The position numbers and the translations under genes were made by a program. A DNA stretch of 64,000 nucleotides. Source: an uncultured Clostridia bacterium. GTDB taxonomy: Bacteria; Bacillota; Clostridia; Lachnospirales; CAG-274. Shown here one piece after another: positions 1 through 64,000 of the stretch (position 1 is the first letter of the stretch; every line of letters begins with the position of its first letter). The DNA is taken from assembly GCA_944381435.1 (NCBI GenBank), contig CALWLD010000001.1, positions 124,001-188,000 on the forward strand. Reading direction: 5' to 3'. The notes under the pieces were generated by a model. That model made no database searches, was not told the DNA's origin, and saw only the letters and a list, made by a program, of their open reading frames with translations.

Positions 1-1621
1 GTAAAAAGCTTAATATAACAGTTAGGCTATGTTTAAAGCTAGAATTAGAAATAGTATTTTTTAATAAAAATCCTGTAATTACAATTAATACTAAAGCTAG
101 TAACACAAAAATGTAAAAACTAAAAGTAGGTTTATGAATAAGGCTAAAATCTACACCTTCTACCATAACAGTGTAAAGGTTTGTGATGCCAAAGGTTAAA
201 CCTATAAATAACAATATAGTGGATATTATTATAAATAATATATAAAAAGATAAAGCAAATGTTTTTGTTTTGTTATTAACAGGAGCTTTTTTGTTACAGT
301 TATGTTTGTAATATAAAACTATAAGCATATATACAAACAATAATATAATGTTAGCTATAATATCCCCAAAAGATAAAACGTTAGATATATCATCTACAAT
401 ATTTACAAGGAAAAACTCGCTTAAAATAATATAAGCTATATAAAAAGGTATTGTAATATACATAGCTAAATTTCTAATGCCGTTTACATTAACCAAAGAT
501 TTAAAAGCAAGCATTAAAATTATAAAAGAATAAATAAATGTATATCTATGTGGTAGATTTGCAGGGAAATGGAACCCGTGTATAATAAAGTCTAGCTGTT
601 TAAACACAGAGCAAGCCAACATAAATAAAATTAATATTGCAAAAAATATACGTTCTTTTAATTTAATTTCTTTATTAAAGAAATAAGTAGGTATTAAAAC
701 CATAGTTAAAACACCGCTATAAAGGTTAGGCAAGTCTTCATTTCTTGCTAAAACAACAGGCCTTGCTCCTGAAAAATGGTTAGTTATAAGCTGATAAACA
801 TTTTGATACATTTCAAAAGAAGGAAAATTTGTATCAGATGTTTGAGTTCTACCAAGGGCAACAACAGTAGGTATTGCTAAAACCATAGTTGCACCACCTG
901 CTAATAATGATAAAATACCAAATTTAAAAATACGGTTTAAAATTATTTTACCATCTTGTTTTATGCTATATTCTGAAAAAAGTTTTATTAAAAAATAAAG
1001 GGTTGCAAAAACACAAACTAAAAAGGCAATATAAAAGTTTACAACTATACATACAATTAAGCTAAAAAGATATGTTTTATATGTGCCGTTTTTTACAAGC
1101 CTATCTAAGCCTAAAACAACTAAAGGAAAGAGGTAGATAGAATCAAGCCACATTATGTTCCAATAAAAGCTAGTTATAAAAGCCATAAAAGCGTACATTA
1201 TGCCAAATATAGCTATTAAAATATTATCTTTGTTAAACGTGTTTTTTAAATAATAGCTAAAGCAAAAAGCACATAAAACTATTTTTACAAACACAAAAAA
1301 CAAAATAGCCTCAGATATATAAGAGCTAGGGAAAAGCAATATAAAAAAGCTAATAGGGCTAGCTGTATAATAAGCTATTTGGCTTAAAAATTCCTTACCA
1401 AGACCACCTTGCCAAGAATAGAACAAGCTATCACCTGTTAAAAGCTTTTGCCTAAGCTCCTCGTGAAAAGGTGCATACTGATGATATAAATCTACTCTTA
1501 GAATGCTGTTAGGGCCAAAAGGGAAAAAGCCAGAACAAGCATAAGTTATAATAACTAAAATTGCTGTTATACAAGTTGCTAAAAAAATATAATTATTTTT
1601 TTTAAAGTTGTCTTTAATCAT
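1..1621 (-). CDS. YfhO family polytopic membrane protein (C-terminal part outside window)
   Basis: The reading frame is open from an ATG at 1621 to the window edge, about 540 residues, so the C-terminus is missing. An early motif FGPNSILRVDLYHQYAPFHE, followed by SWQGGLGKEF and many hydrophobic helices, is typical of the YfhO family. In Bacillus, YfhO-type proteins glycosylate lipoteichoic acid or other envelope polymers, using lipid-linked sugars outside the membrane. A GAGAGG Shine-Dalgarno lies about 6 nt before the start. The next gene on the same strand upstream encodes a GtrA protein, a family that flips polyprenyl-phosphate sugars, so the pair fits envelope glycosylation. The specific substrate is not visible. 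Family assignment is confident; role is inferred. Confidence 0.85.
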   Translation of the reverse strand, partial: MIKDNFKKNNYIFLATCITAILVIITYACSGFFPFGPNSILRVDLYHQYAPFHEELRQKLLTGDSLFYSWQGGLGKEFLSQIAYYTASPISFFILLFPSSYISEAILFFVFVKIVLCAFCFSYYLKNTFNKDNILIAIFGIMYAFMAFITSFYWNIMWLDSIYLFPLVVLGLDRLVKNGTYKTYLFSLIVCIVVNFYIAFLVCVFATLYFLIKLFSEYSIKQDGKIILNRIFKFGILSLLAGGATMVLAIPTVVALGRTQTSDTNFPSFEMYQNVYQLITNHFSGARPVVLARNEDLPNLYSGVLTMVLIPTYFFNKEIKLKERIFFAILILFMLACSVFKQLDFIIHGFHFPANLPHRYTFIYSFIILMLAFKSLVNVNGIRNLAMYITIPFYIAYIILSEFFLVNIVDDISNVLSFGDIIANIILLFVYMLIVLYYKHNCNKKAPVNNKTKTFALSFYILFIIISTILLFIGLTFGITNLYTVMVEGVDFSLIHKPTFSFYIFVLLALVLIVITGFLLKNTISNSSFKHSLTVILSFL

Positions 1622-1697
1622 TTTGTTACCTCTCATTAATAATCTTTTGTATACTTATTAATTATACCATATATTGTAATAATTTAAAGTAAAAAAT

Positions 1698-2105
1698 TTA
1701 GGCTTTAAAAATAAATAGCTTGCTAAAAAAATAATTAGCAACAACTACAAAAATATTAACTAAAATTTTAGATATAAGCTTTGGTATAAGCATAAAATCT
1801 ACCATTATAACCATAAAAACAATAGATAAACCTAAAGATGCTAGCCTAAGCCCAAAAAAATAAAGCATTTCTTTAAAAATATTATGTTTATTTTCTATGG
1901 TAGAAAAAACAAATATTTTGTTAGTTACATAAGCAAATAAAACTGCAAAAACCCACGCTAGACAGGTGGCTAATACATAATGCATTTTTAAAGTTTCATT
2001 TGATATATAAAATACAATAAAATCTACAAGGGTTGTTAGCCCTCCAAATATTAAATATAAAATTACTTCTTTGCTAAAAAGTTTTTTTAAAAAGTTTTTA
2101 AACAT
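1698..2105 (-). CDS. GtrA family membrane protein
   Basis: A 135-residue protein with four predicted transmembrane helices and the GtrA-type start (EVILYLIFGGLTTLVDF) and middle (YVTNKIFVF). GtrA proteins move undecaprenyl- or polyprenyl-phosphate-linked sugars across the membrane for later transfer to surface polymers. The frame can be extended to a TTG at 2147, but I chose the ATG at 2105 because GGAG sits 9 nt before it, none of the upstream starts has a site that good, and the resulting length is usual for the family. It is 76 bp upstream of the YfhO gene on the same strand, and they probably work together. Confidence 0.85.
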   Translation of the reverse strand: MFKNFLKKLFSKEVILYLIFGGLTTLVDFIVFYISNETLKMHYVLATCLAWVFAVLFAYVTNKIFVFSTIENKHNIFKEMLYFFGLRLASLGLSIVFMVIMVDFMLIPKLISKILVNIFVVVANYFFSKLFIFKA

Positions 2106-2147
2106 AAATCTAAACTCCATTTTAAAAATTAGTTTTATTAAAAACAA

Positions 2148-2424
2148 AAACCTATAATATTATATCACAAAATTTAAAAAAATCAAAAAAAGGTTGTAGG
2201 TTTTGAATTGAACCTAAAAAGTTAAAAGGTTTTAGTTACATTTATATTAATCTATTTTTTATTTTATATATAACCAATTTATCATTTGGCTTATCTGCTT
2301 TAAGATTAAGGCTTTAAAATATTCTTATGTATTTTTCTGGCTTCACTTTTATATGATTTATATTTTTTATCCAATTTTTAACTGTTTATGCACATTTAAC
2401 TTAAATTTATAGGAATATTTACAC
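2148..2424. other. Gene-free AT-rich gap between gtrA-like gene and mtnN terminator
   Basis: No reading frame with a ribosome binding site and no strong repeat were found here. The stretch presumably holds the promoter for the GtrA/YfhO pair on the minus strand, but I could not pick a convincing -35/-10 pair. Confidence 0.4.
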
Positions 2425-2472
2425 ATAAAAAGGCACCTTCAAATGCTATTTCTTATCTAACATTTGAGGTGC
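2425..2472 (-). terminator. Intrinsic terminator downstream of mtnN
   Basis: Arms GCACCTTCAAATG (2433-2445) and CATTTGAGGTGC (2461-2472) pair with one bulge around a 15-nt loop. Read on the minus strand the stem is followed by CCTTTTTATG, a U tract. It is placed 56 bp after the mtnN stop codon. Confidence 0.75.
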
Positions 2473-2527
2473 ATTTCAAAAATTATATAATATTTTTATT
2501 ATTTTAATTAAGATATTTAAAAATTAA

Positions 2528-3220
2528 TTATTCTATAATATTTATCATATTTTGTAAAATCATACTTGCTTTTATAGCACTATCTTTAAAAAAGTTTTCA
2601 TATTGGTTATCTTCATCAGAATTATCAGATATAGAGCGAATGATAGCAAAAGGTATTTTGTTAAGATAGCAAGTTTGCCCTATAGCAGCACTTTCCATAT
2701 CAACACAAGATGCTTTAAAATGAGACCATATTTTGTTTTTCTTTTCAACATCGCATAAAAATTGGTCACCGCTAACTATCCTGCCTGTAACAATATTATT
2801 TTCTATAACCCCTTCAGATGCCTTTAAAGTTAAAGCTATAAGCTCATCATCTGCCATAAAGCAACTTTCTTCCATTCTAGGGATAATGCCAAGCTCATCT
2901 CCAAAATATGTTGTGTCCATATCGTGATGCATAACATCTGTAGCTATAACAACATCGCCTATTTTTAAATCTTTATTTATAGCTCCTGCAACGCCTACGT
3001 TTATTATATAGTCTACAGCGTATAAATCGATTAAAACCTGGCTACAAACAGCAGCATTTACCTTTCCTATGCCAGAGCGTACTAAAACTACGTTATTACC
3101 GCCCATTTTACCCATAAAAAAATCTAAACCTACAATATTTTTAGTAGATATAATATTTATATGTGGCTTTATATTTTCTATTTCTTCTTCCATAGCGCCT
3201 ATTATACCGATTGTTTTCAT
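2528..3220 (-). CDS. mtnN: 5'-methylthioadenosine/S-adenosylhomocysteine nucleosidase
   Basis: A 230-residue cytoplasmic enzyme that hydrolyses MTA and SAH to adenine and the thioribose or homocysteine sugar, feeding methionine salvage and relieving inhibition of methyltransferases. The N-terminus IGIIGAMEEEI carries the conserved catalytic glutamate, VNVGVAGAI is the nucleoside phosphorylase fold motif, CVDMESAAIGQ binds the ribose, and SISDNSDED holds the catalytic aspartate. Length matches bacterial Pfs/MtnN. AAGGAGG precedes the ATG by about 6 nt. Flanked by unrelated genes and followed by its own terminator, so probably monocistronic. Confidence 0.96.
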   Translation of the reverse strand: MKTIGIIGAMEEEIENIKPHINIISTKNIVGLDFFMGKMGGNNVVLVRSGIGKVNAAVCSQVLIDLYAVDYIINVGVAGAINKDLKIGDVVIATDVMHHDMDTTYFGDELGIIPRMEESCFMADDELIALTLKASEGVIENNIVTGRIVSGDQFLCDVEKKNKIWSHFKASCVDMESAAIGQTCYLNKIPFAIIRSISDNSDEDNQYENFFKDSAIKASMILQNMINIIE

Positions 3221-3416
3221 AATTGCCTCCTTATAATATTTAAGCTAGAGCTTAAATTGTTTTACTATTACACAAGCAAAAATAACATCTTTATATATTT
3301 TAACATACTTATTAATAAAATGATAGTGTTTTTTATTAAAAAATATATTTATTAGCATAAAACAAGCTTTTTACATATATATTATATTATTAGATATTAA
3401 TTATAAGGGGGACTTT

Positions 3417-4943
3417 ATGATTTATTCAAGAAGATATAGTAGAAACTTTGTACCATTAAAACAAGATAACCAAAAGCATAATTTAGATTTTAGACCTTCT
3501 TTAGGTAGATGCGTAATAGAAATAAAAGATAACAAAGGGAAAATAACTCTTTATGCACAAGGAATAAAGCCTAAAAACGATTATTACCTAGAGCTTATAG
3601 GCTTTGAAAAAGGCAATATAAAAAATGCATCTTTAGGTAAATTTAATGTAGATTCCTATGGCAAAGGAGAATTCTCTGTATATTTTGACCCAGATAATAT
3701 AGGAAATAACAAAATAGAAGATTTTAACGTAATATCTGTTATGGTTAAAGAAGATAATGATATATCTTCTGCTTTAGTTGGATATATAGAAAATGAAATA
3801 GATTGGGAAGATAGCTACCGACAAAATGCAATTATTAATATACCTAAAGAGGATTGTGGTTGCATAGAAAAGCCTGAAGATGACAAAGAAAATGAAGATA
3901 ACAACAATAACCAAGATAAAGAAGAAAATGAAGATAACAACAATAACCAAGATAAAGAAGAAAATGATAAAACAGAGCTAGAACAAGGCCTCATTGACAA
4001 AGAAGAAGGGCTTTTAGAGCGTGAAAAAGGGCTTATTGATAGAGAAAAAGGCTTAACTAACAGAGAAGAAAATAACATAAGACTTCCTTTAGATGAATAT
4101 GAAAAAAATCTCAAAAACAAATTAGATAACCTTGCAGAAAAAGAAAAAGGGCTTGCAGAAAAAGAGCAGGGACTTTTAGAAAAAGAAAGAGCCTTAAGAG
4201 AAGGCTTTTTACCTACAGATGATAAAGAAATAAGAGAGAAAGAGCTAGAGCTTATAAAAAAAGAAATGGAGCTTATAAAAATAGAGCAAGAGCTTATTAA
4301 CAGAGAAAGAAACCTTATAAGAACAAACCCTACATCTGATAGAGAAAGAGGGCTTATAGAAAAAGAAAAAGGTATTTTAGAACGTGAGCAAGGTTTATTG
4401 GAGCGTGAAAAAGGGCTTATAGAAAAAGAAAAAGGGCTTTTAGAGATAGAAAAAGGTATAAGAGAAAAAAATAAATATACTAAAAAAGATGTAGAAGAAA
4501 AAACAAGCCACGAAACCTTTAAAGAAATGCTTAATAACATTAAAAGAAATATGCTTAATATAGAAAATTTTAAAACAGAAGAAAAGGGGAATAAAAACGT
4601 TAACTATATAAAAAATAACAATGCTATAATGACACCTTTTGTTAATAGCGATGAAAACATAAAATGGTACAGAATATCACCTTATGAGCTAACTAGCTTA
4701 ACAGAGGATAGCCATAAATACAGCAATAACCCTTTTGTATTTACATCTTATAAAAAATACAAACACCTAATGCTAGGCGTTGATGATAGCAAAGAAGAAG
4801 AAAGCTATATATTAGCTATACCTTGTAGATATGAAAAGGACTTTAGCATATCTAGCCTTGAAAAATTTTTACCTATAGATAACGGGGTTTCTATACAAAA
4901 TATAGATAACGGAGAATATGGCTATAGAATAGTAAAATTATAA
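3417..4943 (+). CDS. Large heptad-repeat protein with globular ends, unknown function
   Basis: A 508-residue protein with no signal peptide or membrane segment. Residues 1 to about 130 look like a beta-rich domain (GRCVIEIKDNKGKITLYAQG). Residues about 145-185 are acidic and asparagine-rich and include a 36-bp in-frame direct repeat (3891-3926, 3927-3962). Residues about 185-360 are built of 7-residue units of the form GLLEREK/GLIDREK in three blocks. The C-terminal 110 residues (WYRISPYELTSL onward) look globular again. I recall similar end domains in clostridial proteins annotated as surface or spore-coat-like, but that is uncertain. AAGGGGGA precedes the ATG, and a terminator follows, so it is monocistronic. 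I do not assign a function. Confidence 0.8.
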   Translation: MIYSRRYSRNFVPLKQDNQKHNLDFRPSLGRCVIEIKDNKGKITLYAQGIKPKNDYYLELIGFEKGNIKNASLGKFNVDSYGKGEFSVYFDPDNIGNNKIEDFNVISVMVKEDNDISSALVGYIENEIDWEDSYRQNAIINIPKEDCGCIEKPEDDKENEDNNNNQDKEENEDNNNNQDKEENDKTELEQGLIDKEEGLLEREKGLIDREKGLTNREENNIRLPLDEYEKNLKNKLDNLAEKEKGLAEKEQGLLEKERALREGFLPTDDKEIREKELELIKKEMELIKIEQELINRERNLIRTNPTSDRERGLIEKEKGILEREQGLLEREKGLIEKEKGLLEIEKGIREKNKYTKKDVEEKTSHETFKEMLNNIKRNMLNIENFKTEEKGNKNVNYIKNNNAIMTPFVNSDENIKWYRISPYELTSLTEDSHKYSNNPFVFTSYKKYKHLMLGVDDSKEEESYILAIPCRYEKDFSISSLEKFLPIDNGVSIQNIDNGEYGYRIVKL

Positions 4944-4945
4944 AA

Positions 4946-4980
4946 TAAAAACAGTGGGTTTAACCCACTGTTTTTATTTT
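4946..4980. terminator. Bidirectional intrinsic terminator
   Basis: Arms ACAGTGGGTT and AACCCACTGT (4951-4971) are flanked by an A tract on the left and TTTTTATTTT on the right. It can therefore stop transcription of the heptad-repeat gene (+) and of ndoA (-), which converge here. Confidence 0.88.
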
Positions 4981-5004
4981 ATAATTAAGTTATGATTTAT
5001 AATT

Positions 5005-5352
5005 TTATGTATTAAGACCTAAGCTAATTAACAAAGCCTTATCTACTTTTGTCATAATAGCATCATCTAAATGACCTATTTTTTCTTTCATTCTTTTTTT
5101 ATCAATAGTCCTAACTTGCTCAAGCAAAACTACAGAATCTTTAATTAATGGATATTTATTACAATCTATTTCTATATGTGTAGGTAGCTTAGCCTTGTTT
5201 ATTTGAGATGTAATAGCGGCACAAATAACAGTAGGGCTATATCTATTGCCTATATCGTTTTGCACTATTAAAATAGGCCTAACACCTCCTTGCTCGGAGC
5301 CTATTACAGGGCTTAAATCTGCATAAAAAATATCCCCTCTTTTCACAACCAT
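5005..5352 (-). CDS. ndoA: MazF/PemK-type endoribonuclease (EndoA/NdoA)
   Basis: A 115-residue sequence-specific mRNA interferase of the Bacillus EndoA type. [20 protein letters not shown] at the N-terminus, RPILIVQND and the VICAAITSQ strand are the family signature, and length equals that of B. subtilis EndoA. The frame extends 6 codons further to an ATG at 5370, but a GGAG inside that extension lies 10 nt before the ATG at 5352, which gives the canonical N-terminus. It follows alr on the same strand, as in Bacillus, but the antitoxin gene normally lying between alr and ndoA is absent: the 116-bp gap cannot hold a 90-codon gene. Either the antitoxin is elsewhere or control differs. Confidence 0.93.
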
Positions 5353-5468
5353 ATTTTTCACACTCCGCATTATATTTTATCTGTATATTCGTTTATAACT
5401 TGTTTAAAGTTATTATAAACATATTTTTTACTATTTATACTTATAATTTTTAGCGAGTGTATTTTTAA

Positions 5469-6608
5469 TTATTTTTTCATTTTCAAAAATTTATTATTTT
5501 TTATATAAACACGAGGTATCCTTTTACCTATGGTACATACTATTTCATAGTTTATGGTGTTTTGTAGGCTTGCAAGCTCCTCTGCTGTTATGCCATCACC
5601 TAGTATGGTTACTATATCTCCTTCTTTTATGTTTTCTATATGGGTTACATCTATCATAAACTGGTCCATACAAATATTACCTATTACTTGTGCATAATAA
5701 CCATTTACAAAAACCCTTGCTTTGTTGCTTAAAATTCTTGCATAGCCATCGGCATAGCCTACAGGTATTGTTGCAATCTTTGTTTTTTTGTTAGTAAAAT
5801 AAGTACGACAATAGCTAACGCTTGTATTTTCATCTATTTCTTTAACATAGCTTATATGAGTTTTTATACTCATAGCAGGCTTTAAATCTATGTTTTTTAA
5901 AACCTCATTAGATGGGTACATACCGTATAATATGATGCCTGCTCTAACCATATTAAGCCTATATTCTTTTAAATCTAGGATAGCACCGCTGTTAGATACG
6001 TGCTTTATTAAATTTGTAAGCCCATTTTCTTCTAGCTTATTTACTACATACATATATTTTTCAAACTGTTCTTTTGTAAATGTTTTATCTTTAAAATCTG
6101 ATGTAGCAAAATGTGTAAATATACCTGTTATATTTATATAAGGTAAATCTTTTATAGCTAAAATTTCTTTTATAGCATCATCTTTAGGTAAAAAACCAAG
6201 CCTGCTCATACCTGTATCTATTTTTATATGTATATCTACCGATTTTTTTATTTTAATAGCTTCATCTGATAGCTTTTTAGCCATATCATAAGAGAAAACA
6301 GTTTGAGTTATATTATATTTTATAACTTGCAAAAGCTTATGTTCTATTGTGTTTCCCAAAATTAGGATAGGCTCAAAAATGTTATTTTTTCTAAGCTCTA
6401 TAGCTTCATCTATAATAGCAACGCCTAAAAAGCTAGCACCGTTATAAAGGGCAGTTTTTGCAATTTCTACCGCACCGTGGCCATAGCCATCAGCTTTAAC
6501 TATGGCCATTATTTTTGTATCTTTATCTACAGCCTTTCTAATGTTTTGCATATTATAGGCTATGTTATCTAAATTTATTTCTGCAATTACTCTTTCATAG
6601 TTTATCAT
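5469..6608 (-). CDS. alr: Alanine racemase
   Basis: A 379-residue PLP enzyme that interconverts L- and D-alanine for peptidoglycan. AIVKADGYGHGAVEIA near residue 36 contains the PLP-binding lysine (K38), SRLGF and VRAGIILYGMYPS are barrel motifs, and SYCRTYF with ICMDQFMIDV marks the C-terminal domain with the second catalytic base. Length is normal. It lies between a GerS-like lipoprotein gene (upstream) and ndoA (downstream) on the same strand. In Clostridioides difficile, alr2 is co-transcribed with gerS, so this may be a sporulation-linked copy, although nothing in the protein itself distinguishes it from the housekeeping enzyme. Confidence 0.97.
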   Translation of the reverse strand: MINYERVIAEINLDNIAYNMQNIRKAVDKDTKIMAIVKADGYGHGAVEIAKTALYNGASFLGVAIIDEAIELRKNNIFEPILILGNTIEHKLLQVIKYNITQTVFSYDMAKKLSDEAIKIKKSVDIHIKIDTGMSRLGFLPKDDAIKEILAIKDLPYINITGIFTHFATSDFKDKTFTKEQFEKYMYVVNKLEENGLTNLIKHVSNSGAILDLKEYRLNMVRAGIILYGMYPSNEVLKNIDLKPAMSIKTHISYVKEIDENTSVSYCRTYFTNKKTKIATIPVGYADGYARILSNKARVFVNGYYAQVIGNICMDQFMIDVTHIENIKEGDIVTILGDGITAEELASLQNTINYEIVCTIGKRIPRVYIKNNKFLKMKK

Positions 6609-6662
6609 ATATTATCACCTTCTAAAGTTATATAAGTTTGTAATTATTAAAATTTAGGGTTC

Positions 6663-6900
6663 AAGGCAAGGTTTTTGTAATTATCTAAACCCGCCCACCG
6701 CCCTAATGTGGGGTATCCCCACACCCTATTGAGCTATTAGCTCAAATTTTAGAGTGGTGTTTTAATATTTTAGAATAAAGGCAAGATGATATAAATTATC
6801 TAAACCCACCAACCGCCCTTCTTCTAGGGCTTTGCCCTAGAAACCTTTAATTACTTAAAAATTTATGGTATAAGGCTTTAATATTATTTTGTCTACAATT
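6663..6900. repeat. Dispersed hairpin-rich intergenic repeat, copy 1 (two units)
   Basis: Two units start with AAGGCAAG (6663 and 6778), each followed by TTATCTAAACCC and a C-rich ACCGCCCT core. The first core ends in a hairpin GTGGGG-TAT-CCCCAC (6708-6722), the second in TTCTAGGGC-TTT-GCCCTAGAA (6822-6842). The right edge carries TTTTGTCTACA. The same modules recur at 14551-14719, 33841-34190 and 39081-39269. The region is much richer in G+C than its surroundings. No protein-coding potential is evident. It separates the GerS-like gene from alr, so it would be transcribed if the two share a messenger. Confidence 0.8.
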
Positions 6901-6921
6901 TAAATTATATAATATATGATA

Positions 6922-7566
6922 CTAATTTTTTGGTGAATTTGCAATATTTTCTATGTCAAATTTGCTATCTTCTATTTTAGGGTTATATACAAAGTTATCA
7001 TAGCTTACTAAAACACGTTCTTTTCCTTCTGTATCGTATATAACTAGCTTTTCTGGTACTTTTGTTTCGTTATTTATAAATAGCTTTTCGCTATCAAAAT
7101 ATTTGTTTCCGCCAGGTATTTTTGCCTCTAATATAGTGTAAACATTATCATCTATATTAGCAGTTTCTAAAGCTATGTCTTTGCTTTTTAAATGATTTTC
7201 TAAAAAGCTAAAAAGGCAAATTTCTTTTCTCTCTATTTTTTCTTTATCCCCAACAGATATTTTGCTATCTAAGCTAGGGTTATATTGCCATAATATGTTT
7301 CCATCAAATAAAATAACATTGCCTTTTACCTCTTCTGGATATGTTGTTTCTATGTAATATTTGCCGTCATTTTTGGCTTGTTGGCTTATTATGTATTTAT
7401 TTTCACCTTTGTTAGAATAAAACACTACATTTGCATTACAAGAATAAGCTTCCATATTTATAAATTTTTCTTGGATATTTACATAATCATTAGTAGGGTT
7501 ATTTTTTGAACAGCCTGTAATTAAAAAAACAAGCATAATAAAAAAAGATTTTTTTAATATTTTCAT
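6922..7566 (-). CDS. LolA-like lipoprotein, GerS family candidate
   Basis: A 214-residue protein with a lipoprotein signal: positively charged start, hydrophobic stretch and lipobox LITGC with the lipidated cysteine at residue 19. The remainder resembles LolA/LolB-like folds (repeated beta strands such as KYYIETTYPEEVKGNVILFDG and ILWQYNPSLDSK). Upstream of alr on the same strand, which is the arrangement of gerS-alr2 in Clostridioides difficile, where GerS partners the amidase CwlD in making spore cortex muramic-delta-lactam. I infer a GerS-family role from fold, lipobox and neighbour. A generic envelope lipoprotein remains possible. Confidence 0.7.
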   Translation of the reverse strand: MKILKKSFFIMLVFLITGCSKNNPTNDYVNIQEKFINMEAYSCNANVVFYSNKGENKYIISQQAKNDGKYYIETTYPEEVKGNVILFDGNILWQYNPSLDSKISVGDKEKIERKEICLFSFLENHLKSKDIALETANIDDNVYTILEAKIPGGNKYFDSEKLFINNETKVPEKLVIYDTEGKERVLVSYDNFVYNPKIEDSKFDIENIANSPKN

Positions 7567-7707
7567 ATAAAACTCCTTAAATATTTTTATATAAATATAC
7601 TAAAAAAATCTTATTATATGCTAATAATTAAAAAAACTATAATTTTTAAATAACTATAAAAATCAATTTTTTGAATATTTTGTATTTAAAAACAGGTGTG
7701 ACTTAAT

Positions 7708-7744
7708 TGCAACAATAAGATGCTATAGAAAAATCTATAGCATC
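7708..7744 (-). terminator. Probable terminator after trhP
   Basis: Arms GATGCTATAG (7719-7728) and CTATAGCATC (7735-7744) form a perfect 10-bp stem just after the trhP stop. The following minus-strand sequence TTATTGTTG is only moderately T-rich, so termination strength is uncertain. Confidence 0.6.
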
Positions 7745-7751
7745 AAATATA

Positions 7752-9014
7752 TTAGATATCTTCAGGTAAAACTGGGTTATCGCTTTCTTTTCTCATCATA
7801 TCAAAAGGAGATACCTCTTTATCAACTTTTAATTTAATAATTTGTTGAGGGTGAGGGGCTTCTTCTAGCCTGTTACCGTCTAAATCATACATTTCTGTAA
7901 CTATTTGGCTAAAATTTTGTCCTTTTGTAGTTAAAAATTCTATTTCTTCGCCTACAACAAATTTGTTTCTTTGTTCTATAATTGCAAAGCCTGTTTCTTT
8001 GTCATATTCTTTAACTATACCTATAAAATCATAAGTTCTAACATAAGAATTAGATGTATAAACTTGAGAATCTTCATCTGGTTTATTAAAGAAAAAGCCT
8101 GTTGTATATCCACGATAGCTAGATTTTTTAACTTCTTCTAGGTAATAATCTTTTTTGCTTTCATATAAAGCAGGGTCTTTTAAATAATCATCAATTGCCT
8201 CTCTATATGCCTTTATAACAGAACCTACATAATAAGATGTTTTTACCCTACCTTCAATTTTAAAGCTATATACACCACTTTCTATAAGCTCAGGTATATA
8301 TTGTATCATACATAAATCTTTAGAATTAAAAATATAAGTGCCACGTTCGTCTTCTTCTATAGGGTAATACTCCCCAGGTCTTGTTTCTTCTACAATTTTA
8401 TATTTCCATCTGCAAGATTGAGCACAAGCACCACGGTTAGCATCACGGTTTGTAAAATAATTGCTAAGTAAGCATCTGCCTGAATAAGCCATACACATAG
8501 CCCCGTGAACAAAGGCTTCTATTTCTATATCTTCCACGTTATCAGCTAAGGCTTTTATCTCTTTAAAAGACATTTCACGTGCCATAACAACCCTTGTTGC
8601 TCCAAGGCTTTTCCAAAATTTAGCTGTTTGATAGTTTGTAGTGTTAGCTTGTGTGCTTATATGTACCTCCATATTAGGCACAGTTTCTCTAACTATAGAA
8701 AATACACCAGGGTCAGCTACTATAACACCATCTACATTTATTCTTTCAAGCTCTTTTAAATAATCAACTAATTTTTCGTTATTAATATCTGAATTATGAG
8801 CAAAAATATTACAAGTTACATAAACTTTAGCATCGTGGCTATGAGCAAACTTTACACCCTCTGCCATTTCTTCTATTGAAAAATTTTTAGCCTTAGCACG
8901 AAGCCCAAAGGCATTTCCTCCTAAATATACTGCATCTGCTCCATATAATATAGCAACTTTAAGCCTTTCTAAATCACCTGCTGGTGCTAAAAGCTCAACT
9001 TTCTTTTTGTTCAT
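7752..9014 (-). CDS. trhP: Peptidase U32-family tRNA hydroxylation protein TrhP
   Basis: A 420-residue protein of the U32 'peptidase' family. VELLAPAGDLERLKVAILYG opens it, and the cysteine-rich block CMAYSGRC...GACAQSCRW (about residues 176-208) supplies the conserved metal-cluster ligands. E. coli YegQ (TrhP) and Bacillus YrrN/YrrO (TrhP1/TrhP2) perform prephenate-dependent hydroxylation of wobble uridine 34 in tRNA. Here a single protein stands in place of the Bacillus pair. It overlaps trmR by 20 nt and follows mltG, the yrrL-yrrM-yrrN order, which supports the tRNA role over proteolysis. Collagenase-like activity was ascribed to older family members, but context argues against it here. 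Confidence 0.88.
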   Translation of the reverse strand: MNKKKVELLAPAGDLERLKVAILYGADAVYLGGNAFGLRAKAKNFSIEEMAEGVKFAHSHDAKVYVTCNIFAHNSDINNEKLVDYLKELERINVDGVIVADPGVFSIVRETVPNMEVHISTQANTTNYQTAKFWKSLGATRVVMAREMSFKEIKALADNVEDIEIEAFVHGAMCMAYSGRCLLSNYFTNRDANRGACAQSCRWKYKIVEETRPGEYYPIEEDERGTYIFNSKDLCMIQYIPELIESGVYSFKIEGRVKTSYYVGSVIKAYREAIDDYLKDPALYESKKDYYLEEVKKSSYRGYTTGFFFNKPDEDSQVYTSNSYVRTYDFIGIVKEYDKETGFAIIEQRNKFVVGEEIEFLTTKGQNFSQIVTEMYDLDGNRLEEAPHPQQIIKLKVDKEVSPFDMMRKESDNPVLPEDI

Positions 9015-9681
9015 TTATAACCAACCTTTCTATATTCTTTGTTTTATAACAAATAGCTACGCCATCACCTATTGTTAAAATAGATGTATCTAGCCCATCG
9101 TTATGAGTTATTTCATATAAAAAATCATTTAATCTGTAATGTATGGTGCGTTGCCTTTTTACAATTTCCTCTTTAGGTTTAGCCACATCACCGTTTTGTA
9201 AAATATCATCAGCAATTATGATACCACCTATTTTTAAAAGACGATAAACATCAGGAAGGATATTAATATATTGTCCTTTGCCTGCGTCCATAAATATAAC
9301 GTCATATTCATCATTTAATGTTTTTAAAACTTCGTTAGCATCGCCTTCTATAAGCTCTATTTTGTCATCAAGCCCAAGCTCTTTTATGTTAGCTTTTGCT
9401 TTTTCTATCATAACAGGGTAACGCTCTATGGTTGTAACTTTGCCACCTTCTTGTAAAAAACCAGACATAAAGCTAGAAGAAAAGCCAACAGCACAGCCTA
9501 TCTCTAATATCTTTTTAGGCTTTTTTATAGATAACAAAACAGATATAAGCCTAACTACATCATTAGGTATAATAGGCACACCTTCTTTGTAAGATTTTTC
9601 TTGTAGCTTGCCTAAAGCTCCGTTTACCTTAGGCATTAAATTGTTAAGGTATAAATCTAAATTTTCATCTATTAAAGCCAT
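8995..9681 (-). CDS. trmR: tRNA 5-hydroxyuridine methyltransferase TrmR (YrrM-type O-methyltransferase)
   Basis: A 228-residue class I SAM-dependent O-methyltransferase. ILEIGCAVGFSSSFM is the SAM-binding motif I, TTIERYPVMIEKAK the acidic motif II, and DVIFMDAGKGQY the post-motif with a metal-binding aspartate, as in the COMT-like family. Bacillus YrrM/TrmR methylates 5-hydroxyuridine 34 to 5-methoxyuridine in tRNA. Sandwiched between mltG (20 bp upstream) and trhP (20-nt overlap), it would act on the product of TrhP, giving a two-step wobble modification from one operon. Generic catechol methyltransferase annotation is possible but less informative. Confidence 0.88.
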   Translation of the reverse strand: MALIDENLDLYLNNLMPKVNGALGKLQEKSYKEGVPIIPNDVVRLISVLLSIKKPKKILEIGCAVGFSSSFMSGFLQEGGKVTTIERYPVMIEKAKANIKELGLDDKIELIEGDANEVLKTLNDEYDVIFMDAGKGQYINILPDVYRLLKIGGIIIADDILQNGDVAKPKEEIVKRQRTIHYRLNDFLYEITHNDGLDTSILTIGDGVAICYKTKNIERLVINEQKES

Positions 9682-9701
9682 AATTTTACTCCTTTTAAAA
9701 T

Positions 9702-10790
9702 TTAATCAAATTTTTTAATATATTTTTCTTTTGCTTCTAAAAATTCGTTATAGTCGTTAGTAAAAAAATGCTCTCCTGTAGCATCATCTTTTACTACATA
9801 ATATAAATAATCTGTATCTGCAGGGTTTAAAACAGCTTTTATTGTATCTATGCTAGGGTTAGATATAGGACCGATAGGTAAGCCATCTATATAATATGTG
9901 TTATAAGGAGATTCTATCTTTGTGTCAGAAATTAAGGTTCTATCGCTATGTTCTCCTTTGGCATATAAAACTGTAGCGTCCATTTGAAGTTTTATGCCTT
10001 TTTCAAGCCTGTTATATACAACAGATGCAACGATAGATTTTTCAGGGGAATACCTTACCTCACGTTCTACGATAGATGCAATTGTAACAACTTCATCTGT
10101 AGTAAGGTTTAAGCTTTCTGCCTTTTTATATAAATCTTCTGTATAAAGCTCATCAAATCTTCTTAAAAGCCTATTAACTATATCTTCTGCCGTGTCGTTT
10201 TCAGATAAAAAGTAAGTATCAGGGTATAGATAGCCTTCAAGCTTACTTTTTCTTGCTTCATCTGTTGGCAAATCTTTTAAAAATTTATAGTCATAGCTAA
10301 TGTTATTACAAGCGTTTATAAATTCATCATAGGTTACAATGCCCATATCATCAAGGTTTCTTGCTATATCTTCTTGAGTTTCTCCTTCTTTTACCAACAG
10401 CTTTAACTGTTCGCTTTGCCCTGTAGATTGAAGGGTGTTTATTATTTCTTCATAGCTCATTGATGTATTTAAGATAAAATCTCCTGCTTTAAAGTTTTTT
10501 GTTACACCATCATTTTTAGCTTTTAAATAGAAAAATAAAGCATTATCAACTATATTGGCATCTTCTAAAGCATAGCTTATCTCTTTAGGGCTTGTGTTCA
10601 TTTTTATAGATATATTTACATCTGTTCCCTTATCATTATCAGCTTTTATACCACCATTTACATATAAGCTATAATATTTATAGCCTAATATGGAGGCAGA
10701 TACAATAAAGATTAATATTAAAGATAAAATAATAATAGGTGCTTTTTTTACTCTTCTTCTTTTTTTCTTTTTATTTGTTTTTTTACCCAT
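9702..10790 (-). CDS. mltG: Endolytic murein transglycosylase MltG
   Basis: A 362-residue YceG-family protein. A very basic cytoplasmic start (about residues 1-17) precedes one membrane helix (PIIILSLILIFIVSASILG), then a LysM-like segment and the catalytic domain with the active-site glutamate in ASIVEREV, followed by LQMDATVLYAKG and SPYNTYYIDGLPIGPISNP. MltG cleaves nascent glycan strands and helps set their length. It is the first gene of the mltG-trmR-trhP operon, as in Bacillus (yrrL). Slightly longer N-terminus than E. coli MltG owing to the lysine/arginine-rich leader. Confidence 0.95.
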   Translation of the reverse strand: MGKKTNKKKKRRRVKKAPIIILSLILIFIVSASILGYKYYSLYVNGGIKADNDKGTDVNISIKMNTSPKEISYALEDANIVDNALFFYLKAKNDGVTKNFKAGDFILNTSMSYEEIINTLQSTGQSEQLKLLVKEGETQEDIARNLDDMGIVTYDEFINACNNISYDYKFLKDLPTDEARKSKLEGYLYPDTYFLSENDTAEDIVNRLLRRFDELYTEDLYKKAESLNLTTDEVVTIASIVEREVRYSPEKSIVASVVYNRLEKGIKLQMDATVLYAKGEHSDRTLISDTKIESPYNTYYIDGLPIGPISNPSIDTIKAVLNPADTDYLYYVVKDDATGEHFFTNDYNEFLEAKEKYIKKFD

Positions 10791-11027
10791 AGGTTTAACC
10801 CTTTCTATAATTATACATTATAATACAAATTTTAATTGAAATAAAAAATTTATCGCAACAAGCATATATAAGAAAAAATGATTTTATACTTTGTATAAAT
10901 TTAAGGTATAAAAATATTAAAAATTTAATTTTAAATATCTTTGCCCATTTTGATTTTAACATAGCATATTTATTATATCAAGTGTTTTTAACAATTCCTA
11001 TTTTTTTTATAGATTTTTAATATGCAC
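10791..11027. other. Divergent intergenic region mltG / ecfA
   Basis: AT-rich spacer with no plausible gene. It should hold the minus-strand promoter of the mltG operon, which I could not fix. The plus-strand promoter for ecfA lies at its right end (11028-11055). Confidence 0.4.
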
Positions 11028-11055
11028 TTGTTTTTTGTTAGCTATATGCTATAAT
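11028..11055 (+). promoter_or_regulatory. Sigma-A promoter of ecfA-ecfT-truA
   Basis: TTGTTT (11028-11033), a 16-nt spacer and TATAAT (11050-11055). The -10 is of the extended type (TGCTATAAT). Start of translation is 35 bp downstream with AGGAGGG as ribosome binding site. Confidence 0.75.
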
Positions 11056-11089
11056 GTTATAGTAAAATATATAGGCAGGAGGGTTATTT

Positions 11090-12832
11090 ATGAAGTTTAT
11101 ACAGATTGAAAACCTATCTTATGAGTATGTTTCTTATAACCAAGAAACAAATGAGAAAACGGGATATAAAGCACTAGATAACGTTACCCTTGATATAGAG
11201 CAAGGTAGCTTTGTAGCTATACTTGGGCATAATGGTTCAGGCAAATCTACATTAGCAAAGCATCTAAGCGGTATATTAAAAGGCACTAGCGGTGAGGTGC
11301 TAGTAGATAATATGTCTACAAATGATGACAGCAATATATGGGATATAAGAAAAACAGTTGGAACAGTTTTTCAAAACCCAGATAACCAGCTCGTGGCAAC
11401 CATTGTAGAAGATGACATTGCCTTTGGCCCTGAAAACCTTGGCATAGAGCGAGAAGAAATCAAAAAAAGGATAGATTTAGCCTTAAAGGCAGTTAGTATG
11501 GAAGATTTTAGATATAGCCAAACATCAAGCTTATCTGGTGGGCAAAAGCAACGTGTTGCTATAGCAGGTATACTTGCTATAGAGCCTAAGTGTATAGTGC
11601 TGGACGAGCCAACGGCTATGCTAGACCCAAAGGGTAGAAAAGAAGTTATAGAAACTATAAAAAGACTTAACAAAGAAAAAGGCATAACAATAGTTTTAAT
11701 AACTCATTATATGGAAGAGGTAATAGATGCAGATAGGCTAATTATTATGGAAAAAGGCAAAGTTGCCTTAGATGATACCCCTTTAAATGTATTTAAAAAT
11801 GTAGAACAAATAAAAGCTTTTAAGCTAGATGTGCCAGAGGCTATGGAGATAGCTTATAAGCTTAATAAAAAAGGTAATAAAATACCTAATGATAGTTTAT
11901 CTATAGAAGGTTTAGCAAAAAATCTTTTAAACATAGGCTTTGAGGAAGATTTATACCAAAACATAGAAAATACAGAAAGAGGCAGTGATGAAATAATAAG
12001 GCTTGAAAATATATCACATATTTATAACAAAGATACTGTTTTTGAGAAAAAAGCACTAGATAATATAAATCTAACCATAAATAAAGATGACTTTTTAGGC
12101 ATAATAGGGCATACAGGCTCAGGAAAATCTACCCTTATACAAATTTTTAACACCCTTATAAAAGCTAGCTTTGGAAATTTATATATAAACAGAGAAGAAA
12201 TATATAAATCTAGCAGACCTTTAAAAGATATAAGGCAAAAAATAGGTGTTGTTTTTCAATATCCAGAATATCAACTTTTTGAAGAAACAGTTTATAAAGA
12301 TGTTGCCTTTGCACCTACAAATATGGGGCTTGATAAAGATGAAATAGATAAAAGGGTAAAAGAAGCATTAGATTTAGTATTTATAGATGAAAGCTATTAT
12401 AACAAATCTCCTTTTGAGCTATCGGGAGGAGAAAAAAGAAGGGTTGCTATAGCAGGTATTCTTGCTATGAAGCCAGATGTTTTAGTTTTTGATGAGCTAA
12501 CGGCAGGGCTAGACCCTTTTGGTAGAGAAGAAATGCTTTATCAAATAAAAAATATGAAAGATACAACAATAGTTTTAGTATCTCATAGTATGGACGATGT
12601 ATCTAAAACTTGTAATAAGGTTGTTGTTTTAAACAAAGGAAACATAGTTTTAAATGATATAGTAACAAAAGTTTTTCAAAATGGTGATATGTTAGAAGAA
12701 ATAGGGCTTGATATACCAAAATGTAGCAAGCTATTTCATCTTTTAAACCAAAATGGCTATAACTTTAACACAAATATATTTAACATAGATACCTGTGTTG
12801 AAGTTTTACACAAAACTTTGAAAAAATGTTAA
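11090..12832 (+). CDS. Energy-coupling factor transporter ATPase, EcfA1-EcfA2 fusion
   Basis: A 580-residue protein with two complete ABC ATPase domains in one continuous frame. The first (about residues 1-245) has Walker A GHNGSGKST near residue 46, signature LSGGQKQR and Walker B CIVLDEPTAML. The second (about 302-580) has GHTGSGKST near residue 340, LSGGEKRR and LVFDELTAGLDP. In most Firmicutes these are two genes, ecfA1 and ecfA2, next to ecfT. Here they are joined by a linker of about 50 residues. The product would power the shared ECF module that imports vitamins through interchangeable S components. No S-component gene is in the window. Confidence 0.93.
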   Translation: MKFIQIENLSYEYVSYNQETNEKTGYKALDNVTLDIEQGSFVAILGHNGSGKSTLAKHLSGILKGTSGEVLVDNMSTNDDSNIWDIRKTVGTVFQNPDNQLVATIVEDDIAFGPENLGIEREEIKKRIDLALKAVSMEDFRYSQTSSLSGGQKQRVAIAGILAIEPKCIVLDEPTAMLDPKGRKEVIETIKRLNKEKGITIVLITHYMEEVIDADRLIIMEKGKVALDDTPLNVFKNVEQIKAFKLDVPEAMEIAYKLNKKGNKIPNDSLSIEGLAKNLLNIGFEEDLYQNIENTERGSDEIIRLENISHIYNKDTVFEKKALDNINLTINKDDFLGIIGHTGSGKSTLIQIFNTLIKASFGNLYINREEIYKSSRPLKDIRQKIGVVFQYPEYQLFEETVYKDVAFAPTNMGLDKDEIDKRVKEALDLVFIDESYYNKSPFELSGGEKRRVAIAGILAMKPDVLVFDELTAGLDPFGREEMLYQIKNMKDTTIVLVSHSMDDVSKTCNKVVVLNKGNIVLNDIVTKVFQNGDMLEEIGLDIPKCSKLFHLLNQNGYNFNTNIFNIDTCVEVLHKTLKKC

Positions 12833-12973
12833 TAAATCTGTTTAAAACATAAAAAAATATAAACATTTTATCAACAAAACCTTGAAAATATCAATATTTT
12901 ACCTTTATGTTAATATGTTGATAACTTGTTTATAACTTACTAATTTTATAAGAATTTGAAAGGATAATATACT

Positions 12974-13777
12974 ATGAATAGTTCTTTAGGACAGTTTTAC
13001 CCTACAGGCTCTGTTATACATAATTTAGATGCTAGGGTAAAGATTATATTAACTTTATGCTTTTTAACCTTTGTATTTATATCTAAAACTTTTATAGGCA
13101 ATTTTGTATCTTTGTTTTTTCTTTTATTTGTTATATATTTATCTAAAATACCTTTAAAGGTAATTTTTAAAAGCTTTAAAGGCATTATGTTTTTGTTGAT
13201 TTTTACACTTATAGCAAATATGTTTTTTAACCAAACAGGAGCTGTTATTTTTAGCTTAGGCTTTATAAAAATAACAACAGGAGGTATTTTATATTCTGCT
13301 CAAATGGTGTTTAGGTTAGCTATATTAATTGTTGCATCTTTTATGCTAACTTTTACAACAAGCACATTAGATTTTGCCGATGGTTTGGAGGTTTTGTTAA
13401 GACCTCTTAAAAAGATAAAGTTTCCTTCTCACGAAATAGCTATGATAGTAACTATAGCCCTTAGGTTTATACCAACTATATTAGAAGAGCTTGAAAAAAT
13501 AAAAAAAGCCCAAATGTCTAGAGGGGCAGATTTTGAAACAGGAAGTGTAATAAAAAGAGTTAAAAATTATATCCCTATATTAATTCCTCTTTTTATATCT
13601 TCTTTAAAAAGGGCAGATGAGCTAGCTATAGCTATGGAGGCTAGGTGCTATCGTGGAGATATAAATAGGACAAGGTTAAAAGTTTTAAAAACTAATAAAA
13701 ACGATTATATAGCAATTAGCTTTTTGATTTTGTATTTAATAACAATTTTGTTGGTAAGATTTACTATTGAGGTATAA
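12974..13777 (+). CDS. ecfT: Energy-coupling factor transporter transmembrane protein EcfT
   Basis: A 267-residue integral membrane protein with five to six predicted helices. The two coupling motifs that dock on the ATPases are visible: MSRGADFETGS (near residue 178) and MEARCYRGD (near residue 220). The N-terminus (GSVIHNLDARVKII) is the family's typical start. Lies 141 bp after the fused EcfA gene and 1 bp before truA, so one ECF core module is encoded here. A ribosome binding site GAAAGGA precedes the ATG. Confidence 0.95.
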   Translation: MNSSLGQFYPTGSVIHNLDARVKIILTLCFLTFVFISKTFIGNFVSLFFLLFVIYLSKIPLKVIFKSFKGIMFLLIFTLIANMFFNQTGAVIFSLGFIKITTGGILYSAQMVFRLAILIVASFMLTFTTSTLDFADGLEVLLRPLKKIKFPSHEIAMIVTIALRFIPTILEELEKIKKAQMSRGADFETGSVIKRVKNYIPILIPLFISSLKRADELAIAMEARCYRGDINRTRLKVLKTNKNDYIAISFLILYLITILLVRFTIEV

Positions 13778-13778
13778 T

Positions 13779-14525
13779 ATGGAAGATAAAAATATTTTGC
13801 TAACTATCGCCTATGATGGCACAAACTATTTTGGTTGGCAAAGACAAGAAAATGAAATAACTATACAAGGAGAGGTTGAAAAGGCCTTATCAAGCCTTTT
13901 TAACCAAGATATAACAATAAGAGGGGCAAGCAGAACGGATACAGGGGTGCACGCTTTGTGCCAGCTTGCCCTTTTAAAGCATAAAACAACAATACCTATA
14001 GAAAGGCTTCCTCTTGCAATAAATGCTCATTTAAACACAAAGGAAATTGTAATAACAAATGCTACTTATGTAGATGATAGCTTTCACCCACAAAATAGCG
14101 TTTATAAAAAAACTTATCAATACAAAATATATAATGCACCCTTTTTAAACCCTTTAATGAGAAACTATGCTTATTTTGTGCATAAGTCTTTAGATATCCA
14201 GAAAATGAAAGAGGCTTGTAAATATTTTTTAGGTGAAAAAGATTTTAAGGCTTTTTGTGCATCAGGAAGTACTGCAAAAACAACAGTAAGAGAAATTTAT
14301 GATTTACAAGTTATAAAGCAAGATGATACAGTTACAATAGAAATAACAGGAAATGGCTTTTTGTATAATATGGTTAGAATAATAACAGGTACATTAATAG
14401 ACGTTGGGCATAACAAAATAAAGCCTGAACATATAGAAAATATTATTTTATCTAAAGATAGGCAAAAGGCAGGTAAGACAGTAAGCCCTTGTGGGCTAGT
14501 TTTATATAAAATATATTATAAATAA
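13779..14525 (+). CDS. truA: tRNA pseudouridine(38-40) synthase TruA
   Basis: A 248-residue enzyme that isomerises uridines 38-40 in the anticodon stem of tRNAs. The catalytic aspartate is in GASRTDTGVHA near residue 52, and AYDGTNYFGWQRQ opens the protein as usual. The frame extends to a TTG at 13767, but GAGG lies 6 nt before the ATG at 13779, which starts 1 nt after the ecfT stop, so I use 13779. The ecfA-ecfT-truA order is the standard Firmicute one. The ribosomal genes rplM-rpsI that often follow are replaced by a repeat element and the trehalose locus. Confidence 0.96.
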   Translation: MEDKNILLTIAYDGTNYFGWQRQENEITIQGEVEKALSSLFNQDITIRGASRTDTGVHALCQLALLKHKTTIPIERLPLAINAHLNTKEIVITNATYVDDSFHPQNSVYKKTYQYKIYNAPFLNPLMRNYAYFVHKSLDIQKMKEACKYFLGEKDFKAFCASGSTAKTTVREIYDLQVIKQDDTVTIEITGNGFLYNMVRIITGTLIDVGHNKIKPEHIENIILSKDRQKAGKTVSPCGLVLYKIYYK

Positions 14526-14550
14526 TGCTATAGGCTTTGCCTATAGCATT
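14524..14550 (+). terminator. Hairpin after truA, left flank of repeat copy 2
   Basis: Perfect 11-bp inverted repeat AATGCTATAGG / CCTATAGCATT with loop CTTTG, beginning in the truA stop codon region. An identical 27-bp copy is at 14720-14746, on the other side of the repeat element. Downstream sequence is not strongly T-rich, so it may act with the next stem-loop. Confidence 0.6.
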
Positions 14551-14719
14551 TGAGGTTGAAGACAAAGTCTACCACTTTTTTGTAATTATTAGATTTTTTG
14601 CTTTAAGGAAAGGTTTTTGTAATTATCTAAACCCACCCACCGCCCTATGCGGGGACACCCCGCACCCCGTGAGCTATGGCTTAAATTTTTGATAGGTATT
14701 TATTTTGTCTACATTCTGT
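14551..14719. repeat. Dispersed hairpin-rich intergenic repeat, copy 2
   Basis: Left module GAGGTTGAAGACAAAGTC forms an imperfect stem followed by CTTTTTTGTAATT. Then comes AAGGAAAGGTTTTTG (14605), TAATTATCTAAACCCACCC, a GC-rich core and the hairpin GCGGGG-ACA-CCCCGC (14649-14663). The right edge is TATTTTGTCTACA. The unit is bounded by identical 27-bp hairpins. Modules match those of copies 1, 3 and 4. Confidence 0.8.
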
Positions 14720-14746
14720 AATGCTATAGGCTTTGCCTATAGCATT
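14720..14746 (-). terminator. Hairpin after treR, right flank of repeat copy 2
   Basis: Identical to 14524-14550 (11-bp arms, loop CTTTG). It lies 7 bp after the treR stop, so on the minus strand it can serve as that operon's terminator, though the U tract is weak. Confidence 0.55.
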
Positions 14747-14753
14747 TTAAAGT

Positions 14754-15482
14754 TTAAGATATATCAAAAAATGGATTTCTCCTAGCAAAATCTACAAATA
14801 CAAACCTATCTGGCCTATGTCTAGACTCTGTATATTGAAAAATGTTAGTATCTTCTAAATATGTATAGCTTTTTACAACTGCAACTGTGTCATAATCTTT
14901 TAAATCTAAATACATTTTATCTTCTTCTGTGCATTTTTCAACAGTTATTTGTTTTTTAGCATAAGCTATTTTTAATTTTAGCTTGTTTTCTATATATTCG
15001 TATAAAGAGTTTTTGCAAATATCATAAGTTAAATCTTTTACATATTTTTTTAATATAAAATCTTTATCTAGTATAATATTTTCATTGTCTATTTTTCTTG
15101 TTCTATATATTTTCCAAGCAGTTTCATTTTTATTAAAATTAAGATGAGCATATTTATTGCCTTTTATTTCAATACATTCTAAGATTTTTACATCTGTATC
15201 AAAGTCTTTGCCTAACCTTTTTCCAAGCTCCTTAAAGCTAACAACCCCAGATACAGGAAAGGAAAATCTATTTATATCTAAAACAAAGGAGCCTTTTCCT
15301 TGAGCCTTTTGTATATATCCTTCTTGGGTTAATATATTTAAAGATTTTCTTATTGTATCTCTGGATACGTTGTAAGCTTTCATAAGCTCTGTTTCAGAAG
15401 GTAGCAAATCGTTAGGTTTATATTTACCGTTTTTTATATGGTTAGCTAGTTCTTTATATATAGTTAAATACTTATTGCTCAT
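14754..15482 (-). CDS. treR: Trehalose operon repressor TreR (GntR family, UTRA domain)
   Basis: A 242-residue transcription factor. Residues 1-65 are a GntR winged helix (LPSETELMKAYNVSRDTIRK, EGYIQKAQGKGSFV). The rest is a UTRA effector domain with FPVSGVVSFKELGKRLGK, KIDNENIILDKDF and QYTESRHRPDRFVFVDFARR, which closely follow B. subtilis TreR. TreR is released from DNA by trehalose-6-phosphate. It is the last gene of treP-treA-treR, 35 bp after treA, and a matching operator lies before treP. Confidence 0.94.
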   Translation of the reverse strand: MSNKYLTIYKELANHIKNGKYKPNDLLPSETELMKAYNVSRDTIRKSLNILTQEGYIQKAQGKGSFVLDINRFSFPVSGVVSFKELGKRLGKDFDTDVKILECIEIKGNKYAHLNFNKNETAWKIYRTRKIDNENIILDKDFILKKYVKDLTYDICKNSLYEYIENKLKLKIAYAKKQITVEKCTEEDKMYLDLKDYDTVAVVKSYTYLEDTNIFQYTESRHRPDRFVFVDFARRNPFFDIS

Positions 15483-15517
15483 AAAATCACCCTATGTTAT
15501 TTTAGCATATTTTATAA

Positions 15518-17170
15518 TTAGTTTTCAATAAGATATGCTATAGATTCGTAAGGGTTTATTGTCATATTTTCTTCTAAAGGCTTTTCTTCATAGTTAGAAA
15601 TTAAAACTGTGTTTTTGTTTATTAATTCTTTATCTATGGAAATATGCACAGTTTCTCCATAAAAATTATTTATAACTAATAGCTTTTGGTTTTCATATTC
15701 TCTAATATATGCAAAGATTTTATCATTATCTTTTAATATCATTTTAAAGCTACCTTCTGCTATAATAGGATATTCTTTTCTTAGTTTTATTAATTTTTTA
15801 TAATGATAAAAGACAGAGTTTTTGTCATTAAGTGCATTTTTAGCGTTTATTTCTTTGTAGTTATCAGAAACAGGTATCCACGGTGTACCTGTTGTAAAGC
15901 CAGCATTTTTGCTATCGTCCCATTGTATAGGGGTTCTAGAATTATCTCGAGATTTAGATTTTAATATATTAAGGATAGTTTCTTCATCTGTTCCTTTAGA
16001 TTTTAATATATTATAGTAGTTTATGCTTTCCACATCTCTATATTTATCAATAGTGTTAAAATAAGGGTTTGTCATTCCTATTTCTTCTCCTTGATAAATA
16101 TAAGGTGTGCCTCTTAAAAGGTGTATTGTTGTAGCTAACATTTTAGCACTTTCTATAGGGTAGGCTTTATCGTTTCCAAATCTTGATAAGGCACGAGGTT
16201 GGTCGTGGTTACACATAAAGGTTGCGCTCCAACCACCGCCTTTTTCCATACCAACTTGCCAATCTTCAAATATTTTTTTAAGCATCATAAAGTCAAAGTC
16301 CATTAAAGTCCATTTATCCCCGTCTTTATAGTCTACTTTTAAATGATGAAAATTAAATACCATAGAAAGCTCATTTTCTTTAGGGTTTGAATATTTAATA
16401 CAGTTTTCTATAGATGTAGAAGACATTTCTCCAACTGTAACTATGTTATCATATTTTCCAAAGGTATTTTTATTAAGCTCTTTTAAATATTTGTGTATGT
16501 TAATACCATCTGTGTAAAATCTTCTACCATCGCCTATGTTATCATCTTCAAATACCTCTGGCTTAGATATTAAATTTATAACATCTAGCCTAAAGCCTTT
16601 TACCCCTTTTTCAAGCCAAAAATTAGCTACTTTAAATATTTCTTCTCTTACTTCTTCGTTATCCCAGTTTAAATCTCCTTGAGTTGTATCAAATAAATGT
16701 AGGTAATATTCGTCAAATTTTTCTACATATTCCCAAGCAGAACCACCAAATTTAGAAATCCAGTTAGTAGGCGCTTTGCCGTTTTTACCTTTTTTAAATA
16801 TATAGAAATTTTTGTACTTGTTATCACCTTTTATTGCATTTTTAAACCAAATATGCTCTGTAGATGTATGATTAAAAACCATATCAAGCATTATATCAAT
16901 GTTTCTAGCTTTAGCTTCTTTAACAAGATTTTCAAAATCTTCCATTGTGCCAAAAAGCTCATCTATGTTGTAATAGTCTGATATGTCATATCCATTATCA
17001 TTTTGAGGTGATTTATAAAAAGGGGTAAGCCATATATAATCTACGCCTAGCTCTTTTAAGTAATCTAATTTTTGAATAATACCTTTTAAATCTCCGATGC
17101 CATCTCCGTTTGAATCGTTAAAAGATTTAGGGTAAATTTGATAAACTACACTTTTTTTAAAATCTTTCAT
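15518..17170 (-). CDS. treA: Alpha,alpha-phosphotrehalase (trehalose-6-phosphate hydrolase)
   Basis: A 550-residue cytoplasmic glycoside hydrolase family 13 enzyme that splits trehalose-6-phosphate into glucose and glucose-6-phosphate. GH13 regions are in order: DMVFNHTSTEH, GFRLDVINLIS (nucleophile aspartate), TVGEMSS (acid/base glutamate) and CNHDQPRALSRFG. The start KKSVVYQIYPKSFNDSNGDG and full length match TreA/TreC. Between treP (12 bp upstream) and treR. Context separates it from the closely related oligo-1,6-glucosidases. The ribosome binding site GGGGG lies a few nt before the ATG. Confidence 0.95.
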   Translation of the reverse strand: MKDFKKSVVYQIYPKSFNDSNGDGIGDLKGIIQKLDYLKELGVDYIWLTPFYKSPQNDNGYDISDYYNIDELFGTMEDFENLVKEAKARNIDIMLDMVFNHTSTEHIWFKNAIKGDNKYKNFYIFKKGKNGKAPTNWISKFGGSAWEYVEKFDEYYLHLFDTTQGDLNWDNEEVREEIFKVANFWLEKGVKGFRLDVINLISKPEVFEDDNIGDGRRFYTDGINIHKYLKELNKNTFGKYDNIVTVGEMSSTSIENCIKYSNPKENELSMVFNFHHLKVDYKDGDKWTLMDFDFMMLKKIFEDWQVGMEKGGGWSATFMCNHDQPRALSRFGNDKAYPIESAKMLATTIHLLRGTPYIYQGEEIGMTNPYFNTIDKYRDVESINYYNILKSKGTDEETILNILKSKSRDNSRTPIQWDDSKNAGFTTGTPWIPVSDNYKEINAKNALNDKNSVFYHYKKLIKLRKEYPIIAEGSFKMILKDNDKIFAYIREYENQKLLVINNFYGETVHISIDKELINKNTVLISNYEEKPLEENMTINPYESIAYLIEN

Positions 17171-17182
17171 TTTAAAGCCCCC

Positions 17183-18601
17183 TTATTTTGTATTTAATTT
17201 ATATTTCTTTTTATAAAGAATTGTTGTTAATAAAAATGGTACAACTATAGCAACTAACATAGAGATAGCGAACATTAACATACTTTTAGGTTGTATAGAT
17301 AAAATACCAGGTAAACCACCAATACCAATAGCATTTGCCATAACTTTTGAAGTTACAGAAATGATACTAGCTAAAGCAGAACCTATCATACCACATATAA
17401 AAGGTACACCATATTTTAAGTTTACACCAAATAAAGCAGGCTCTGTAACACCTAGATAAGCAGATATGCAAGCAGGTATTGAAACTTGTTTTTCACTTTC
17501 ATTATTTTTTTGTAAAAATATCATAGCTAAAACAGCAGAGCCTTGAGCTATGTTAGATAAGGCTATCATAGGCCAAAGCATAGTACCTCCAAACTGTGCC
17601 ATAAGCTGTAAATCTATTGCTGTTGTCATATGATGAAGCCCTGTTATAACAAGAGGTGCATATAAAAAGCCAAACACACCAGCAAATAAAAAGCTAAAGC
17701 TTGATGTAAGCCCTGTATATACAATTTTTGCTATAACATCACCAATTTTCCAACCGATAGGGCCTAAAACAGTATGTGCTATCAATACTGTAGGTATTAA
17801 AGAGAAAAACGGCACAATTATCATAGATATAGATGATGGGCTTATTTTCTTAAAAAATCTTTCTAAATAAACTAATAAGAAACCAGCTAGGATTGCAGGG
17901 ATAACCTGTGCCTGATAACCTATCATATCAACTTTTGCAAAGCCAAAATCCCAAAAAGGTATTTCTGTTGCAGTAGCTACAGAATAAGCATTTAAAAGCT
18001 GAGGAGATACTAAAGTTATACCTAAAACAATACCTAAAATTTGAGTAGTACCCATTTTTTTAGATATAGCCCAAGTGATACCAACAGGTAAAAAGTGAAA
18101 GATAGCTTCCCCTATAAGCCATAAAAAGCTATGAAGTCCAGCCCAAAACTGAGATATTTCGGTTAGGCTTTTTGTACCATCTTCAAAAAACTTAACATCA
18201 CCTATTATGTTTCTAAAGCCTAATATAAGCCCTCCAACAATAATAGCAGGTATAAGAGGAGAAAAAATCTCTGCTAAATTTGCCATTAGTTTTTGCATTG
18301 GCTTCATATTAGATTTTGCCTCTTCTTTAACTTGTTCCTTGTTAACGCCTTCAATGCCAGCAACCTTTGTAAATTCGTTATAAAATTGTGATACATTGTT
18401 GCCTATTATTATTTGAAATTGACCTGCTTGCAAAAAAGTACCTTTAACAGATTCTAGGCTTTCTATTTTTTCCTTGTCTGCTTTTTCAGGCTCTTTTAAA
18501 ACAAACCTCATACGTGTCATACAGTGGGTAACAGCAGATATATTATCTTTGCCACCTATGTATTCTAATAATTTTTTAGAATCTTCTAAAAATTTACTCA
18601 T
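17183..18601 (-). CDS. treP: PTS trehalose-specific EIIBC component
   Basis: A 472-residue membrane permease that imports and phosphorylates trehalose. The N-terminal EIIB domain contains the phosphorylated cysteine in VTHCMTRMRFVL (C27). From about residue 100 an EIIC domain of ten or so helices follows, including GLHHMTTAIDLQL and VTEPALFGVNLKYGVPF. There is no EIIA domain, so it must borrow a glucose-type EIIA encoded elsewhere, as TreP does in Bacillus. First gene of the tre operon, with promoter and operator directly upstream. Confidence 0.95.
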   Translation of the reverse strand: MSKFLEDSKKLLEYIGGKDNISAVTHCMTRMRFVLKEPEKADKEKIESLESVKGTFLQAGQFQIIIGNNVSQFYNEFTKVAGIEGVNKEQVKEEAKSNMKPMQKLMANLAEIFSPLIPAIIVGGLILGFRNIIGDVKFFEDGTKSLTEISQFWAGLHSFLWLIGEAIFHFLPVGITWAISKKMGTTQILGIVLGITLVSPQLLNAYSVATATEIPFWDFGFAKVDMIGYQAQVIPAILAGFLLVYLERFFKKISPSSISMIIVPFFSLIPTVLIAHTVLGPIGWKIGDVIAKIVYTGLTSSFSFLFAGVFGFLYAPLVITGLHHMTTAIDLQLMAQFGGTMLWPMIALSNIAQGSAVLAMIFLQKNNESEKQVSIPACISAYLGVTEPALFGVNLKYGVPFICGMIGSALASIISVTSKVMANAIGIGGLPGILSIQPKSMLMFAISMLVAIVVPFLLTTILYKKKYKLNTK

Positions 18602-18615
18602 TTATATTCTCCTTT

Positions 18616-18635
18616 CAACTTGTACGTATAAGTTG
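18616..18635. promoter_or_regulatory. TreR operator
   Basis: A 20-bp near-perfect palindrome CAACTTGTACGTATAAGTTG with a single mismatched pair. It starts directly after the -10 of the treP promoter and ends at the ribosome binding site, an ideal place for repression. The central TTGTAYRTAYAA-like core resembles the known Bacillus tre operator. Confidence 0.75.
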
Positions 18636-18664
18636 ATGATATATTATTTTTTTTATATTGTCAA
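18636..18664 (-). promoter_or_regulatory. Sigma-A promoter of treP-treA-treR
   Basis: On the minus strand: perfect -35 TTGACA (18664-18659), 17-nt spacer, -10 TATCAT (18641-18636). The palindromic operator abuts the -10. Confidence 0.85.
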
Positions 18665-18968
18665 TATTTATTTTTCAATAATTTATATTAATTATTGAAT
18701 ATATCAAAATATTCTGCTAAACTAAAATTATAAATATTTTAAGGTGGTGGTTATTTATAGGTATTTACCATAAATTTATTTTTCAATAAATAGGTTATAT
18801 ATATTAAAAATATTAATAACAATATTGTTTTTATATTTTTAATTTTTATGTGTGAAAATAGTAAATAAAATGGTAAAACATAAAAAGTTAGTTTAAAAAA
18901 TTAAAATAAATAAAATAAGTTTGAAAAAATATTATAAATAATAATATTTTTTAAGGATATGATTTAAA
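18665..18968. other. AT-rich divergent intergenic region with small inverted repeats
   Basis: No gene is supported. A perfect 10-bp inverted repeat TTCAATAATT / AATTATTGAA lies at 18674-18699, just upstream of the treP -35, and an imperfect palindrome centred on GGTATTTACC lies near 18764. TTTTTCAATAA occurs twice. These may be regulator sites or chance features of very AT-rich DNA. The promoter of the following plus-strand gene should be at the right end. Confidence 0.35.
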
Positions 18969-19517
18969 ATGACTATAAAGAAAGAAATAAGAAGTAAATA
19001 TTTAAATTTGAGAAATAGTTTTTCAGATGAATATATAGATAATGTAAGTAAAATTATAGCTAAAAGCATATTTCAATTAAAAGTATATAAAAATTGTGAA
19101 AATATTTTTATATACTTAAGCAAATCAAAAGAGTTAAACACAAAGTATATAATAGAACAAGCTCAAAAAGATAATAAAAATATATATTGTCCAGTGTTAT
19201 CAAATAAAAAAGGCATTATGAGCTTTAAAAAGTATAATGAAAAATTATTAATTAAAAATAAATATGATATTTTAGAACCAATAAATGAAATAGAAAAGCT
19301 TAGTGATGAAAAAACAATTATAATAGTACCTGCTATAGTTTATAACAGAAATAAATATAGAATAGGATATGGCGGAGGATATTATGATAGATTTTTAAAT
19401 GATAATAAATACTTAAGCTCTATAGGAATTTGCTTTGATAATTTTATTATAGATTTTAAAGAAGAAAGTTATGATAAGAATGTTGATTTTGTTATAACAG
19501 AAAAAAATACATATTAA
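18969..19517 (+). CDS. 5-formyltetrahydrofolate cyclo-ligase
   Basis: A 182-residue enzyme (YgfA/Fau family) that converts 5-formyl-THF to 5,10-methenyl-THF using ATP. The N-terminus KKEIRSKYLNLRNSFS and the C-terminal signature YRIGYGGGYYDRFL, which binds the phosphates, identify it. Length is typical. TTAAGGA lies ahead of the ATG with a long spacer. The DAHP synthase gene starts 13 bp after its stop, so both may share a messenger, with no obvious metabolic link beyond aromatic and folate synthesis both drawing on chorismate. Confidence 0.94.
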   Translation: MTIKKEIRSKYLNLRNSFSDEYIDNVSKIIAKSIFQLKVYKNCENIFIYLSKSKELNTKYIIEQAQKDNKNIYCPVLSNKKGIMSFKKYNEKLLIKNKYDILEPINEIEKLSDEKTIIIVPAIVYNRNKYRIGYGGGYYDRFLNDNKYLSSIGICFDNFIIDFKEESYDKNVDFVITEKNTY

Positions 19518-19530
19518 AGAAAGGATAAAT

Positions 19531-20556
19531 ATGAGTTTTAAAAAAAAATCAAAAATACCTACAAAAGAAGAAATATTAGAGTTACTACCTTTAGATGATA
19601 AATTAAAAAACATAAAACAAAAAAATGATGAAGAAATAAAAGATATATTATCAAAAAAATCTAACAAAATGTTAGTTATAATAGGCCCTTGCTCGGCAGA
19701 TAGCGAAAAATCTGTTTGTGAATATTTAGAGATGCTTTATAAAATAAACGAAAAGGTTAAAGAAAAGCTTTTTATTGTTCCAAGGATATATTCAAGCAAG
19801 CCTCGCACAACAGGAGATGGCTACAAAGGTATGATACACCAGCCTAACATAGACAATGAACCTACAATGAAAGAGGGTATACTTGCAATAAGAAAGCTAG
19901 ATATAAAAATTATAAAAGATTATAACTTTCCTATTGCAGACGAAATGCTTTATACATCTACATATCCTTTTTTAGAAGATTTATTAAGCTATGTAGCTAT
20001 AGGTGCAAGAAGCGTAGAAAACCAACATCATAGGCTAATAGCAAGCGGTATAGATTGTGCTGTTGGTATGAAAAACCCTATGAACAGCGATATAAAAGTT
20101 ATGTTAAATGCTATTAACACAGCACAAAAAGAGCATAACTTTATGTACGATGGTTACGAGGTTGACACAACAGGTAATAAATTTGCCCACGGTATATTAA
20201 GAGGTGGAGTTGATTTAGATGGAAATAACTTTAGCAACTATCATTATGAAAGCCTTTTAAAAGTACATAAAATGTATTATGAAACAGATTTATTAAACAA
20301 ATCTATAATAATAGATACAAATCATTCTAATTCAGGCAAGCTTTATTACAAACAGCCAGAAATTGTAAAAGATGTTTTAAAAAGCATTAACAAAAATAAA
20401 GATTTAAAAGATATGATAAAAGGTTTTATGATAGAAAGCTATATACAAGAAGGAAACGACATAACAGGCAACACTTACGGAAAATCTATAACAGACCCTT
20501 GCATAAGCATAGAAACAACAAAAGATTTATTATTTAACCTAGCAGATAGCATATAA
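19531..20556 (+). CDS. aroF: 3-deoxy-7-phosphoheptulonate (DAHP) synthase, class I AroF/G/H type
   Basis: A 341-residue enzyme that condenses phosphoenolpyruvate and erythrose-4-phosphate in the first step of the shikimate pathway. VIIGPCSADSEKSV, PRTTGDGYKGMIHQPNID (substrate loop), EMLYTSTYPF, ARSVENQHHR and DTNHSNSGK (metal/substrate) match the E. coli AroF/G/H subfamily rather than the AroA-AroQ type usual in Bacillus. Length is near the family's 345-350. I cannot say from sequence which aromatic amino acid inhibits it, so the symbol is nominal. Confidence 0.93.
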   Translation: MSFKKKSKIPTKEEILELLPLDDKLKNIKQKNDEEIKDILSKKSNKMLVIIGPCSADSEKSVCEYLEMLYKINEKVKEKLFIVPRIYSSKPRTTGDGYKGMIHQPNIDNEPTMKEGILAIRKLDIKIIKDYNFPIADEMLYTSTYPFLEDLLSYVAIGARSVENQHHRLIASGIDCAVGMKNPMNSDIKVMLNAINTAQKEHNFMYDGYEVDTTGNKFAHGILRGGVDLDGNNFSNYHYESLLKVHKMYYETDLLNKSIIIDTNHSNSGKLYYKQPEIVKDVLKSINKNKDLKDMIKGFMIESYIQEGNDITGNTYGKSITDPCISIETTKDLLFNLADSI

Positions 20557-20625
20557 AATATTTTGTATAAAAATAAAATTTTAGTAAAATATAAATTTAT
20601 AGGTAAATTTATAGGAGGTTATTAT

Positions 20626-21801
20626 ATGAAAAAAATAGTAACATTTTTATTATTAGCTATATTTATATTAAATACTAACAATTTTATTGTTTTTGCACAA
20701 GAAGAGGCTAACCAAAGCCTAGATGTAAATGCAAAATCTGCAATACTTATAGAGGCTACAACAGGTAAAGTTTTATATGAAAAAAATCCTGATGAAAAGC
20801 TATCTCCTGCTAGCGTTACAAAAGTTATGACAATTTATCTTATATATGAGGCTATAGCAAATAACAAAATAAAATGGGACGATGTGGTAACAGTTAGCGA
20901 ACACGCAGCCAGTATGGGTGGTTCTCAAATATTTTTAGAGCCTATGGAAAAACAAGATGTAAAAACCCTTACAAAATCTATAGTTATAGCATCGGCTAAC
21001 GATGCTGCTGTTGCTATGGCAGAGCATATAGCAGGTAGCGAAGAAGAGTTTGTAAAGCTTATGAACCAAAAAGCTAAAGAGCTTGGTATGGAAAACAGTA
21101 ATTTTGAAAATGCTTGCGGGCTAGACACAGATACAACAAATCATTATATGAGTGCTAGAGACATAGCTATAATAAGTAGAGAGCTTATGACAAAATATCC
21201 AGAGGTTAAAGAATTTACTACAAAATGGCAAGATACAATTACACATAAAACAAAAAAAGGGGAAACAGAATTTGGGCTTACTAACACAAATAAGCTTTTA
21301 AAAATGTATGATGGTGCAACAGGGCTTAAAACAGGTTCTACAAGCAAGGCACTTTATTGTTTATCTGGAAGTGCAGAGCGTGATGGTATGTCTTTAATAG
21401 CTGTTGTTATGGCTTCTCCTGAGCCTAAAACAAGGTTTGAAGAGGTAGCTAAAATGTTTGATTACGGCTTTTCCAACTATCAAGTTGTAAACTGCGATGC
21501 TAAAGGTAAAAATATGGGATATGCCAATGTTTACAAAGGTGAAAAACAAACAGTAAATGGTGTTATAGAAAATGATGCAAGCTTTGTTATTAAAAAAGGT
21601 GCATCTACAGATATACAAAAAGATGTACAAATGATAGAAGGTATAAAAGCTCCTATTAATAAAGGCACTAAAATAGGAGAGACTATATATACCTATGAAG
21701 GTAAAGAAATAGGCAGGATTGATATTTTGGCACAAGAAGATGTAAAAAAAGCTTCTTTAAATGATACCTTTAGAAAGTTAATAATAGATTGGGTGGTTTA
21801 A
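20626..21801 (+). CDS. D-alanyl-D-alanine carboxypeptidase (DacA/DacF type PBP)
   Basis: A 391-residue penicillin-binding protein of family S11. A signal peptide (about residues 1-24, ending in FAQ) leads to the serine active site S63-V-T-K66 (ASVTKVM), the SAN motif S123-A-N125 and KTG at 235-237 (GLKTGSTSK). A C-terminal domain after about residue 280 ends in an amphipathic tail that should attach it to the membrane. It trims the terminal D-Ala from muropeptide stems. The frame can begin at 20563, but AGGAGG precedes the ATG at 20626, which gives the expected signal peptide. Confidence 0.94.
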   Translation: MKKIVTFLLLAIFILNTNNFIVFAQEEANQSLDVNAKSAILIEATTGKVLYEKNPDEKLSPASVTKVMTIYLIYEAIANNKIKWDDVVTVSEHAASMGGSQIFLEPMEKQDVKTLTKSIVIASANDAAVAMAEHIAGSEEEFVKLMNQKAKELGMENSNFENACGLDTDTTNHYMSARDIAIISRELMTKYPEVKEFTTKWQDTITHKTKKGETEFGLTNTNKLLKMYDGATGLKTGSTSKALYCLSGSAERDGMSLIAVVMASPEPKTRFEEVAKMFDYGFSNYQVVNCDAKGKNMGYANVYKGEKQTVNGVIENDASFVIKKGASTDIQKDVQMIEGIKAPINKGTKIGETIYTYEGKEIGRIDILAQEDVKKASLNDTFRKLIIDWVV

Positions 21802-21804
21802 AAT

Positions 21805-21836
21805 AAAAGTGAGTATTGTACTCACTTTTATTTTTA
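21805..21836 (+). terminator. Intrinsic terminator after D,D-carboxypeptidase gene
   Basis: Arms AAAAGTGAGTA (21805-21815) and TACTCACTTTT (21819-21829), loop TTG, followed by ATTTTTAT. Confidence 0.88.
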
Positions 21837-21936
21837 TAATTATAGTATTTATTTTACAATTTAAAAAAGAAAAATAATAGAAATGCTTGATTTTTATGTT
21901 ATAATTATAATAAATTAAAATAAGGGGAATAATAAT

Positions 21937-22374
21937 ATGAATATAGAAACATTTAACATAGAAGATATACAAAAAGTTATACCTATGTACATAGATTATT
22001 TTAACAATATAGAAGGTGATGAATGGAACAAAGAAACTGTAAATACAAGGTTAAGCCAAATGGTAAATAGGCAAGATTATTTAGGCTTAAAGCTTGTTTT
22101 AGATAAAAAAATAATTGGATTTGCTTTAGGGAGTTTTGAGCAATTTTTTAATGGTAAAATTTTTCATTTAACAGAGATATTTATAGATTATAACTATCAA
22201 AGCAAGGGATATGGCAAAGTTTTAATGAAAGAGCTAGAACAAGAAGCTAAAAGCAAAGGGGCTTTTAAATTAACATTACAAGCTTTTAACGATGAAAAAA
22301 GAAACAAATTTTATAACAGCATAGGTTATAAAAATAATAATAACTTAGTTACAAAAAGTAAAAACTTAATTTAG
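21937..22374 (+). CDS. GNAT family N-acetyltransferase
   Basis: A 145-residue protein with the GNAT fold: TEIFIDYNYQSKGYGKVLMKELEQ includes the acetyl-CoA-binding Q/R-x-x-G-x-G/A loop (QSKGYG, about residues 87-92), and a final strand region ends in FYNSIGYKNNN. The acceptor is unknown. TAAGGGG precedes the ATG. The YihY gene follows 9 bp after its stop, so they are probably co-transcribed. Confidence 0.88.
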   Translation: MNIETFNIEDIQKVIPMYIDYFNNIEGDEWNKETVNTRLSQMVNRQDYLGLKLVLDKKIIGFALGSFEQFFNGKIFHLTEIFIDYNYQSKGYGKVLMKELEQEAKSKGAFKLTLQAFNDEKRNKFYNSIGYKNNNNLVTKSKNLI

Positions 22375-22383
22375 GCGGTGTTT

Positions 22384-23220
22384 ATGGAAAAGTTTTTTGA
22401 TTTTATAAAGTTTATAAGAATTTTAATAAAAAAAACACTAGAAAATGAACTAATGTTAATGGCTAACGCTTTAACATATAAGCTACTTATAGCTATATTC
22501 CCTTTTATTATATTTCTTATGACACTTCTTGGCTTTTTTGAGCTTAACATAGAAAGCTATATTATAGATGCAGGAAAGTCTTTGCCAAAGCCTATAAATG
22601 ACATATTAATAACATTTGTAAAAGAGGTTGTGCAAACAAAAAGCGTAAGCTTATTATCTACCAGCTTTTTGATAACAATATACAGTGCATCTACAGGTTT
22701 TAACTCTATAATACAAGGGCTTAACAGAGCTTATGAACAGGAAGATGCTAGAAATTTTATTATAAAAAGAGGCACAAGCGTTATGCTAGTTTTTATATTT
22801 GCTATATTGGTAAACTGCTCTTTGTTTCTTTTTATATTTAGCGATTATATAGAAATGTTGATAGTAAAATATACCCCTTTAGAGTTTATACCTTATTTTT
22901 TAGATAGTATATTTTTATACATTATTTTAGCTTTAGTTTTGCTAGTTATGGTGCTTGTTATATACAAAATATCAGTAGCAAGAAAAGTTTTTATAAAAAA
23001 TATATTACCAGGGGCTTTAATAACAGTTTTTCTTTGGCTTATATTATCTAAAGGGTTTAATATTTATGTAAACAATTTTTCAAAGTATTCTAAAATATAT
23101 GGAAGTATAGGGAGTATATTTGTGCTTGTTATATGGCTTAACATAATATCCCTTGTTCTTTTATTAGGTGGGCAGATAAATGCTATTTTAGAAAAACTTA
23201 AAGCTTTTAAAGATATATAA
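22384..23220 (+). CDS. YihY/BrkB family integral membrane protein
   Basis: A 278-residue polytopic membrane protein with about six helices. The family pattern is visible: ENELMLMANALTYKLLIAIFPF near the N-terminus, GFNSIIQGLNRAYE in the middle, and YGSIGSIFVLVIWLNIISLVLLLGGQINA at the C-terminus. Formerly called RNase BN by mistake, the family's role is unresolved. A GTG at 22378 is in frame, but I use the ATG at 22384 because AGGCGG lies before it. Confidence 0.9.
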   Translation: MEKFFDFIKFIRILIKKTLENELMLMANALTYKLLIAIFPFIIFLMTLLGFFELNIESYIIDAGKSLPKPINDILITFVKEVVQTKSVSLLSTSFLITIYSASTGFNSIIQGLNRAYEQEDARNFIIKRGTSVMLVFIFAILVNCSLFLFIFSDYIEMLIVKYTPLEFIPYFLDSIFLYIILALVLLVMVLVIYKISVARKVFIKNILPGALITVFLWLILSKGFNIYVNNFSKYSKIYGSIGSIFVLVIWLNIISLVLLLGGQINAILEKLKAFKDI

Positions 23221-23388
23221 ATGTTGAAAAATTAAATAAAATATGTTAAAATAAAAAAATATATAATTAAAAGCTTTAAATTTAGTTTTTTTGGTATTTT
23301 TTGTTTTTTATAATATTTGATAAAAGGCTAATAAATTAGTAAAATATTATTATATAACATTACAAATGATATTTTACGAGGGGATACT

Positions 23389-23700
23389 ATGATAAATTTT
23401 GATAACCAGCTAGATATTACAAAAAATATAAAAATGATAGAAATACTAAAAGGGCAAATATTAGCAGGGGTTGCTGACCTGCACAACAGCTTTATACAAA
23501 CAGATAGCACAGAGGCAGATAAAATAGAAATATTTGCAGATTTAACTATCTTAATATACATACTTGCTAAAAAGATTGGTATAAGCCCAGAAACTTTGCT
23601 CTTAAAAATAAATAAAAAACTAAAGATAGGCATTTTAGATGAAGAAGATATTTTTTACGAAGATGTAAAAGAACTTTTTAAATATTTTAATAAACTATAA
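23389..23700 (+). CDS. MazG-like family protein
   Basis: A 103-residue all-alpha protein resembling the short MazG-like proteins of Firmicutes (LDITKNIKMIEILKGQILAG at the start, FADLTILIYILAKKIGIS in the middle). MazG relatives hydrolyse nucleoside triphosphates, but the metal-binding E-E-x-x-E motif is poorly kept here, so activity is doubtful. GAGGGGA precedes the ATG. It sits 54 bp before gdpP on the same strand. Confidence 0.75.
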   Translation: MINFDNQLDITKNIKMIEILKGQILAGVADLHNSFIQTDSTEADKIEIFADLTILIYILAKKIGISPETLLLKINKKLKIGILDEEDIFYEDVKELFKYFNKL

Positions 23701-23754
23701 AATTGTTTTTCTTAATCTTTATTTTTAAAGATTTTATAGAGAGAGGATTTATTT

Positions 23755-25455
23755 ATGAAAAATTTTAATGACATACCTTTTAGTGTTTTAGAAATAACAA
23801 AAGATGGAGCATTTATTTCTTATAACAATATTTTTGAAAAAGATATACTTCCCTTTATTGAAGAAAAAAATAACATAAAAGATATAATACAAGATTTTAA
23901 CTTTGATAAAGAGGAGCAACAAGGCTTTATACAACAAAAAGGATATAACATAATAGTCAAAAAATATGAAGACGGATACAGGTTGTTTTTTAACGAAATA
24001 AAAGTATTAGATAGATACAAAACAACAGTAGGCCTAGTTGTAATAGATAACTATGATGAAGTTTTAGATAGCCTTGAAGAATTTAGGCACCCTTTAATTC
24101 TTGCTATTGTAGATAGAAAAATAAAGAAAATGGTAAAAGATTTAGGTGGTGTTGTTAGAAACTTTGAAAAAGATAAATATATCCTTATTTTAACACAAGA
24201 AAGCTTGGATAAACTTAAAGAACAAAAATTTGAAATATTAGATGAAATTAGAGAAATAGATATGGGAAACACCATACCTGTTACCCTTTCTATAGGCATA
24301 GGAACAAACGGAGAAGACTTAGACGAAAATATGGAATTTGCTAGGGTTTCTATAGATTTAGCCCTTAGCCGTGGAGGAGACCAAGTTGTCATAAAAAACG
24401 GAGAAAACTATCAATTTTTTGGAGGCCACGCTAAAGAAGGTAACAGAAATTCAAGAGTTAGGGCAAGGGTTAAGGCTTATGCATTAACAGAGCTTATAGA
24501 AGATGCATCTAACGTTCTTATTATGGGGCATAAATACACAGATTTAGACTGTATGGGTGCAGGCATTGGTGTATATTCTATTGTATCTGCTTTAGAAAAA
24601 AATTGTAAGATAGTTTTAAATAATGTTACAACATCTGTTTCTTATTTACACGAAAGGCTAGTTGCAGGTGAAAAATATAAAAATGCTTTTATATCCTCAG
24701 AGGAGGCTTTAAAGCTTGTTAACAGAAAAACACTTCTTATAATTGTAGATGTTTATAAACAAGGGCTTTGCGAATGTCCAGAGCTTGTAGATAAGGCTAA
24801 AAAGATAGTTGTATTTGACCATCATAGAAAAGGTGTGGACTATATAGAAAATGCCGTTTTAACATATCACGAGCCTTATGCCTCTTCCACTTGTGAGCTT
24901 ATAACAGAAATGCTTATGCACATTAACAAAACAATACCTATAAAACAAGTGGAGGCAGATGCTATCCTTGCAGGCATTATTGTAGATACAAAAAACTTTG
25001 CCTTTAAAACAGGCATAAAAACTTTTGAGGCAGCTGCCTTTTTAAAGAAAAAAGGTGCAGACACCATAAGAGTTAAAAAAATGTTTAAAAATAGCCTAGA
25101 TAGCTATAATGCTAGAGCAAATGTTGTTGCTAATATGAGGCTATTTAGAGAAAACATTGCCATATCTGTTTTAGAAGATTATATAGAAAACCCTCTTTTA
25201 GTTGTAGCTCAAGCTTGTGATGAGCTTTTAAACATAGATAACATTAGTGCAAGCTTTGTCCTTTGTAAGCTAAACGACACTGTATCTATAAGTGCAAGAA
25301 GCTTTGGCGAGGTTAATGTTCAAATAATAATGGAAAAGCTAGGCGGTGGAGGGCATCAGTCTGTATCCGCAGCCCAAATAGAAGCTGTTTCTACAGAAGA
25401 AGCTATCGATATGTTAAAAGAGGCTATAGATGAATATTTTAAGGAGGAAGAATAA
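23755..25455 (+). CDS. gdpP: GdpP-type DHH-DHHA1 phosphodiesterase lacking membrane helices
   Basis: A 566-residue protein related to GdpP, the c-di-AMP phosphodiesterase. In order: a PAS-like segment (about residues 1-90), a degenerate GGDEF-like domain (ending SRGGDQVVIK near 215), a DHH domain with GHKYTDLDCMGA and VFDHHRKG (about residue 354), and a DHHA1 domain with GGGGHQSVSAAQ (about 530). Usual GdpP has about 655 residues because two N-terminal membrane helices come first; those are absent, and the 54 bp upstream plus the neighbouring MazG-like gene leave no room for them. The protein should be soluble. It precedes rplI and dnaB, the standard Firmicute order. Confidence 0.92.
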   Translation: MKNFNDIPFSVLEITKDGAFISYNNIFEKDILPFIEEKNNIKDIIQDFNFDKEEQQGFIQQKGYNIIVKKYEDGYRLFFNEIKVLDRYKTTVGLVVIDNYDEVLDSLEEFRHPLILAIVDRKIKKMVKDLGGVVRNFEKDKYILILTQESLDKLKEQKFEILDEIREIDMGNTIPVTLSIGIGTNGEDLDENMEFARVSIDLALSRGGDQVVIKNGENYQFFGGHAKEGNRNSRVRARVKAYALTELIEDASNVLIMGHKYTDLDCMGAGIGVYSIVSALEKNCKIVLNNVTTSVSYLHERLVAGEKYKNAFISSEEALKLVNRKTLLIIVDVYKQGLCECPELVDKAKKIVVFDHHRKGVDYIENAVLTYHEPYASSTCELITEMLMHINKTIPIKQVEADAILAGIIVDTKNFAFKTGIKTFEAAAFLKKKGADTIRVKKMFKNSLDSYNARANVVANMRLFRENIAISVLEDYIENPLLVVAQACDELLNIDNISASFVLCKLNDTVSISARSFGEVNVQIIMEKLGGGGHQSVSAAQIEAVSTEEAIDMLKEAIDEYFKEEE

Positions 25456-25902
25456 ATGAAAGTTATATTACTTGAAGATGTAAAAGGTGTAGGTAAAAAA
25501 GACCAAATAATAAACGCAAACGATGGTTATGCTAAAAACTTTTTATTGCCTAAAAAGTTAGCAGTGCCAGCTGATAAAAATAACCTTACAAAAATGGATA
25601 ACATTAAAAAGATAGAAGATGCTAAAAAACAAGAAGAATATGAAAATGCAGTAGCTCTTGGTAAAAAAATAGAAAGCACTAATTTACAGTTAGACGTAAA
25701 GCTAGGTAGCAACGGCAAGCTTTTTGGAACAGTTACAAACAAAGAAATATCTAGTGCTTTAAAAGAAAAAGGCATTGAAGTTGATAAAAAGAAAATTATT
25801 TTATCAAGCCCAATAAAAACATTAGGTGAGAAAGAGGCAACAGTTAAGCTACACCCAAAAGTTAGCGTTACTTTAAAAGTTACTATTAACGAACAAAAAT
25901 AG
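25456..25902 (+). CDS. rplI: 50S ribosomal protein L9
   Basis: A 148-residue ribosomal protein binding 23S rRNA near the L1 stalk. KVILLEDVKGVGKKDQIINANDGYAKNFLLPKKLA is the conserved N-terminal domain (the signature spans residues 13-40), followed by the long connecting helix and the C-terminal domain with LGSNGKLFGTVTNKEI. It begins directly after the gdpP stop, with GGAGGAAG within the end of gdpP as ribosome binding site. Confidence 0.98.
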   Translation: MKVILLEDVKGVGKKDQIINANDGYAKNFLLPKKLAVPADKNNLTKMDNIKKIEDAKKQEEYENAVALGKKIESTNLQLDVKLGSNGKLFGTVTNKEISSALKEKGIEVDKKKIILSSPIKTLGEKEATVKLHPKVSVTLKVTINEQK

Positions 25903-25910
25903 GTAATGTT

Positions 25911-27266
25911 ATGGCAGATGCAAATAATATAAACATAAATCCAGAAATACCACCTAACGATTTTGAGGCAGAACAAGCTGTTATAAGCAGTATGATATTT
26001 GATATAGACGGTATAGCAGTTGCTTATGAAATGTTAAAGCCTGAAGATTTTTACAGACCAGAGCATAAGGTTATATTTGAGGCTATCGTAGAAATGTACT
26101 CTAACAGCCAACCTGTAGATGTTATAACCCTTAAAAACAAGCTTGAGGCTATGAATATGCTATCTAACATAGGTGGCTATGAATACATAGTTGAGCTTAA
26201 TAACATTGTATCTACAAGTGCTTTAACAAAGCAATATGCAGAAATTGTTAAGGAAAAATCTATAAGGCGTAAAATATTAAAAGCATCTAAAGATATTAAT
26301 GCTTTAACTTTTGATAACAGCCAAACTATAGAAAATATTGTAGATAGAGCAGAAAAAATAATAGAAGGTATAGGGGATAGCAACAATTTAGATGATTTTT
26401 CCCCTATTAGCCAAATTTTAGAAACATCTATAGAAAATATAGAAAACCTTTATAAAAACAAAAGTAACGTTACAGGTATAGAAACAGGCTTTACCGATTT
26501 TGATATGAAAACATCAGGGCTTCAAAAGTCAGATTTTATACTTATAGCTGCAAGACCTTCTATGGGTAAAACGGCTTTTGTTATTAACATTGCACAATAC
26601 GCAGCGTTACATAAAAACGTTACAACAGCTATTTTTAGCCTTGAAATGTCTAAAGAGCAGTTGGTTAACCGTATGATATGTACAGAAGCTTTGGTAGATG
26701 CTCATAAGCTTAGAACAGGGGATATACAAGCAGATGATTGGTACAAAATAGCAGAGGCGGTTGCCGCTTTATCAGAAGCTCCTATTTATATAGACGATAA
26801 ATCTTCTATTACTATACCAGAACTTCGTGCTAAATGCAGAAGGCTTAAAAAAGAAAAAAACTTAGGTCTTGTTGTTATAGATTATCTTCAGCTTATGAAC
26901 GGTAGCGGTAAAAACGAAAATAGGCAACAAGAAATTTCTAACATATCTCGTGCTTTAAAAGGGCTTGCTAGAGAGCTTGATGTGCCTGTTGTTGCTTTAT
27001 CACAGCTTAGCAGGGCGGTGGAACAAAGAAAACCTCCAAAGCCTATGTTATCCGACCTTAGAGAATCGGGAGCTATAGAGCAAGATGCCGATTTAGTTTG
27101 CTTTTTATATAGAGATGAATACTATAACCCTGAAAGCGAAAAAAGAGGACAAGCAGAGGTTATCATTGCTAAACAAAGAAACGGCTCTGTTGGGACAGTT
27201 AATCTTAGTTGGCTTGGGCAATATACAAAATTTGCTAATTTAGAGCGAACATATAACGACTTATAA
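25911..27266 (+). CDS. dnaB: Replicative DNA helicase DnaB
   Basis: A 451-residue hexameric helicase that unwinds DNA at the replication fork (called DnaC in Bacillus). The N-terminal domain starts PPNDFEAEQAVISSMI. The RecA-like domain has Walker A ARPSMGKTAF (about residue 215), Walker B LVVIDYLQLM, the arginine-finger region and KQRNGSVGTV. No intein. It follows rplI by 8 bp with only GGTAATGTT before the ATG as a weak binding site, so translation may be coupled. Confidence 0.97.
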   Translation: MADANNININPEIPPNDFEAEQAVISSMIFDIDGIAVAYEMLKPEDFYRPEHKVIFEAIVEMYSNSQPVDVITLKNKLEAMNMLSNIGGYEYIVELNNIVSTSALTKQYAEIVKEKSIRRKILKASKDINALTFDNSQTIENIVDRAEKIIEGIGDSNNLDDFSPISQILETSIENIENLYKNKSNVTGIETGFTDFDMKTSGLQKSDFILIAARPSMGKTAFVINIAQYAALHKNVTTAIFSLEMSKEQLVNRMICTEALVDAHKLRTGDIQADDWYKIAEAVAALSEAPIYIDDKSSITIPELRAKCRRLKKEKNLGLVVIDYLQLMNGSGKNENRQQEISNISRALKGLARELDVPVVALSQLSRAVEQRKPPKPMLSDLRESGAIEQDADLVCFLYRDEYYNPESEKRGQAEVIIAKQRNGSVGTVNLSWLGQYTKFANLERTYNDL

Positions 27267-27280
27267 ATAAATAAATTAGC

Positions 27281-27335
27281 TTGGCATATATGATAACAGA
27301 TTATTTATTAATTTATTATTATATATGCCAAATTT
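27281..27335 (+). terminator. Hairpin after dnaB, possible terminator
   Basis: A 16-nt arm TTGGCATATATGATAA (27281-27296) pairs with 27316-27331 with one G-T wobble. Downstream is ATTTATATA, a weak U tract. It separates the dnaB operon from the unknown cassette. Confidence 0.5.
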
Positions 27336-27367
27336 ATATATAAAATATATTGATTTTGAGGTAATAT

Positions 27368-27856
27368 ATGGAGAATTTTTTATTAGATTTTATACTTTCA
27401 GGTTTTCTATTTTTAGTAATGCTTGATATTGCATTTTTTAAACCTTTAGTTATTTATTATATACAAACAGTTTTAATAAAAGGGATTATACTTGTTAATA
27501 TTTGTGGAAAATGTAAAAAAGATTTTACAAATAAAGAAATATTGAGTTTATATTTTAAAGATGTTTTAAAATATAAAATATTAATGCAGGCTTTTATGAA
27601 TTTGATAGCAGTATATTACAGTTTATTTTTAGATAACAGAGATATAGATGATAGCTATGCTTTTCTTATTTGTATTTTTGCTATTTTAATGATTATTATT
27701 AGTTATAAAATGCTTTATAAAAAATATGAAAAAATTTTTAATAGCAAAAAAATGTGTAAATTGTATAGCCTTTTAGCAATGCCAGATATATTAGTAACTT
27801 TAATTTATAATTTTATATTATCAAGCACAGCATCTAGCATTTTATATATAACATAG
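27368..27856 (+). CDS. Unknown integral membrane protein, first gene of a four-gene cassette
   Basis: A 162-residue protein with about four hydrophobic segments (LDFILSGFLFLVMLDIAFF, LIAVYYSLFL, AFLICIFAILMIIISY, LVTLIYNFIL) and a CGKC pair near residue 47 in the first loop. No family recognised. It is followed 9 bp later by three genes for membrane-anchored proteins, so it may be their membrane partner, which is only inference from position. A GAGGTAAT site precedes the ATG. Very low GC even for this genome. Confidence 0.65.
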   Translation: MENFLLDFILSGFLFLVMLDIAFFKPLVIYYIQTVLIKGIILVNICGKCKKDFTNKEILSLYFKDVLKYKILMQAFMNLIAVYYSLFLDNRDIDDSYAFLICIFAILMIIISYKMLYKKYEKIFNSKKMCKLYSLLAMPDILVTLIYNFILSSTASSILYIT

Positions 27857-27865
27857 GAGGGGGTT

Positions 27866-28447
27866 ATGAAAGATAAAAAAATATTTATAGCTATCTTTAT
27901 AGTTGTGTTAATATGTATTATATTTTTTAGCTATAAAAAAGATAAACCTATAGAAGATGATGATATGTACATAGAAAATGTAAATTTATCTAGCGACGAA
28001 TATCCTATATTAAATGCATTAGATGGTGAAAGTATGTTTTTTAATTATAAAGTAAATAAAAGCATAAATAAAATGAAAATTAGTTTTTATAAATATCAAG
28101 ATGAAAATTGGATTTTATTTCAAGAACATATACATAATTTAGATTTGCCAACTAGAAGAGAAAATGTTATAGGGTTAGAGCTAGATGAAAAATATATTTA
28201 TATTATACAAGAAATTAGAAAAAATCAAGTTACCCAGCCTAAGTATGAACACAATATAAATTTTAATAATTTAGAATATATAACAAAAAATAATTTAACA
28301 AAAGAAACTATTGAGCTTAACAAAGAGATAGTTTTATTTAGACAATATGCTTATAAAGAAGAGCAAGATAAAGGGCAAGAAAGCCAAGATTTTAGAAAAG
28401 ATAAATGCGATGAAGGTTTAGTTATAACTATATGTTTTACAGAATAA
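27866..28447 (+). CDS. Unknown membrane-anchored protein, paralogue A of three
   Basis: A 193-residue protein: one N-terminal helix (IFIAIFIVVLICIIFFS), then an exported domain. Two blocks recur in the next two genes: FFNYKVNKSINKMKISFYKY (about residues 55-75) followed by a W residue, and a C-terminal NKEIVLFRQYAYKEE...GLVITICF. No cysteine follows the helix in lipobox position, so it is probably a membrane anchor, not a lipoprotein. No family recognised. AGGAGGG lies ahead of the ATG. Confidence 0.7.
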   Translation: MKDKKIFIAIFIVVLICIIFFSYKKDKPIEDDDMYIENVNLSSDEYPILNALDGESMFFNYKVNKSINKMKISFYKYQDENWILFQEHIHNLDLPTRRENVIGLELDEKYIYIIQEIRKNQVTQPKYEHNINFNNLEYITKNNLTKETIELNKEIVLFRQYAYKEEQDKGQESQDFRKDKCDEGLVITICFTE

Positions 28448-28464
28448 GCTTTTGAGGTGATAAT

Positions 28465-29079
28465 ATGAAAAATAAAAATACCTTAATGTCTATATTTTTA
28501 ATTATTGTAGTTTTTGGTATATTTTTAAAATATAATAATGCTAGCAAGATAGAGCCTAAAGAAGAGGGTAAAAAACAGGCTAGTCAAGGGCGAATGTATC
28601 TTAATAAAATTACATTAACAGATGAGCAAAAAGAAAAAGTAAAAAATAAAAATGACAATGAAATATTCGCCTTTGAATATAACTTAGATGACAACATAAA
28701 ATCTGTAGAAATGGAATTTATAGAAAGTGATAAAAAAGAAGAAATTAAAGTTATTGAAACGTCAGGTTTTAATTTAGAAAAAGATGAAAATAACGGAATA
28801 TTAATTTTTATAATAGAAGAAGATAAGCTTCAAGGTGGAATTTTAACTAATAATGTAGGACCTTTTATGCATATCTTTAATAGGAACACAGATGATGATA
28901 TATCAAAGGCTGTAGTAGAATATCAAACAAAGGCAGAAGTTGTACCTAATAAAGAAATAGTTATTTTTGAAAAATATGAGTATGAAAATAATGAAGAGGC
29001 AAAAACTCCTGATTCTAAAGAAGAAAAAGGGGATAAAAGCCTAATTATAAAAGTAACTTTTAAAGATACTATAATATAA
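28465..29079 (+). CDS. Unknown membrane-anchored protein, paralogue B of three
   Basis: A 204-residue protein with an N-terminal helix (LMSIFLIIVVFGIFL) and an acidic, lysine-rich exported domain. It shares with its neighbours the block FAFEYNLDDNIKSVEMEF and the C-terminal NKEIVIFEKYEYEN...SLIIKVTF. It begins 17 bp after paralogue A with a GAGGTGA site. Function unknown. The spacing and same-strand order suggest one operon of four. Confidence 0.7.
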   Translation: MKNKNTLMSIFLIIVVFGIFLKYNNASKIEPKEEGKKQASQGRMYLNKITLTDEQKEKVKNKNDNEIFAFEYNLDDNIKSVEMEFIESDKKEEIKVIETSGFNLEKDENNGILIFIIEEDKLQGGILTNNVGPFMHIFNRNTDDDISKAVVEYQTKAEVVPNKEIVIFEKYEYENNEEAKTPDSKEEKGDKSLIIKVTFKDTII

Positions 29080-29094
29080 AAGGATAGTGATTAT

Positions 29095-29595
29095 ATGAAA
29101 AAAATAGCGATTTTAATAATTTTAGCTATATGTTTTATAGGGCTTATACTTTCTTTAGTGATACAAAAAAATATGACTATTAAAGTCAAGGAAACAAAAG
29201 ATGAATTTAACAACACACAATATACTTTTAGTTATAAGGTAGATGATGGCATAAAAAATTTTGCTATAAATCTTTGGAAAAAGGAAAATGAAAATTGGGT
29301 TTGCTTTGGCACAATATATGATGAAAACATAAAAAGCAAAGATACAATAACTTTAACTTTAAAAGAAGATGTTTACAAAATAAACAATACAACATATAAA
29401 AAGCCTTTTAGAGATGAAGAACATAGTGGATTTAGCCAAGCTTTAGAAGGTATAACACCTATAAAAGCAAATGAGGAAATATTTTTATATAACAGGTATG
29501 CTTATTTAGGTAGCAGAGTTACAGATGAAATGGATATTTTAAAAAATCTACAAAGTGCAGATAAGGCTATTGCCATAACATTAAAGTTTTATTAA
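29095..29595 (+). CDS. Unknown membrane-anchored protein, paralogue C of three
   Basis: A 166-residue protein, the shortest of the three paralogues: N-terminal helix IAILIILAICFIGLILSLVI, then YTFSYKVDDGIKNFAINLWK followed by W, and the C-terminal block NEEIFLYNRYAYLG...KAIAITLKF. It begins 15 bp after paralogue B with an AAGGA site. The three proteins align along their length by eye at low identity, which points to old tandem duplication. Function unknown. Confidence 0.7.
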   Translation: MKKIAILIILAICFIGLILSLVIQKNMTIKVKETKDEFNNTQYTFSYKVDDGIKNFAINLWKKENENWVCFGTIYDENIKSKDTITLTLKEDVYKINNTTYKKPFRDEEHSGFSQALEGITPIKANEEIFLYNRYAYLGSRVTDEMDILKNLQSADKAIAITLKFY

Positions 29596-29630
29596 TTAAA
29601 GGTTTATGCTTAAAAATTGATTAATAAAAC

Positions 29631-29659
29631 TTGCAAAAAGTTTGCATATACAATATAAT
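29631..29659 (+). promoter_or_regulatory. Sigma-A promoter of alaS
   Basis: TTGCAA (29631-29636), 17-nt spacer, TATAAT (29654-29659), 29 bp before the chosen alaS start. There is no room for a T-box leader. Confidence 0.8.
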
Positions 29660-29688
29660 TAATATAATAAAAATTTATGGAGGAAGAT

Positions 29689-32325
29689 ATGAAAAATTTA
29701 GGTGTAAATGAAATTAGAAAAAAATATTTAGACTTTTTTCAAGAAAAAGGGCATTTAAAGATGAACAGCTTTTCTTTAGTGCCACAAAACGATAAAAGCT
29801 TATTACTTATAAATTCTGGTATGGCACCTTTAAAGCCATACTTTACAGGGCAACAAATACCACCAAATAAAAGGGTTACAACTTGCCAAAAATGTATTAG
29901 AACAGGTGATATTGAAAACGTAGGTAAAACTGCAAGACACGGTACATTTTTTGAAATGCTTGGTAACTTCTCTTTTGGAGATTATTTTAAAGAAGAGGCT
30001 ATCCCTTGGGCTTGGGAGTTTTTCACAAAGGTTTTAGAACTACCAGAAGACAGGCTTTATGTATCTGTATACGAAGATGACGATGAGGCTTTTGAAATAT
30101 GGAACAAAAAAGTTGGTATACCAGAAAAGAAAATAGTACGCCTTGGAAAAGAAGATAACTTTTGGGAGCACGGTACAGGACCTTGCGGACCTTGCTCTGA
30201 AATATATTTTGACAAAGGCGAGCAATATGGCTGTGACAACCCTAACTGTTATGTTGGTTGCGATTGCGACAGATATATGGAAATATGGAACTTAGTTTTT
30301 ACACAGTTTAACAAAGAAGAAGACGGTACATATTCAAACCTTAAAAACCCTAACATTGATACAGGTATGGGGCTTGAAAGAATTGCAACTGTTATGCAAA
30401 ATGTAAATTCTATCTTCGATGTGGACACAGTAAAAGCTATTAGGGACGAAGTTTGCAAGCTTTCTAACACAAAATACGGAGAAGACAATAAAAAAGATAT
30501 ATCTATAAGAGTTATAACAGACCATATAAGGTCGGTTACATTTATGACAGCAGACGGTGTGTTACCATCTAACGAAGGTCGTGGCTATGTTTTAAGACGT
30601 TTGTTAAGACGTGCAGCAAGACACGGTAAAATACTTGGCATTGAAGATTTATTCCTTGCTAATTTAAGCAAAATTGTTATAGAAACATCTAAAGATGCTT
30701 ATCCTGAGCTGGAAGAAAAGAAAGACTATATATATAAAATCTTAACTGTGGAAGAAGAAAGATTTTATGCTACAATAGACACAGGTATGGAGCTTTTAAA
30801 AGAAAAAATAAATGAGCTAAAACAAGCTAATAGTACTATTTTAAAAGGTGAAAATGCCTTTAAACTTTATGATACTTATGGTTTTCCTTTTGAGCTTATG
30901 AAAGAAATTCTTGAAGAAGAAAATATGTCAGTAGATGAAGATGCCTTCTTAAAAGAAATGGAAAAACAAAAAAATAAAGCACGTTCTGCCAGAGAAGAAG
31001 ACACTTATATGGGGGCAGAAGAAACTGTTTTCCATAAGCTAGACCCTGCTATGAAAACAGAATTTTTAGGCTATGAAAATAACAGCCTAGAAAGTAAAGT
31101 TTTAGCTATTGTAGTAAACGATGCTATTGTAGATAGTGCTAAAGAAAATGACAATGTTGTAATTGTTGTTGATAAAACACCTTTTTATGCTGAAATGGGT
31201 GGACAAGTTGGCGATAAAGGTACTATAGAAAACGATAACCTTTTAATAGAAATAAACGACACTACAAACTTTGGTGGTAACAAAATTTTACACCACGGGG
31301 TTGTTAAAAAAGGTAGCGTTAAAGTAAACGACAGCGTTTTATTAAAAATAGATGAAGATGAAAGGTTAGATATTGCAAGAAACCATACTGCAACTCACAT
31401 TTTACACAAGGCTTTAAAAGAAATTTTAGGTAGCCACGTAGAGCAAGCTGGTTCTTTAGTATCTAAAAGCCGTTTACGTTTTGACTTTACACATTTTGAA
31501 GCTTTAACAAAAGAAGATTTATCTAAAATAGAAAAAACAGTTAACACTTACATTTTAAAAGGTTTAGATGTTTGCGTTAAAGAAACAGATATAGAAACTG
31601 CTAAAAAAGAAGGAGCAACTGCTCTTTTTGGCGAAAAATACGGCGATGTTGTTAGAGTTATAAACATTGGTGGATATTCTATAGAGCTTTGCGGTGGTAC
31701 ACATCTTAAAAACTCTGCTCAAATTGGTAGCTTTAAAATTTTATCAGAAAGTGGAGTTGCTGCAGGTGTTAGACGTATAGAGGCTGTAACAGGCTTTGGA
31801 GCTTTAAATTTCTATGAAGAAAGAGAATATTTAATACGTAATATATTTGAAGCTTTAAAAGCTAACAACAAAAATGTTGTAGAAAAAACATTAGCATTAA
31901 CAGAAGAAAACAAAAAGCTTTTAAAAGAAATAGAAACCTTAAAAATGAAGCTTTCATCTGGCTTATTAGATGATATATTAAACCAAAAACAAACTATAAA
32001 TGATATTGATGTATTACTTGCTAAAGTATCTAATGTTGATATGGATACCCTTAGAAATATGGGGGATAAGCTTAAAGAAAAGCTTACAGAATATGCTATA
32101 CTTTTAGCTAGCGATAACAACGGCAAAGTAAACTTTATAGCTATGTGTAGCGATGGTGCTATTAAAGCTAATTTAAAAGCAGGGGATATGGTTAAAACTG
32201 CTGCTACTATATGTGGCGGTGGCGGTGGTGGCCGTCCTAATATGGCACAAGCAGGTGGTAAAGATGCATCTAAAATAGATGATGCTATAAATGCTACATT
32301 AGATTTTATAAAAGGGCAAATTTAA
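29689..32325 (+). CDS. alaS: Alanyl-tRNA synthetase
   Basis: An 878-residue class II aminoacyl-tRNA synthetase. The catalytic domain starts KKYLDFFQEKGHLKMNSFSL with TARHGTFFEMLGNFSFGDYF. The editing domain has the zinc-binding HTATHILHKAL and CGGTHLKN. The C-terminal C-Ala domain ends with CGGGGGGRPNMAQAGG. An in-frame ATG exists at 29677, but the GGAGG inside it is 5 nt before the ATG at 29689, which I prefer. Has its own promoter and is followed 24 bp later by a small lipoprotein gene. Confidence 0.97.
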   Translation: MKNLGVNEIRKKYLDFFQEKGHLKMNSFSLVPQNDKSLLLINSGMAPLKPYFTGQQIPPNKRVTTCQKCIRTGDIENVGKTARHGTFFEMLGNFSFGDYFKEEAIPWAWEFFTKVLELPEDRLYVSVYEDDDEAFEIWNKKVGIPEKKIVRLGKEDNFWEHGTGPCGPCSEIYFDKGEQYGCDNPNCYVGCDCDRYMEIWNLVFTQFNKEEDGTYSNLKNPNIDTGMGLERIATVMQNVNSIFDVDTVKAIRDEVCKLSNTKYGEDNKKDISIRVITDHIRSVTFMTADGVLPSNEGRGYVLRRLLRRAARHGKILGIEDLFLANLSKIVIETSKDAYPELEEKKDYIYKILTVEEERFYATIDTGMELLKEKINELKQANSTILKGENAFKLYDTYGFPFELMKEILEEENMSVDEDAFLKEMEKQKNKARSAREEDTYMGAEETVFHKLDPAMKTEFLGYENNSLESKVLAIVVNDAIVDSAKENDNVVIVVDKTPFYAEMGGQVGDKGTIENDNLLIEINDTTNFGGNKILHHGVVKKGSVKVNDSVLLKIDEDERLDIARNHTATHILHKALKEILGSHVEQAGSLVSKSRLRFDFTHFEALTKEDLSKIEKTVNTYILKGLDVCVKETDIETAKKEGATALFGEKYGDVVRVINIGGYSIELCGGTHLKNSAQIGSFKILSESGVAAGVRRIEAVTGFGALNFYEEREYLIRNIFEALKANNKNVVEKTLALTEENKKLLKEIETLKMKLSSGLLDDILNQKQTINDIDVLLAKVSNVDMDTLRNMGDKLKEKLTEYAILLASDNNGKVNFIAMCSDGAIKANLKAGDMVKTAATICGGGGGGRPNMAQAGGKDASKIDDAINATLDFIKGQI

Positions 32326-32349
32326 TAACAAAAAGAGGGGAATTCTAAA

Positions 32350-32724
32350 ATGAAAAAAATAATTTTAGCTTTATGTATGGTTTTTGCTATTGCTTTAGTT
32401 GGTTGTTCAAAAGAAGAAACAACAAGCCCTATTGATAATATGACTGAAGATGAAAAAACAGCACTTTTTACCCTTATGCAAGAAAACCTTGTTGGAGAAT
32501 ATGAAAGCGAAGATGGAGAAATTTTTCAAGTAACTCCAGAAGGTAAGTTTTTATACGAAGGCTCAAGCGGTTTAGTTTCTTTAGCTTACAACCTTGTAGA
32601 TGCAGGTAACGTTGAGGTTACAGGGGCAGACGGCAAAACAAAAACAGAAAGCATTTATTTTGAAGATATGGGCGACAAATTTAAGCTAGAATATGGTAAA
32701 AAAACATACTATAGAACAAAATAA
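32350..32724 (+). CDS. Small putative lipoprotein of unknown function
   Basis: A 124-residue protein with a signal peptide and lipobox ALVGC (cysteine at about residue 19), then an acidic domain. EYESEDGEIFQVTPEGKFLYEG and the end FEDMGDKFKLEYGKKTYY suggest a small beta-barrel-like domain. No family recognised. It follows alaS by 24 bp with an AGAGGGGAA site and is closed by a terminator, so it likely rides on the alaS transcript. Confidence 0.75.
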   Translation: MKKIILALCMVFAIALVGCSKEETTSPIDNMTEDEKTALFTLMQENLVGEYESEDGEIFQVTPEGKFLYEGSSGLVSLAYNLVDAGNVEVTGADGKTKTESIYFEDMGDKFKLEYGKKTYYRTK

Positions 32725-32733
32725 CTAATTTTA

Positions 32734-32760
32734 AAGCCACCTTTAAGGTGGCTTAAATTT
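32734..32760 (+). terminator. Intrinsic terminator after small lipoprotein gene
   Basis: Arms AAGCCACCTT and AAGGTGGCTT (32734-32754), then AAATTTAAT. The U tract is short, so some read-through into rsmA is possible. Confidence 0.7.
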
Positions 32761-32769
32761 AATATAGGA

Positions 32770-33651
32770 GTGATTAAAATTAGTGATATAGATAACAAAA
32801 CTTTGGCATTTAAAACAAAAGAAATTATAAATAAATATGATTTTGCTTTTAAAAAGAATTTTGGGCAAAACTTTTTGATAGACCAGTTTGTTTTAGATAA
32901 GATAGTATCATCAGCAGATGTATCAAAAGATGATATAGTTATAGAAATAGGCCCAGGGATAGGTACACTTACGGCTTGTCTTGCTAAAAATGCAAAAAAG
33001 GTTATAGCTGTGGAGATAGATAAAACCCTTATACCTATTTTAGAAGACACACTTTCTAATTTTGATAATATAGAAATTATAAACGAAGATATATTAAAAG
33101 TAGATATTAAAAAAATAGCAGAAGAAAATAAAAATTCTAAAATAAAAGTTGTAGCAAACCTACCTTATTATATTACAACGCCTATTATAATGAATATATT
33201 AGAAAATAGACTACCTATAGAAAGCATAACTGTAATGATACAAAAAGAGGTTGCCTATAGAATGGAAGCTAAGCCTGGCACTAAAGATTATGGTTCCTTA
33301 TCTGTTATAGTGCAATATTTTTGTAGCCCTTATCTTGTTGCTAACGTGCCACAAAATTGCTTTATGCCACGCCCTAACGTAGATTCTGCAGTTATAAAGC
33401 TTACTACCCTAGAAAAGCCACCTGTAGATGTGGATAACTTAGAGCTATTTTATTATGTTGTAAAAACAGCTTTTTCTCAAAGGAGAAAAACTCTTTTAAA
33501 CTGTATATTTAATGCTGAAAACTTTAAATTTAGCAAAGAAGAAATAGCAAATATTTTAAATGAGGCAGGATTTGATGTAAACATTAGAGGTGAACGCCTT
33601 AACATAGAAGATTTTGCCAAGCTTACAAAGGTGATAGAAAATAAATTATAA
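32770..33651 (+). CDS. rsmA: 16S rRNA (adenine1518/1519-N6)-dimethyltransferase KsgA/RsmA
   Basis: A SAM-dependent enzyme that dimethylates two adjacent adenines near the 3' end of 16S rRNA. FGQNFLIDQFVLDKI opens the domain, EIGPGIGTLTACLA is motif I, NEDIL follows, and VANLPYYITTPI is the catalytic NLPY motif. The C-terminus (FSQRRKTLLN) is complete. Start is unclear: GTG at 32770 overlaps the only Shine-Dalgarno (AGGAG, 32766-32770), while an in-frame ATT at 32779 is spaced 8 nt from it. I give the canonical GTG as boundary. Protein length is 293 or 290. Confidence 0.96.
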   Translation: MIKISDIDNKTLAFKTKEIINKYDFAFKKNFGQNFLIDQFVLDKIVSSADVSKDDIVIEIGPGIGTLTACLAKNAKKVIAVEIDKTLIPILEDTLSNFDNIEIINEDILKVDIKKIAEENKNSKIKVVANLPYYITTPIIMNILENRLPIESITVMIQKEVAYRMEAKPGTKDYGSLSVIVQYFCSPYLVANVPQNCFMPRPNVDSAVIKLTTLEKPPVDVDNLELFYYVVKTAFSQRRKTLLNCIFNAENFKFSKEEIANILNEAGFDVNIRGERLNIEDFAKLTKVIENKL

Positions 33652-33759
33652 AACTGTAAATAAATGTAAATATTTTTGTGCAAAAAATTAGCATTAATTT
33701 TTTACTCCTTTCATATAATATTAATACACCAAAGATTAAATATATGGGAGGAGATATTT

Positions 33760-33840
33760 ATGAAAAATTTTTTCTATTTAACCTTATCTGTCATAGGTTG
33801 CTATCAGTTAGGTTATCTTATAGGTAAGATTATATTTTAA
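33760..33840 (+). CDS. 26-residue hydrophobic membrane peptide
   Basis: An ATG preceded by GGGAGGAGA at ideal spacing opens a 26-codon frame ending TAA at 33840. The peptide begins MKNFFYLTLSV, has one hydrophobic stretch with a YQLGYLIGKI segment and would span the membrane once. A TATAAT lies at 33714-33719 without a clear -35. No similar peptide recognised. The strong ribosome binding site makes it likely to be translated. It sits directly before a repeat element. Confidence 0.6.
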   Translation: MKNFFYLTLSVIGCYQLGYLIGKIIF

Positions 33841-34210
33841 AGAGGAGCTTTTGCTCCGCTGAGGTTGTAGACGAAGTGTTACAACCTTTTTGTAATTTTT
33901 AGAAATTTTACTTTAAGGCAAGGTTTTTGTAATTATCTAAAACCACCCACCACCCTATGCGGGGACACCCTGCACCCCCGTGAGCTTCTCTCATATTGTT
34001 CAATTAGTGCTTAAATTTTATTTTGTCTACAGTTTGAGGTTGTAGACAAAGGCTATAAAGGGTTCTAGGGCGAAGCCCTAGAATAAGGGGCGGTGGGCGG
34101 GTTTAGATAAAAAGAAAGACTTGCATTAAAACAGAAACACTTAAAATTATGAATAAATATAAAAAGATTGTCGACTTTGTCGGCAATCTCAAGAGCAAAA
34201 GCTCCTCTTT
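33839..34210. repeat. Dispersed hairpin-rich intergenic repeat, copy 3 (two units head to head)
   Basis: Ends are an 18-bp perfect inverted repeat: AAAGAGGAGCTTTTGCTC at 33839-33856 and its complement at 34193-34210. The left unit reads GAGGTTGTAGACGAAG, TACAACCTTTTTGTAATT, AAGGCAAGG (33915), TTATCTAAAACCACCC and hairpin GCGGGG-ACA-CCCTGC (33959-33973). The right unit is on the other strand: TTATCTAAACCCGCCCACCG (complement of 34091-34110) and hairpin TTCTAGGGC-GAA-GCCCTAGAA (34063-34083). TTTTGTCTACAG lies at the centre. The element occupies the gap between converging genes. Confidence 0.8.
34155..34189 (-). terminator. Intrinsic terminator of the miaA operon, inside repeat copy 3
   Basis: Arms AGATTGTCGAC and GTCGGCAATCT (34165-34189) with loop TTT pair with one wobble. 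On the minus strand a TTTTTATATTTA run follows. A second hairpin GAGCAAAAGCTC lies closer to the gene at 34193-34204. Confidence 0.7.
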
Positions 34211-34216
34211 TTTAAC

Positions 34217-35512
34217 TTAGCTAATACCAAGATTTATTCCTTTTTTATACATTTTATCTATTGCAAGGATAATGCCTATTTTGCTATGAAAATATGTAAG
34301 CCCACCTTGCATATAAACATTATAAGGTGGTTTTATAGGAGCATCAGCGCTAAGCTCTATAGAAGAACCTTGCACAAAAGCCCCCGCAGCCATTATAACA
34401 TCACAGTCGTATCCTGGCATAGCCCAAGGCTTAGGAGATACAAAGCTATCTACAGGAGCACCGCTTTGTATACCTTCGCAAAATGCTATAACCTTATCAG
34501 CGTCTTTTAACTGTATAGCTTGTACTATATCGCTACGTTTATCTAAAGGTTTAGGCTCTACGTTATATCCTAAATCTTCAAATATTTTAGAACAAAATAC
34601 AGCACCCTTTAAGCTAGAAGCAACAACAGTTGGAGCTAAAAATAACCCTTGTATCAAAGCACCGCTAATACCTAAAGATGGGCCAACCTCTTTGCCAAGC
34701 CCTGGAGCAGTAAGCCTATATGCACAGTTTTCCACATATTCTTCCTTACCTACGATATAACCACCAACAGGAGCAAGCCCACCTCCTGGATTTTTTATTA
34801 AAGAACCAACAGCTAAATCGGCACCAACTTCTGTAGGTTCTATAACATCTACAAATTCGCCGTAACAGTTATCAACCATACATATAATATCTTTTCTTAC
34901 ACCTTTTACTATATCAATTATTTTTTTAATTTCTTCAAGGCTTAAGCTTGGCCTATAGTTATATCCTTTAGAACGTTGTATAGTAACCATTTTTGTTTTA
35001 TCTGTTATATTTTTAGCTATGTTTTCAAAATCTACTTTTCCATTGGGAAGTAAATCTAATTCTCTATAAGATATGCCGTGTTCTTTTAATGAACCTTTTT
35101 CTTCTCTTATATGCCCTATAACACCTTGTAATGTATCATAAGGGCTACCTACAGGAGAAAAAAGCTCATCACCGTGTCTTAAATTGGCAAAAAGGGCAAT
35201 GGTTAATGCGTGAGTGCCAGATATTATTTGAGCTCTTACTAAAGCACTTTCTGTGTTAAATACATCTTTATATATTTCCTCTAATGTATCTCTTCCTAAA
35301 TCGTCATAGCCATAGCCTGTTGTAGCAGAAAAATGACAATCGCTAAGCCTGTTTTTTTGCATAGCTTTAAGCACTTTATATTGATTTATCTCGGCATTTT
35401 TATCAATTTCTTGAAATATATCTTTAACGCTTTCTTCAGCTTTTTTACAAAAATTTAAAACTTTTTCATCTACATTAAAATTTTCTTTTATATATTTATA
35501 TGCTATGTCCAT
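34217..35512 (-). CDS. Methionine gamma-lyase-like PLP enzyme (aluminium resistance protein family, YnbB-like)
   Basis: A 431-residue fold-type I PLP protein of the family called 'aluminium resistance' or 'methionine gamma-lyase family' (Bacillus YnbB). The PLP lysine is in GSLIKNPGGGLAPVGGY (near residue 236), preceded by DNCYGEFVD with the cofactor-contacting aspartate. Length is normal. It overlaps miaA by 17 nt, and the same pairing with miaA is seen in many Firmicutes. True substrate is unknown for the family. Confidence 0.9.
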   Translation of the reverse strand: MDIAYKYIKENFNVDEKVLNFCKKAEESVKDIFQEIDKNAEINQYKVLKAMQKNRLSDCHFSATTGYGYDDLGRDTLEEIYKDVFNTESALVRAQIISGTHALTIALFANLRHGDELFSPVGSPYDTLQGVIGHIREEKGSLKEHGISYRELDLLPNGKVDFENIAKNITDKTKMVTIQRSKGYNYRPSLSLEEIKKIIDIVKGVRKDIICMVDNCYGEFVDVIEPTEVGADLAVGSLIKNPGGGLAPVGGYIVGKEEYVENCAYRLTAPGLGKEVGPSLGISGALIQGLFLAPTVVASSLKGAVFCSKIFEDLGYNVEPKPLDKRSDIVQAIQLKDADKVIAFCEGIQSGAPVDSFVSPKPWAMPGYDCDVIMAAGAFVQGSSIELSADAPIKPPYNVYMQGGLTYFHSKIGIILAIDKMYKKGINLGIS

Positions 35513-36455
35513 TTTCTTCTCCTTTGTTAATAAATAAACTGCTCATATAGTTTGATAAATTATTAGCATTTTTAAAGCTATTTACATCTATCCATATAGC
35601 ATTTTCGGCTTGATGCTTAAACCAGGTAATTTGCCTTTTAGCAAAATGTCTTGTATCTCTTTTTATTATTTCTATAGCATAGTCTAGGCTATATTCTCCC
35701 TCTAAATAAGCAACTATCTCTTTATATCCTATCCCTTGCATAGAAACAAGCTCTTTTTTATAACCTTTATTTAATAAGCTTTTAACCTCTTCTACAAGAC
35801 CAGCTTTTATCATTAAATCCACTCTTAAATTTATTCTTTCATAAAGTTTATCTCTGTCCATATTTAAAACAAAAAATGTTGTATCATAAGCTTTATCTTT
35901 TTCTTTTTCACGTTGGTTATGAACAGATATTTGCTCTCCTGTTAGTTTATAATATTCTAAAGCACGGATAACTTTTTTCACGTTATTAGGGTGTATATCT
36001 ATAGAAGATTTATAATCTATTTTAGCTAGCATATTATGTAAATACATATTACCTTTATCTATTGCTAGGTTTTCAAGCTCTTTTCTATAAGCATCATCTT
36101 TTATAGTTTTTGTAAAATCGTTATTATATATAACAGAATTTATATAAAACCCTGTTCCTCCCACTAAAATTGGTATTTTACCTTTTTTTTGTATCTCATC
36201 TATATATTTTGTAGCTCTTTCTTTAAAAATAGCAATAGAAAAATCTTCATCAGGGTAAAACTCATCTATAAGATAATGTTTTATACCTTTTTTTTCCTCT
36301 TCTTTAATTTTTGCAGTGCCTATATCCATATATTTATAAACTTGCATACTATCGGCAGATATTATCTCCCCGTTTATCTTTTTAGCAAGCAAAACAGATG
36401 ATTCGGTTTTGCCACAGGCAGTAGGCCCTGCTATAACTATAAGTGGCTTTTTCAT
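35496..36455 (-). CDS. miaA: tRNA dimethylallyltransferase MiaA
   Basis: A 319-residue enzyme that adds a dimethylallyl group to A37 of tRNAs reading UNN codons. P-loop AGPTACGKTESSVLLA, the aspartate-containing ISADSMQVYKYMDIGTAK, GGTGFYINSVIY and the C-terminal RQITWFKHQ (tRNA contact) are all visible. Start follows a GAGGGATAAT site. First gene of a two-gene unit with the PLP enzyme. An hfq gene, often next to miaA, is not present. Confidence 0.96.
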   Translation of the reverse strand: MKKPLIVIAGPTACGKTESSVLLAKKINGEIISADSMQVYKYMDIGTAKIKEEEKKGIKHYLIDEFYPDEDFSIAIFKERATKYIDEIQKKGKIPILVGGTGFYINSVIYNNDFTKTIKDDAYRKELENLAIDKGNMYLHNMLAKIDYKSSIDIHPNNVKKVIRALEYYKLTGEQISVHNQREKEKDKAYDTTFFVLNMDRDKLYERINLRVDLMIKAGLVEEVKSLLNKGYKKELVSMQGIGYKEIVAYLEGEYSLDYAIEIIKRDTRHFAKRQITWFKHQAENAIWIDVNSFKNANNLSNYMSSLFINKGEENGHSI

Positions 36456-36490
36456 ATTATCCCTCTTTTATTAATTGTAATTTATAATAA

Positions 36491-36537
36491 TAAGTGAAAA
36501 GGCTTTTTGTCAATATTAAAAAATTAACAAAAAGCCT
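36491..36537 (-). terminator. Intrinsic terminator of rpmB
   Basis: Arms AGGCTTTTTGT (36500-36510) and ACAAAAAGCCT (36527-36537) form a perfect 11-bp stem. On the minus strand TTTTCACTTATT follows. It separates rpmB from miaA. Confidence 0.7.
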
Positions 36538-36543
36538 AAAATA

Positions 36544-36744
36544 TTATATCGCACGAGTAACTTTGTTAGAACGTAAACATCTTGTACAAATATTGATAGA
36601 TTTTACAGTTCCGTTTTCAATTATTTTGATTTTTTTAACATTAGGTTTCCAAGTTCTGTTAGCACGACGAGATACTTGGCTACGGTTAATGCTAATTCTA
36701 TGACCTGTACGAACTGATTTTTCACAAATTTCACATTTAGCCAT
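36544..36744 (-). CDS. rpmB: 50S ribosomal protein L28
   Basis: A 66-residue ribosomal protein. MAKCEICEKSVRTGHRISI and ICTRCLRSN give two CxxC pairs, so this is the zinc-binding (C+) form. RANRTWKPNVKKIKI is the conserved core. It is preceded by AAGGAGGTG and a clear promoter and is divergent from asp23-fakA, the arrangement found in Bacillus (rpmB / yloU-yloV). Confidence 0.97.
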   Translation of the reverse strand: MAKCEICEKSVRTGHRISINRSQVSRRANRTWKPNVKKIKIIENGTVKSINICTRCLRSNKVTRAI

Positions 36745-36784
36745 TAGCTACACCTCCTTAATAGGTTTAAAGTCATCGTTTAAG

Positions 36785-36813
36785 ATTATAACAGATTTTT
36801 TTATAAAAATCAA
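36785..36813 (-). promoter_or_regulatory. Sigma-A promoter of rpmB
   Basis: On the minus strand: TTGATT (36813-36808), 17-nt spacer, TATAAT (36790-36785), about 40 bp before the start codon. Confidence 0.85.
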
Positions 36814-36935
36814 CCTTTATATAAAAAATTTTTACTATTTTTTTATTACAATTAAGGTACGACTTTATTTTTAAATGAAATTTATAAACGAGTTTTTGTT
36901 TTAAATTTTAATTAAATAAATTTTAGGAGTATCTG

Positions 36936-36960
36936 TTTTTGAATACCAAGTATTCAAAAA
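36936..36960. promoter_or_regulatory. 25-bp perfect palindrome upstream of asp23-fakA promoter
   Basis: TTTTTGAATAC and GTATTCAAAAA arms of 11 bp around CAA. It is 22 bp upstream of the asp23 -35. It may be a regulator binding site; a terminator is unlikely, since the nearest genes diverge from it and none ends nearby. Confidence 0.45.
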
Positions 36961-36982
36961 ATTGATTATATATTTTAAATAG

Positions 36983-37012
36983 TTGATAAATATATGTTTT
37001 TTAGTGTATAAT
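36983..37012 (+). promoter_or_regulatory. Sigma-A promoter of asp23-fakA
   Basis: TTGATA (36983-36988), 18-nt spacer, TATAAT (37007-37012), 30 bp before the start codon. Confidence 0.75.
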
Positions 37013-37041
37013 ATAATAAAAGGTATATGGAGGTAAAAGTT

Positions 37042-37398
37042 ATGATGGCTAATATAGAAAACGAGTTAGGAACAATTAATATAGATTCTTATGCTATAGC
37101 TAAAATAGCAGGTATTGCCACTACTGAATGCTACGGTATTGTTGGTATGGCTAGCAAAAATGTTAAAGATGGCATTGTTAAGTTATTAAAAATAGAAAGC
37201 ATTACAAAAGGTGTTAAGCTTAATATACAAGATAACAAACTTATTATAGATTTACATATTATTGTAAAATATGGCACTAACATAAAAGCCGTTGCAGAAA
37301 CTATTATAAATACAGTTAAATATAAGGTAGAAGAAGCTACAAGTATGAAAGTTTTACGTATAAACATATTTGTTGAAGGTATTAAGATAATAGACTAA
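37042..37398 (+). CDS. Asp23/Gls24 family protein (YloU-like)
   Basis: A 118-residue protein of the Asp23 family, with IDSYAIAKIAGIATTECYGIVGMA at the start and the typical VNLHIIVKYGTNI-type central strand (here LIIDLHIIVKYGTN). Members are linked to cell-envelope stress and often precede fakA. The frame extends to an ATG at 37027, but its GGAGG is 8 nt before the ATG at 37042, which I use. It is followed by the fakA gene 19 bp later. Confidence 0.92.
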   Translation: MMANIENELGTINIDSYAIAKIAGIATTECYGIVGMASKNVKDGIVKLLKIESITKGVKLNIQDNKLIIDLHIIVKYGTNIKAVAETIINTVKYKVEEATSMKVLRINIFVEGIKIID

Positions 37399-37417
37399 CA
37401 TAGGAGGATACAAAAAA

Positions 37418-39049
37418 TTGAAATTATTAATGATAGATGGACACAAACTAAAAAATTTTATTATATCGGGAGCTAACAGGCTTAATAAAAACAGAGAAAA
37501 GGTTGATGCTTTAAATGTTTTTCCTGTTCCTGACGGAGACACAGGCACAAATATGTCTTTAACGGTTTTATCTGCTGCTAAAGAGGTATCAAAGGTTAAT
37601 TCTCCTAACATACACGATGTTGCTAAAGCTTTATCTTCAGGTTCTTTAAGAGGGGCTAGAGGTAATTCGGGCGTTATATTATCCCAGCTTTTTAGAGGCT
37701 TTTCTAAAGCTTTAGAAGGAAAAGACATTGCAAACGCTAAAGACATTGCAAACGCCTTTACAAAAGGTATGGAAACAGCATATAAGGCGGTTATGAAACC
37801 AAAAGAAGGTACTATCCTTACAATATCTAAAGCTATAAGCGAAAAATCTTTGGAAATGGCTAACAAAACTGACGATATTATGGAAATGATGAAAGAAGTA
37901 ATAAGCTATGCTAATGTTGTTTTAGATAAAACAGTTAATATGCTCCCTGAGCTTAAACAAGCAGGTGTTGTAGATGCAGGGGGAAAAGGGCTTTTAAGTA
38001 TATTAGAAGGTGGCTTATTTGATGATGATAAATATATAGAGCTAGATTTAAATGTTAGTGAAGAAAAGGAAAGCTTACCTAAAAATATAGAACAAGTAGA
38101 TATAAAATATGGTTATTGTACGGAGTTTTTTATAAATATTGATAAAAACAATGAACAAATAGAAAAAGATTTAAAAAGCTTTTTAGAAAGCATAGGTGAT
38201 TCTATAGTTTTAGCAAGCGATGATGATTTTATCAAAATACACGTGCATACAGATAACCCAGGGAAAGTTTTAGAACGTGCTTTGTTAGTTGGTAGCCTTG
38301 ATAACATAAAAATAGAAAATATGAGAACACAGCATACAAACCTTATTGATTTTAACGTTAAAGAGGAAGAGCCTAAAGAAGAAAAAGAATTTGGCTTTGT
38401 ATCTGTATCTATAGGTGAGGGCATAAATGAACTTTTTAAAGAGTTTGGCGTAGATGAGCTTATAGAAGGTGGGCAAACTATGAACCCTAGCATAGAAGAT
38501 ATTTTATGTGCTGTTGATAAGGTTAATGCTAAAAATGTATTTATACTACCTAACAATAAAAATATCATACTAGCAGCTAAACAGGCTAAAGAGGCTTATG
38601 ATAATAAAAACATTTGTGTTATAGAAACTATTAGCATAACACAAGGCTTTTCAGCTTTAACTAGCTTTTTATCTACTGCTAGCTTAGAAGAAAACATTGA
38701 AAATATGAACGAGGCTATAAAAAATGTAGCCACAGGGCAGGTTACATTTGCTGTTAGAGAAACAAAGCTTGATAATTTTGATATAAAAGAAAATGATATA
38801 TTATGTATGCTAGAGGGCAAAATTAACAATGTATCTAAAAATATAGAAGAAGGCACAAAAGAGCTTATTGATAAGATGATTGAGCTAAAAGAAGATGCTA
38901 GCGTTATTACCATATATTTTGGTGAAGGCGTTAAAGAAGATGATGCCTTAAAGCTAGAAGAATACATTAGTGAAAAATATGATTATTTAGATATAGAAAT
39001 AATATATGGTGGGCAACCTTTATATTATTATGTAATATCTGTTGAATAA
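37418..39049 (+). CDS. fakA: Fatty acid kinase ATP-binding subunit FakA (DAK2 domain, YloV-like)
   Basis: A 543-residue protein. The N-terminal DAK2 kinase domain has DALNVFPVPDGDTGTNM (metal and ATP binding) and GSLRGARGNSGVILSQLFRG. The C-terminal half is the YloV-type domain. FakA phosphorylates fatty acids held by FakB (DegV) proteins for phospholipid synthesis. Start is TTG at 37418 with AGGAGG 10 nt upstream; the next ATG is too far. An 18-bp in-frame tandem duplication at 37721-37756 repeats KDIANA in the DAK domain. No fakB gene is in the window. Confidence 0.92.
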   Translation: MKLLMIDGHKLKNFIISGANRLNKNREKVDALNVFPVPDGDTGTNMSLTVLSAAKEVSKVNSPNIHDVAKALSSGSLRGARGNSGVILSQLFRGFSKALEGKDIANAKDIANAFTKGMETAYKAVMKPKEGTILTISKAISEKSLEMANKTDDIMEMMKEVISYANVVLDKTVNMLPELKQAGVVDAGGKGLLSILEGGLFDDDKYIELDLNVSEEKESLPKNIEQVDIKYGYCTEFFINIDKNNEQIEKDLKSFLESIGDSIVLASDDDFIKIHVHTDNPGKVLERALLVGSLDNIKIENMRTQHTNLIDFNVKEEEPKEEKEFGFVSVSIGEGINELFKEFGVDELIEGGQTMNPSIEDILCAVDKVNAKNVFILPNNKNIILAAKQAKEAYDNKNICVIETISITQGFSALTSFLSTASLEENIENMNEAIKNVATGQVTFAVRETKLDNFDIKENDILCMLEGKINNVSKNIEEGTKELIDKMIELKEDASVITIYFGEGVKEDDALKLEEYISEKYDYLDIEIIYGGQPLYYYVISVE

Positions 39050-39054
39050 TTTAT

Positions 39055-39080
39055 AAGGCTATAGAGTTATCTATAGCCTT
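39055..39080 (+). terminator. Hairpin after fakA, left flank of repeat copy 4
   Basis: Arms AAGGCTATAGA and TCTATAGCCTT, loop GTTA. A near-identical sequence (24 of 26 bases) is found at 39270-39295 beyond the repeat element. Confidence 0.6.
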
Positions 39081-39269
39081 GAGGTTTTAGAAAAAGTTTA
39101 TAACATTACATTAACTTTAATATTTTTGATTATAGGAAAGATGATAGTAAATTATCTATTCCCGACTACCACCCTTATTCTAGGGTTTTGCCCTAGAACC
39201 TTTTAATTACTTAAATATTTATAATAAAGGATTTTAATAGACACTTAATATTATTTTGTCTACAGTCTA
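39081..39269. repeat. Dispersed hairpin-rich intergenic repeat, copy 4 (degenerate)
   Basis: GAGGTTTTAGAAAAAG and a weak C-rich core ACTACCACCC (39166-39174) recall copies 1-3. The hairpin TTCTAGGGT-TTT-GCCCTAGAA (39178-39198) keeps its pairing through a G-T wobble. TTAATTACTTAAATATTTAT and TATTATTTTGTCTACAG at the right edge match copy 1. The element separates fakA from recG. Confidence 0.75.
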
Positions 39270-39295
39270 AAGGTTATAGAGTTATATATAGCCTT
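39270..39295. repeat. Right flank hairpin of repeat copy 4, upstream of recG
   Basis: Second copy of the fakA terminator-like hairpin, with two changes (AAGGTTATAGA arm; ATATAGCCTT), lying just before the recG ribosome binding site (AAGGAGG). Confidence 0.65.
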
Positions 39296-39315
39296 ATAAA
39301 TTTAAGGAGGTAAAA

Positions 39316-41370
39316 ATGCAACTTAATGATGATATTATAAGCATAAAAAACATAGGGGAAGAGCGTTCAAAAAAATTACAAAAGCTAGGTATATTTACAG
39401 TAAATGACCTTATAGAATATTTCCCTAGAGATTATGATGATAGAAGCAATGTTTTAAAAATAAAAGACATAGAGCTTAACAAAATAAACACAATAAAAGG
39501 CAAGGTTGTTATAAAGCCAGAGACAACCAAAATAAAGCATTTATCTATTACAAAAATACGTATAAGTGATGAAACAGGCTTTTTAGAGATAGTTTGGTTT
39601 AACCAACCTTATTTAAAAAACACTATAAAATATAAAGGGGAATATATTTTCACAGGAAAGGTAATAGAAAAATACGGTAGGCTACAAATGGAAGCCCCTG
39701 ATTATGAAATAATAGATGACAGACAACTTCTATCAAATGGACGTATAGTACCTATATATGCTTCTACATATAAATTTAGCCAAAAGCTTTTTAGGGAGGT
39801 AATAAGCCAAACTTTAGGCAGTGTTAAAGACCAAATAAAAGAGTTTTTACCAAAGGAAATATTAAGAGAAAATAACCTTTGCGATAGAGCTTTTGCCATA
39901 GAAAACATACATTTTCCAAAAGATGATAAAAGCTTTTTTAAGGCTAGATATAGGCTTGCTTTTGAAGAGTTGTTTTTGCTACAAACAAAGCTTTTGCAGA
40001 TAAAAGGTATATTAGAGCATAAACAATGTAACATAAATATAAAAGATACAAACATAAAGCCTTTTTTAGACATATTACCTTTTAAACTTACAGATGCACA
40101 AAATAAAGTTTTAAAAGAAATGCTTAATGATTTTAAGCTTGATAAGGCAATGAACAGGCTTATACAAGGAGATGTAGGCTCTGGAAAAACTGTTATAGCT
40201 CAAATACTTTCTTACATAGGGGTAAACAATGGCTATCAGGTTGCTGTGATGGCACCTACAGATGTTTTAGCAAGCCAACATTTTGAAAGCTTTAAAAAGT
40301 TATTTGATAAATTAAATATAAAATGCATATTTTTATCTGGCAGCCAAAAAGCTAAAGAAAAAAGAGAAGCATATGAGCTTATAGAAAAAGGAGAAGCACA
40401 AATTATAATAGGCACCCACGCTATAATACAAGATAAAGTTATATTTAAAAATTTAGGGGTAGTTATAACAGATGAGCAACATCGTTTTGGGGTTAAACAA
40501 CGAGAAATTTTATCTAAAAAAGGGGAAAACCCTCATACCCTTGTTATGACAGCAACTCCTATACCTAGAACTTTAGCTCTTATTTTATACGGTGATTTAG
40601 ATATATCTATTATTGATAAATTGCCACCAGGAAGACAAAAAATAGATACTGTATATGTAAATTCTACATATTATCCTAGAATTTATAATTTCCTTAAAAA
40701 AAATGCTGATGAAAAAAGACAAGCATATATTATATGCCCTATGATAGAAGAAAATGAAAAAAACGAGCTAAAGGCAGTTTTATCTTATACAGAAGAGCTT
40801 AAAAATGAAGTTTTTACAAGTTATAATGTAGAATGTATCCACGGTAAAATGAAAAACGATGAAAAGCAAGATATAATGGATAGATTTTACAAAGGAGAAA
40901 TAGATATTTTAATATCTACAACAGTTATAGAGGTTGGCATAAACGTACCTAATGCCACAATAATGGTTATAGAAAATGCTGAAAGGTTTGGTATATCTCA
41001 GTTGCATCAGCTTAGAGGGCGTGTTGGACGTGGTAGCGATAAATCTTACTGTGTTTTAGTTAGCGATGCTAAAAGCAAACAATCTAAAGAAAGGCTAAAT
41101 ACAATGGTAAAATATAGCGATGGTTTTATACTAAGCGAAAAAGACTTAGAAATTAGAGGAACAGGAGATTTTTTTGGAACAAGACAACACGGTGTACCAG
41201 ATATGAAAATAGCTAATTTATATAAAGATATGGAAATATTAAAGCAAGTGCAGAAAGTGTCTATTATGCTATATAAAAAAGACCCTCTTCTTTTAAAAGA
41301 TGAAAACAAGGATTTAAAAGAAAAAATAGATAATTTCTTTAACAACATAGACAATACAGTTTCTCTATAA
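39316..41370 (+). CDS. recG: ATP-dependent DNA helicase RecG
   Basis: A 684-residue helicase that remodels stalled forks and Holliday junctions. The N-terminal wedge/OB domain (about residues 1-230) precedes the helicase motor with Walker A GDVGSGKTV, motif Ia APTDVLASQH, motif II ITDEQHRFG, motif III MTATPIPRTL and motif VI QLRGRVGRG. Length is complete. AAGGAGG precedes the ATG. The fakA-recG-rsmD-coaD order is common in Clostridia. Confidence 0.97.
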   Translation: MQLNDDIISIKNIGEERSKKLQKLGIFTVNDLIEYFPRDYDDRSNVLKIKDIELNKINTIKGKVVIKPETTKIKHLSITKIRISDETGFLEIVWFNQPYLKNTIKYKGEYIFTGKVIEKYGRLQMEAPDYEIIDDRQLLSNGRIVPIYASTYKFSQKLFREVISQTLGSVKDQIKEFLPKEILRENNLCDRAFAIENIHFPKDDKSFFKARYRLAFEELFLLQTKLLQIKGILEHKQCNINIKDTNIKPFLDILPFKLTDAQNKVLKEMLNDFKLDKAMNRLIQGDVGSGKTVIAQILSYIGVNNGYQVAVMAPTDVLASQHFESFKKLFDKLNIKCIFLSGSQKAKEKREAYELIEKGEAQIIIGTHAIIQDKVIFKNLGVVITDEQHRFGVKQREILSKKGENPHTLVMTATPIPRTLALILYGDLDISIIDKLPPGRQKIDTVYVNSTYYPRIYNFLKKNADEKRQAYIICPMIEENEKNELKAVLSYTEELKNEVFTSYNVECIHGKMKNDEKQDIMDRFYKGEIDILISTTVIEVGINVPNATIMVIENAERFGISQLHQLRGRVGRGSDKSYCVLVSDAKSKQSKERLNTMVKYSDGFILSEKDLEIRGTGDFFGTRQHGVPDMKIANLYKDMEILKQVQKVSIMLYKKDPLLLKDENKDLKEKIDNFFNNIDNTVSL

Positions 41371-41485
41371 CAAATTTAATAGATTTTTTTGTATATTATT
41401 TATATATTTTATAAATTTTTACTTTACTAATAAATAAAAATTATGTATAATGGAAAAAGAATATTTTTGTGAAAGGATTTTTTTT

Positions 41486-42043
41486 ATGAGAGTTATTTCT
41501 GGCTCTGCTAGAGGGCTAAAGCTTAAAAGCCCAGAAGGGCTAAACACTAGGCCTACTGCTGATAGAATAAAAGAATCTCTTTTTAACATAATAGCACCTT
41601 ATTTATATGATAGCTCATTTTTAGATTTATTTAGCGGTACAGGTGCTATAGGGATAGAGGCTTTATCTAGAGGGGCAAAAGATGCTACTTTTGTAGATTT
41701 TAATAACGATGCAATAAAAGTGATAAATGAAAATATATCTTTAGCAAAATTTAAAGAAAAAGCCACAGTATATAACGCTAGCGTTTTAGATGCTTTAGAT
41801 AAATTAAAAATAAACAACAAACAATTTGACATAATATTTTTAGACCCACCTTATGATAAAGACTTATTGTTACCTGCTCTTAAAAAGATAGAAGATAACC
41901 ATATTTTAAAAAAAGATGGTTTTATTATTTGTGAACAACATATAGACGAAAAAGAATTAATACTAGATAAGCTATATACATACAGAACAAAAGAATATAA
42001 AATAACAAAAATGTGTTTTTTAGAATATAAAGACAACTGTTAA
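41486..42043 (+). CDS. rsmD: 16S rRNA (guanine966-N2)-methyltransferase RsmD
   Basis: A 185-residue methyltransferase. MRVISGSARGLKLKSP and TRPTADRIKESLFNI are the family start, FLDLFSGTGAIGIEALSRGA is the SAM site and FLDPPYDKD is the catalytic (D/N)PPY motif. The frame extends to 41450, but AAAGGA lies before the ATG at 41486 and homologues begin here. It is followed 18 bp later by coaD. Confidence 0.96.
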   Translation: MRVISGSARGLKLKSPEGLNTRPTADRIKESLFNIIAPYLYDSSFLDLFSGTGAIGIEALSRGAKDATFVDFNNDAIKVINENISLAKFKEKATVYNASVLDALDKLKINNKQFDIIFLDPPYDKDLLLPALKKIEDNHILKKDGFIICEQHIDEKELILDKLYTYRTKEYKITKMCFLEYKDNC

Positions 42044-42061
42044 CAAAAGGAGGTTTTACCT

Positions 42062-42547
42062 TTGAAAGCTGTTTACCCAGGTAGCTTTGACCCACCTACA
42101 AACGGCCATTTAGACATAATAACAAGAGCTAGCAAGCTAACAGATAACCTTATAGTTGCTGTTTTAAACAACCCATCTAAAAAACCTATGTTTACCGTAG
42201 ATGAAAAAATAGAAATGCTAAAAGAGCTTACAAAAGATATACCAAACGTTAAAGTGGCTAGTTTTTCTGGGCTTTTGGTAGATTTTTGTAAGCAAAATGA
42301 CTGCAAAATAATAATAAGAGGGTTACGTGCTTTAACAGATTTTGAATATGAATTTCAAATAGCACTTACAAACAAAACAATGGATAAAGACATAGAAACC
42401 CTTTTTATGCCTACAGATACACAAAACCTTTGGTTAAGCTCTAGCGTAGTTAAAGAAATTGCCACTTTTGGAGGTAAATATGATGCTATGGTGCCTAAAA
42501 TTGTAAAAGATAGGTTAGAAGAAAAAGTTAATAAAGGAGAATGTTAA
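42062..42547 (+). CDS. coaD: Phosphopantetheine adenylyltransferase
   Basis: A 161-residue enzyme for the fourth step of coenzyme A synthesis. YPGSFDPPTNGHLDII has the nucleotidyltransferase T/HxGH motif, IIRGLRALTDFEYE and the LSSSVVKEIA segment complete the active site. Start codon is TTG at 42062, 8 nt after AAAGGAGG. Usual length. Next to rsmD as in most Firmicutes. Confidence 0.97.
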   Translation: MKAVYPGSFDPPTNGHLDIITRASKLTDNLIVAVLNNPSKKPMFTVDEKIEMLKELTKDIPNVKVASFSGLLVDFCKQNDCKIIIRGLRALTDFEYEFQIALTNKTMDKDIETLFMPTDTQNLWLSSSVVKEIATFGGKYDAMVPKIVKDRLEEKVNKGEC

Positions 42548-42548
42548 T

Positions 42549-43073
42549 ATGCAAGAATATACAAAAGTAGACGATTTAATAGATGAATTGTTTACCTTAA
42601 TAAGCGAAAGTAAAAGCGGAAGTCTTTTTGGAGGAAAAGGGATAGATAAAGACGAAGCTTTTAATATTTTAGAAGACATTAGATACAATCTACCTCGTGA
42701 GCTAAAAGAAGCTAAAAAAATAATAGACAATGCAGATAAAATTTTACAAGATGCTAACATAGAGGCTAACAAAATAATAAAAATGGCTGAAGAAGAGGCA
42801 GAGGCTATGGTTAGCGACCATAACATAACAAAGCTTGCTAAAATGATGGAAGAAGAAAAAAGAAAAGAAATGAAAGAATATGTAAACGAAATGAGAGACG
42901 GAGCTATAAACTATGCTGATAGCTGTCTTTTAGACGTGGAAAACATATTACAAGATTCTTTAAACCAAATAAACTATATTAGCAAAAATATAGAAGAACA
43001 TCTTTCTAAAGAGATAGAACGTGTCTATAAAAATAGACAAGAAATAAAAATGGACGATTTATATAATAACTAA
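42549..43073 (+). CDS. Coiled-coil protein of unknown function (downstream of coaD)
   Basis: A 174-residue, soluble, highly charged protein. The N-terminal part (residues 1-60) has a short conserved-looking loop SGSLFGGKGIDKDEAF, then a long helix from about residue 50 to 165 with heptad character resembling V-type ATPase subunit H/E or DivIVA-like coiled coils. It starts 1 nt after the coaD stop, with AAAGGAG as binding site, so it is translationally linked. Clostridial genomes often have such a gene after coaD. No function is established that I know of. Confidence 0.8.
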   Translation: MQEYTKVDDLIDELFTLISESKSGSLFGGKGIDKDEAFNILEDIRYNLPRELKEAKKIIDNADKILQDANIEANKIIKMAEEEAEAMVSDHNITKLAKMMEEEKRKEMKEYVNEMRDGAINYADSCLLDVENILQDSLNQINYISKNIEEHLSKEIERVYKNRQEIKMDDLYNN

Positions 43074-43099
43074 CAGGGAGCTTAAAGTTGTGATTTAAA

Positions 43100-43981
43100 A
43101 TGGGCAAGTATATTAAAAATAATAGAAAATTAGCACACATTATGACAGTTATAGCTGTTTTTATATCAGCATTGATACAAACTTTTGTTATACAGGCTTT
43201 TATACAGCCAGCAGATTTATTATCTAGCGGGTTTACAGGTATAGCAATATTAATAGATAAAATATCAACTGCTTTTTTTGGACATTCTATATCTATATCA
43301 TTTTTATTAATAGCACTTAATTTACCTGTAGCTCTTTTATGCTATAAGGCAATTAGCAAAAGGTTTGTTTTTTATTCTTTATTACAAGTATTTTTTAGCA
43401 GTACATTTTTAAAGGTTTTAAGCTTTGAACCTTTTTTTGAGGCTAACGATGACATATTAAACGTTGTATTTGGTGGATTTTTATACGGTATATGTATTGT
43501 CCTTGCATTAAAAGGGCGTGCATCTACAGGTGGTACAGACTTTATTGCTTTATATGTATCTAACAAGAAGGGTAGGTCTATATGGAACTATGTTTTCATA
43601 TTTAATGTAATTTTGCTTTGTATCTTTGGTGTTTTATTTGGTTGGTCTGAAGCGGGGTATTCTATCTTGTTTCAATATGTAACAACAAGAACAATCTCTA
43701 CATTCCATCAACGTTATGTACGCGTTACCCTTCAAATGACAACATCTAAACCAGAAGAGGTAATAGAAGCATATATTAAAAACTTTAGGCACGGTTTATC
43801 TTGTGTAGATGCTATAGGAGGATATAGCAAAAAGAAAGTTACTGTTATCCATACCGTTGTATCTTCTTACGAAGTGCCAGATATTGTAGAAACTATGAAA
43901 ATGGTAGACCCTTATATAATTATTAATAGCTTTAAAACTGAACAATTTTATGGTAGGTTTTATCAAGCACCTATCGATTAA
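43100..43981 (+). CDS. YitT family membrane protein (DUF2179)
   Basis: A 293-residue protein with five to six membrane helices (residues about 10-200; FIQPADLLSSGFTGIAIL and LALKGRASTGGTDFIAL are family signatures) and a C-terminal cytoplasmic DUF2179 domain (RHGLSCVDAIGGYSKKKVTVI). Function of the family is unresolved. The weak site AGGGAGC lies well upstream of the ATG. It is the last gene of the recG-rsmD-coaD group and faces rae1 with a shared terminator. Confidence 0.92.
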   Translation: MGKYIKNNRKLAHIMTVIAVFISALIQTFVIQAFIQPADLLSSGFTGIAILIDKISTAFFGHSISISFLLIALNLPVALLCYKAISKRFVFYSLLQVFFSSTFLKVLSFEPFFEANDDILNVVFGGFLYGICIVLALKGRASTGGTDFIALYVSNKKGRSIWNYVFIFNVILLCIFGVLFGWSEAGYSILFQYVTTRTISTFHQRYVRVTLQMTTSKPEEVIEAYIKNFRHGLSCVDAIGGYSKKKVTVIHTVVSSYEVPDIVETMKMVDPYIIINSFKTEQFYGRFYQAPID

Positions 43982-44010
43982 TATTTTAGGTTTTAGGCTA
44001 TGTTTAAGCT

Positions 44011-44050
44011 AAAATAACCTAAGGCTAATAGCCTTAGGTTATTTTTTATT
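44011..44050. terminator. Bidirectional terminator between YitT gene and rae1
   Basis: Perfect 16-bp arms AAAATAACCTAAGGCT (44011-44026) and AGCCTTAGGTTATTTT (44030-44045), loop AAT, then TTATT. On the minus strand the rae1 stop codon lies inside the stem. Confidence 0.9.
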
Positions 44051-44566
44051 TTGCCTCATCTTTTCAAACCATTCTGCTGTTTTAGCATCTAGGTTATCAA
44101 AAAGCATATTATTTTTAATAGGTTTTATTTCTTCTATTTTCTTAGCAACCTTTTTAGCAGTAAACCTTACATCTGCCCTTAGCTCTGTTGCTGATACCCT
44201 TATAGCACCTGAACCCATTATTATTATTTGCTCAAGCCTATCCGATGTGGCAACCTTTACTGTATAATCTTTTACCAAATCTTTTGTTATACGCTCTATG
44301 TAGTTATCGGCAGTTTCTGCCTCTTTTGTATATACAATATAAGTTTTGCCCATTTGTTCAATGCTTCCTTTATTGCCTTTTACCAAATGGGCATCAAAAA
44401 CAATAATAAGCTCAATGCCTTTTGCCCCTTGATAATTAGATAATATAGCTACAAGCTTATCTCTTGCATCTTCTAGGCTTTGTTCTCTTGAAATTTTGTT
44501 TAAATCTTCCCAAGCAAAAATAATGTTATAGCCATCTACAAGCAAATATTCTTTTTTCATAGGCAT
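44039..44566 (-). CDS. rae1: Rae1/YacP-type NYN-domain endoribonuclease
   Basis: A 175-residue protein with the NYN (PIN-like) domain: LLVDGYNIIFAW with the metal-binding aspartate near residue 11, LIIVFDAHLVKG, and KVATSDRLEQIIIMGSGA. Bacillus Rae1 cuts mRNAs in the ribosomal A site. It lies 5 bp after rlmB, the Bacillus order (cysS-mrnC-rlmB-rae1). It ends inside a terminator. Confidence 0.93.
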   Translation of the reverse strand: MPMKKEYLLVDGYNIIFAWEDLNKISREQSLEDARDKLVAILSNYQGAKGIELIIVFDAHLVKGNKGSIEQMGKTYIVYTKEAETADNYIERITKDLVKDYTVKVATSDRLEQIIIMGSGAIRVSATELRADVRFTAKKVAKKIEEIKPIKNNMLFDNLDAKTAEWFEKMRQNKK

Positions 44567-44571
44567 CTACC

Positions 44572-45396
44572 TTATACAAATTTTCTTTGTCTTACAACCT
44601 CATACATTAAAAGACCTGCAGCAACAGATGCATTTAAAGAATCTATATTACCATACATAGGTATTTTAACAGAATAATCACAGCTTTCTTTAACAAGACG
44701 AGAAACACCGTCCCCCTCATTACCTATAACAATACCTATAGCTCCTTTTAAATCTGCCTTAAAGCATTCTGTACCTTTCATATCAGCACAAGCTATCCAA
44801 AGGCCGTGTTTTTTAAGCTTTTCTATTTCTTTAGATATGTTATTAACCCTTGCAACAGGTACATATTCTAAAGCACCTGCTGATGTTTTGCTAACAACAG
44901 CTGTTAAAGAAACTGCTCTTCTTTTTGGGATAATAACACCGTGAGCACCTGCTGCATCTGCTGTTCTTATTATTGCACCTAAATTATGTGGGTCTGTTAT
45001 TTCATCTAAAATAACAACAAAAGGCTCTTCGCCACGTTTTTTAGCATTTTCTAATATATCTTCTGTATCGCAATATTCGTGAGCAGGGCAAAGAGCAATT
45101 ATCCCTTGAGGGTTATTTGTTCTTTTCATTTGCTCCATTTTTAGCTTATCCACTTCTTGAACGATAATGCCACGTTCTAAAGCTTTAGCTACTATTACTT
45201 TTAAAGTGCCTTCAACTTCTCCTTTTTTAACAAAGATTTTATCTATTGTTTTGTTATGGTTTAAAGCCTCTAAAACGCTGTTTCTACCTTCTAACTGAAA
45301 ATTATCTTCTTCAAAATCGTCTCTTCTTGGTGGTCTTTTTGTCATTGGCTTATTGTTTTTGCCTTTTGATTTATTGTTTTTCTTTTGTTTTTTCAT
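44572..45396 (-). CDS. rlmB: 23S rRNA (guanosine2251-2'-O)-methyltransferase RlmB
   Basis: A 274-residue SPOUT-fold (TrmH-family) enzyme. A basic, lysine-rich N-terminal tail (residues 1-26) precedes a substrate-binding domain (LEGRNSVLEALNHN) and the catalytic domain with DEITDPHNLGAIIRTADAAG, VIGNEGDGVS and SLNASVAAGLLMYE forming the trefoil knot. Length is near normal once the tail is allowed for. AGGAGTGAAA precedes the ATG. In the mrnC-rlmB-rae1 block. Confidence 0.95.
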   Translation of the reverse strand: MKKQKKNNKSKGKNNKPMTKRPPRRDDFEEDNFQLEGRNSVLEALNHNKTIDKIFVKKGEVEGTLKVIVAKALERGIIVQEVDKLKMEQMKRTNNPQGIIALCPAHEYCDTEDILENAKKRGEEPFVVILDEITDPHNLGAIIRTADAAGAHGVIIPKRRAVSLTAVVSKTSAGALEYVPVARVNNISKEIEKLKKHGLWIACADMKGTECFKADLKGAIGIVIGNEGDGVSRLVKESCDYSVKIPMYGNIDSLNASVAAGLLMYEVVRQRKFV

Positions 45397-45406
45397 ATTT
45401 TCACTC

Positions 45407-45790
45407 CTAATTTATTATATCTAAACATATTTTAAAAAGTTCGTCTATTCGCTCATTATCCTCTTTTAAATAAAGGTAACCAAAAAGTGCCTCAAGCCCT
45501 GTTGCATTTTTATAGTCTATCATTGAAGCATTTTTAGCTCTTGTATTTGTAGTTGCATTTCGTCCTCTTTTAAGCACAGCCTTTTCTTCTTCTGTAACTA
45601 TTTCTACAAGGTGTTTATACATTTTAGATTGGCTAGTTGCATTAACTATAGCTTTAGATTTTTGGTGCAATTTATTAGCTGGCATATTAGCTTGCTTTAA
45701 AAGGTAAGTTCTTGTGCATAAATCAAATATACAATCTCCCATATAAGCAAGGGCAAGGGGAGAATACTGTCTTATATCTATATCGTTCAT
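45407..45790 (-). CDS. mrnC: Mini-ribonuclease 3
   Basis: A 127-residue RNase III-like enzyme without a double-strand RNA-binding domain, which matures 23S rRNA in Bacillus. SPLALAYMGDCIFDLCTRTYL has the catalytic aspartate, KRGRNATTNTRAKN the RNA-binding basic patch, and YKNATGLEALFGYLYL the second acidic motif. I place the start at the ATG at 45790, which overlaps the cysS stop (TAATG) and has GGAG 9 nt upstream, instead of the ATG at 45805. Confidence 0.95.
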   Translation of the reverse strand: MNDIDIRQYSPLALAYMGDCIFDLCTRTYLLKQANMPANKLHQKSKAIVNATSQSKMYKHLVEIVTEEEKAVLKRGRNATTNTRAKNASMIDYKNATGLEALFGYLYLKEDNERIDELFKICLDIIN

Positions 45791-47202
45791 TATTCTTTGC
45801 TCCATACAACACCTGCTGATGTATCTTTTAAAATAATACCTTTTGCCTTAAGGCTATCTCTTATTTCATCTGCAAGTTTATAATCTTTGTTCTTTTTAGC
45901 CTCTTGTCTTTTAGCTATAAGCTCTTCTATCTCTTCTACATTTACGCTTTGCTCTTCGTCTTCTATTTTATATAAAATACCTAAAACGTTACATAAGCTA
46001 GTTAGCTCGTTAAGTAAATTTTGTAAAAACTCTTTAGAGCATTTTTCATTTATAGCAGAATTTATAAGCCTTACTATTTCAAAAATACAAGTGATAGCAT
46101 TAGATGTGTTAAAATCGTTATCCATTTCTTCTTCAAAAGTATTTTTGTAGCTATTTATATTTTTAAATATATCAAGGTTTTTCTCTTCTTCTGTCATATT
46201 ATCTATTGTAGCATTAGCTATAAGATGGTTAAGCTTATTTACACAGTTTTTTATTCTATCTAAGCTTTTTTTAGAAGCTTCCATAGCCTCTCTGCTAAAA
46301 TTAATAGGGGCTCTATAATGGCCACATAAGATGAAAAACCTAATAACATCATAAGGTACTTCTTTTGCTATATCTCTAACTGTAAAGAAATTTCCTTTTG
46401 ATTTGCTCATTTTTTCGTTATCTATGTTTATAAAGCCGTTGTGTAGCCAATATCTAGCAAAAGGCTTATGATTACAACATTCGCTTTGAGCTATTTCGTT
46501 TTCGTGATGAGGGAAAATTAAATCTTCGCCACCTGCGTGTATATCTATTTCTTCCCCTAAATATTTTTTAGCCATAACAGAACATTCTATGTGCCAGCCA
46601 GGTCTACCTTCACCCCAAGGAGAATGCCAAGCAATTTCCCCTTCTTTTTTAGGTTTCCAAAGTACAAAATCTGTTTCATTTTTCTTTGCATCATCAAGCT
46701 TTATCCTTGAACCTATTTCCAGCTCATCTAATTTTTTGCCAGATAGTTTACCGTATTGCTTAAATGATTTTGTATCAAAAAATACAGTACCATCTACCTC
46801 ATAAGCGTTTTTTTGCTCAATAAGTGTTTGTATCATTTCTATTATTTCTTTTATTTCTTGTGTAACACGTGGAGCATAAGTTGGCTCTTTTACATTTAAT
46901 GCTTTAGCATCTTTTAAAGCCTCTTTTATATATCTATCAGCTATAACTGTAGGCTCAACGCCTTCCTCATTGGCTCTGTTTATAATTTTATCATCTACGT
47001 CTGTAAAATTTTGAGCATATTCTACCTTATAACCTTTATATTCAAAATATCTTCTTATTGTATCAAAAACAACATAAGGTCTTGCATTACCTATGTGTAT
47101 AAAATCGTATACTGTAGGACCACAAACATACATTTTAACCTTATTTTCTTCTAAAGGTTTAAAATCTTCTTTTTGCCTAGTTAATGTGTTATATAATTTC
47201 AT
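45790..47202 (-). CDS. cysS: Cysteinyl-tRNA synthetase
   Basis: A 470-residue class I synthetase. VYDFIHIGNARPYVVFDT contains the HIGH motif, ENEKMSKSKGN (about residue 270) the KMSKS motif, and the zinc ligands come from CGPTVYD, CSVMAKK and HHENEIAQSE. Length normal. Its stop overlaps the mrnC start. No T-box leader is visible in the 177 bp before it, which holds tandem repeats of the ispF tail instead. Confidence 0.97.
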   Translation of the reverse strand: MKLYNTLTRQKEDFKPLEENKVKMYVCGPTVYDFIHIGNARPYVVFDTIRRYFEYKGYKVEYAQNFTDVDDKIINRANEEGVEPTVIADRYIKEALKDAKALNVKEPTYAPRVTQEIKEIIEMIQTLIEQKNAYEVDGTVFFDTKSFKQYGKLSGKKLDELEIGSRIKLDDAKKNETDFVLWKPKKEGEIAWHSPWGEGRPGWHIECSVMAKKYLGEEIDIHAGGEDLIFPHHENEIAQSECCNHKPFARYWLHNGFINIDNEKMSKSKGNFFTVRDIAKEVPYDVIRFFILCGHYRAPINFSREAMEASKKSLDRIKNCVNKLNHLIANATIDNMTEEEKNLDIFKNINSYKNTFEEEMDNDFNTSNAITCIFEIVRLINSAINEKCSKEFLQNLLNELTSLCNVLGILYKIEDEEQSVNVEEIEELIAKRQEAKKNKDYKLADEIRDSLKAKGIILKDTSAGVVWSKE

Positions 47203-47232
47203 ATCTTTCCTCCTATTTGTTATTTTTAAAGT

Positions 47233-47410
47233 AACATAAACAGCTCTTTTATCTTATTTATTAGTTTTTAAAACGAGACAAACCGCTGTTTTATCCTATT
47301 TATTATTTTTTAAAATGAGACAAACCGCTGTTTTATCCTATTTGTTATCTTTTAAAACGAGACAAACCGCTGTTTTATCCTATTTGTTATCTTTTAAAAC
47401 GAGACAAACA
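47233..47410. repeat. 42-bp tandem repeat overlapping the 3' end of ispF
   Basis: GAGACAAAC recurs at 47275, 47317, 47359 and 47401, exactly 42 bp apart, with a fifth degenerate unit from about 47233. Each unit on the minus strand encodes a copy of the ispF C-terminus ([10 protein letters not shown] then a stop), so the real stop at 47380 is followed by three more copies of the same tail plus stop codon. Units differ by a few bases. Confidence 0.9.
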
Positions 47411-47865
47411 GCACTAGCACTAATACCTTCTAATGCACCTGTAAAGCCAAGCCCTTCTTCTGTTGTAGCTTTAACGTTTATTTTATCTTTATCTATATTA
47501 AGGCACATTGCTATGTTTTCTTCCATTTTATCTATATAAGGACGCATTTTTGGTGCTTGTGCAATTATTGTAGAATCTATATTTATTATTTGGTAATTAT
47601 CTTCTTTTAATAGGTTATAAACTCGCTTTAATAGCTCAAGGCTACAAATGTCTTTAAAGCTATCATCATTATCTGGAAAAAGCTTTCCTATGTCACCTTT
47701 TTTTGTAGCTCCAAGCAAGCTATCTATAATAGCGTGTATTAGAACATCGGCATCAGAATGCCCCAGTAACCCCTTTTCGTAAGGTATTAAAACACCACCT
47801 ATTATAAGGTTTCTACCTTCAACCAATCTATGCACATCATATCCGTTACCTATTCGTATATCCAT
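47380..47865 (-). CDS. ispF: 2-C-methyl-D-erythritol 2,4-cyclodiphosphate synthase
   Basis: A 161-residue enzyme of the non-mevalonate isoprenoid pathway. [21 protein letters not shown] and [15 protein letters not shown] give the zinc ligands (Asp-His pair, His), and [19 protein letters not shown] is the C-terminal signature. Length is usual. Upstream of cysS on the same strand, with ispD not present in the window. The terminal codons are the template of the tandem repeat that follows. Confidence 0.97.
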
Positions 47866-47921
47866 ATATACACCTCACTTTTTTAGCCTTAAATAGATTA
47901 TACATTAAATTAGTATAGTTT

Positions 47922-49973
47922 TCAATTAAAAATTTTAAAACATAAAGTTATAGCCATACACATTAAAATGCCTATTATTGTTGGGATAATAAAAGATAGA
48001 AAAGTCCATTTTTTGCTTTTTGTTTCTTTATAAATTGTAATTAAGGTTGTAGAGCAAGGCCAATGGAAAATACAAAAGATAACCATACATATGGCAGTGT
48101 TTAAGCTCCAGTTATTTAATATTAAAAGCTCTTTTAACTTATATATATTATCTATTTCTATAAGGGTGCTTGAGCCTAAATAGCTCATTATTATTATAGG
48201 AAAAACTATTTCGTTAGCAGGAAAGCCAAGGATAAAGGCTAAAAGTATAACACCATCTAGCCCCATAAGCCTTGCAAAAGGGTTTAAAAAATTAGTTAAA
48301 TGCATTAAAATTGTGTTATTACCTATTGTTATGTTAGCTAAAATATAAATGATAAAACCAGCAGGGATAGCCACAACAACAGCTCTACCTAAAACAAATA
48401 AAGTTCTATCAAAAACAGAGCGTATTATTGTTTTTAAAATAAGAGGCTTTCTATAAGGGGGTAGCTCTAGTGTAAAGTTTGTAGGTATACCTTTTAATAT
48501 GGTTTTAGATAAAATTTTAGATATTATAAGTGTCATAGCTATACCTAAAGTTATTATAAAAACTAAAAATATAGCAGATAAAAAGGAGTTATAAAAGCCG
48601 ATAGCACCACCTATAAAAAACATTGATATAATTGATATTAACGTAGGAAAACGTCCGTTACAAGGCACAAAATTGTTAGTTAAAATAGCAATGAGCCTTT
48701 CACGTGGGCTATCTATTATTCTACAGTTTGCAACAGCACAAGCGTTACAGCCAAAGCCCATACACATAGTTAAAGCTTGCTTGCCACAGGCACAACATTT
48801 TTTAAACAGTCTATCCATATTAAAGGCTATACGTGGAAGATAACCTAAATCTTCTAATATGGTAAACAAAGGGAAAAAAATTGCCATAGGTGGTAGCATA
48901 ACAGATATAACCCACGCTACAACTTTATAAACACCATCTACAAGCATACCAACTATAAAACTTGGTAAATTTACATATTCTAAAGCATACCTTAAATCAT
49001 CTTCTATAGAAAAAAATATATTAGATAACAGGCTAGAAGGGTAATTTGCCCCTACAATAGTTATCCAAAATATAAGAGCAAACAAAATAAACATAATAGG
49101 TAGCCCTATCCATTTGCTAGTTAAATATTTATCTATTTTTAAATCTCTTTTATAATAATCTTTGTTTTTAAATGTTATACATTCATTTACTATTTTGCTA
49201 CATTCATTATACATTTCTTTTGTTATGCTATCTATAAGGTTTATATCATTATCTTTAAGATGGTTTTTAGCTTTTTCTATATTTTTTAATATATTTTCAT
49301 CTTTAAAGCTATAGCCTATATAGCCTTCTATGTTTTTTATTAATGTTTCATTGCCTTCTAAAAGTTTTATACAAATAAATCTTTTATCTATGTTTTTTGT
49401 ATCTATATCTTTTATGATATCTTGTAAAATGTTAATAGCATTTTCTATATAATCATTATATTTAAGCTTATAAGAGATTTTGCTATCTTTTTCTAGTGCA
49501 TCTAAAAGGTTGTTTATACCTTGTTTTTTTCTAGCACTTATGCCTATAACATTTATACCTAAAATATTTTGTAACTTTTCTATATTTATTTTTATGCCTT
49601 TCTTTTTAGCCTCATCTAAAAAGTTTATGCATAAAATTACATTTTTTCTAGCCTCTATAGTTTGTAAAACAAGGGGCAAATTTCTTTCTAAACAAGTTAC
49701 ATCACAAACTATAATTATTTTATAAGTATCTTTAAAACATATAAAATCTCGTGCTACCTCTTCATCTTTAGATTGGCTTATTAAAGAATAGGTTCCTGGG
49801 ATATCTATCATTTCATAGCTTATGTTATTATGCTTAAAATGTCCTTTAGCTGTTGAAACTGTTTTACCTGCCCAGTTGCCTGTATGTTGTTTCATACCTG
49901 TTAAGCTGTTAAACACAGTAGACTTTCCAACATTTGGGTTACCTGCAAGGGTTATTACCTTTTTTATATCCAT
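47922..49973 (-). CDS. feoB: Ferrous iron transport protein B
   Basis: A 683-residue Fe(II) permease. The N-terminal G domain has GNPNVGKSTVFNSLTG (G1), DIPGTYSLI (G3) and CINFLDEAKK (G4 region), then a helical spacer. From about residue 275 there are about ten membrane helices, with LEDLGYLPRIAF and GCNACAV conserved motifs. A little shorter than E. coli FeoB (773) but usual for Firmicutes. feoA ends 2 bp before it. No terminator is obvious after it. Confidence 0.97.
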   Translation of the reverse strand: MDIKKVITLAGNPNVGKSTVFNSLTGMKQHTGNWAGKTVSTAKGHFKHNNISYEMIDIPGTYSLISQSKDEEVARDFICFKDTYKIIIVCDVTCLERNLPLVLQTIEARKNVILCINFLDEAKKKGIKINIEKLQNILGINVIGISARKKQGINNLLDALEKDSKISYKLKYNDYIENAINILQDIIKDIDTKNIDKRFICIKLLEGNETLIKNIEGYIGYSFKDENILKNIEKAKNHLKDNDINLIDSITKEMYNECSKIVNECITFKNKDYYKRDLKIDKYLTSKWIGLPIMFILFALIFWITIVGANYPSSLLSNIFFSIEDDLRYALEYVNLPSFIVGMLVDGVYKVVAWVISVMLPPMAIFFPLFTILEDLGYLPRIAFNMDRLFKKCCACGKQALTMCMGFGCNACAVANCRIIDSPRERLIAILTNNFVPCNGRFPTLISIISMFFIGGAIGFYNSFLSAIFLVFIITLGIAMTLIISKILSKTILKGIPTNFTLELPPYRKPLILKTIIRSVFDRTLFVLGRAVVVAIPAGFIIYILANITIGNNTILMHLTNFLNPFARLMGLDGVILLAFILGFPANEIVFPIIIMSYLGSSTLIEIDNIYKLKELLILNNWSLNTAICMVIFCIFHWPCSTTLITIYKETKSKKWTFLSFIIPTIIGILMCMAITLCFKIFN

Positions 49974-49975
49974 AT

Positions 49976-50209
49976 TTACACCCTTTCTATCAATATATTT
50001 TGTGCTATTTCTTCTCTAATAGCAATGGTAGTGCCTTTTATAAAATAAGCTGTAGGGTCTTTTAGTGGGCTTTTTAATACGCATTTTATAAGGCTACCAT
50101 CTACAAAACCTAAATCTTGAAGCCTTCTTTTTATATCTCCTGTTAAGAATATCTTCCTAACATATCCATTTTCTCCTAGCTTTAAATCGCTTAACATTAT
50201 TTTATTCAT
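49976..50209 (-). CDS. feoA: Ferrous iron transport protein A
   Basis: A 77-residue SH3-like cytosolic partner of FeoB. LSDLKLGENGYVRKI and RLQDLGFVDGSLIKCV are the conserved core. The frame extends upstream to 50314, but GGGAGGG lies 6 nt before the ATG at 50209 and the extra residues would fall in the operator region, so I start at 50209. First gene of feoAB. Confidence 0.93.
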   Translation of the reverse strand: MNKIMLSDLKLGENGYVRKIFLTGDIKRRLQDLGFVDGSLIKCVLKSPLKDPTAYFIKGTTIAIREEIAQNILIERV

Positions 50210-50231
50210 ATAAACCCTCCCTTTTAATATA

Positions 50232-50250
50232 TTTAGTTTAAGGAAACTTT
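50232..50250. promoter_or_regulatory. DtxR/MntR-type operator between feoAB and its regulator
   Basis: TTTAGTTTAAGGAAACTTT contains the inverted repeat AGTTT-AAGG-AAACT. It closely resembles the MntR box of Bacillus mntH (recalled as TTTGCCTTAAGGAAACT). It covers the expected transcription start of feoAB and the spacer of the divergent regulator promoter. Confidence 0.6.
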
Positions 50251-50251
50251 T

Positions 50252-50713
50252 ATGTATTATATTAAAGAAACAAAAAAATGTTACAAAGGGGGGATTTTTA
50301 TTTTTAAAACACAAAAAGTATACGATTTAGAACGAAAAGAAAAAGTAACTTTTGCTATGGAAGATTATATAGAAATGCTTTATAGAACAAATGAAAAAAA
50401 TATAAAAATAACTCATCTTGCAAACTTGCTACATATTAAGGCATCATCTGTATCTAAAATGATAGAAAAGCTTAAAGAACAAAATTTGGTACAAAAAGAA
50501 AAATACGGACAAATAAACTTAACTAAAAAAGGGGAGGAACTAGGGGAATATTTATTAAAAAGGCATAATTTGTTATGTAGGTTTTTTAATAAAATAAACA
50601 ATAAAGATAATTTATATTTGGTAGAACAAATAGAACATTTTTTTGATAAAGAAACTATAGAAAGTATAGAAAAATTTTTAAAAAATATGGAGGTGTTAAG
50701 TAATGAAAAATAA
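50252..50713 (+). CDS. DtxR/MntR-family iron-dependent regulator
   Basis: A metal-dependent repressor. FAMEDYIEMLYR starts the winged helix (helix-turn-helix HLANLLHIKASSVSKMIEKL, wing LVQKEKYGQINLT), then the dimerisation and metal-binding helices (LLKRHNLLCRFF, EQIEHFF). No C-terminal SH3 domain, so it is of the short MntR type. Divergent from feoAB. Start is uncertain: ATG at 50252 lies inside the probable operator/promoter, while a strong GGGGGG (50288-50293) has only ATT at 50300 at correct spacing, and homologues align from there. I give the canonical ATG as boundary; 137 residues if ATT is used. Iron or manganese response is inferred from feoAB. Confidence 0.88.
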   Translation: MYYIKETKKCYKGGIFIFKTQKVYDLERKEKVTFAMEDYIEMLYRTNEKNIKITHLANLLHIKASSVSKMIEKLKEQNLVQKEKYGQINLTKKGEELGEYLLKRHNLLCRFFNKINNKDNLYLVEQIEHFFDKETIESIEKFLKNMEVLSNEK

Positions 50714-51578
50714 AAAGTTTATAATTAATATTTTTATATTAATTGTGCTTATTTTTAGCCTTATGTTTTCTTTTAAATATATTTATAATAATACTACCCC
50801 TTGCTTTAATGATAATGCTAATATTAATGGTATAAAATTGCCTATTATTATGTATCATCATATATCAAAAAGTGATGCTAGGTTAAATGATTTTACAATT
50901 AGCCCATCACAATTTGAAAAAGATATCATATATTTAAAAGAACAAGGATACCAAACAATAAGTGCTAAACAATTATTAGATTATGTGTATGATAATAAGC
51001 CTTTACCTGAAAAGCCTATTATGATTACCTTTGATGATGGACACGAAAGTTTTTATGAATATATATATCCTTTGTTAAAACAGTATGATTTAAAGGCTGT
51101 GTTATCTGTTGTAGGTAGCTATACAGATACTTACACAGAAAATGAAGACCATAATGTAAATTATTCTTATTTAACTTGGAAACAAATAAATGAGCTAGCA
51201 GACAGTGGATATGTGGAAATAGGTAACCATACTTATGATTTACACAGTATGGACAAAGGGCGTAAAGGTTGCACTAAAAAACAAGGAGAAAGCATAGAGG
51301 AATATAAAAACCTTTTAACAAAAGATGTAATGAGCTTGCAAGATAAAATAACAAGCTATACAGCTAGTGATTTAAAAATATTTACATATCCTTTTGGAAG
51401 ATATACTAAAGAAACTAAAGAAATTATAAAAGAGCTAGGCTTTAGACTTATTTTTAACTGTGAAGAAAGGGTAAATATAATAGATAAAAACAACCCTGAA
51501 ATTTTATATAACCTAGGAAGGTTTAACAGGCCACACGGCATAAACACAGAAGATTTTTTTAAAAAGGTGTTAGAATAA
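50703..51578 (+). CDS. Membrane-anchored polysaccharide deacetylase
   Basis: A 291-residue protein with an N-terminal membrane helix (IINIFILIVLIFSLMFSFKYI) and a NodB-type domain. LPIIMYHHISKSD precedes the catalytic motifs MITFDDGHESFYEYI (two aspartates) and GNHTYDLHSMD (the zinc-binding histidines). FTYPFGRYTKE is motif 3. It should deacetylate a cell-wall polysaccharide outside the cell. It overlaps the regulator gene by 11 bp and has GGAGG upstream, so they are co-transcribed, an unexpected pairing with iron control. A terminator follows. Confidence 0.92.
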   Translation: MKNKKFIINIFILIVLIFSLMFSFKYIYNNTTPCFNDNANINGIKLPIIMYHHISKSDARLNDFTISPSQFEKDIIYLKEQGYQTISAKQLLDYVYDNKPLPEKPIMITFDDGHESFYEYIYPLLKQYDLKAVLSVVGSYTDTYTENEDHNVNYSYLTWKQINELADSGYVEIGNHTYDLHSMDKGRKGCTKKQGESIEEYKNLLTKDVMSLQDKITSYTASDLKIFTYPFGRYTKETKEIIKELGFRLIFNCEERVNIIDKNNPEILYNLGRFNRPHGINTEDFFKKVLE

Positions 51579-51611
51579 TGAGTTTTTAAATACATTAATT
51601 TTAAAAAATAA

Positions 51612-51645
51612 TAAAAGGTTGTAGAAAAATCTACAACCTTTAAAA
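51612..51645. terminator. Terminator between deacetylase and sugar kinase genes
   Basis: Arms AAAGGTTGTAG (51614-51624) and CTACAACCTTT (51631-51641), flanked by A-rich sequence on the left and TAAAAATAT on the right. It can serve both converging genes, better on the minus strand. Confidence 0.7.
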
Positions 51646-51657
51646 ATATAAATTAAT

Positions 51658-52557
51658 CTAAAGCTGGTTATAAATATTATAAGCTGTTTCATAGCTACAA
51701 AGCCAGTCAGAAAAGGCGGTGCCACTACCTGTTGCTAAAGAAAATTTAAAGGCTTTTTCATAATCATTAAATGTAATAAAACCGTATATAAAGCCTGCAA
51801 CCATAGAATCGCCTGCTCCTACAGAGCCTATTAGCTTACCTTTAGGAGCTTTTAGCCTATAATAGTTATTATGCTTATCTAAGAAAAAGGCTCCATCTTC
51901 ACCTAAAGATACAAGAACATTTTTAGCTCCTTTTTCTTTTAGTTTTTTGCTATAAAAAAGCAAATCTTCATCATTTAATATTTTTATATTAAAAATTTCT
52001 TCTAGCTCATCTTTATTAGGTTTTATTAAAAAGGGTTTATATTCTAGGCTATTTAAGAGCAAATCTTTTGTTGCATCTATTACTATTTTTATATTTTTAT
52101 TTTCAACTAGCTTTTGTATTTTTTGATATATATCATTAGGTAAGCTATTAGGTATTGAGCCAGCTAGCACTAAAATATCATCTTCTTTTAAGCTATTAAG
52201 CTTATTAAATAATAAATCTATATGTTTATCTAAAATTTTAGGACCTTGTGCATTTATTTCTGTTTCTTCTTTAGTTTTTAACTTTATATTTATACGGCTG
52301 TTTTCTTCTATTTTTATAAAATCGTTATCACATTTTAAGGTGTTTAATATGTTTATTATTTCATTACCTACAAATCCACCACAAAAACCTAAACATTTTG
52401 TATCAAGCCCTAAATTTTTTAAAACAATAGAAACGTTAATACCTTTTCCTCCTATGTATATTTCTTCTTTTGTACTTCTGTTAGTTTTACCAAGAGAAAA
52501 GTTATCTACGTTTAATATATAATCTAAAGATGGGTTAAAAGTTAGTGTATAAATCAT
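51658..52557 (-). CDS. PfkB-family sugar-phosphate kinase (1-phosphofructokinase/tagatose-6-phosphate kinase type)
   Basis: A 299-residue ribokinase-like enzyme. YTLTFNPSLDYILNVDNF is the FruK/LacC-type start, GGKGINVSIVLKNLGLDT the substrate site, and GSVGAGDSMVAGFIYG the ATP/anion hole with the catalytic aspartate. Without a neighbouring fruA or lac gene the substrate cannot be told (fructose-1-phosphate or tagatose-6-phosphate). A GGAGG site (GGAGGCTATAAA) precedes the ATG. Confidence 0.9.
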   Translation of the reverse strand: MIYTLTFNPSLDYILNVDNFSLGKTNRSTKEEIYIGGKGINVSIVLKNLGLDTKCLGFCGGFVGNEIINILNTLKCDNDFIKIEENSRINIKLKTKEETEINAQGPKILDKHIDLLFNKLNSLKEDDILVLAGSIPNSLPNDIYQKIQKLVENKNIKIVIDATKDLLLNSLEYKPFLIKPNKDELEEIFNIKILNDEDLLFYSKKLKEKGAKNVLVSLGEDGAFFLDKHNNYYRLKAPKGKLIGSVGAGDSMVAGFIYGFITFNDYEKAFKFSLATGSGTAFSDWLCSYETAYNIYNQL

Positions 52558-52577
52558 TTTATAGCCTCCATAAATGA

Positions 52578-52608
52578 CTATATGCTGTAGATTTTATCTA
52601 CAGCATAT
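52578..52608 (-). terminator. Intrinsic terminator of asnB-HIT operon
   Basis: Arms ATATGCTGTAG (52580-52590) and CTACAGCATAT (52598-52608) form an 11-bp stem downstream of the HIT gene on the minus strand. The following bases AGTCATTTATGG are a weak U tract. Confidence 0.6.
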
Positions 52609-52617
52609 ATATTATAA

Positions 52618-53025
52618 TTATAAATTAGATTTTATATTATCTACAATATTTTTAATTTTATCACTATCAATATTAACAGGGATAGATTTTATAATTACAT
52701 TATCATCTTTAACCCTTGGGATAACGTGTATATGAAAATGATTAACAGTTTGCCCTGCTAGCTCTCCGTTGTTTTGAAGAATGTTAATATCACTAATATT
52801 AAAAGCTTTTTTTATAGCATCTGCTATATTTTTAGCAATAACATAGCCTTCTTTTAATGTATCTTCATCTATTTCAAAAATATTTGCAAAATGCTTTTTA
52901 GGGATAACAAGAGTATGTCCTTCATTTGCAGGGAAAGCATCTAAAATTGCTATAAAATTATCATTTTCAAAAACTTTGTTAGAAGGAATATCTCCATTTA
53001 AAATTTTACAAAAAATACAGTCCAT
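52618..53025 (-). CDS. HIT family protein
   Basis: A 135-residue histidine-triad nucleotide-binding protein. DCIFCKILNGDIPSNKVFE has a CxxC zinc pair and HFHIHVIPR is the catalytic HxHxH triad near residue 98. HIT hydrolases split AMP-amino acid or dinucleotide conjugates; exact substrate unknown. It begins 2 bp after asnB stop with AGGAGGCTTAAA as binding site. Confidence 0.95.
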   Translation of the reverse strand: MDCIFCKILNGDIPSNKVFENDNFIAILDAFPANEGHTLVIPKKHFANIFEIDEDTLKEGYVIAKNIADAIKKAFNISDINILQNNGELAGQTVNHFHIHVIPRVKDDNVIIKSIPVNIDSDKIKNIVDNIKSNL

Positions 53026-53027
53026 TT

Positions 53028-54854
53028 TTAAGCCTCCTTAAAAAATTCATTATGCCAAACTAAAAACATATATATAGTCCATATTTTACGGCTAAAATCT
53101 CCTTTGCCTTGCTTATGGTTATCTAAATAAGCAACAATTTTATCTGTGTTAAAGTATTTTTTAGCAACATCTGAAGAAAAAGCATCTTTAACTTTGTTAT
53201 AAAATTCGTCTTCTTTAAGCCAAACCCTAATAGGAACAGGGAAGCCTAATTTCTTTTTAGTAGATACCATTTCTGGTAAATATTCTTTAGATGCCATTCT
53301 AAATACATATTTGGTAGCTTGCTTATTAACACGATAATCAGATGGTATTTTGCTTGCCACCTTAAACACTTCTTTATCTAAAAATGGAACCCTAACCTCT
53401 AAAGAGTTTGCCATACTCATTTTATCTGCTTTTAAAAGGATATCTCCTACAAGCCAAAGGTTTAAATCTATATATTGCATTTTTGTAACATCGTCTAGGT
53501 GCTTAACCTTATCATATAAAGGTTTTGTAATTTCTGTAGGAGCATATTTTCCTGTAGGGTTTTTAAGGATAGCCTCACGCTCTTCTTTAGAAAACATATT
53601 AGCATTACCTATAAATCTTTCCTCAACATCTTTAGAGGCACGTATAAATAAATTTTTGCCTTTAAATGAGAAAGGAATTAACTTAACCATTTTAGCAAGG
53701 GCTTTTCTTATAGGTTTTGGAAGCACTGTTATAAAGGATATATCAAAAGGTTCTTTATAAATGTTATATCCACCGAAAAACTCATCAGCACCTTCACCAG
53801 ATAAAGCAACCTTTACGTGCTTGCTAGCTAGGTTAGATACAAAATATAAAGCTATAGCAGATGGGTCTGCTAAAGGCTCGTCCATATGATATTGTACCTT
53901 TGATATTGTATCCCAGTATTCTTTTTTTGTTATTGTTTTGTTAAAGTTTTCTATACCTATTTCTTTTGATAAATCTTTAGCATAGTTTATTTCGTTATAG
54001 TTATCATAGTCAAAGCCTACGGTAAATGTTTTATCTCCTTTAAATGTAGCAGCTACATAGCTAGAATCTACACCGCTTGATAAAAAAGAACCAACTTCTA
54101 CATCGCTTACTTTGTGCATTTTTATAGATTCTTGTAAGGTGTTATCTACAGCTTTTATAGCCTCTTGTAATTTCATTGGTACAGGGTTAAACATAGGTTC
54201 AAAATATCTTGTTATGTTTATTTTGTTATCTTTAAAATGCAGATAATGCCCTGGCATAAGCTTATATACACCTTTAAAAAATGTTTCTTCTAAAACAGAA
54301 TATTGGAAAGAAAGGTAATTTTCTAAAGCCAAAGGGTTTACCTCTTTTTCAAAACCTGGATATTCTAAAATACTTTTTATCTCAGAACCAAAAACAAGGT
54401 TATTATTTACTAATGTATAATAAAAAGGTTTTATACCAAAAAAGTCTCTAACTGCAAAAAGCTCTTTTTTATTTAAGTCATATATAACAAAGGCAAACAT
54501 ACCACGAATATCTTTTAACATATCCATACCTTTTTCTTCGTATAGGTGAACTAAAACTTCTGTATCTGCCTCGCTTTTAAAAATATGCCCTTTTTTTATA
54601 AGCTCTTCTTTTATGCTAGCATAGTTATATATTTCACCGTTAAAAACTATTACTATGCTTTTATCTTCGTTATACATAGGTTGAGAGCCGTTTTCAAGCC
54701 CTATAATGCTAAGACGCCTAAAGCCTAATGTAACGTTTTCATCACAATGTGTACCGCTACTATCAGGACCTCTATGTATTATTTTATTCATCATATTCTC
54801 TATTACTTGTTCTTTATTATCAAAGTTTCCAGTAAAACCTGTAAATCCACACAT
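53028..54854 (-). CDS. asnB: Asparagine synthase (glutamine-hydrolysing)
   Basis: A 608-residue enzyme that makes asparagine from aspartate, ATP and glutamine. The N-terminal Ntn glutaminase starts MCGFTGFTG, whose Cys2 becomes the catalytic N-terminus, so the start must be the ATG at 54854 (AGGAGGACAAGC upstream) and not the TTG/ATG further out at 54896. LSSGVDSSYVAA (about residue 255) is the ATP-pyrophosphatase loop and ALSGEGADEFFGGY follows. Similar to Bacillus AsnO/AsnB. It is followed directly by the HIT gene. Confidence 0.96.
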   Translation of the reverse strand: MCGFTGFTGNFDNKEQVIENMMNKIIHRGPDSSGTHCDENVTLGFRRLSIIGLENGSQPMYNEDKSIVIVFNGEIYNYASIKEELIKKGHIFKSEADTEVLVHLYEEKGMDMLKDIRGMFAFVIYDLNKKELFAVRDFFGIKPFYYTLVNNNLVFGSEIKSILEYPGFEKEVNPLALENYLSFQYSVLEETFFKGVYKLMPGHYLHFKDNKINITRYFEPMFNPVPMKLQEAIKAVDNTLQESIKMHKVSDVEVGSFLSSGVDSSYVAATFKGDKTFTVGFDYDNYNEINYAKDLSKEIGIENFNKTITKKEYWDTISKVQYHMDEPLADPSAIALYFVSNLASKHVKVALSGEGADEFFGGYNIYKEPFDISFITVLPKPIRKALAKMVKLIPFSFKGKNLFIRASKDVEERFIGNANMFSKEEREAILKNPTGKYAPTEITKPLYDKVKHLDDVTKMQYIDLNLWLVGDILLKADKMSMANSLEVRVPFLDKEVFKVASKIPSDYRVNKQATKYVFRMASKEYLPEMVSTKKKLGFPVPIRVWLKEDEFYNKVKDAFSSDVAKKYFNTDKIVAYLDNHKQGKGDFSRKIWTIYMFLVWHNEFFKEA

Positions 54855-54984
54855 TAAAGCTTGTCCTCCTAAATTTTTATATAAAAACTTTACCATAAAA
54901 TAGTATATTATTCAACTATTTAAAATAAATTTTGATATTTTTTACATTAAAATAATTATTTTTATATAAAAAATAAAAAAGTGT

Positions 54985-55012
54985 TTGATTTATTTAATTA
55001 AAATGTTATAAT
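54985..55012 (+). promoter_or_regulatory. Promoter of cheV
   Basis: TTGATT (54985-54990), 16-nt spacer, TATAAT (55007-55012) of extended type (TGTTATAAT). It is about 104 bp before the start codon, so a leader is transcribed. Confidence 0.7.
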
Positions 55013-55115
55013 AGTAATTAATTAAAAATATATATTTATTTTTGCCATTGTTATAGCTTTTAATAACAATTTTTAATAATAAATATAACATTTATATATT
55101 AAGGGGGATTTTGAT

Positions 55116-56030
55116 TTGAACAATATATTAAAACCAAAGATTCTTTTAGAAAGTGGTACTAACGAGCTTGAGCTTATGGAATTTACCATTGCAGGTAATC
55201 ATTTTGGAATAAACGTTGCAAAAATTTTAGAAATTATGAAACACGCAGAAACAACACCTATGCCTAATTCTAGCCCTTATGTAGAAGGGGTTTTTAAACC
55301 TAGAGAAGATATAATGACTGTTATAGATTTAGCAACATATATGGGGTTACCTGCTACAGAAGACCCTACAAGAGATATTTTTATAATAACTATATTTAAC
55401 AATGTATACACTGCTTTTCACGTTCACACTGTAGAAGAGATACATCGTATATCTTGGGAAAACATAGAAAAGCCAGATAGCACTATATATAGTGGTGAAG
55501 AGGGGCTTGCAACAGGTATAGCTAGGGTGAAAGATAGACTTATAACTATCCTTGACTTTGAAAAAATACTTGCAGATATTAGCCCAGATAAGAGCATACA
55601 AATATCAGAGGTGGAAAAACTAGGTGAGCGTAAAGCATCTAACAAACCTATCTTGCTAGCAGAGGATAGCCCTCTTCTTGAAAAGCTTTTAATAGAATGT
55701 CTTCATAAATCTAACTATACAAATACAACTATGTGTACAGATGGTAAAGATGCTTGGGATAAATTACAAGAGCTTAAAAAGCAACCAGGACCTATTGAAG
55801 AAAAAGTTGCTTGCATTGTTACAGATATTGAAATGCCACGTATGGATGGACATAGGCTTTTAAAATTTATCAGAGATGATGAAGAGCTTAAACATATTCC
55901 TGTTATTATTTTCTCTTCACTTATAAATGATGAAATGAGGATAAAAGGGGAAAGGTTAGGGGCTACTGCTCAGATTACTAAACCTGAAATAGCAAACCTT
56001 GTAGGTCTTATTGATAAACATATTTTATAA
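55116..56030 (+). CDS. cheV: Chemotaxis coupling protein CheV
   Basis: A 304-residue fusion of a CheW domain (about residues 15-165) and a response-receiver domain (about 175-304). CheW features: EFTIAGNHFGINVAKILEIM and ATGIARVKDRLITILDFEKI. Receiver features: ILLAEDSPLLEKLL, ACIVTDIEMPRMDGHRLL with the phosphorylated aspartate, and TKPE with the lysine. It links receptors to CheA and tunes adaptation. Start codon is TTG at 55116 with AAGGGGGA upstream. It stands alone before the flagellar operon with its own promoter and terminator. Confidence 0.95.
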   Translation: MNNILKPKILLESGTNELELMEFTIAGNHFGINVAKILEIMKHAETTPMPNSSPYVEGVFKPREDIMTVIDLATYMGLPATEDPTRDIFIITIFNNVYTAFHVHTVEEIHRISWENIEKPDSTIYSGEEGLATGIARVKDRLITILDFEKILADISPDKSIQISEVEKLGERKASNKPILLAEDSPLLEKLLIECLHKSNYTNTTMCTDGKDAWDKLQELKKQPGPIEEKVACIVTDIEMPRMDGHRLLKFIRDDEELKHIPVIIFSSLINDEMRIKGERLGATAQITKPEIANLVGLIDKHIL

Positions 56031-56049
56031 ATTAAAATCTTATAAAAAG

Positions 56050-56084
56050 TGAAGAGTGAAGACAAAGTCTTCACTCTTTCTTTA
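56050..56084 (+). terminator. Intrinsic terminator of cheV
   Basis: Arms AAGAGTGAAGAC (56052-56063) and GTCTTCACTCTT (56067-56078), loop AAA, then TCTTTAC. Confidence 0.8.
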
Positions 56085-56572
56085 CGATAACAAGCTATCA
56101 TAACTAAGTTTACATAAAAAAACCTAATTTTATGGCATAAGGGCTAAGCTTTTTAAAAATTTAACTTTTTACATAAAATGAAGTAAAGCTTAATATTAAT
56201 ATTAAAAATTTTATGATTTTTATAAAAATGTATAAAAATTACTTAAAAATTTTTATTTATAAACCAAAATCTTTAGGCTAACATATAGATTTTTACAGTT
56301 TAATATTAAATAAAACAAAATATAAATATTGCAAAATAATTTAGTTTAAAATAAAAAAATGTACAATAATAACAAATATTTTATAATATAATATATAAAT
56401 ATAAAATAAAGTAATAAATTTATAGATAAAATAACCGAATTTATTTAAAAAAAATTAATATAATTATTCAATATGTATATTAAATGTATTAAGTAAAATA
56501 TTGTATAAAATACAAGAGTAAAAAAAACTTTACTTTTTGATGAAAATAAGTTAAAATATATGAGATAAAGGA
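56085..56572. other. Gene-free AT-rich region upstream of flgB operon
   Basis: About 490 bp with no supported gene. The left part (56125-56240) has phrases like TTTTATGGCATAAGGGC and AATTACTTAAAAATTTTT that resemble the tail of the dispersed repeat, perhaps a decayed copy. TTGCAAAATAAT (56328) and TATAAT-like boxes near 56384 may be a sigma-A promoter. A sigma-D-like site is listed separately. The ribosome binding site AAAGGAG for flgB is at its end. Confidence 0.4.
56415..56441 (+). promoter_or_regulatory. Possible sigma-D (sigma-28) promoter of flgB operon
   Basis: TAAA (56415-56418), 15-nt spacer, ACCGAATT (56434-56441). The consensus is TAAA-N15-GCCGATAT, so the -35 and CCGA core match at correct spacing. 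It is about 140 bp before flgB. The background is AT-rich, so TAAA is easy to find; CCGA is the real signal. Confidence 0.35.
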
Positions 56573-56581
56573 GTGTTTTAT

Positions 56582-56962
56582 ATGGTTTTTGACAGATTAT
56601 TTACTCAAAATAGAATATTAGAAACGGCTATGCAAGCCACTCAATATAGAAATCAAACAATAATAAACAATATAGCTAACGTGGATACCCCTGATTATAA
56701 GGCAAAATATGTAAACTTTGAAGGGGCTTTAGACGAGGCTATTACTAAAACAAAAGAAACTGGAACAGACCAGATGGGCAGTGTTATGAAAAATATAAGC
56801 GTTGTAACAAAAGAAAATAGCACAACTTTAGATGGAAATAGCATTGACGTTGAAATAGAAATGATAAATTTTTATAAAAATTCAGCTAAATACGACGTAA
56901 TAGTGAACAGTGTTCTATCAAATTCTAATAGGACAAATAGTGTTTATACTGCGTTTAAATAA
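56582..56962 (+). CDS. flgB: Flagellar basal-body rod protein FlgB
   Basis: A 126-residue proximal rod protein. LETAMQATQYRNQTIINNIANVDTPDYKAKYV is the conserved N-terminus of rod/hook proteins, and DVEIEMINFYKNSAKYDV is the C-terminal signature. A GTG at 56573 overlaps the AAAGGAG ribosome binding site, so the ATG 8 nt after the site (56582) is chosen. First gene of the fla operon that continues to the window end. Confidence 0.95.
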   Translation: MVFDRLFTQNRILETAMQATQYRNQTIINNIANVDTPDYKAKYVNFEGALDEAITKTKETGTDQMGSVMKNISVVTKENSTTLDGNSIDVEIEMINFYKNSAKYDVIVNSVLSNSNRTNSVYTAFK

Positions 56963-56989
56963 TTATAAATAAAAATAGGAGGAGAAAAA

Positions 56990-57436
56990 ATGTCTTTTTT
57001 TGATAGCTTAAATACAAGCGCTACAGCTCTTACAGCTCAAAGTTTTAGAATGGATATAATAAGCCAAAATATGGCTAACATAGATACAACAAGGACGGCA
57101 GAAGGCGGACCTTATAAAAGAAAAACTGTTATTTTTAAAGAAATAGGAGAAAACAATAACAGTTTTAAAAGTATGTTTGATACTGCATTAAACCAAACAA
57201 GCTCTTTATCTGGGGTTAAAGTTGATAGAATAGAAGTTGATAACACAGAAGGACCTAAAGAATACAACCCAAGCCACCCAGATGCTGATGCTGATGGATA
57301 TGTAGAAAAACCTAACGTTAATGTTGTAGAAGAAATGGTTAATATGATATCAGCAAACCGTGCTTATGAGGCTAACATTACCGCTGTTAACATTACAAAA
57401 GGTGTGATAAACAAAACTTTAGAAATTGGTAGATAA
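56990..57436 (+). CDS. flgC: Flagellar basal-body rod protein FlgC
   Basis: A 148-residue rod protein. SFRMDIISQNMANIDTTRT is the family N-terminal motif, and VNVVEEMVNMISANRAYEANI is the C-terminal helix that polymerises in the rod. AGGAGGAG precedes the ATG by 7 nt. Between flgB and fliE as usual. Confidence 0.96.
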   Translation: MSFFDSLNTSATALTAQSFRMDIISQNMANIDTTRTAEGGPYKRKTVIFKEIGENNNSFKSMFDTALNQTSSLSGVKVDRIEVDNTEGPKEYNPSHPDADADGYVEKPNVNVVEEMVNMISANRAYEANITAVNITKGVINKTLEIGR

Positions 57437-57455
57437 TTTAGGGGGATAAAAGGCT

Positions 57456-57782
57456 ATGCGTATAGATAATAACATACAATCTTTTGATAAAAAGCTTACC
57501 TTTAGCACACAAGCTTTTAACACGCAAGATAACGACCAAAAGATAGATAATAAAGACCCTTTTGGTAAATTTTTTAATGAAGCTATAAATCTTTATGATA
57601 AAACAAATGCTATGCAAAAAGATGTAGAACAAAAACAAATAGATTTTATAACTGGTAAATCTGATGATATGATAGGGCTTGTTATGGCAGAATCTAGAGC
57701 TAGCTCAGCTATACAGTTTACTTCACAGATTACTAGCAAAATATTAAATTCTTATCAAGAAATAATGAGGATATCTATTTAA
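57456..57782 (+). CDS. fliE: Flagellar hook-basal body complex protein FliE
   Basis: A 108-residue protein that joins the MS ring to the rod. The C-terminal half (FFNEAINLYDKTNAMQKDVEQ and ITSKILNSYQEIMRISI) matches FliE, the N-terminal part is variable. GGGGGA lies before the ATG. Follows flgC by 19 bp. Confidence 0.93.
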   Translation: MRIDNNIQSFDKKLTFSTQAFNTQDNDQKIDNKDPFGKFFNEAINLYDKTNAMQKDVEQKQIDFITGKSDDMIGLVMAESRASSAIQFTSQITSKILNSYQEIMRISI

Positions 57783-57817
57783 TAAGAGTTAATTAAAAAT
57801 TTATACGAGGTGTTGAT

Positions 57818-59428
57818 ATGCATGAAAAACTATTAAGCTATAAGACCAACATTAGTGAAAAGTGGAATAGCATAGATAAAAGCTTAAGAAATAAAATAGT
57901 TGTTATCGCTATAGGGCTTGTAGTTATATTAGGGCTTTTATTATACATTACTTTTAAACCACAATGGGTTGTTTTAAAATCTAATGCAGACCCTGCCGTT
58001 ATAGGTCAAATAGAAACTGTTTTAAACGACAATGCAGTTAAAAATAAACTGCTAGATAGAGGGACTGGTATAGAAGTTTTAGAAAAAGATGAAAGTAGAG
58101 CTAAAATTCTTATTGCTAGTAGCGAAATTGGGCAAGAAGGGTTAACATTTGATGATGTTTCTGCAAATATGAGTATTGGAATGACTGAAAATGATAAAAA
58201 AGAGCAATATAAGCGTTTAAAAGAAGAAGAAATGAAACAACATATAGAAACATTTGAAAATGTTAAAAGTGCTAGCGTTATGTTAGCTTTACCTGAAGAA
58301 ACAGTTGTTTTTAACAACAACAAAAAAGAAGCTAGCGCAGGGGTTACCCTTGATGTAACAGATGCTTTTACAGAAGAACAAGGGGCTATCATTGCAAACC
58401 TTATTGCTAGCAGTGTTGAAGGTATTAAAGTAGAAAATGTTACTATCGCCGATACAAAAGGTAAAATTTTATACTCTGGTAATGAAAATAATACTTTTAG
58501 CCAATCTAAAAAAGAAGAAATAGAAAATAATAAGAAAAATGAAATAGAAGCTAAAATACAAGATACATTAAATCCTTTATATGATGAGGTTAAAGTTTTA
58601 TCTAGCATTAAGTTTGATTGGGACAAAGTACAAGAAAGAAACCTTGTTTTAACGCCTCCTGTTGCGGATTCTACAGTAGGTGTCCCTAAAGTACAAAAAG
58701 AACAAACAGAAAGCGTTGTAAACGGAGAAGTTGGGGCTGAACCTGGCATAGAGGCTAACGACCAAAACCCTACAAATTATGCTATGGGCGGAGGAAACAC
58801 AGGAACTTACGATGGCTCTAACACAGAAACAGAGTATGGATATAACGAGCAAGAACAACTAAAAGAAATATCAGGAGGTACTTTTGTACCTGAAAGCTCT
58901 TCTGTTGCAGTTACTGTTTACAAACATAAATATTACAACGAAGAAGACTTAATAAAAAATAAAACTTTAAATAAAGATTTAACTTGGGAACAATTTAAAG
59001 AACAAAATGGTCAACCTACTTTGATACAAATGGACCAAGAATTATTAGATACTATAAAAACAGGTACAGGCATAGAAAATGTTACTTTAACAGGATATGA
59101 AAAGCCTATATTTGTTGATAAAGTTAGACAACCTATAAAAATAGAGCAAATTATAGTTTTAATTGTTTTAGTTGTTTTAATTGCATTACTTGCATTTGCT
59201 CTTATTAAAAAGGCTCAACCAGATGAAATTGAAGAAATTGAACCAGAAATTTCTATTGAAGACTTAATTGCAACTAATAAAAGAGAAGATGAAGAAGTTG
59301 CAGAAAAAATTGCAGGTATTAGTGAAGTTGAATCTGAGTTTAAAATTAAAATTGAAGACTTTATAGATGAAAACCCAGAAGCAGCAGCTCAACTTTTAAG
59401 AAACTGGCTTAATGATGAATGGGAGTGA
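57818..59428 (+). CDS. fliF: Flagellar M-ring protein FliF
   Basis: A 536-residue MS-ring protein. Membrane helices near residues 28-48 (IVVIAIGLVVILGLLLYITF) and near 450-470 (IIVLIVLVVLIALLAFALI) flank the periplasm-facing ring-building domains (SEIGQEGLTFDD, ASVMLALPEE, GVTLDVTDAF, TIADTKGKILYSG). The C-terminal tail (ENPEAAAQLLRNWLNDE) is the FliG-binding helix. Length close to Bacillus FliF (536). Confidence 0.97.
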   Translation: MHEKLLSYKTNISEKWNSIDKSLRNKIVVIAIGLVVILGLLLYITFKPQWVVLKSNADPAVIGQIETVLNDNAVKNKLLDRGTGIEVLEKDESRAKILIASSEIGQEGLTFDDVSANMSIGMTENDKKEQYKRLKEEEMKQHIETFENVKSASVMLALPEETVVFNNNKKEASAGVTLDVTDAFTEEQGAIIANLIASSVEGIKVENVTIADTKGKILYSGNENNTFSQSKKEEIENNKKNEIEAKIQDTLNPLYDEVKVLSSIKFDWDKVQERNLVLTPPVADSTVGVPKVQKEQTESVVNGEVGAEPGIEANDQNPTNYAMGGGNTGTYDGSNTETEYGYNEQEQLKEISGGTFVPESSSVAVTVYKHKYYNEEDLIKNKTLNKDLTWEQFKEQNGQPTLIQMDQELLDTIKTGTGIENVTLTGYEKPIFVDKVRQPIKIEQIIVLIVLVVLIALLAFALIKKAQPDEIEEIEPEISIEDLIATNKREDEEVAEKIAGISEVESEFKIKIEDFIDENPEAAAQLLRNWLNDEWE

Positions 59429-59432
59429 TAAT

Positions 59433-60449
59433 ATGTCTACATTGCTAGAACAATATGGCGGCAAAACCAAAGCTGCTATGCTACTTGTATGTTTAGGGCC
59501 TGAAAAATCGGCTAAAGTTTTTAAGCATCTTAAAGAAGACGAAATAGAAGCTTTAACTCTTGAAATAGCTAATGTTAATACTATCTTACCTGAAGTGAAA
59601 GAAAGTATAATGGAAGAGTTTTATCAAATATGTATAGCACAAAAATATATCGTGGAAGGCGGTATAGGATATGCTAAACAGCTTTTAGAACAATCATTTG
59701 GCGATGACAAAGCTAATGAAATTATAGCAAAGCTTACTATTTCTTTACAGGTTAAACCTTTCGACTTTATCAGAAGAGATGATATAACACAGGTTATAAA
59801 CTTTATACAAAATGAACATCCACAAACTATAGCTTTGATATTATCTTATTTAAAACCAGCGCAAGCAGGTGAGGTTTTATCTTCTTTAGCTCCAGAAAAA
59901 CAAGCAGAGGTTGCTAAAAGGATAGCTATTATGGATAGAACAAATCCAGATATTATTAAAGAAGTAGAAATTGCTCTTGAAAATAAAATATCTACTCTTA
60001 TGACAGCCGAATACACAGATGTTGGTGGTATTGATGCTATCGTAGAAATCCTTAACTCTGTTGATAGAAACACAGAGAAAAATATTATGGATACTTTAGA
60101 AACAGAAGAAGTTGAACTTTCTGAAGAAATTAAAAAGAAAATGTTTGTATTTGAAGATTTATTATCTCTTGATAACAGATCTATACAAACTATCCTTAGA
60201 GAAGATATTGACCAAAGAGACATCGCTACTGCTCTTAAAGGAGCATCAGAAGAATTACAAACTCTTATATTTAACAACTTATCTAAGCGTTTAGCTGCTA
60301 TGATAAAAGAAGATATGGAATTTATGGGACCTGTTAGAAGAGCAGATGTTGAAGAAGCACAACAAAAAATTGTTAACGTTGTTAGAAGGCTTCAAGAAAG
60401 CAACCAAATTGTTGTTGCTAGAGGTGGAGGCGATGATATAATTGTCTAG
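59433..60449 (+). CDS. fliG: Flagellar motor switch protein FliG
   Basis: A 338-residue rotor protein. The N-terminal FliF-binding domain starts YGGKTKAAMLLVCLG, the middle has EHPQTIALILSYLKPAQAGEVL (the EHPQR patch), and the C-terminal torque domain includes FEDLLSLDNRSIQTILRE with charged residues that meet MotA. An in-frame start exists at 59412 inside fliF, but GGGAG lies before the ATG at 59433, giving the usual N-terminus. Confidence 0.96.
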   Translation: MSTLLEQYGGKTKAAMLLVCLGPEKSAKVFKHLKEDEIEALTLEIANVNTILPEVKESIMEEFYQICIAQKYIVEGGIGYAKQLLEQSFGDDKANEIIAKLTISLQVKPFDFIRRDDITQVINFIQNEHPQTIALILSYLKPAQAGEVLSSLAPEKQAEVAKRIAIMDRTNPDIIKEVEIALENKISTLMTAEYTDVGGIDAIVEILNSVDRNTEKNIMDTLETEEVELSEEIKKKMFVFEDLLSLDNRSIQTILREDIDQRDIATALKGASEELQTLIFNNLSKRLAAMIKEDMEFMGPVRRADVEEAQQKIVNVVRRLQESNQIVVARGGGDDIIV

Positions 60450-61242
60450 GATATTAAAAGCACCTTATATAAATATTGATAAAAATGTGGTTATAGATAA
60501 TACATTTACTACAGAACAAAATGTAGAACAAAATATAGAAATAGAAAACAACACCGCCAACCAAGATTTAACTATAGAAAATGAACAATCTATAACAGAA
60601 GAAAATAAATATTTAGAACAATTAAAAGAAGATATTTTAGCACAAGCTAATGAAGAGGCTAACAGAATAATAGAAAATGCTAGCCAAGAGGCTGAAATAA
60701 AAGCAGAAGAAATAAAAAACCAAGCTAAAGAGGAAATGAATTTAAAAGCAGAAGAGATATATAAAGAAAGCTTTGAAAAAGGTTATGAAGAAGGTAAAGT
60801 TAAAGCTGAACAAGATATTAATGCTTTAAAAATAGAGGCTAATAGCATATTAGAACAAGCTAAACAAGAAAGAGAAAATATGATAAATAGCCTAGAGCCT
60901 GAAATAATAAATTTTATTATAGACACTACTCAAAATATATTAACTAACTCTTTTACCTTTAACAAAGATATTATATCTCTTCTTATTAAAAAAGGTTTAT
61001 TATCTATTAAAGAATTAAAAAATTTAAAAATTTTTGTTTCTGAAGAACAATTTACATATGTTGAAGAAAATAAACAAAAAATACTAGGAATAGACACAGA
61101 TAAAAATAATATAGAAATAATAAAAGATAACTCTCTAGGTAATACAGACTGTGTAATAGAAACAGAAATAGGCACTATAAAATGTGGCGTTGATGAACAG
61201 TTATCTTCTATAAAAGAGGCTTTATACTATATATTAAATTGA
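60442..61242 (+). CDS. fliH: Flagellar assembly protein FliH
   Basis: A 266-residue stator of the flagellar export ATPase. A variable N-terminus is followed by a long charged helix (about residues 55-150) with AEEI/KAEE repeats and a C-terminal domain (SLLIKKGLLSIKELKNLKIFVSEEQF, NSLGNTDCVIETEIGTIKCG) that binds FliI. Start is TTG at 60442, overlapping the fliG stop by 8 nt, with GGAGG upstream. Position between fliG and fliI is decisive, as FliH diverges fast. Confidence 0.9.
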   Translation: MSRILKAPYINIDKNVVIDNTFTTEQNVEQNIEIENNTANQDLTIENEQSITEENKYLEQLKEDILAQANEEANRIIENASQEAEIKAEEIKNQAKEEMNLKAEEIYKESFEKGYEEGKVKAEQDINALKIEANSILEQAKQERENMINSLEPEIINFIIDTTQNILTNSFTFNKDIISLLIKKGLLSIKELKNLKIFVSEEQFTYVEENKQKILGIDTDKNNIEIIKDNSLGNTDCVIETEIGTIKCGVDEQLSSIKEALYYILN

Positions 61243-61254
61243 TAGGGTGATAGT

Positions 61255-62565
61255 ATGTTTGATATAGATATAAATAAATATAAATATGTACTAGAAAAAG
61301 ACTATGTAAAAAAAATAGGTAAAGTTTCTAGAGTTGTTGGGCTTACAATAGAGGCAGATGGGCCAGATGTTAGCATTGGAAATTGTTGCAAAATACATAC
61401 AAGAGAAAATAAAAGCGTTTTAGCAGAGGTTGTAGGATTTAAAGATAAAAAAATACTTCTTATGCCTTATGGTGATATAGAAGGGGTTGGGCTTGGAAGT
61501 ATTGTGGAAGGTTTTGATTATCCTCTTAGCGTAAAAGTATCTGATAACCTTTTAGGAAGAGTGTTAGATGGGCTAGGAGAACCTATGGATAACAAAGGAC
61601 CAATAGATGCAAAAAAAGAGGTTTCTACAACAAATACACCTCCAGACCCTTTAGAAAGAAACCGTATAAAAGAGCAACTTTCCCTAGGAGTTAAGGCTAT
61701 AGATGGACTTTTATCTATTGGTAAAGGGCAAAGGGTTGGTATATTTGCTGGCTCTGGTGTAGGAAAAAGTACATTAATGGGTATGATTGCTAGAAACACA
61801 AGCGCATCTATTAATGTTATTGCTCTTATAGGTGAGCGTGGTAGAGAGGTAAAGGAATTTATTGAAAAAGACCTTGGAGAAGAAGGGCTTAAACGCTCTG
61901 TTTTGGTTATAGCTACATCAGATAAACCTGCTTTAGTAAGGCTTAAGGCAGCGCAGGTTGCCACATCTATTGCTGAATATTTTAGAGAACAAGGAAAAGA
62001 CGTACTTCTTCTTATGGACTCTTTAACAAGATATGCTATGGCTCAAAGAGAGGTTGGGCTTGCTATAGGTGAACCTCCTGTTTCCAGAGGTTATACACCT
62101 TCTGTTTTTTCTATAATGCCTAAACTTTTAGAAAGAGCAGGAAATTCGGATAAAGGCTCAATAACAGGCTTATATACCGTACTTGTAGATGGTGATGATT
62201 TGACAGAGCCTGTTACAGATACAGCAAGGGGTATATTAGATGGACATATTGTTTTATCTAGAAAATTGGCTAATAAAAACCATTATCCTGCTATAGATGT
62301 TTTGGCTAGTGTATCTCGTGTTATGGGAGATGTTGTTACTAAAGAGCATAAAAAAAATGCCTTTGAAATTAAAAAACTTATGGGTACTTATGCAGAGGCT
62401 GAAGACCTTATAAATGTAGGAGCTTATGTTTCTGGTAGTAACGAAGACATTGATATGGCTATATCAAAAAGAAAGCCTATATTAAATTTTGTAACTCAAT
62501 CTACCGATGAAAGCTTTTCCCTTGAACAAGTAGAAGAAGAAATGAATAAAATTTTAGAAGGTTAG
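61255..62565 (+). CDS. fliI: Flagellum-specific ATP synthase FliI
   Basis: A 436-residue export ATPase related to the F1 beta subunit. Walker A is GIFAGSGVGKST (about residue 165), Walker B LLLMDSLTRYAMAQRE, and the signature GEPPVSRGYTPSVFS follows. Length is standard. Follows fliH by 12 bp with a weak AGGGTGAT site. Confidence 0.97.
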   Translation: MFDIDINKYKYVLEKDYVKKIGKVSRVVGLTIEADGPDVSIGNCCKIHTRENKSVLAEVVGFKDKKILLMPYGDIEGVGLGSIVEGFDYPLSVKVSDNLLGRVLDGLGEPMDNKGPIDAKKEVSTTNTPPDPLERNRIKEQLSLGVKAIDGLLSIGKGQRVGIFAGSGVGKSTLMGMIARNTSASINVIALIGERGREVKEFIEKDLGEEGLKRSVLVIATSDKPALVRLKAAQVATSIAEYFREQGKDVLLLMDSLTRYAMAQREVGLAIGEPPVSRGYTPSVFSIMPKLLERAGNSDKGSITGLYTVLVDGDDLTEPVTDTARGILDGHIVLSRKLANKNHYPAIDVLASVSRVMGDVVTKEHKKNAFEIKKLMGTYAEAEDLINVGAYVSGSNEDIDMAISKRKPILNFVTQSTDESFSLEQVEEEMNKILEG

Positions 62566-62568
62566 AAA

Positions 62569-63009
62569 ATGGCTAAATTTATATTTAAAATGCAAAGTCT
62601 TTTAAGCATTAAAGAAAAGCTAGAAGATAAAAGCAAAACAGAATATGGTAAGGCTTTAAATAAACTAGAAGAAGAAAAAAATATCCTCTTAAGCCTTGAA
62701 AATAAAAAACAAGAAAATATAGCAATGTTTAAACAAAGCATTGCAACTGGCGTTAGGCCAAATTATATTGATAACATAAATAAATACATTAGCTTTATAG
62801 ATAAAAAGATACAAGAACAACAAGAAAATATTAATAAAGCTAAAGAAATTGTAGAAGAAAAAAGGCTAGAATTATTAGAAGCTATGAAACAACGAAAAGT
62901 TTTAGAAGCTCTTAAAGAAAAAGAAAAAGAAAACTATTTTAAAGAAGAGCTTAATAAAGAGCAAAAAATAATTGATGAAATAGTTAGCTATAAATACAAT
63001 AAGGCTTAA
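62569..63009 (+). CDS. fliJ: Flagellar export protein FliJ
   Basis: A 146-residue all-helical coiled-coil protein (FKMQSLLSIKEKLEDKSK at the start), the stalk of the FliI ATPase that couples to FlhA. Sequence is mainly charged heptads, so the call rests on length, helix content and its place 3 bp after fliI. Confidence 0.9.
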   Translation: MAKFIFKMQSLLSIKEKLEDKSKTEYGKALNKLEEEKNILLSLENKKQENIAMFKQSIATGVRPNYIDNINKYISFIDKKIQEQQENINKAKEIVEEKRLELLEAMKQRKVLEALKEKEKENYFKEELNKEQKIIDEIVSYKYNKA

Positions 63010-63023
63010 CTTGGAGGTTTGAT

Positions 63024-63749
63024 ATGGCTAAGAAAAATGAAAAAAACAAAAAAATAGAACAAGAAGATTTAGACTTAATAGATGAAGACTTAGATGATGA
63101 AACAGATGAGCCTAAAAAGAAAAAGGGTGGCTGTTTATTAAAACTATTAATATTTCTTATTATAATAGCTATACCTATTGCTCTTATAAGCTTTAACGTA
63201 GGAAATATTAGAGATAAATATTTAAGACCTGGGCTTGAAAAAATGCCTATTGTAAAAAACTTGTTACCGCCTTTAGAAGAAGAGCAACAAGAAGAAGAGG
63301 TGGTAGATGAAAAGCAACAAACTATAGATTCTCTCACAAAAGAAATAGAAGAACTTAATAAAGAAGTAACTAGGCTTAAAGAATTTGAACAGGCACAGCT
63401 ACAATTTAAAGCAGAAAAAGAAGAGTTTGATAAAATGATAGCCTTAAATGACCCTAAAGCTTATGCTAGTTTTTACGAATCTATTGCACCTGAAAATGCA
63501 GAAGAACTTTATAAACAAGCCATAAATCAAGAGGTTACAGATAAAAGGTTTAAAGACTATATACAAACTTTTGAAACTATGAAAAAAGACGCTGTTGCTA
63601 CTATTTTAGAGGAACTTATGGTTACAGATATGGACTTGGTTATCACCATATTAGAAAACTTAACAAGCGATAAAAGAAGTGAAATATTAAGTGCTATGGA
63701 CCCTAAAAATGCGGCCTCTTGTTCTAAACTTTTAGCACCTGTACAATAA
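63024..63749 (+). CDS. MotE/YlxF-like membrane protein
   Basis: A 241-residue protein: charged cytoplasmic tail (residues 1-40), one membrane helix (LLKLLIFLIIIAIPIALISF), a coiled coil (about 95-135), and a C-terminal MgtE_N-like alpha domain (VATILEELMVTDMDLVITILENLTSDKRSEILSAMDPKNAA). This is the layout of YlxF/MotE proteins, found between fliJ and fliK in Bacillus and many Clostridia. It may chaperone the stator. GGAGG precedes the ATG. Confidence 0.88.
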   Translation: MAKKNEKNKKIEQEDLDLIDEDLDDETDEPKKKKGGCLLKLLIFLIIIAIPIALISFNVGNIRDKYLRPGLEKMPIVKNLLPPLEEEQQEEEVVDEKQQTIDSLTKEIEELNKEVTRLKEFEQAQLQFKAEKEEFDKMIALNDPKAYASFYESIAPENAEELYKQAINQEVTDKRFKDYIQTFETMKKDAVATILEELMVTDMDLVITILENLTSDKRSEILSAMDPKNAASCSKLLAPVQ

Positions 63750-63778
63750 ATATTATACTTGAAAGGAGGTGAGAAGTA

Positions 63779-64000
63779 ATGGAGCTTACAACTATGTTTT
63801 TAAACCATCTAGCTGGTAAAAATAGCGTTAGTGCTTCTAATGTATCTACTAACAACAAAGGATTTGAACAAGTTTTAAATAATGTAGAGAAAAAAGAAGC
63901 TAACAATAACAACTATAATACAGCAAATAAACAAAATGTTAATAAAAAACAAGAAAAACCTTTAGAATTTAAAAAAGAAGATACCAACAAAGTAGAAAGT
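63779..64000 (+). CDS. fliK: Flagellar hook-length control protein FliK, N-terminal part
   Basis: ATG at 63779 after a perfect AAAGGAGGTGA site opens a frame to the window end (74 codons visible). The visible residues are asparagine- and lysine-rich and low-complexity, as in FliK N-termini, so the call rests mainly on position after the MotE-like gene. The conserved C-terminal domain is outside the window. Confidence 0.7.
   Translation, partial: MELTTMFLNHLAGKNSVSASNVSTNNKGFEQVLNNVEKKEANNNNYNTANKQNVNKKQEKPLEFKKEDTNKVES

Follow-up and report, generated by a model that had tools for sequence, protein, structure and literature searches.

Among the closest known counterparts of the proteins discussed in this article are the receptor and repressor pairs BlaR1/MecR1 and BlaI/MecI. 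The C-terminal extracellular domain of BlaR1 is a beta-lactam sensor, and its engagement leads to the cleavage of BlaI (PMC7593790). In one gene from the Bacillota (L123), a previously unlabelled domain sits at the position of that sensor, C-terminal in an M56 peptidase and with a repressor gene adjacent, but this domain differs from the beta-lactamase-like sensor of BlaR1. The three window proteins that are my subject differ further, since they have neither the M56 peptidase part (no Pfam match) nor an adjacent BlaI/MecI repressor, their neighbours being dnaB, a membrane protein and alaS. Another point of reference is a group of Bacillota lipoproteins of about 200 aa (such as those of Massilimicrobiota timonensis An13, L082, and of genome G149, L083), which have in common with the window copies the domain, a similar length and the conserved positions F/YxYxxD...IK, W, IExNKEIxL and a C-terminal ITxTF; these lipoproteins, however, have the lipobox cysteine and for the most part occur singly, at places unrelated to one another, whereas the window copies have a plain transmembrane helix and form a tandem array. 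In shape alone, galectin/legume-lectin-like and Ig-like sandwiches have the general two-sheet layout in common with the family (VIA Z 4.4 or less), but their scores lie within the beta-sandwich background, with neither a sequence relation nor common binding residues shown.

The window, by which I mean the whole stretch of 64,000 nucleotides that was analysed, comes from an uncultured gut bacterium of the Clostridia. I will argue that three small genes in it (p1, p2 and p3) are, on balance, best read as a tandem expansion of a family of extracytoplasmic beta-sandwich proteins whose domain would face outward and serve in binding or sensing.

The stretch between dnaB and alaS

A sequence-only reading of this DNA had placed four open reading frames between dnaB and alaS, and all of them are there, on the forward strand. 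The features are these:

dnaB, ending at 27266: upstream flank of the four-gene stretch
27281..27333, + strand: AT-rich inverted repeat 3' of dnaB, TTGGCATATAT ... ATATATGCCAA, read from the sequence
27368-27856, + strand: polytopic membrane protein, 162 aa (open reading frame, hydrophobic segments)
27866-28447, + strand: paralogue 1 (p1), 193 aa, predicted transmembrane helix at residues 2-25 and beta-sandwich at about 35-193 (open reading frame, AF2, profile)
28465-29079, + strand: paralogue 2 (p2), 204 aa, designed as p1 and p3 and the farthest of the three from the family profile
29095-29595, + strand: paralogue 3 (p3), 166 aa, predicted transmembrane helix at residues 2-24 and beta-sandwich (open reading frame, AF2, profile)
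alaS, starting at 29677: downstream flank of the four-gene stretch

A consensus terminator scan did not report the inverted repeat, and a comparable palindrome (CCTTTATCTTA...TAAGATAAAGG) lies 3' of dnaB in the sister genomes G001, G005, G006 and G007. Since this repeat is probably the end of the dnaB transcript, the gaps among the four frames are tight (9, 17 and 15 bases) and probable ribosome-binding sites, the Shine-Dalgarno-like AGGAGGGGG, GAGGTG and AAAGGA, stand ahead of p1, p2 and p3, respectively, it is plausible that the four genes lie on one transcript.

The protein encoded at 27368 has four or five hydrophobic stretches and agrees with the polytopic membrane protein that had been described ahead of the paralogues. 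It has no family match, and a search of 96 relatives, among them the other genomes of the genus, gave no convincing homologue; the paralogue profile gives it -1.4 bits, and a candidate second homologue in its own genome (L033) turned out to be an unrelated transporter-like protein. The close spacing and plausible ribosome-binding sites, which suggest one transcript in this genome, would suit a functional four-gene cassette in which the membrane protein works with the three paralogues, but a homologue of it was found in no sister genome, and four of these genomes, G001, G003, G005 and G007, have the paralogues but not the membrane protein (the G003 contig ends inside the array, and the absence there comes from the homologue search). 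Because the 27368 protein occurs only in this genome, the four genes are not a conserved unit, and the membrane protein is adjacent to the paralogues without being a conserved partner; the cassette that the sequence-only reading had drawn around all four genes is not supported by this comparison, and I consider a joint function very improbable.

The same reading had called the stretch more AT-rich than its neighbours, which the GC content bears out (0.19-0.26, against 0.33-0.35 in dnaB and alaS) as a property that is not unique within the window. Because other window genes also drop to 0.19-0.25, and low GC goes with the family copies in every sister genome examined, AT-richness by itself does not indicate foreign DNA. 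A mobile or foreign origin was considered and rejected on these grounds and on the plasmid, phage and viral collections searched, in which the family has no relatives. On the far side of the array, 3' of alaS, a small lipoprotein without a Pfam match is encoded at 32350-32724, and it has the same place in G005 (L048 reverse complement 4579-4953).

Kinship of the three small proteins

A search of the own genome with p1 finds p2 (E 1.3e-4), p3 (0.003) and no further match. With the first 25 residues cut, Smith-Waterman z-scores over 2000 shuffles are 9.5 for p1/p2, 9.2 for p1/p3 and 4.2 for p2/p3, the first two alignments beating every shuffle and the last nearly all of them. The strongest evidence for kinship is indirect, and comes from a sequence profile built of 18 members, none from the genus of the window, which detects p1 at 1.1e-27 (94.5 bits), p3 at 4.4e-11 (40.3 bits) and p2 at 5.5e-8 (30.2 bits), where 3000 shuffles top out at 18.1 bits. 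By these comparisons p1, p2 and p3 are true homologues, diverged copies of one small protein. The description of three tandem paralogues of one design is thus upheld by the shuffles, by the out-of-genus profile and by the p1 and p3 models discussed below, as is that of one N-terminal helix in each by the single N-terminal hydrophobic segment of p1, p2 and p3.

Relatives across Bacillota

The window proteins have no convincing match in Pfam-A, NCBIfam or PHROGs (a match being taken at the curated cut-off for the first two and at a convincing E-value for PHROGs), and none of 37 family members exceeds the cut-off in Pfam or NCBIfam, the best Pfam row, DOMON, lying far under it at 0.0083. The earlier remark that no family could be recognised therefore holds for the curated libraries, where HMM searches gave no clear match to a known family, and literature searches on the family found nothing. 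Stepwise profile searches, with the family defined by profiles A5/A6, gathered relatives in 14 of 397 other genomes sampled across the phylum, in 14 of 390 from the class and, at the level of the order with the genus excluded, in 12 of 287, so that the family is present in about 4% of the sampled genomes, scattered over Bacillota; a few of the weakest matches behind these counts cover the N-terminal part only, may be signal-peptide artefacts and should not be counted. Massilimicrobiota also has family members, and two further matches there (L192 and L193) were discarded as signal-peptide matches to other lipoproteins. There is strong support from these alignments and models for treating p1-p3 not as orphans but as members of a Bacillota family, sparse and uncurated, whose proteins are small extracytoplasmic beta-sandwiches; the family is ordinary in kind, previously unlabelled and of modest novelty.

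Members are typically lipoproteins of about 200 aa that occur singly, with no fixed neighbours. A lipobox is recognised by a simple pattern in 39 of 49 family frames (from 48 fetched loci); among the negative frames several are truncated or have a near-lipobox sequence, and the M56 fusion (L123) and L110 are also without it. The lipobox is common in the family without being universal, and so does not define the domain. The pattern, [LVIMTAF][ASTGVI][GAS]C, is absent from the N-termini of p1, p2 and p3, which belong to the domain family but by this test are not lipoproteins. In an alignment of 27 members the only invariant columns are E154 and F191, with W82 nearly so, and the absence of a conserved His/Ser/Asp set argues against reading these proteins as enzymes. 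Clustering of neighbours over the 48 loci returned no recurrent partner, and the groups that formed were all large and generic (chemotaxis receptors, response regulators, kinases and ABC ATPases); neighbours are not conserved, and therefore genomic context lends no support to a particular pathway.

Predicted fold

The sequence-only reading had itself pointed out that unrelated folds would count against a common design. The AF2 model of p1 (pLDDT 85.7) consists of an N-terminal helix followed by beta-strands, and that of p3 (pLDDT 90.9) of a helix and then strands in the order of p1, so that the two models agree; a common predicted fold of an N-terminal membrane helix and a beta-sandwich is strongly supported by them. 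Foldseek with these two confident models gave no significant match (best E 0.03), and in the VIA comparison with the PDB no solved structure stands out: galectin rows top the list at Z 4.1-4.4, level with unrelated sandwiches, and even the best of them, a galectin-like structure at 4.4, lies under the level that the tool treats as meaningful. No PDB chain stands out for the family by sequence search either; the sequence-profile matches to DUF4465 (9fct, 0.0014) and zinc-alpha-2-glycoprotein (0.004) are unconvincing, the former overlapping the signal peptide.

History of the site within the genus

Eight genomes sample the genus, the one discussed here being G000, and among them the family is confined to the dnaB-alaS junction, its copies lying either 3' of dnaB or 5' of alaS. 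Three copies are found there in G000 and in G001, at least two in G003 (where the contig ends inside the array), one in G005 and one with a decayed extra piece in G007; G006 retains a decayed C-terminal piece only (E 2e-8), and G002 and G004 have no copies and a rearranged junction. With sister spacers that hold one, three or at least two copies or a remnant, and with two that are rearranged, it was too strong to say that the genes interrupt a conserved housekeeping area.

In the tree, a branch with support 92/90 separates the genus copies from the rest, p3 pairs with G001c (100/100), and p1, p2, G001a and G001b group together (99/95); the positional orthologue of p1 is G001a, at 43% identity. 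The pairing of p3 with G001c and the grouping of the remaining four strongly support a duplication older than the split of G000 and G001, and there is likewise strong support that the copies of the genus arose once, at the dnaB-alaS site, that copies were lost or decayed in sister species and that the proteins diverged rapidly. Between G000 and G001, pN reaches 0.33-0.35 (p1/G001a and p3/G001c) compared with 0.05 for dnaB, and in both pairs amino-acid-changing changes per site are fewer than silent ones. Silent sites approach saturation in every gene, so that dS is unusable for claiming positive selection, and the high pN is to be read as weak or changing constraint and not as proven positive selection.

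Several smaller observations belong to this junction. The single copy of G005 (L048, reverse complement about 1238) has an apparent ATT start where its decayed relative in G006 has ATG. In G002, two loci match the 3' part of the window dnaB, L040 (C3:119030-119669) at 81% identity and L042 (C13:858-1486) at 78%, possibly two copies of dnaB. In G004 (L047:1917-5786), a GntR/UTRA regulator and apparent sugar hydrolase and PTS genes replace the paralogues 3' of dnaB, on the opposite strand, and the window has a GntR gene similar to that regulator at 14754-15482.

What the proteins may do

The lead to function is the fusion protein introduced above (L123:5039-6619), in which Peptidase_M56 covers residues 13-314 (1e-46) and the family domain, probably extracellular here, residues 325-525, the latter detected at 1.9e-8 by a profile that does not contain L123. 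The gene upstream of the fusion, and overlapping it, encodes a BlaI-type repressor (Penicillinase_R, 2.3e-29). It is the only M56 fusion of the domain that was found.

I propose that a genus-specific tandem expansion of the Bacillota family at the dnaB-alaS site gave p1-p3, and that an uncleaved N-terminal helix, not a lipobox, probably anchors the genus copies. Judging from the lipoboxes of relatives and from the M56 fusion, the domain would face outward, where it may be a non-catalytic module that binds or senses an envelope or environmental ligand, and the stand-alone copies may bind the same kind of ligand as the fusion without its built-in protease output. Such an outward, non-catalytic role is favoured because the predicted fold is a beta-sandwich, the anchor is a lipid or a helix, a catalytic set is absent and the domain is fused to an M56 peptidase. 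The family and evolutionary part of this explanation is close to certain; binding or sensing, argued by analogy, is the likeliest role for the domain and still a tentative one. The more ambitious version, in which M56/BlaI signalling has an extracytoplasmic sensor domain, so far uncharacterised, that also occurs as separate anchored proteins, and in which the tandem copies have diversified as receptors or decoys that address a single class of envelope signal in gut Bacillota, has a low probability.

The history of the locus invites other explanations. Were these protective, immunity-type surface lipoproteins, each copy blocking a different bacteriocin, secreted toxin or phage factor, this would explain the tandem copies, the fast divergence and the gain and loss between species, and it would be consistent with the birth and death of tandem copies and rapid protein change at a single site, with the patchy distribution and with the tandem pairs that also occur in G613 and G801; yet genes for toxins, bacteriocins or secretion do not recur beside the family over the 48 loci, the family is absent from the phage, plasmid and viral collections searched, most relatives are single copies amid unrelated genes, and the M56 fusion is left unexplained. 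I regard protection as unlikely. An exposed beta-sandwich, as predicted, a pN that is high relative to the flanking genes and a copy number that varies within the genus might also be expected of surface adhesins or antigens diversifying under host immune or niche pressure. Single domains of ~140-170 residues near the membrane, however, would barely clear a Gram-positive wall, there are no repeats, stalk or sortase signal, and with synonymous sites near saturation positive selection is not shown, all of which makes this proposal improbable.

It could also be that the genes are drifting and near-dispensable, with little current function, as their AT-richness and fast change, the decayed remnants in G006 and G007 and the ATT in place of ATG in the G005 copy would suggest. 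This, too, is decidedly unlikely, considering that G000 and G001 both retain three full-length frames and their ribosome-binding sites, that the conserved positions hold across distant Bacillota, and that p1/G001a and p3/G001c have fewer amino-acid changes per site than silent ones.

Whichever role is correct, previously unlabelled genes are now joined into one traceable Bacillota domain family, with a single BlaR1-type fusion as the first functional lead. If the sensing proposal is true, M56/BlaI-like systems would answer signals other than beta-lactams, and the scatter of stand-alone copies in gut genomes would be explained; if it is false, the value would lie mainly in annotation, through a new model for the family and a locus where the birth and decay of genes can be followed clearly. 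A separate observation concerns G580, where an M56 BlaR1-type peptidase (L111:3428-5335) has a LytR_cpsA_psr domain (1.5e-32) at the sensor position, a BlaI-type repressor adjoining it and a family member about 1.5 kb away; the LytR_cpsA_psr domain of this protein suggests that M56 proteins swap their extracytoplasmic domains.
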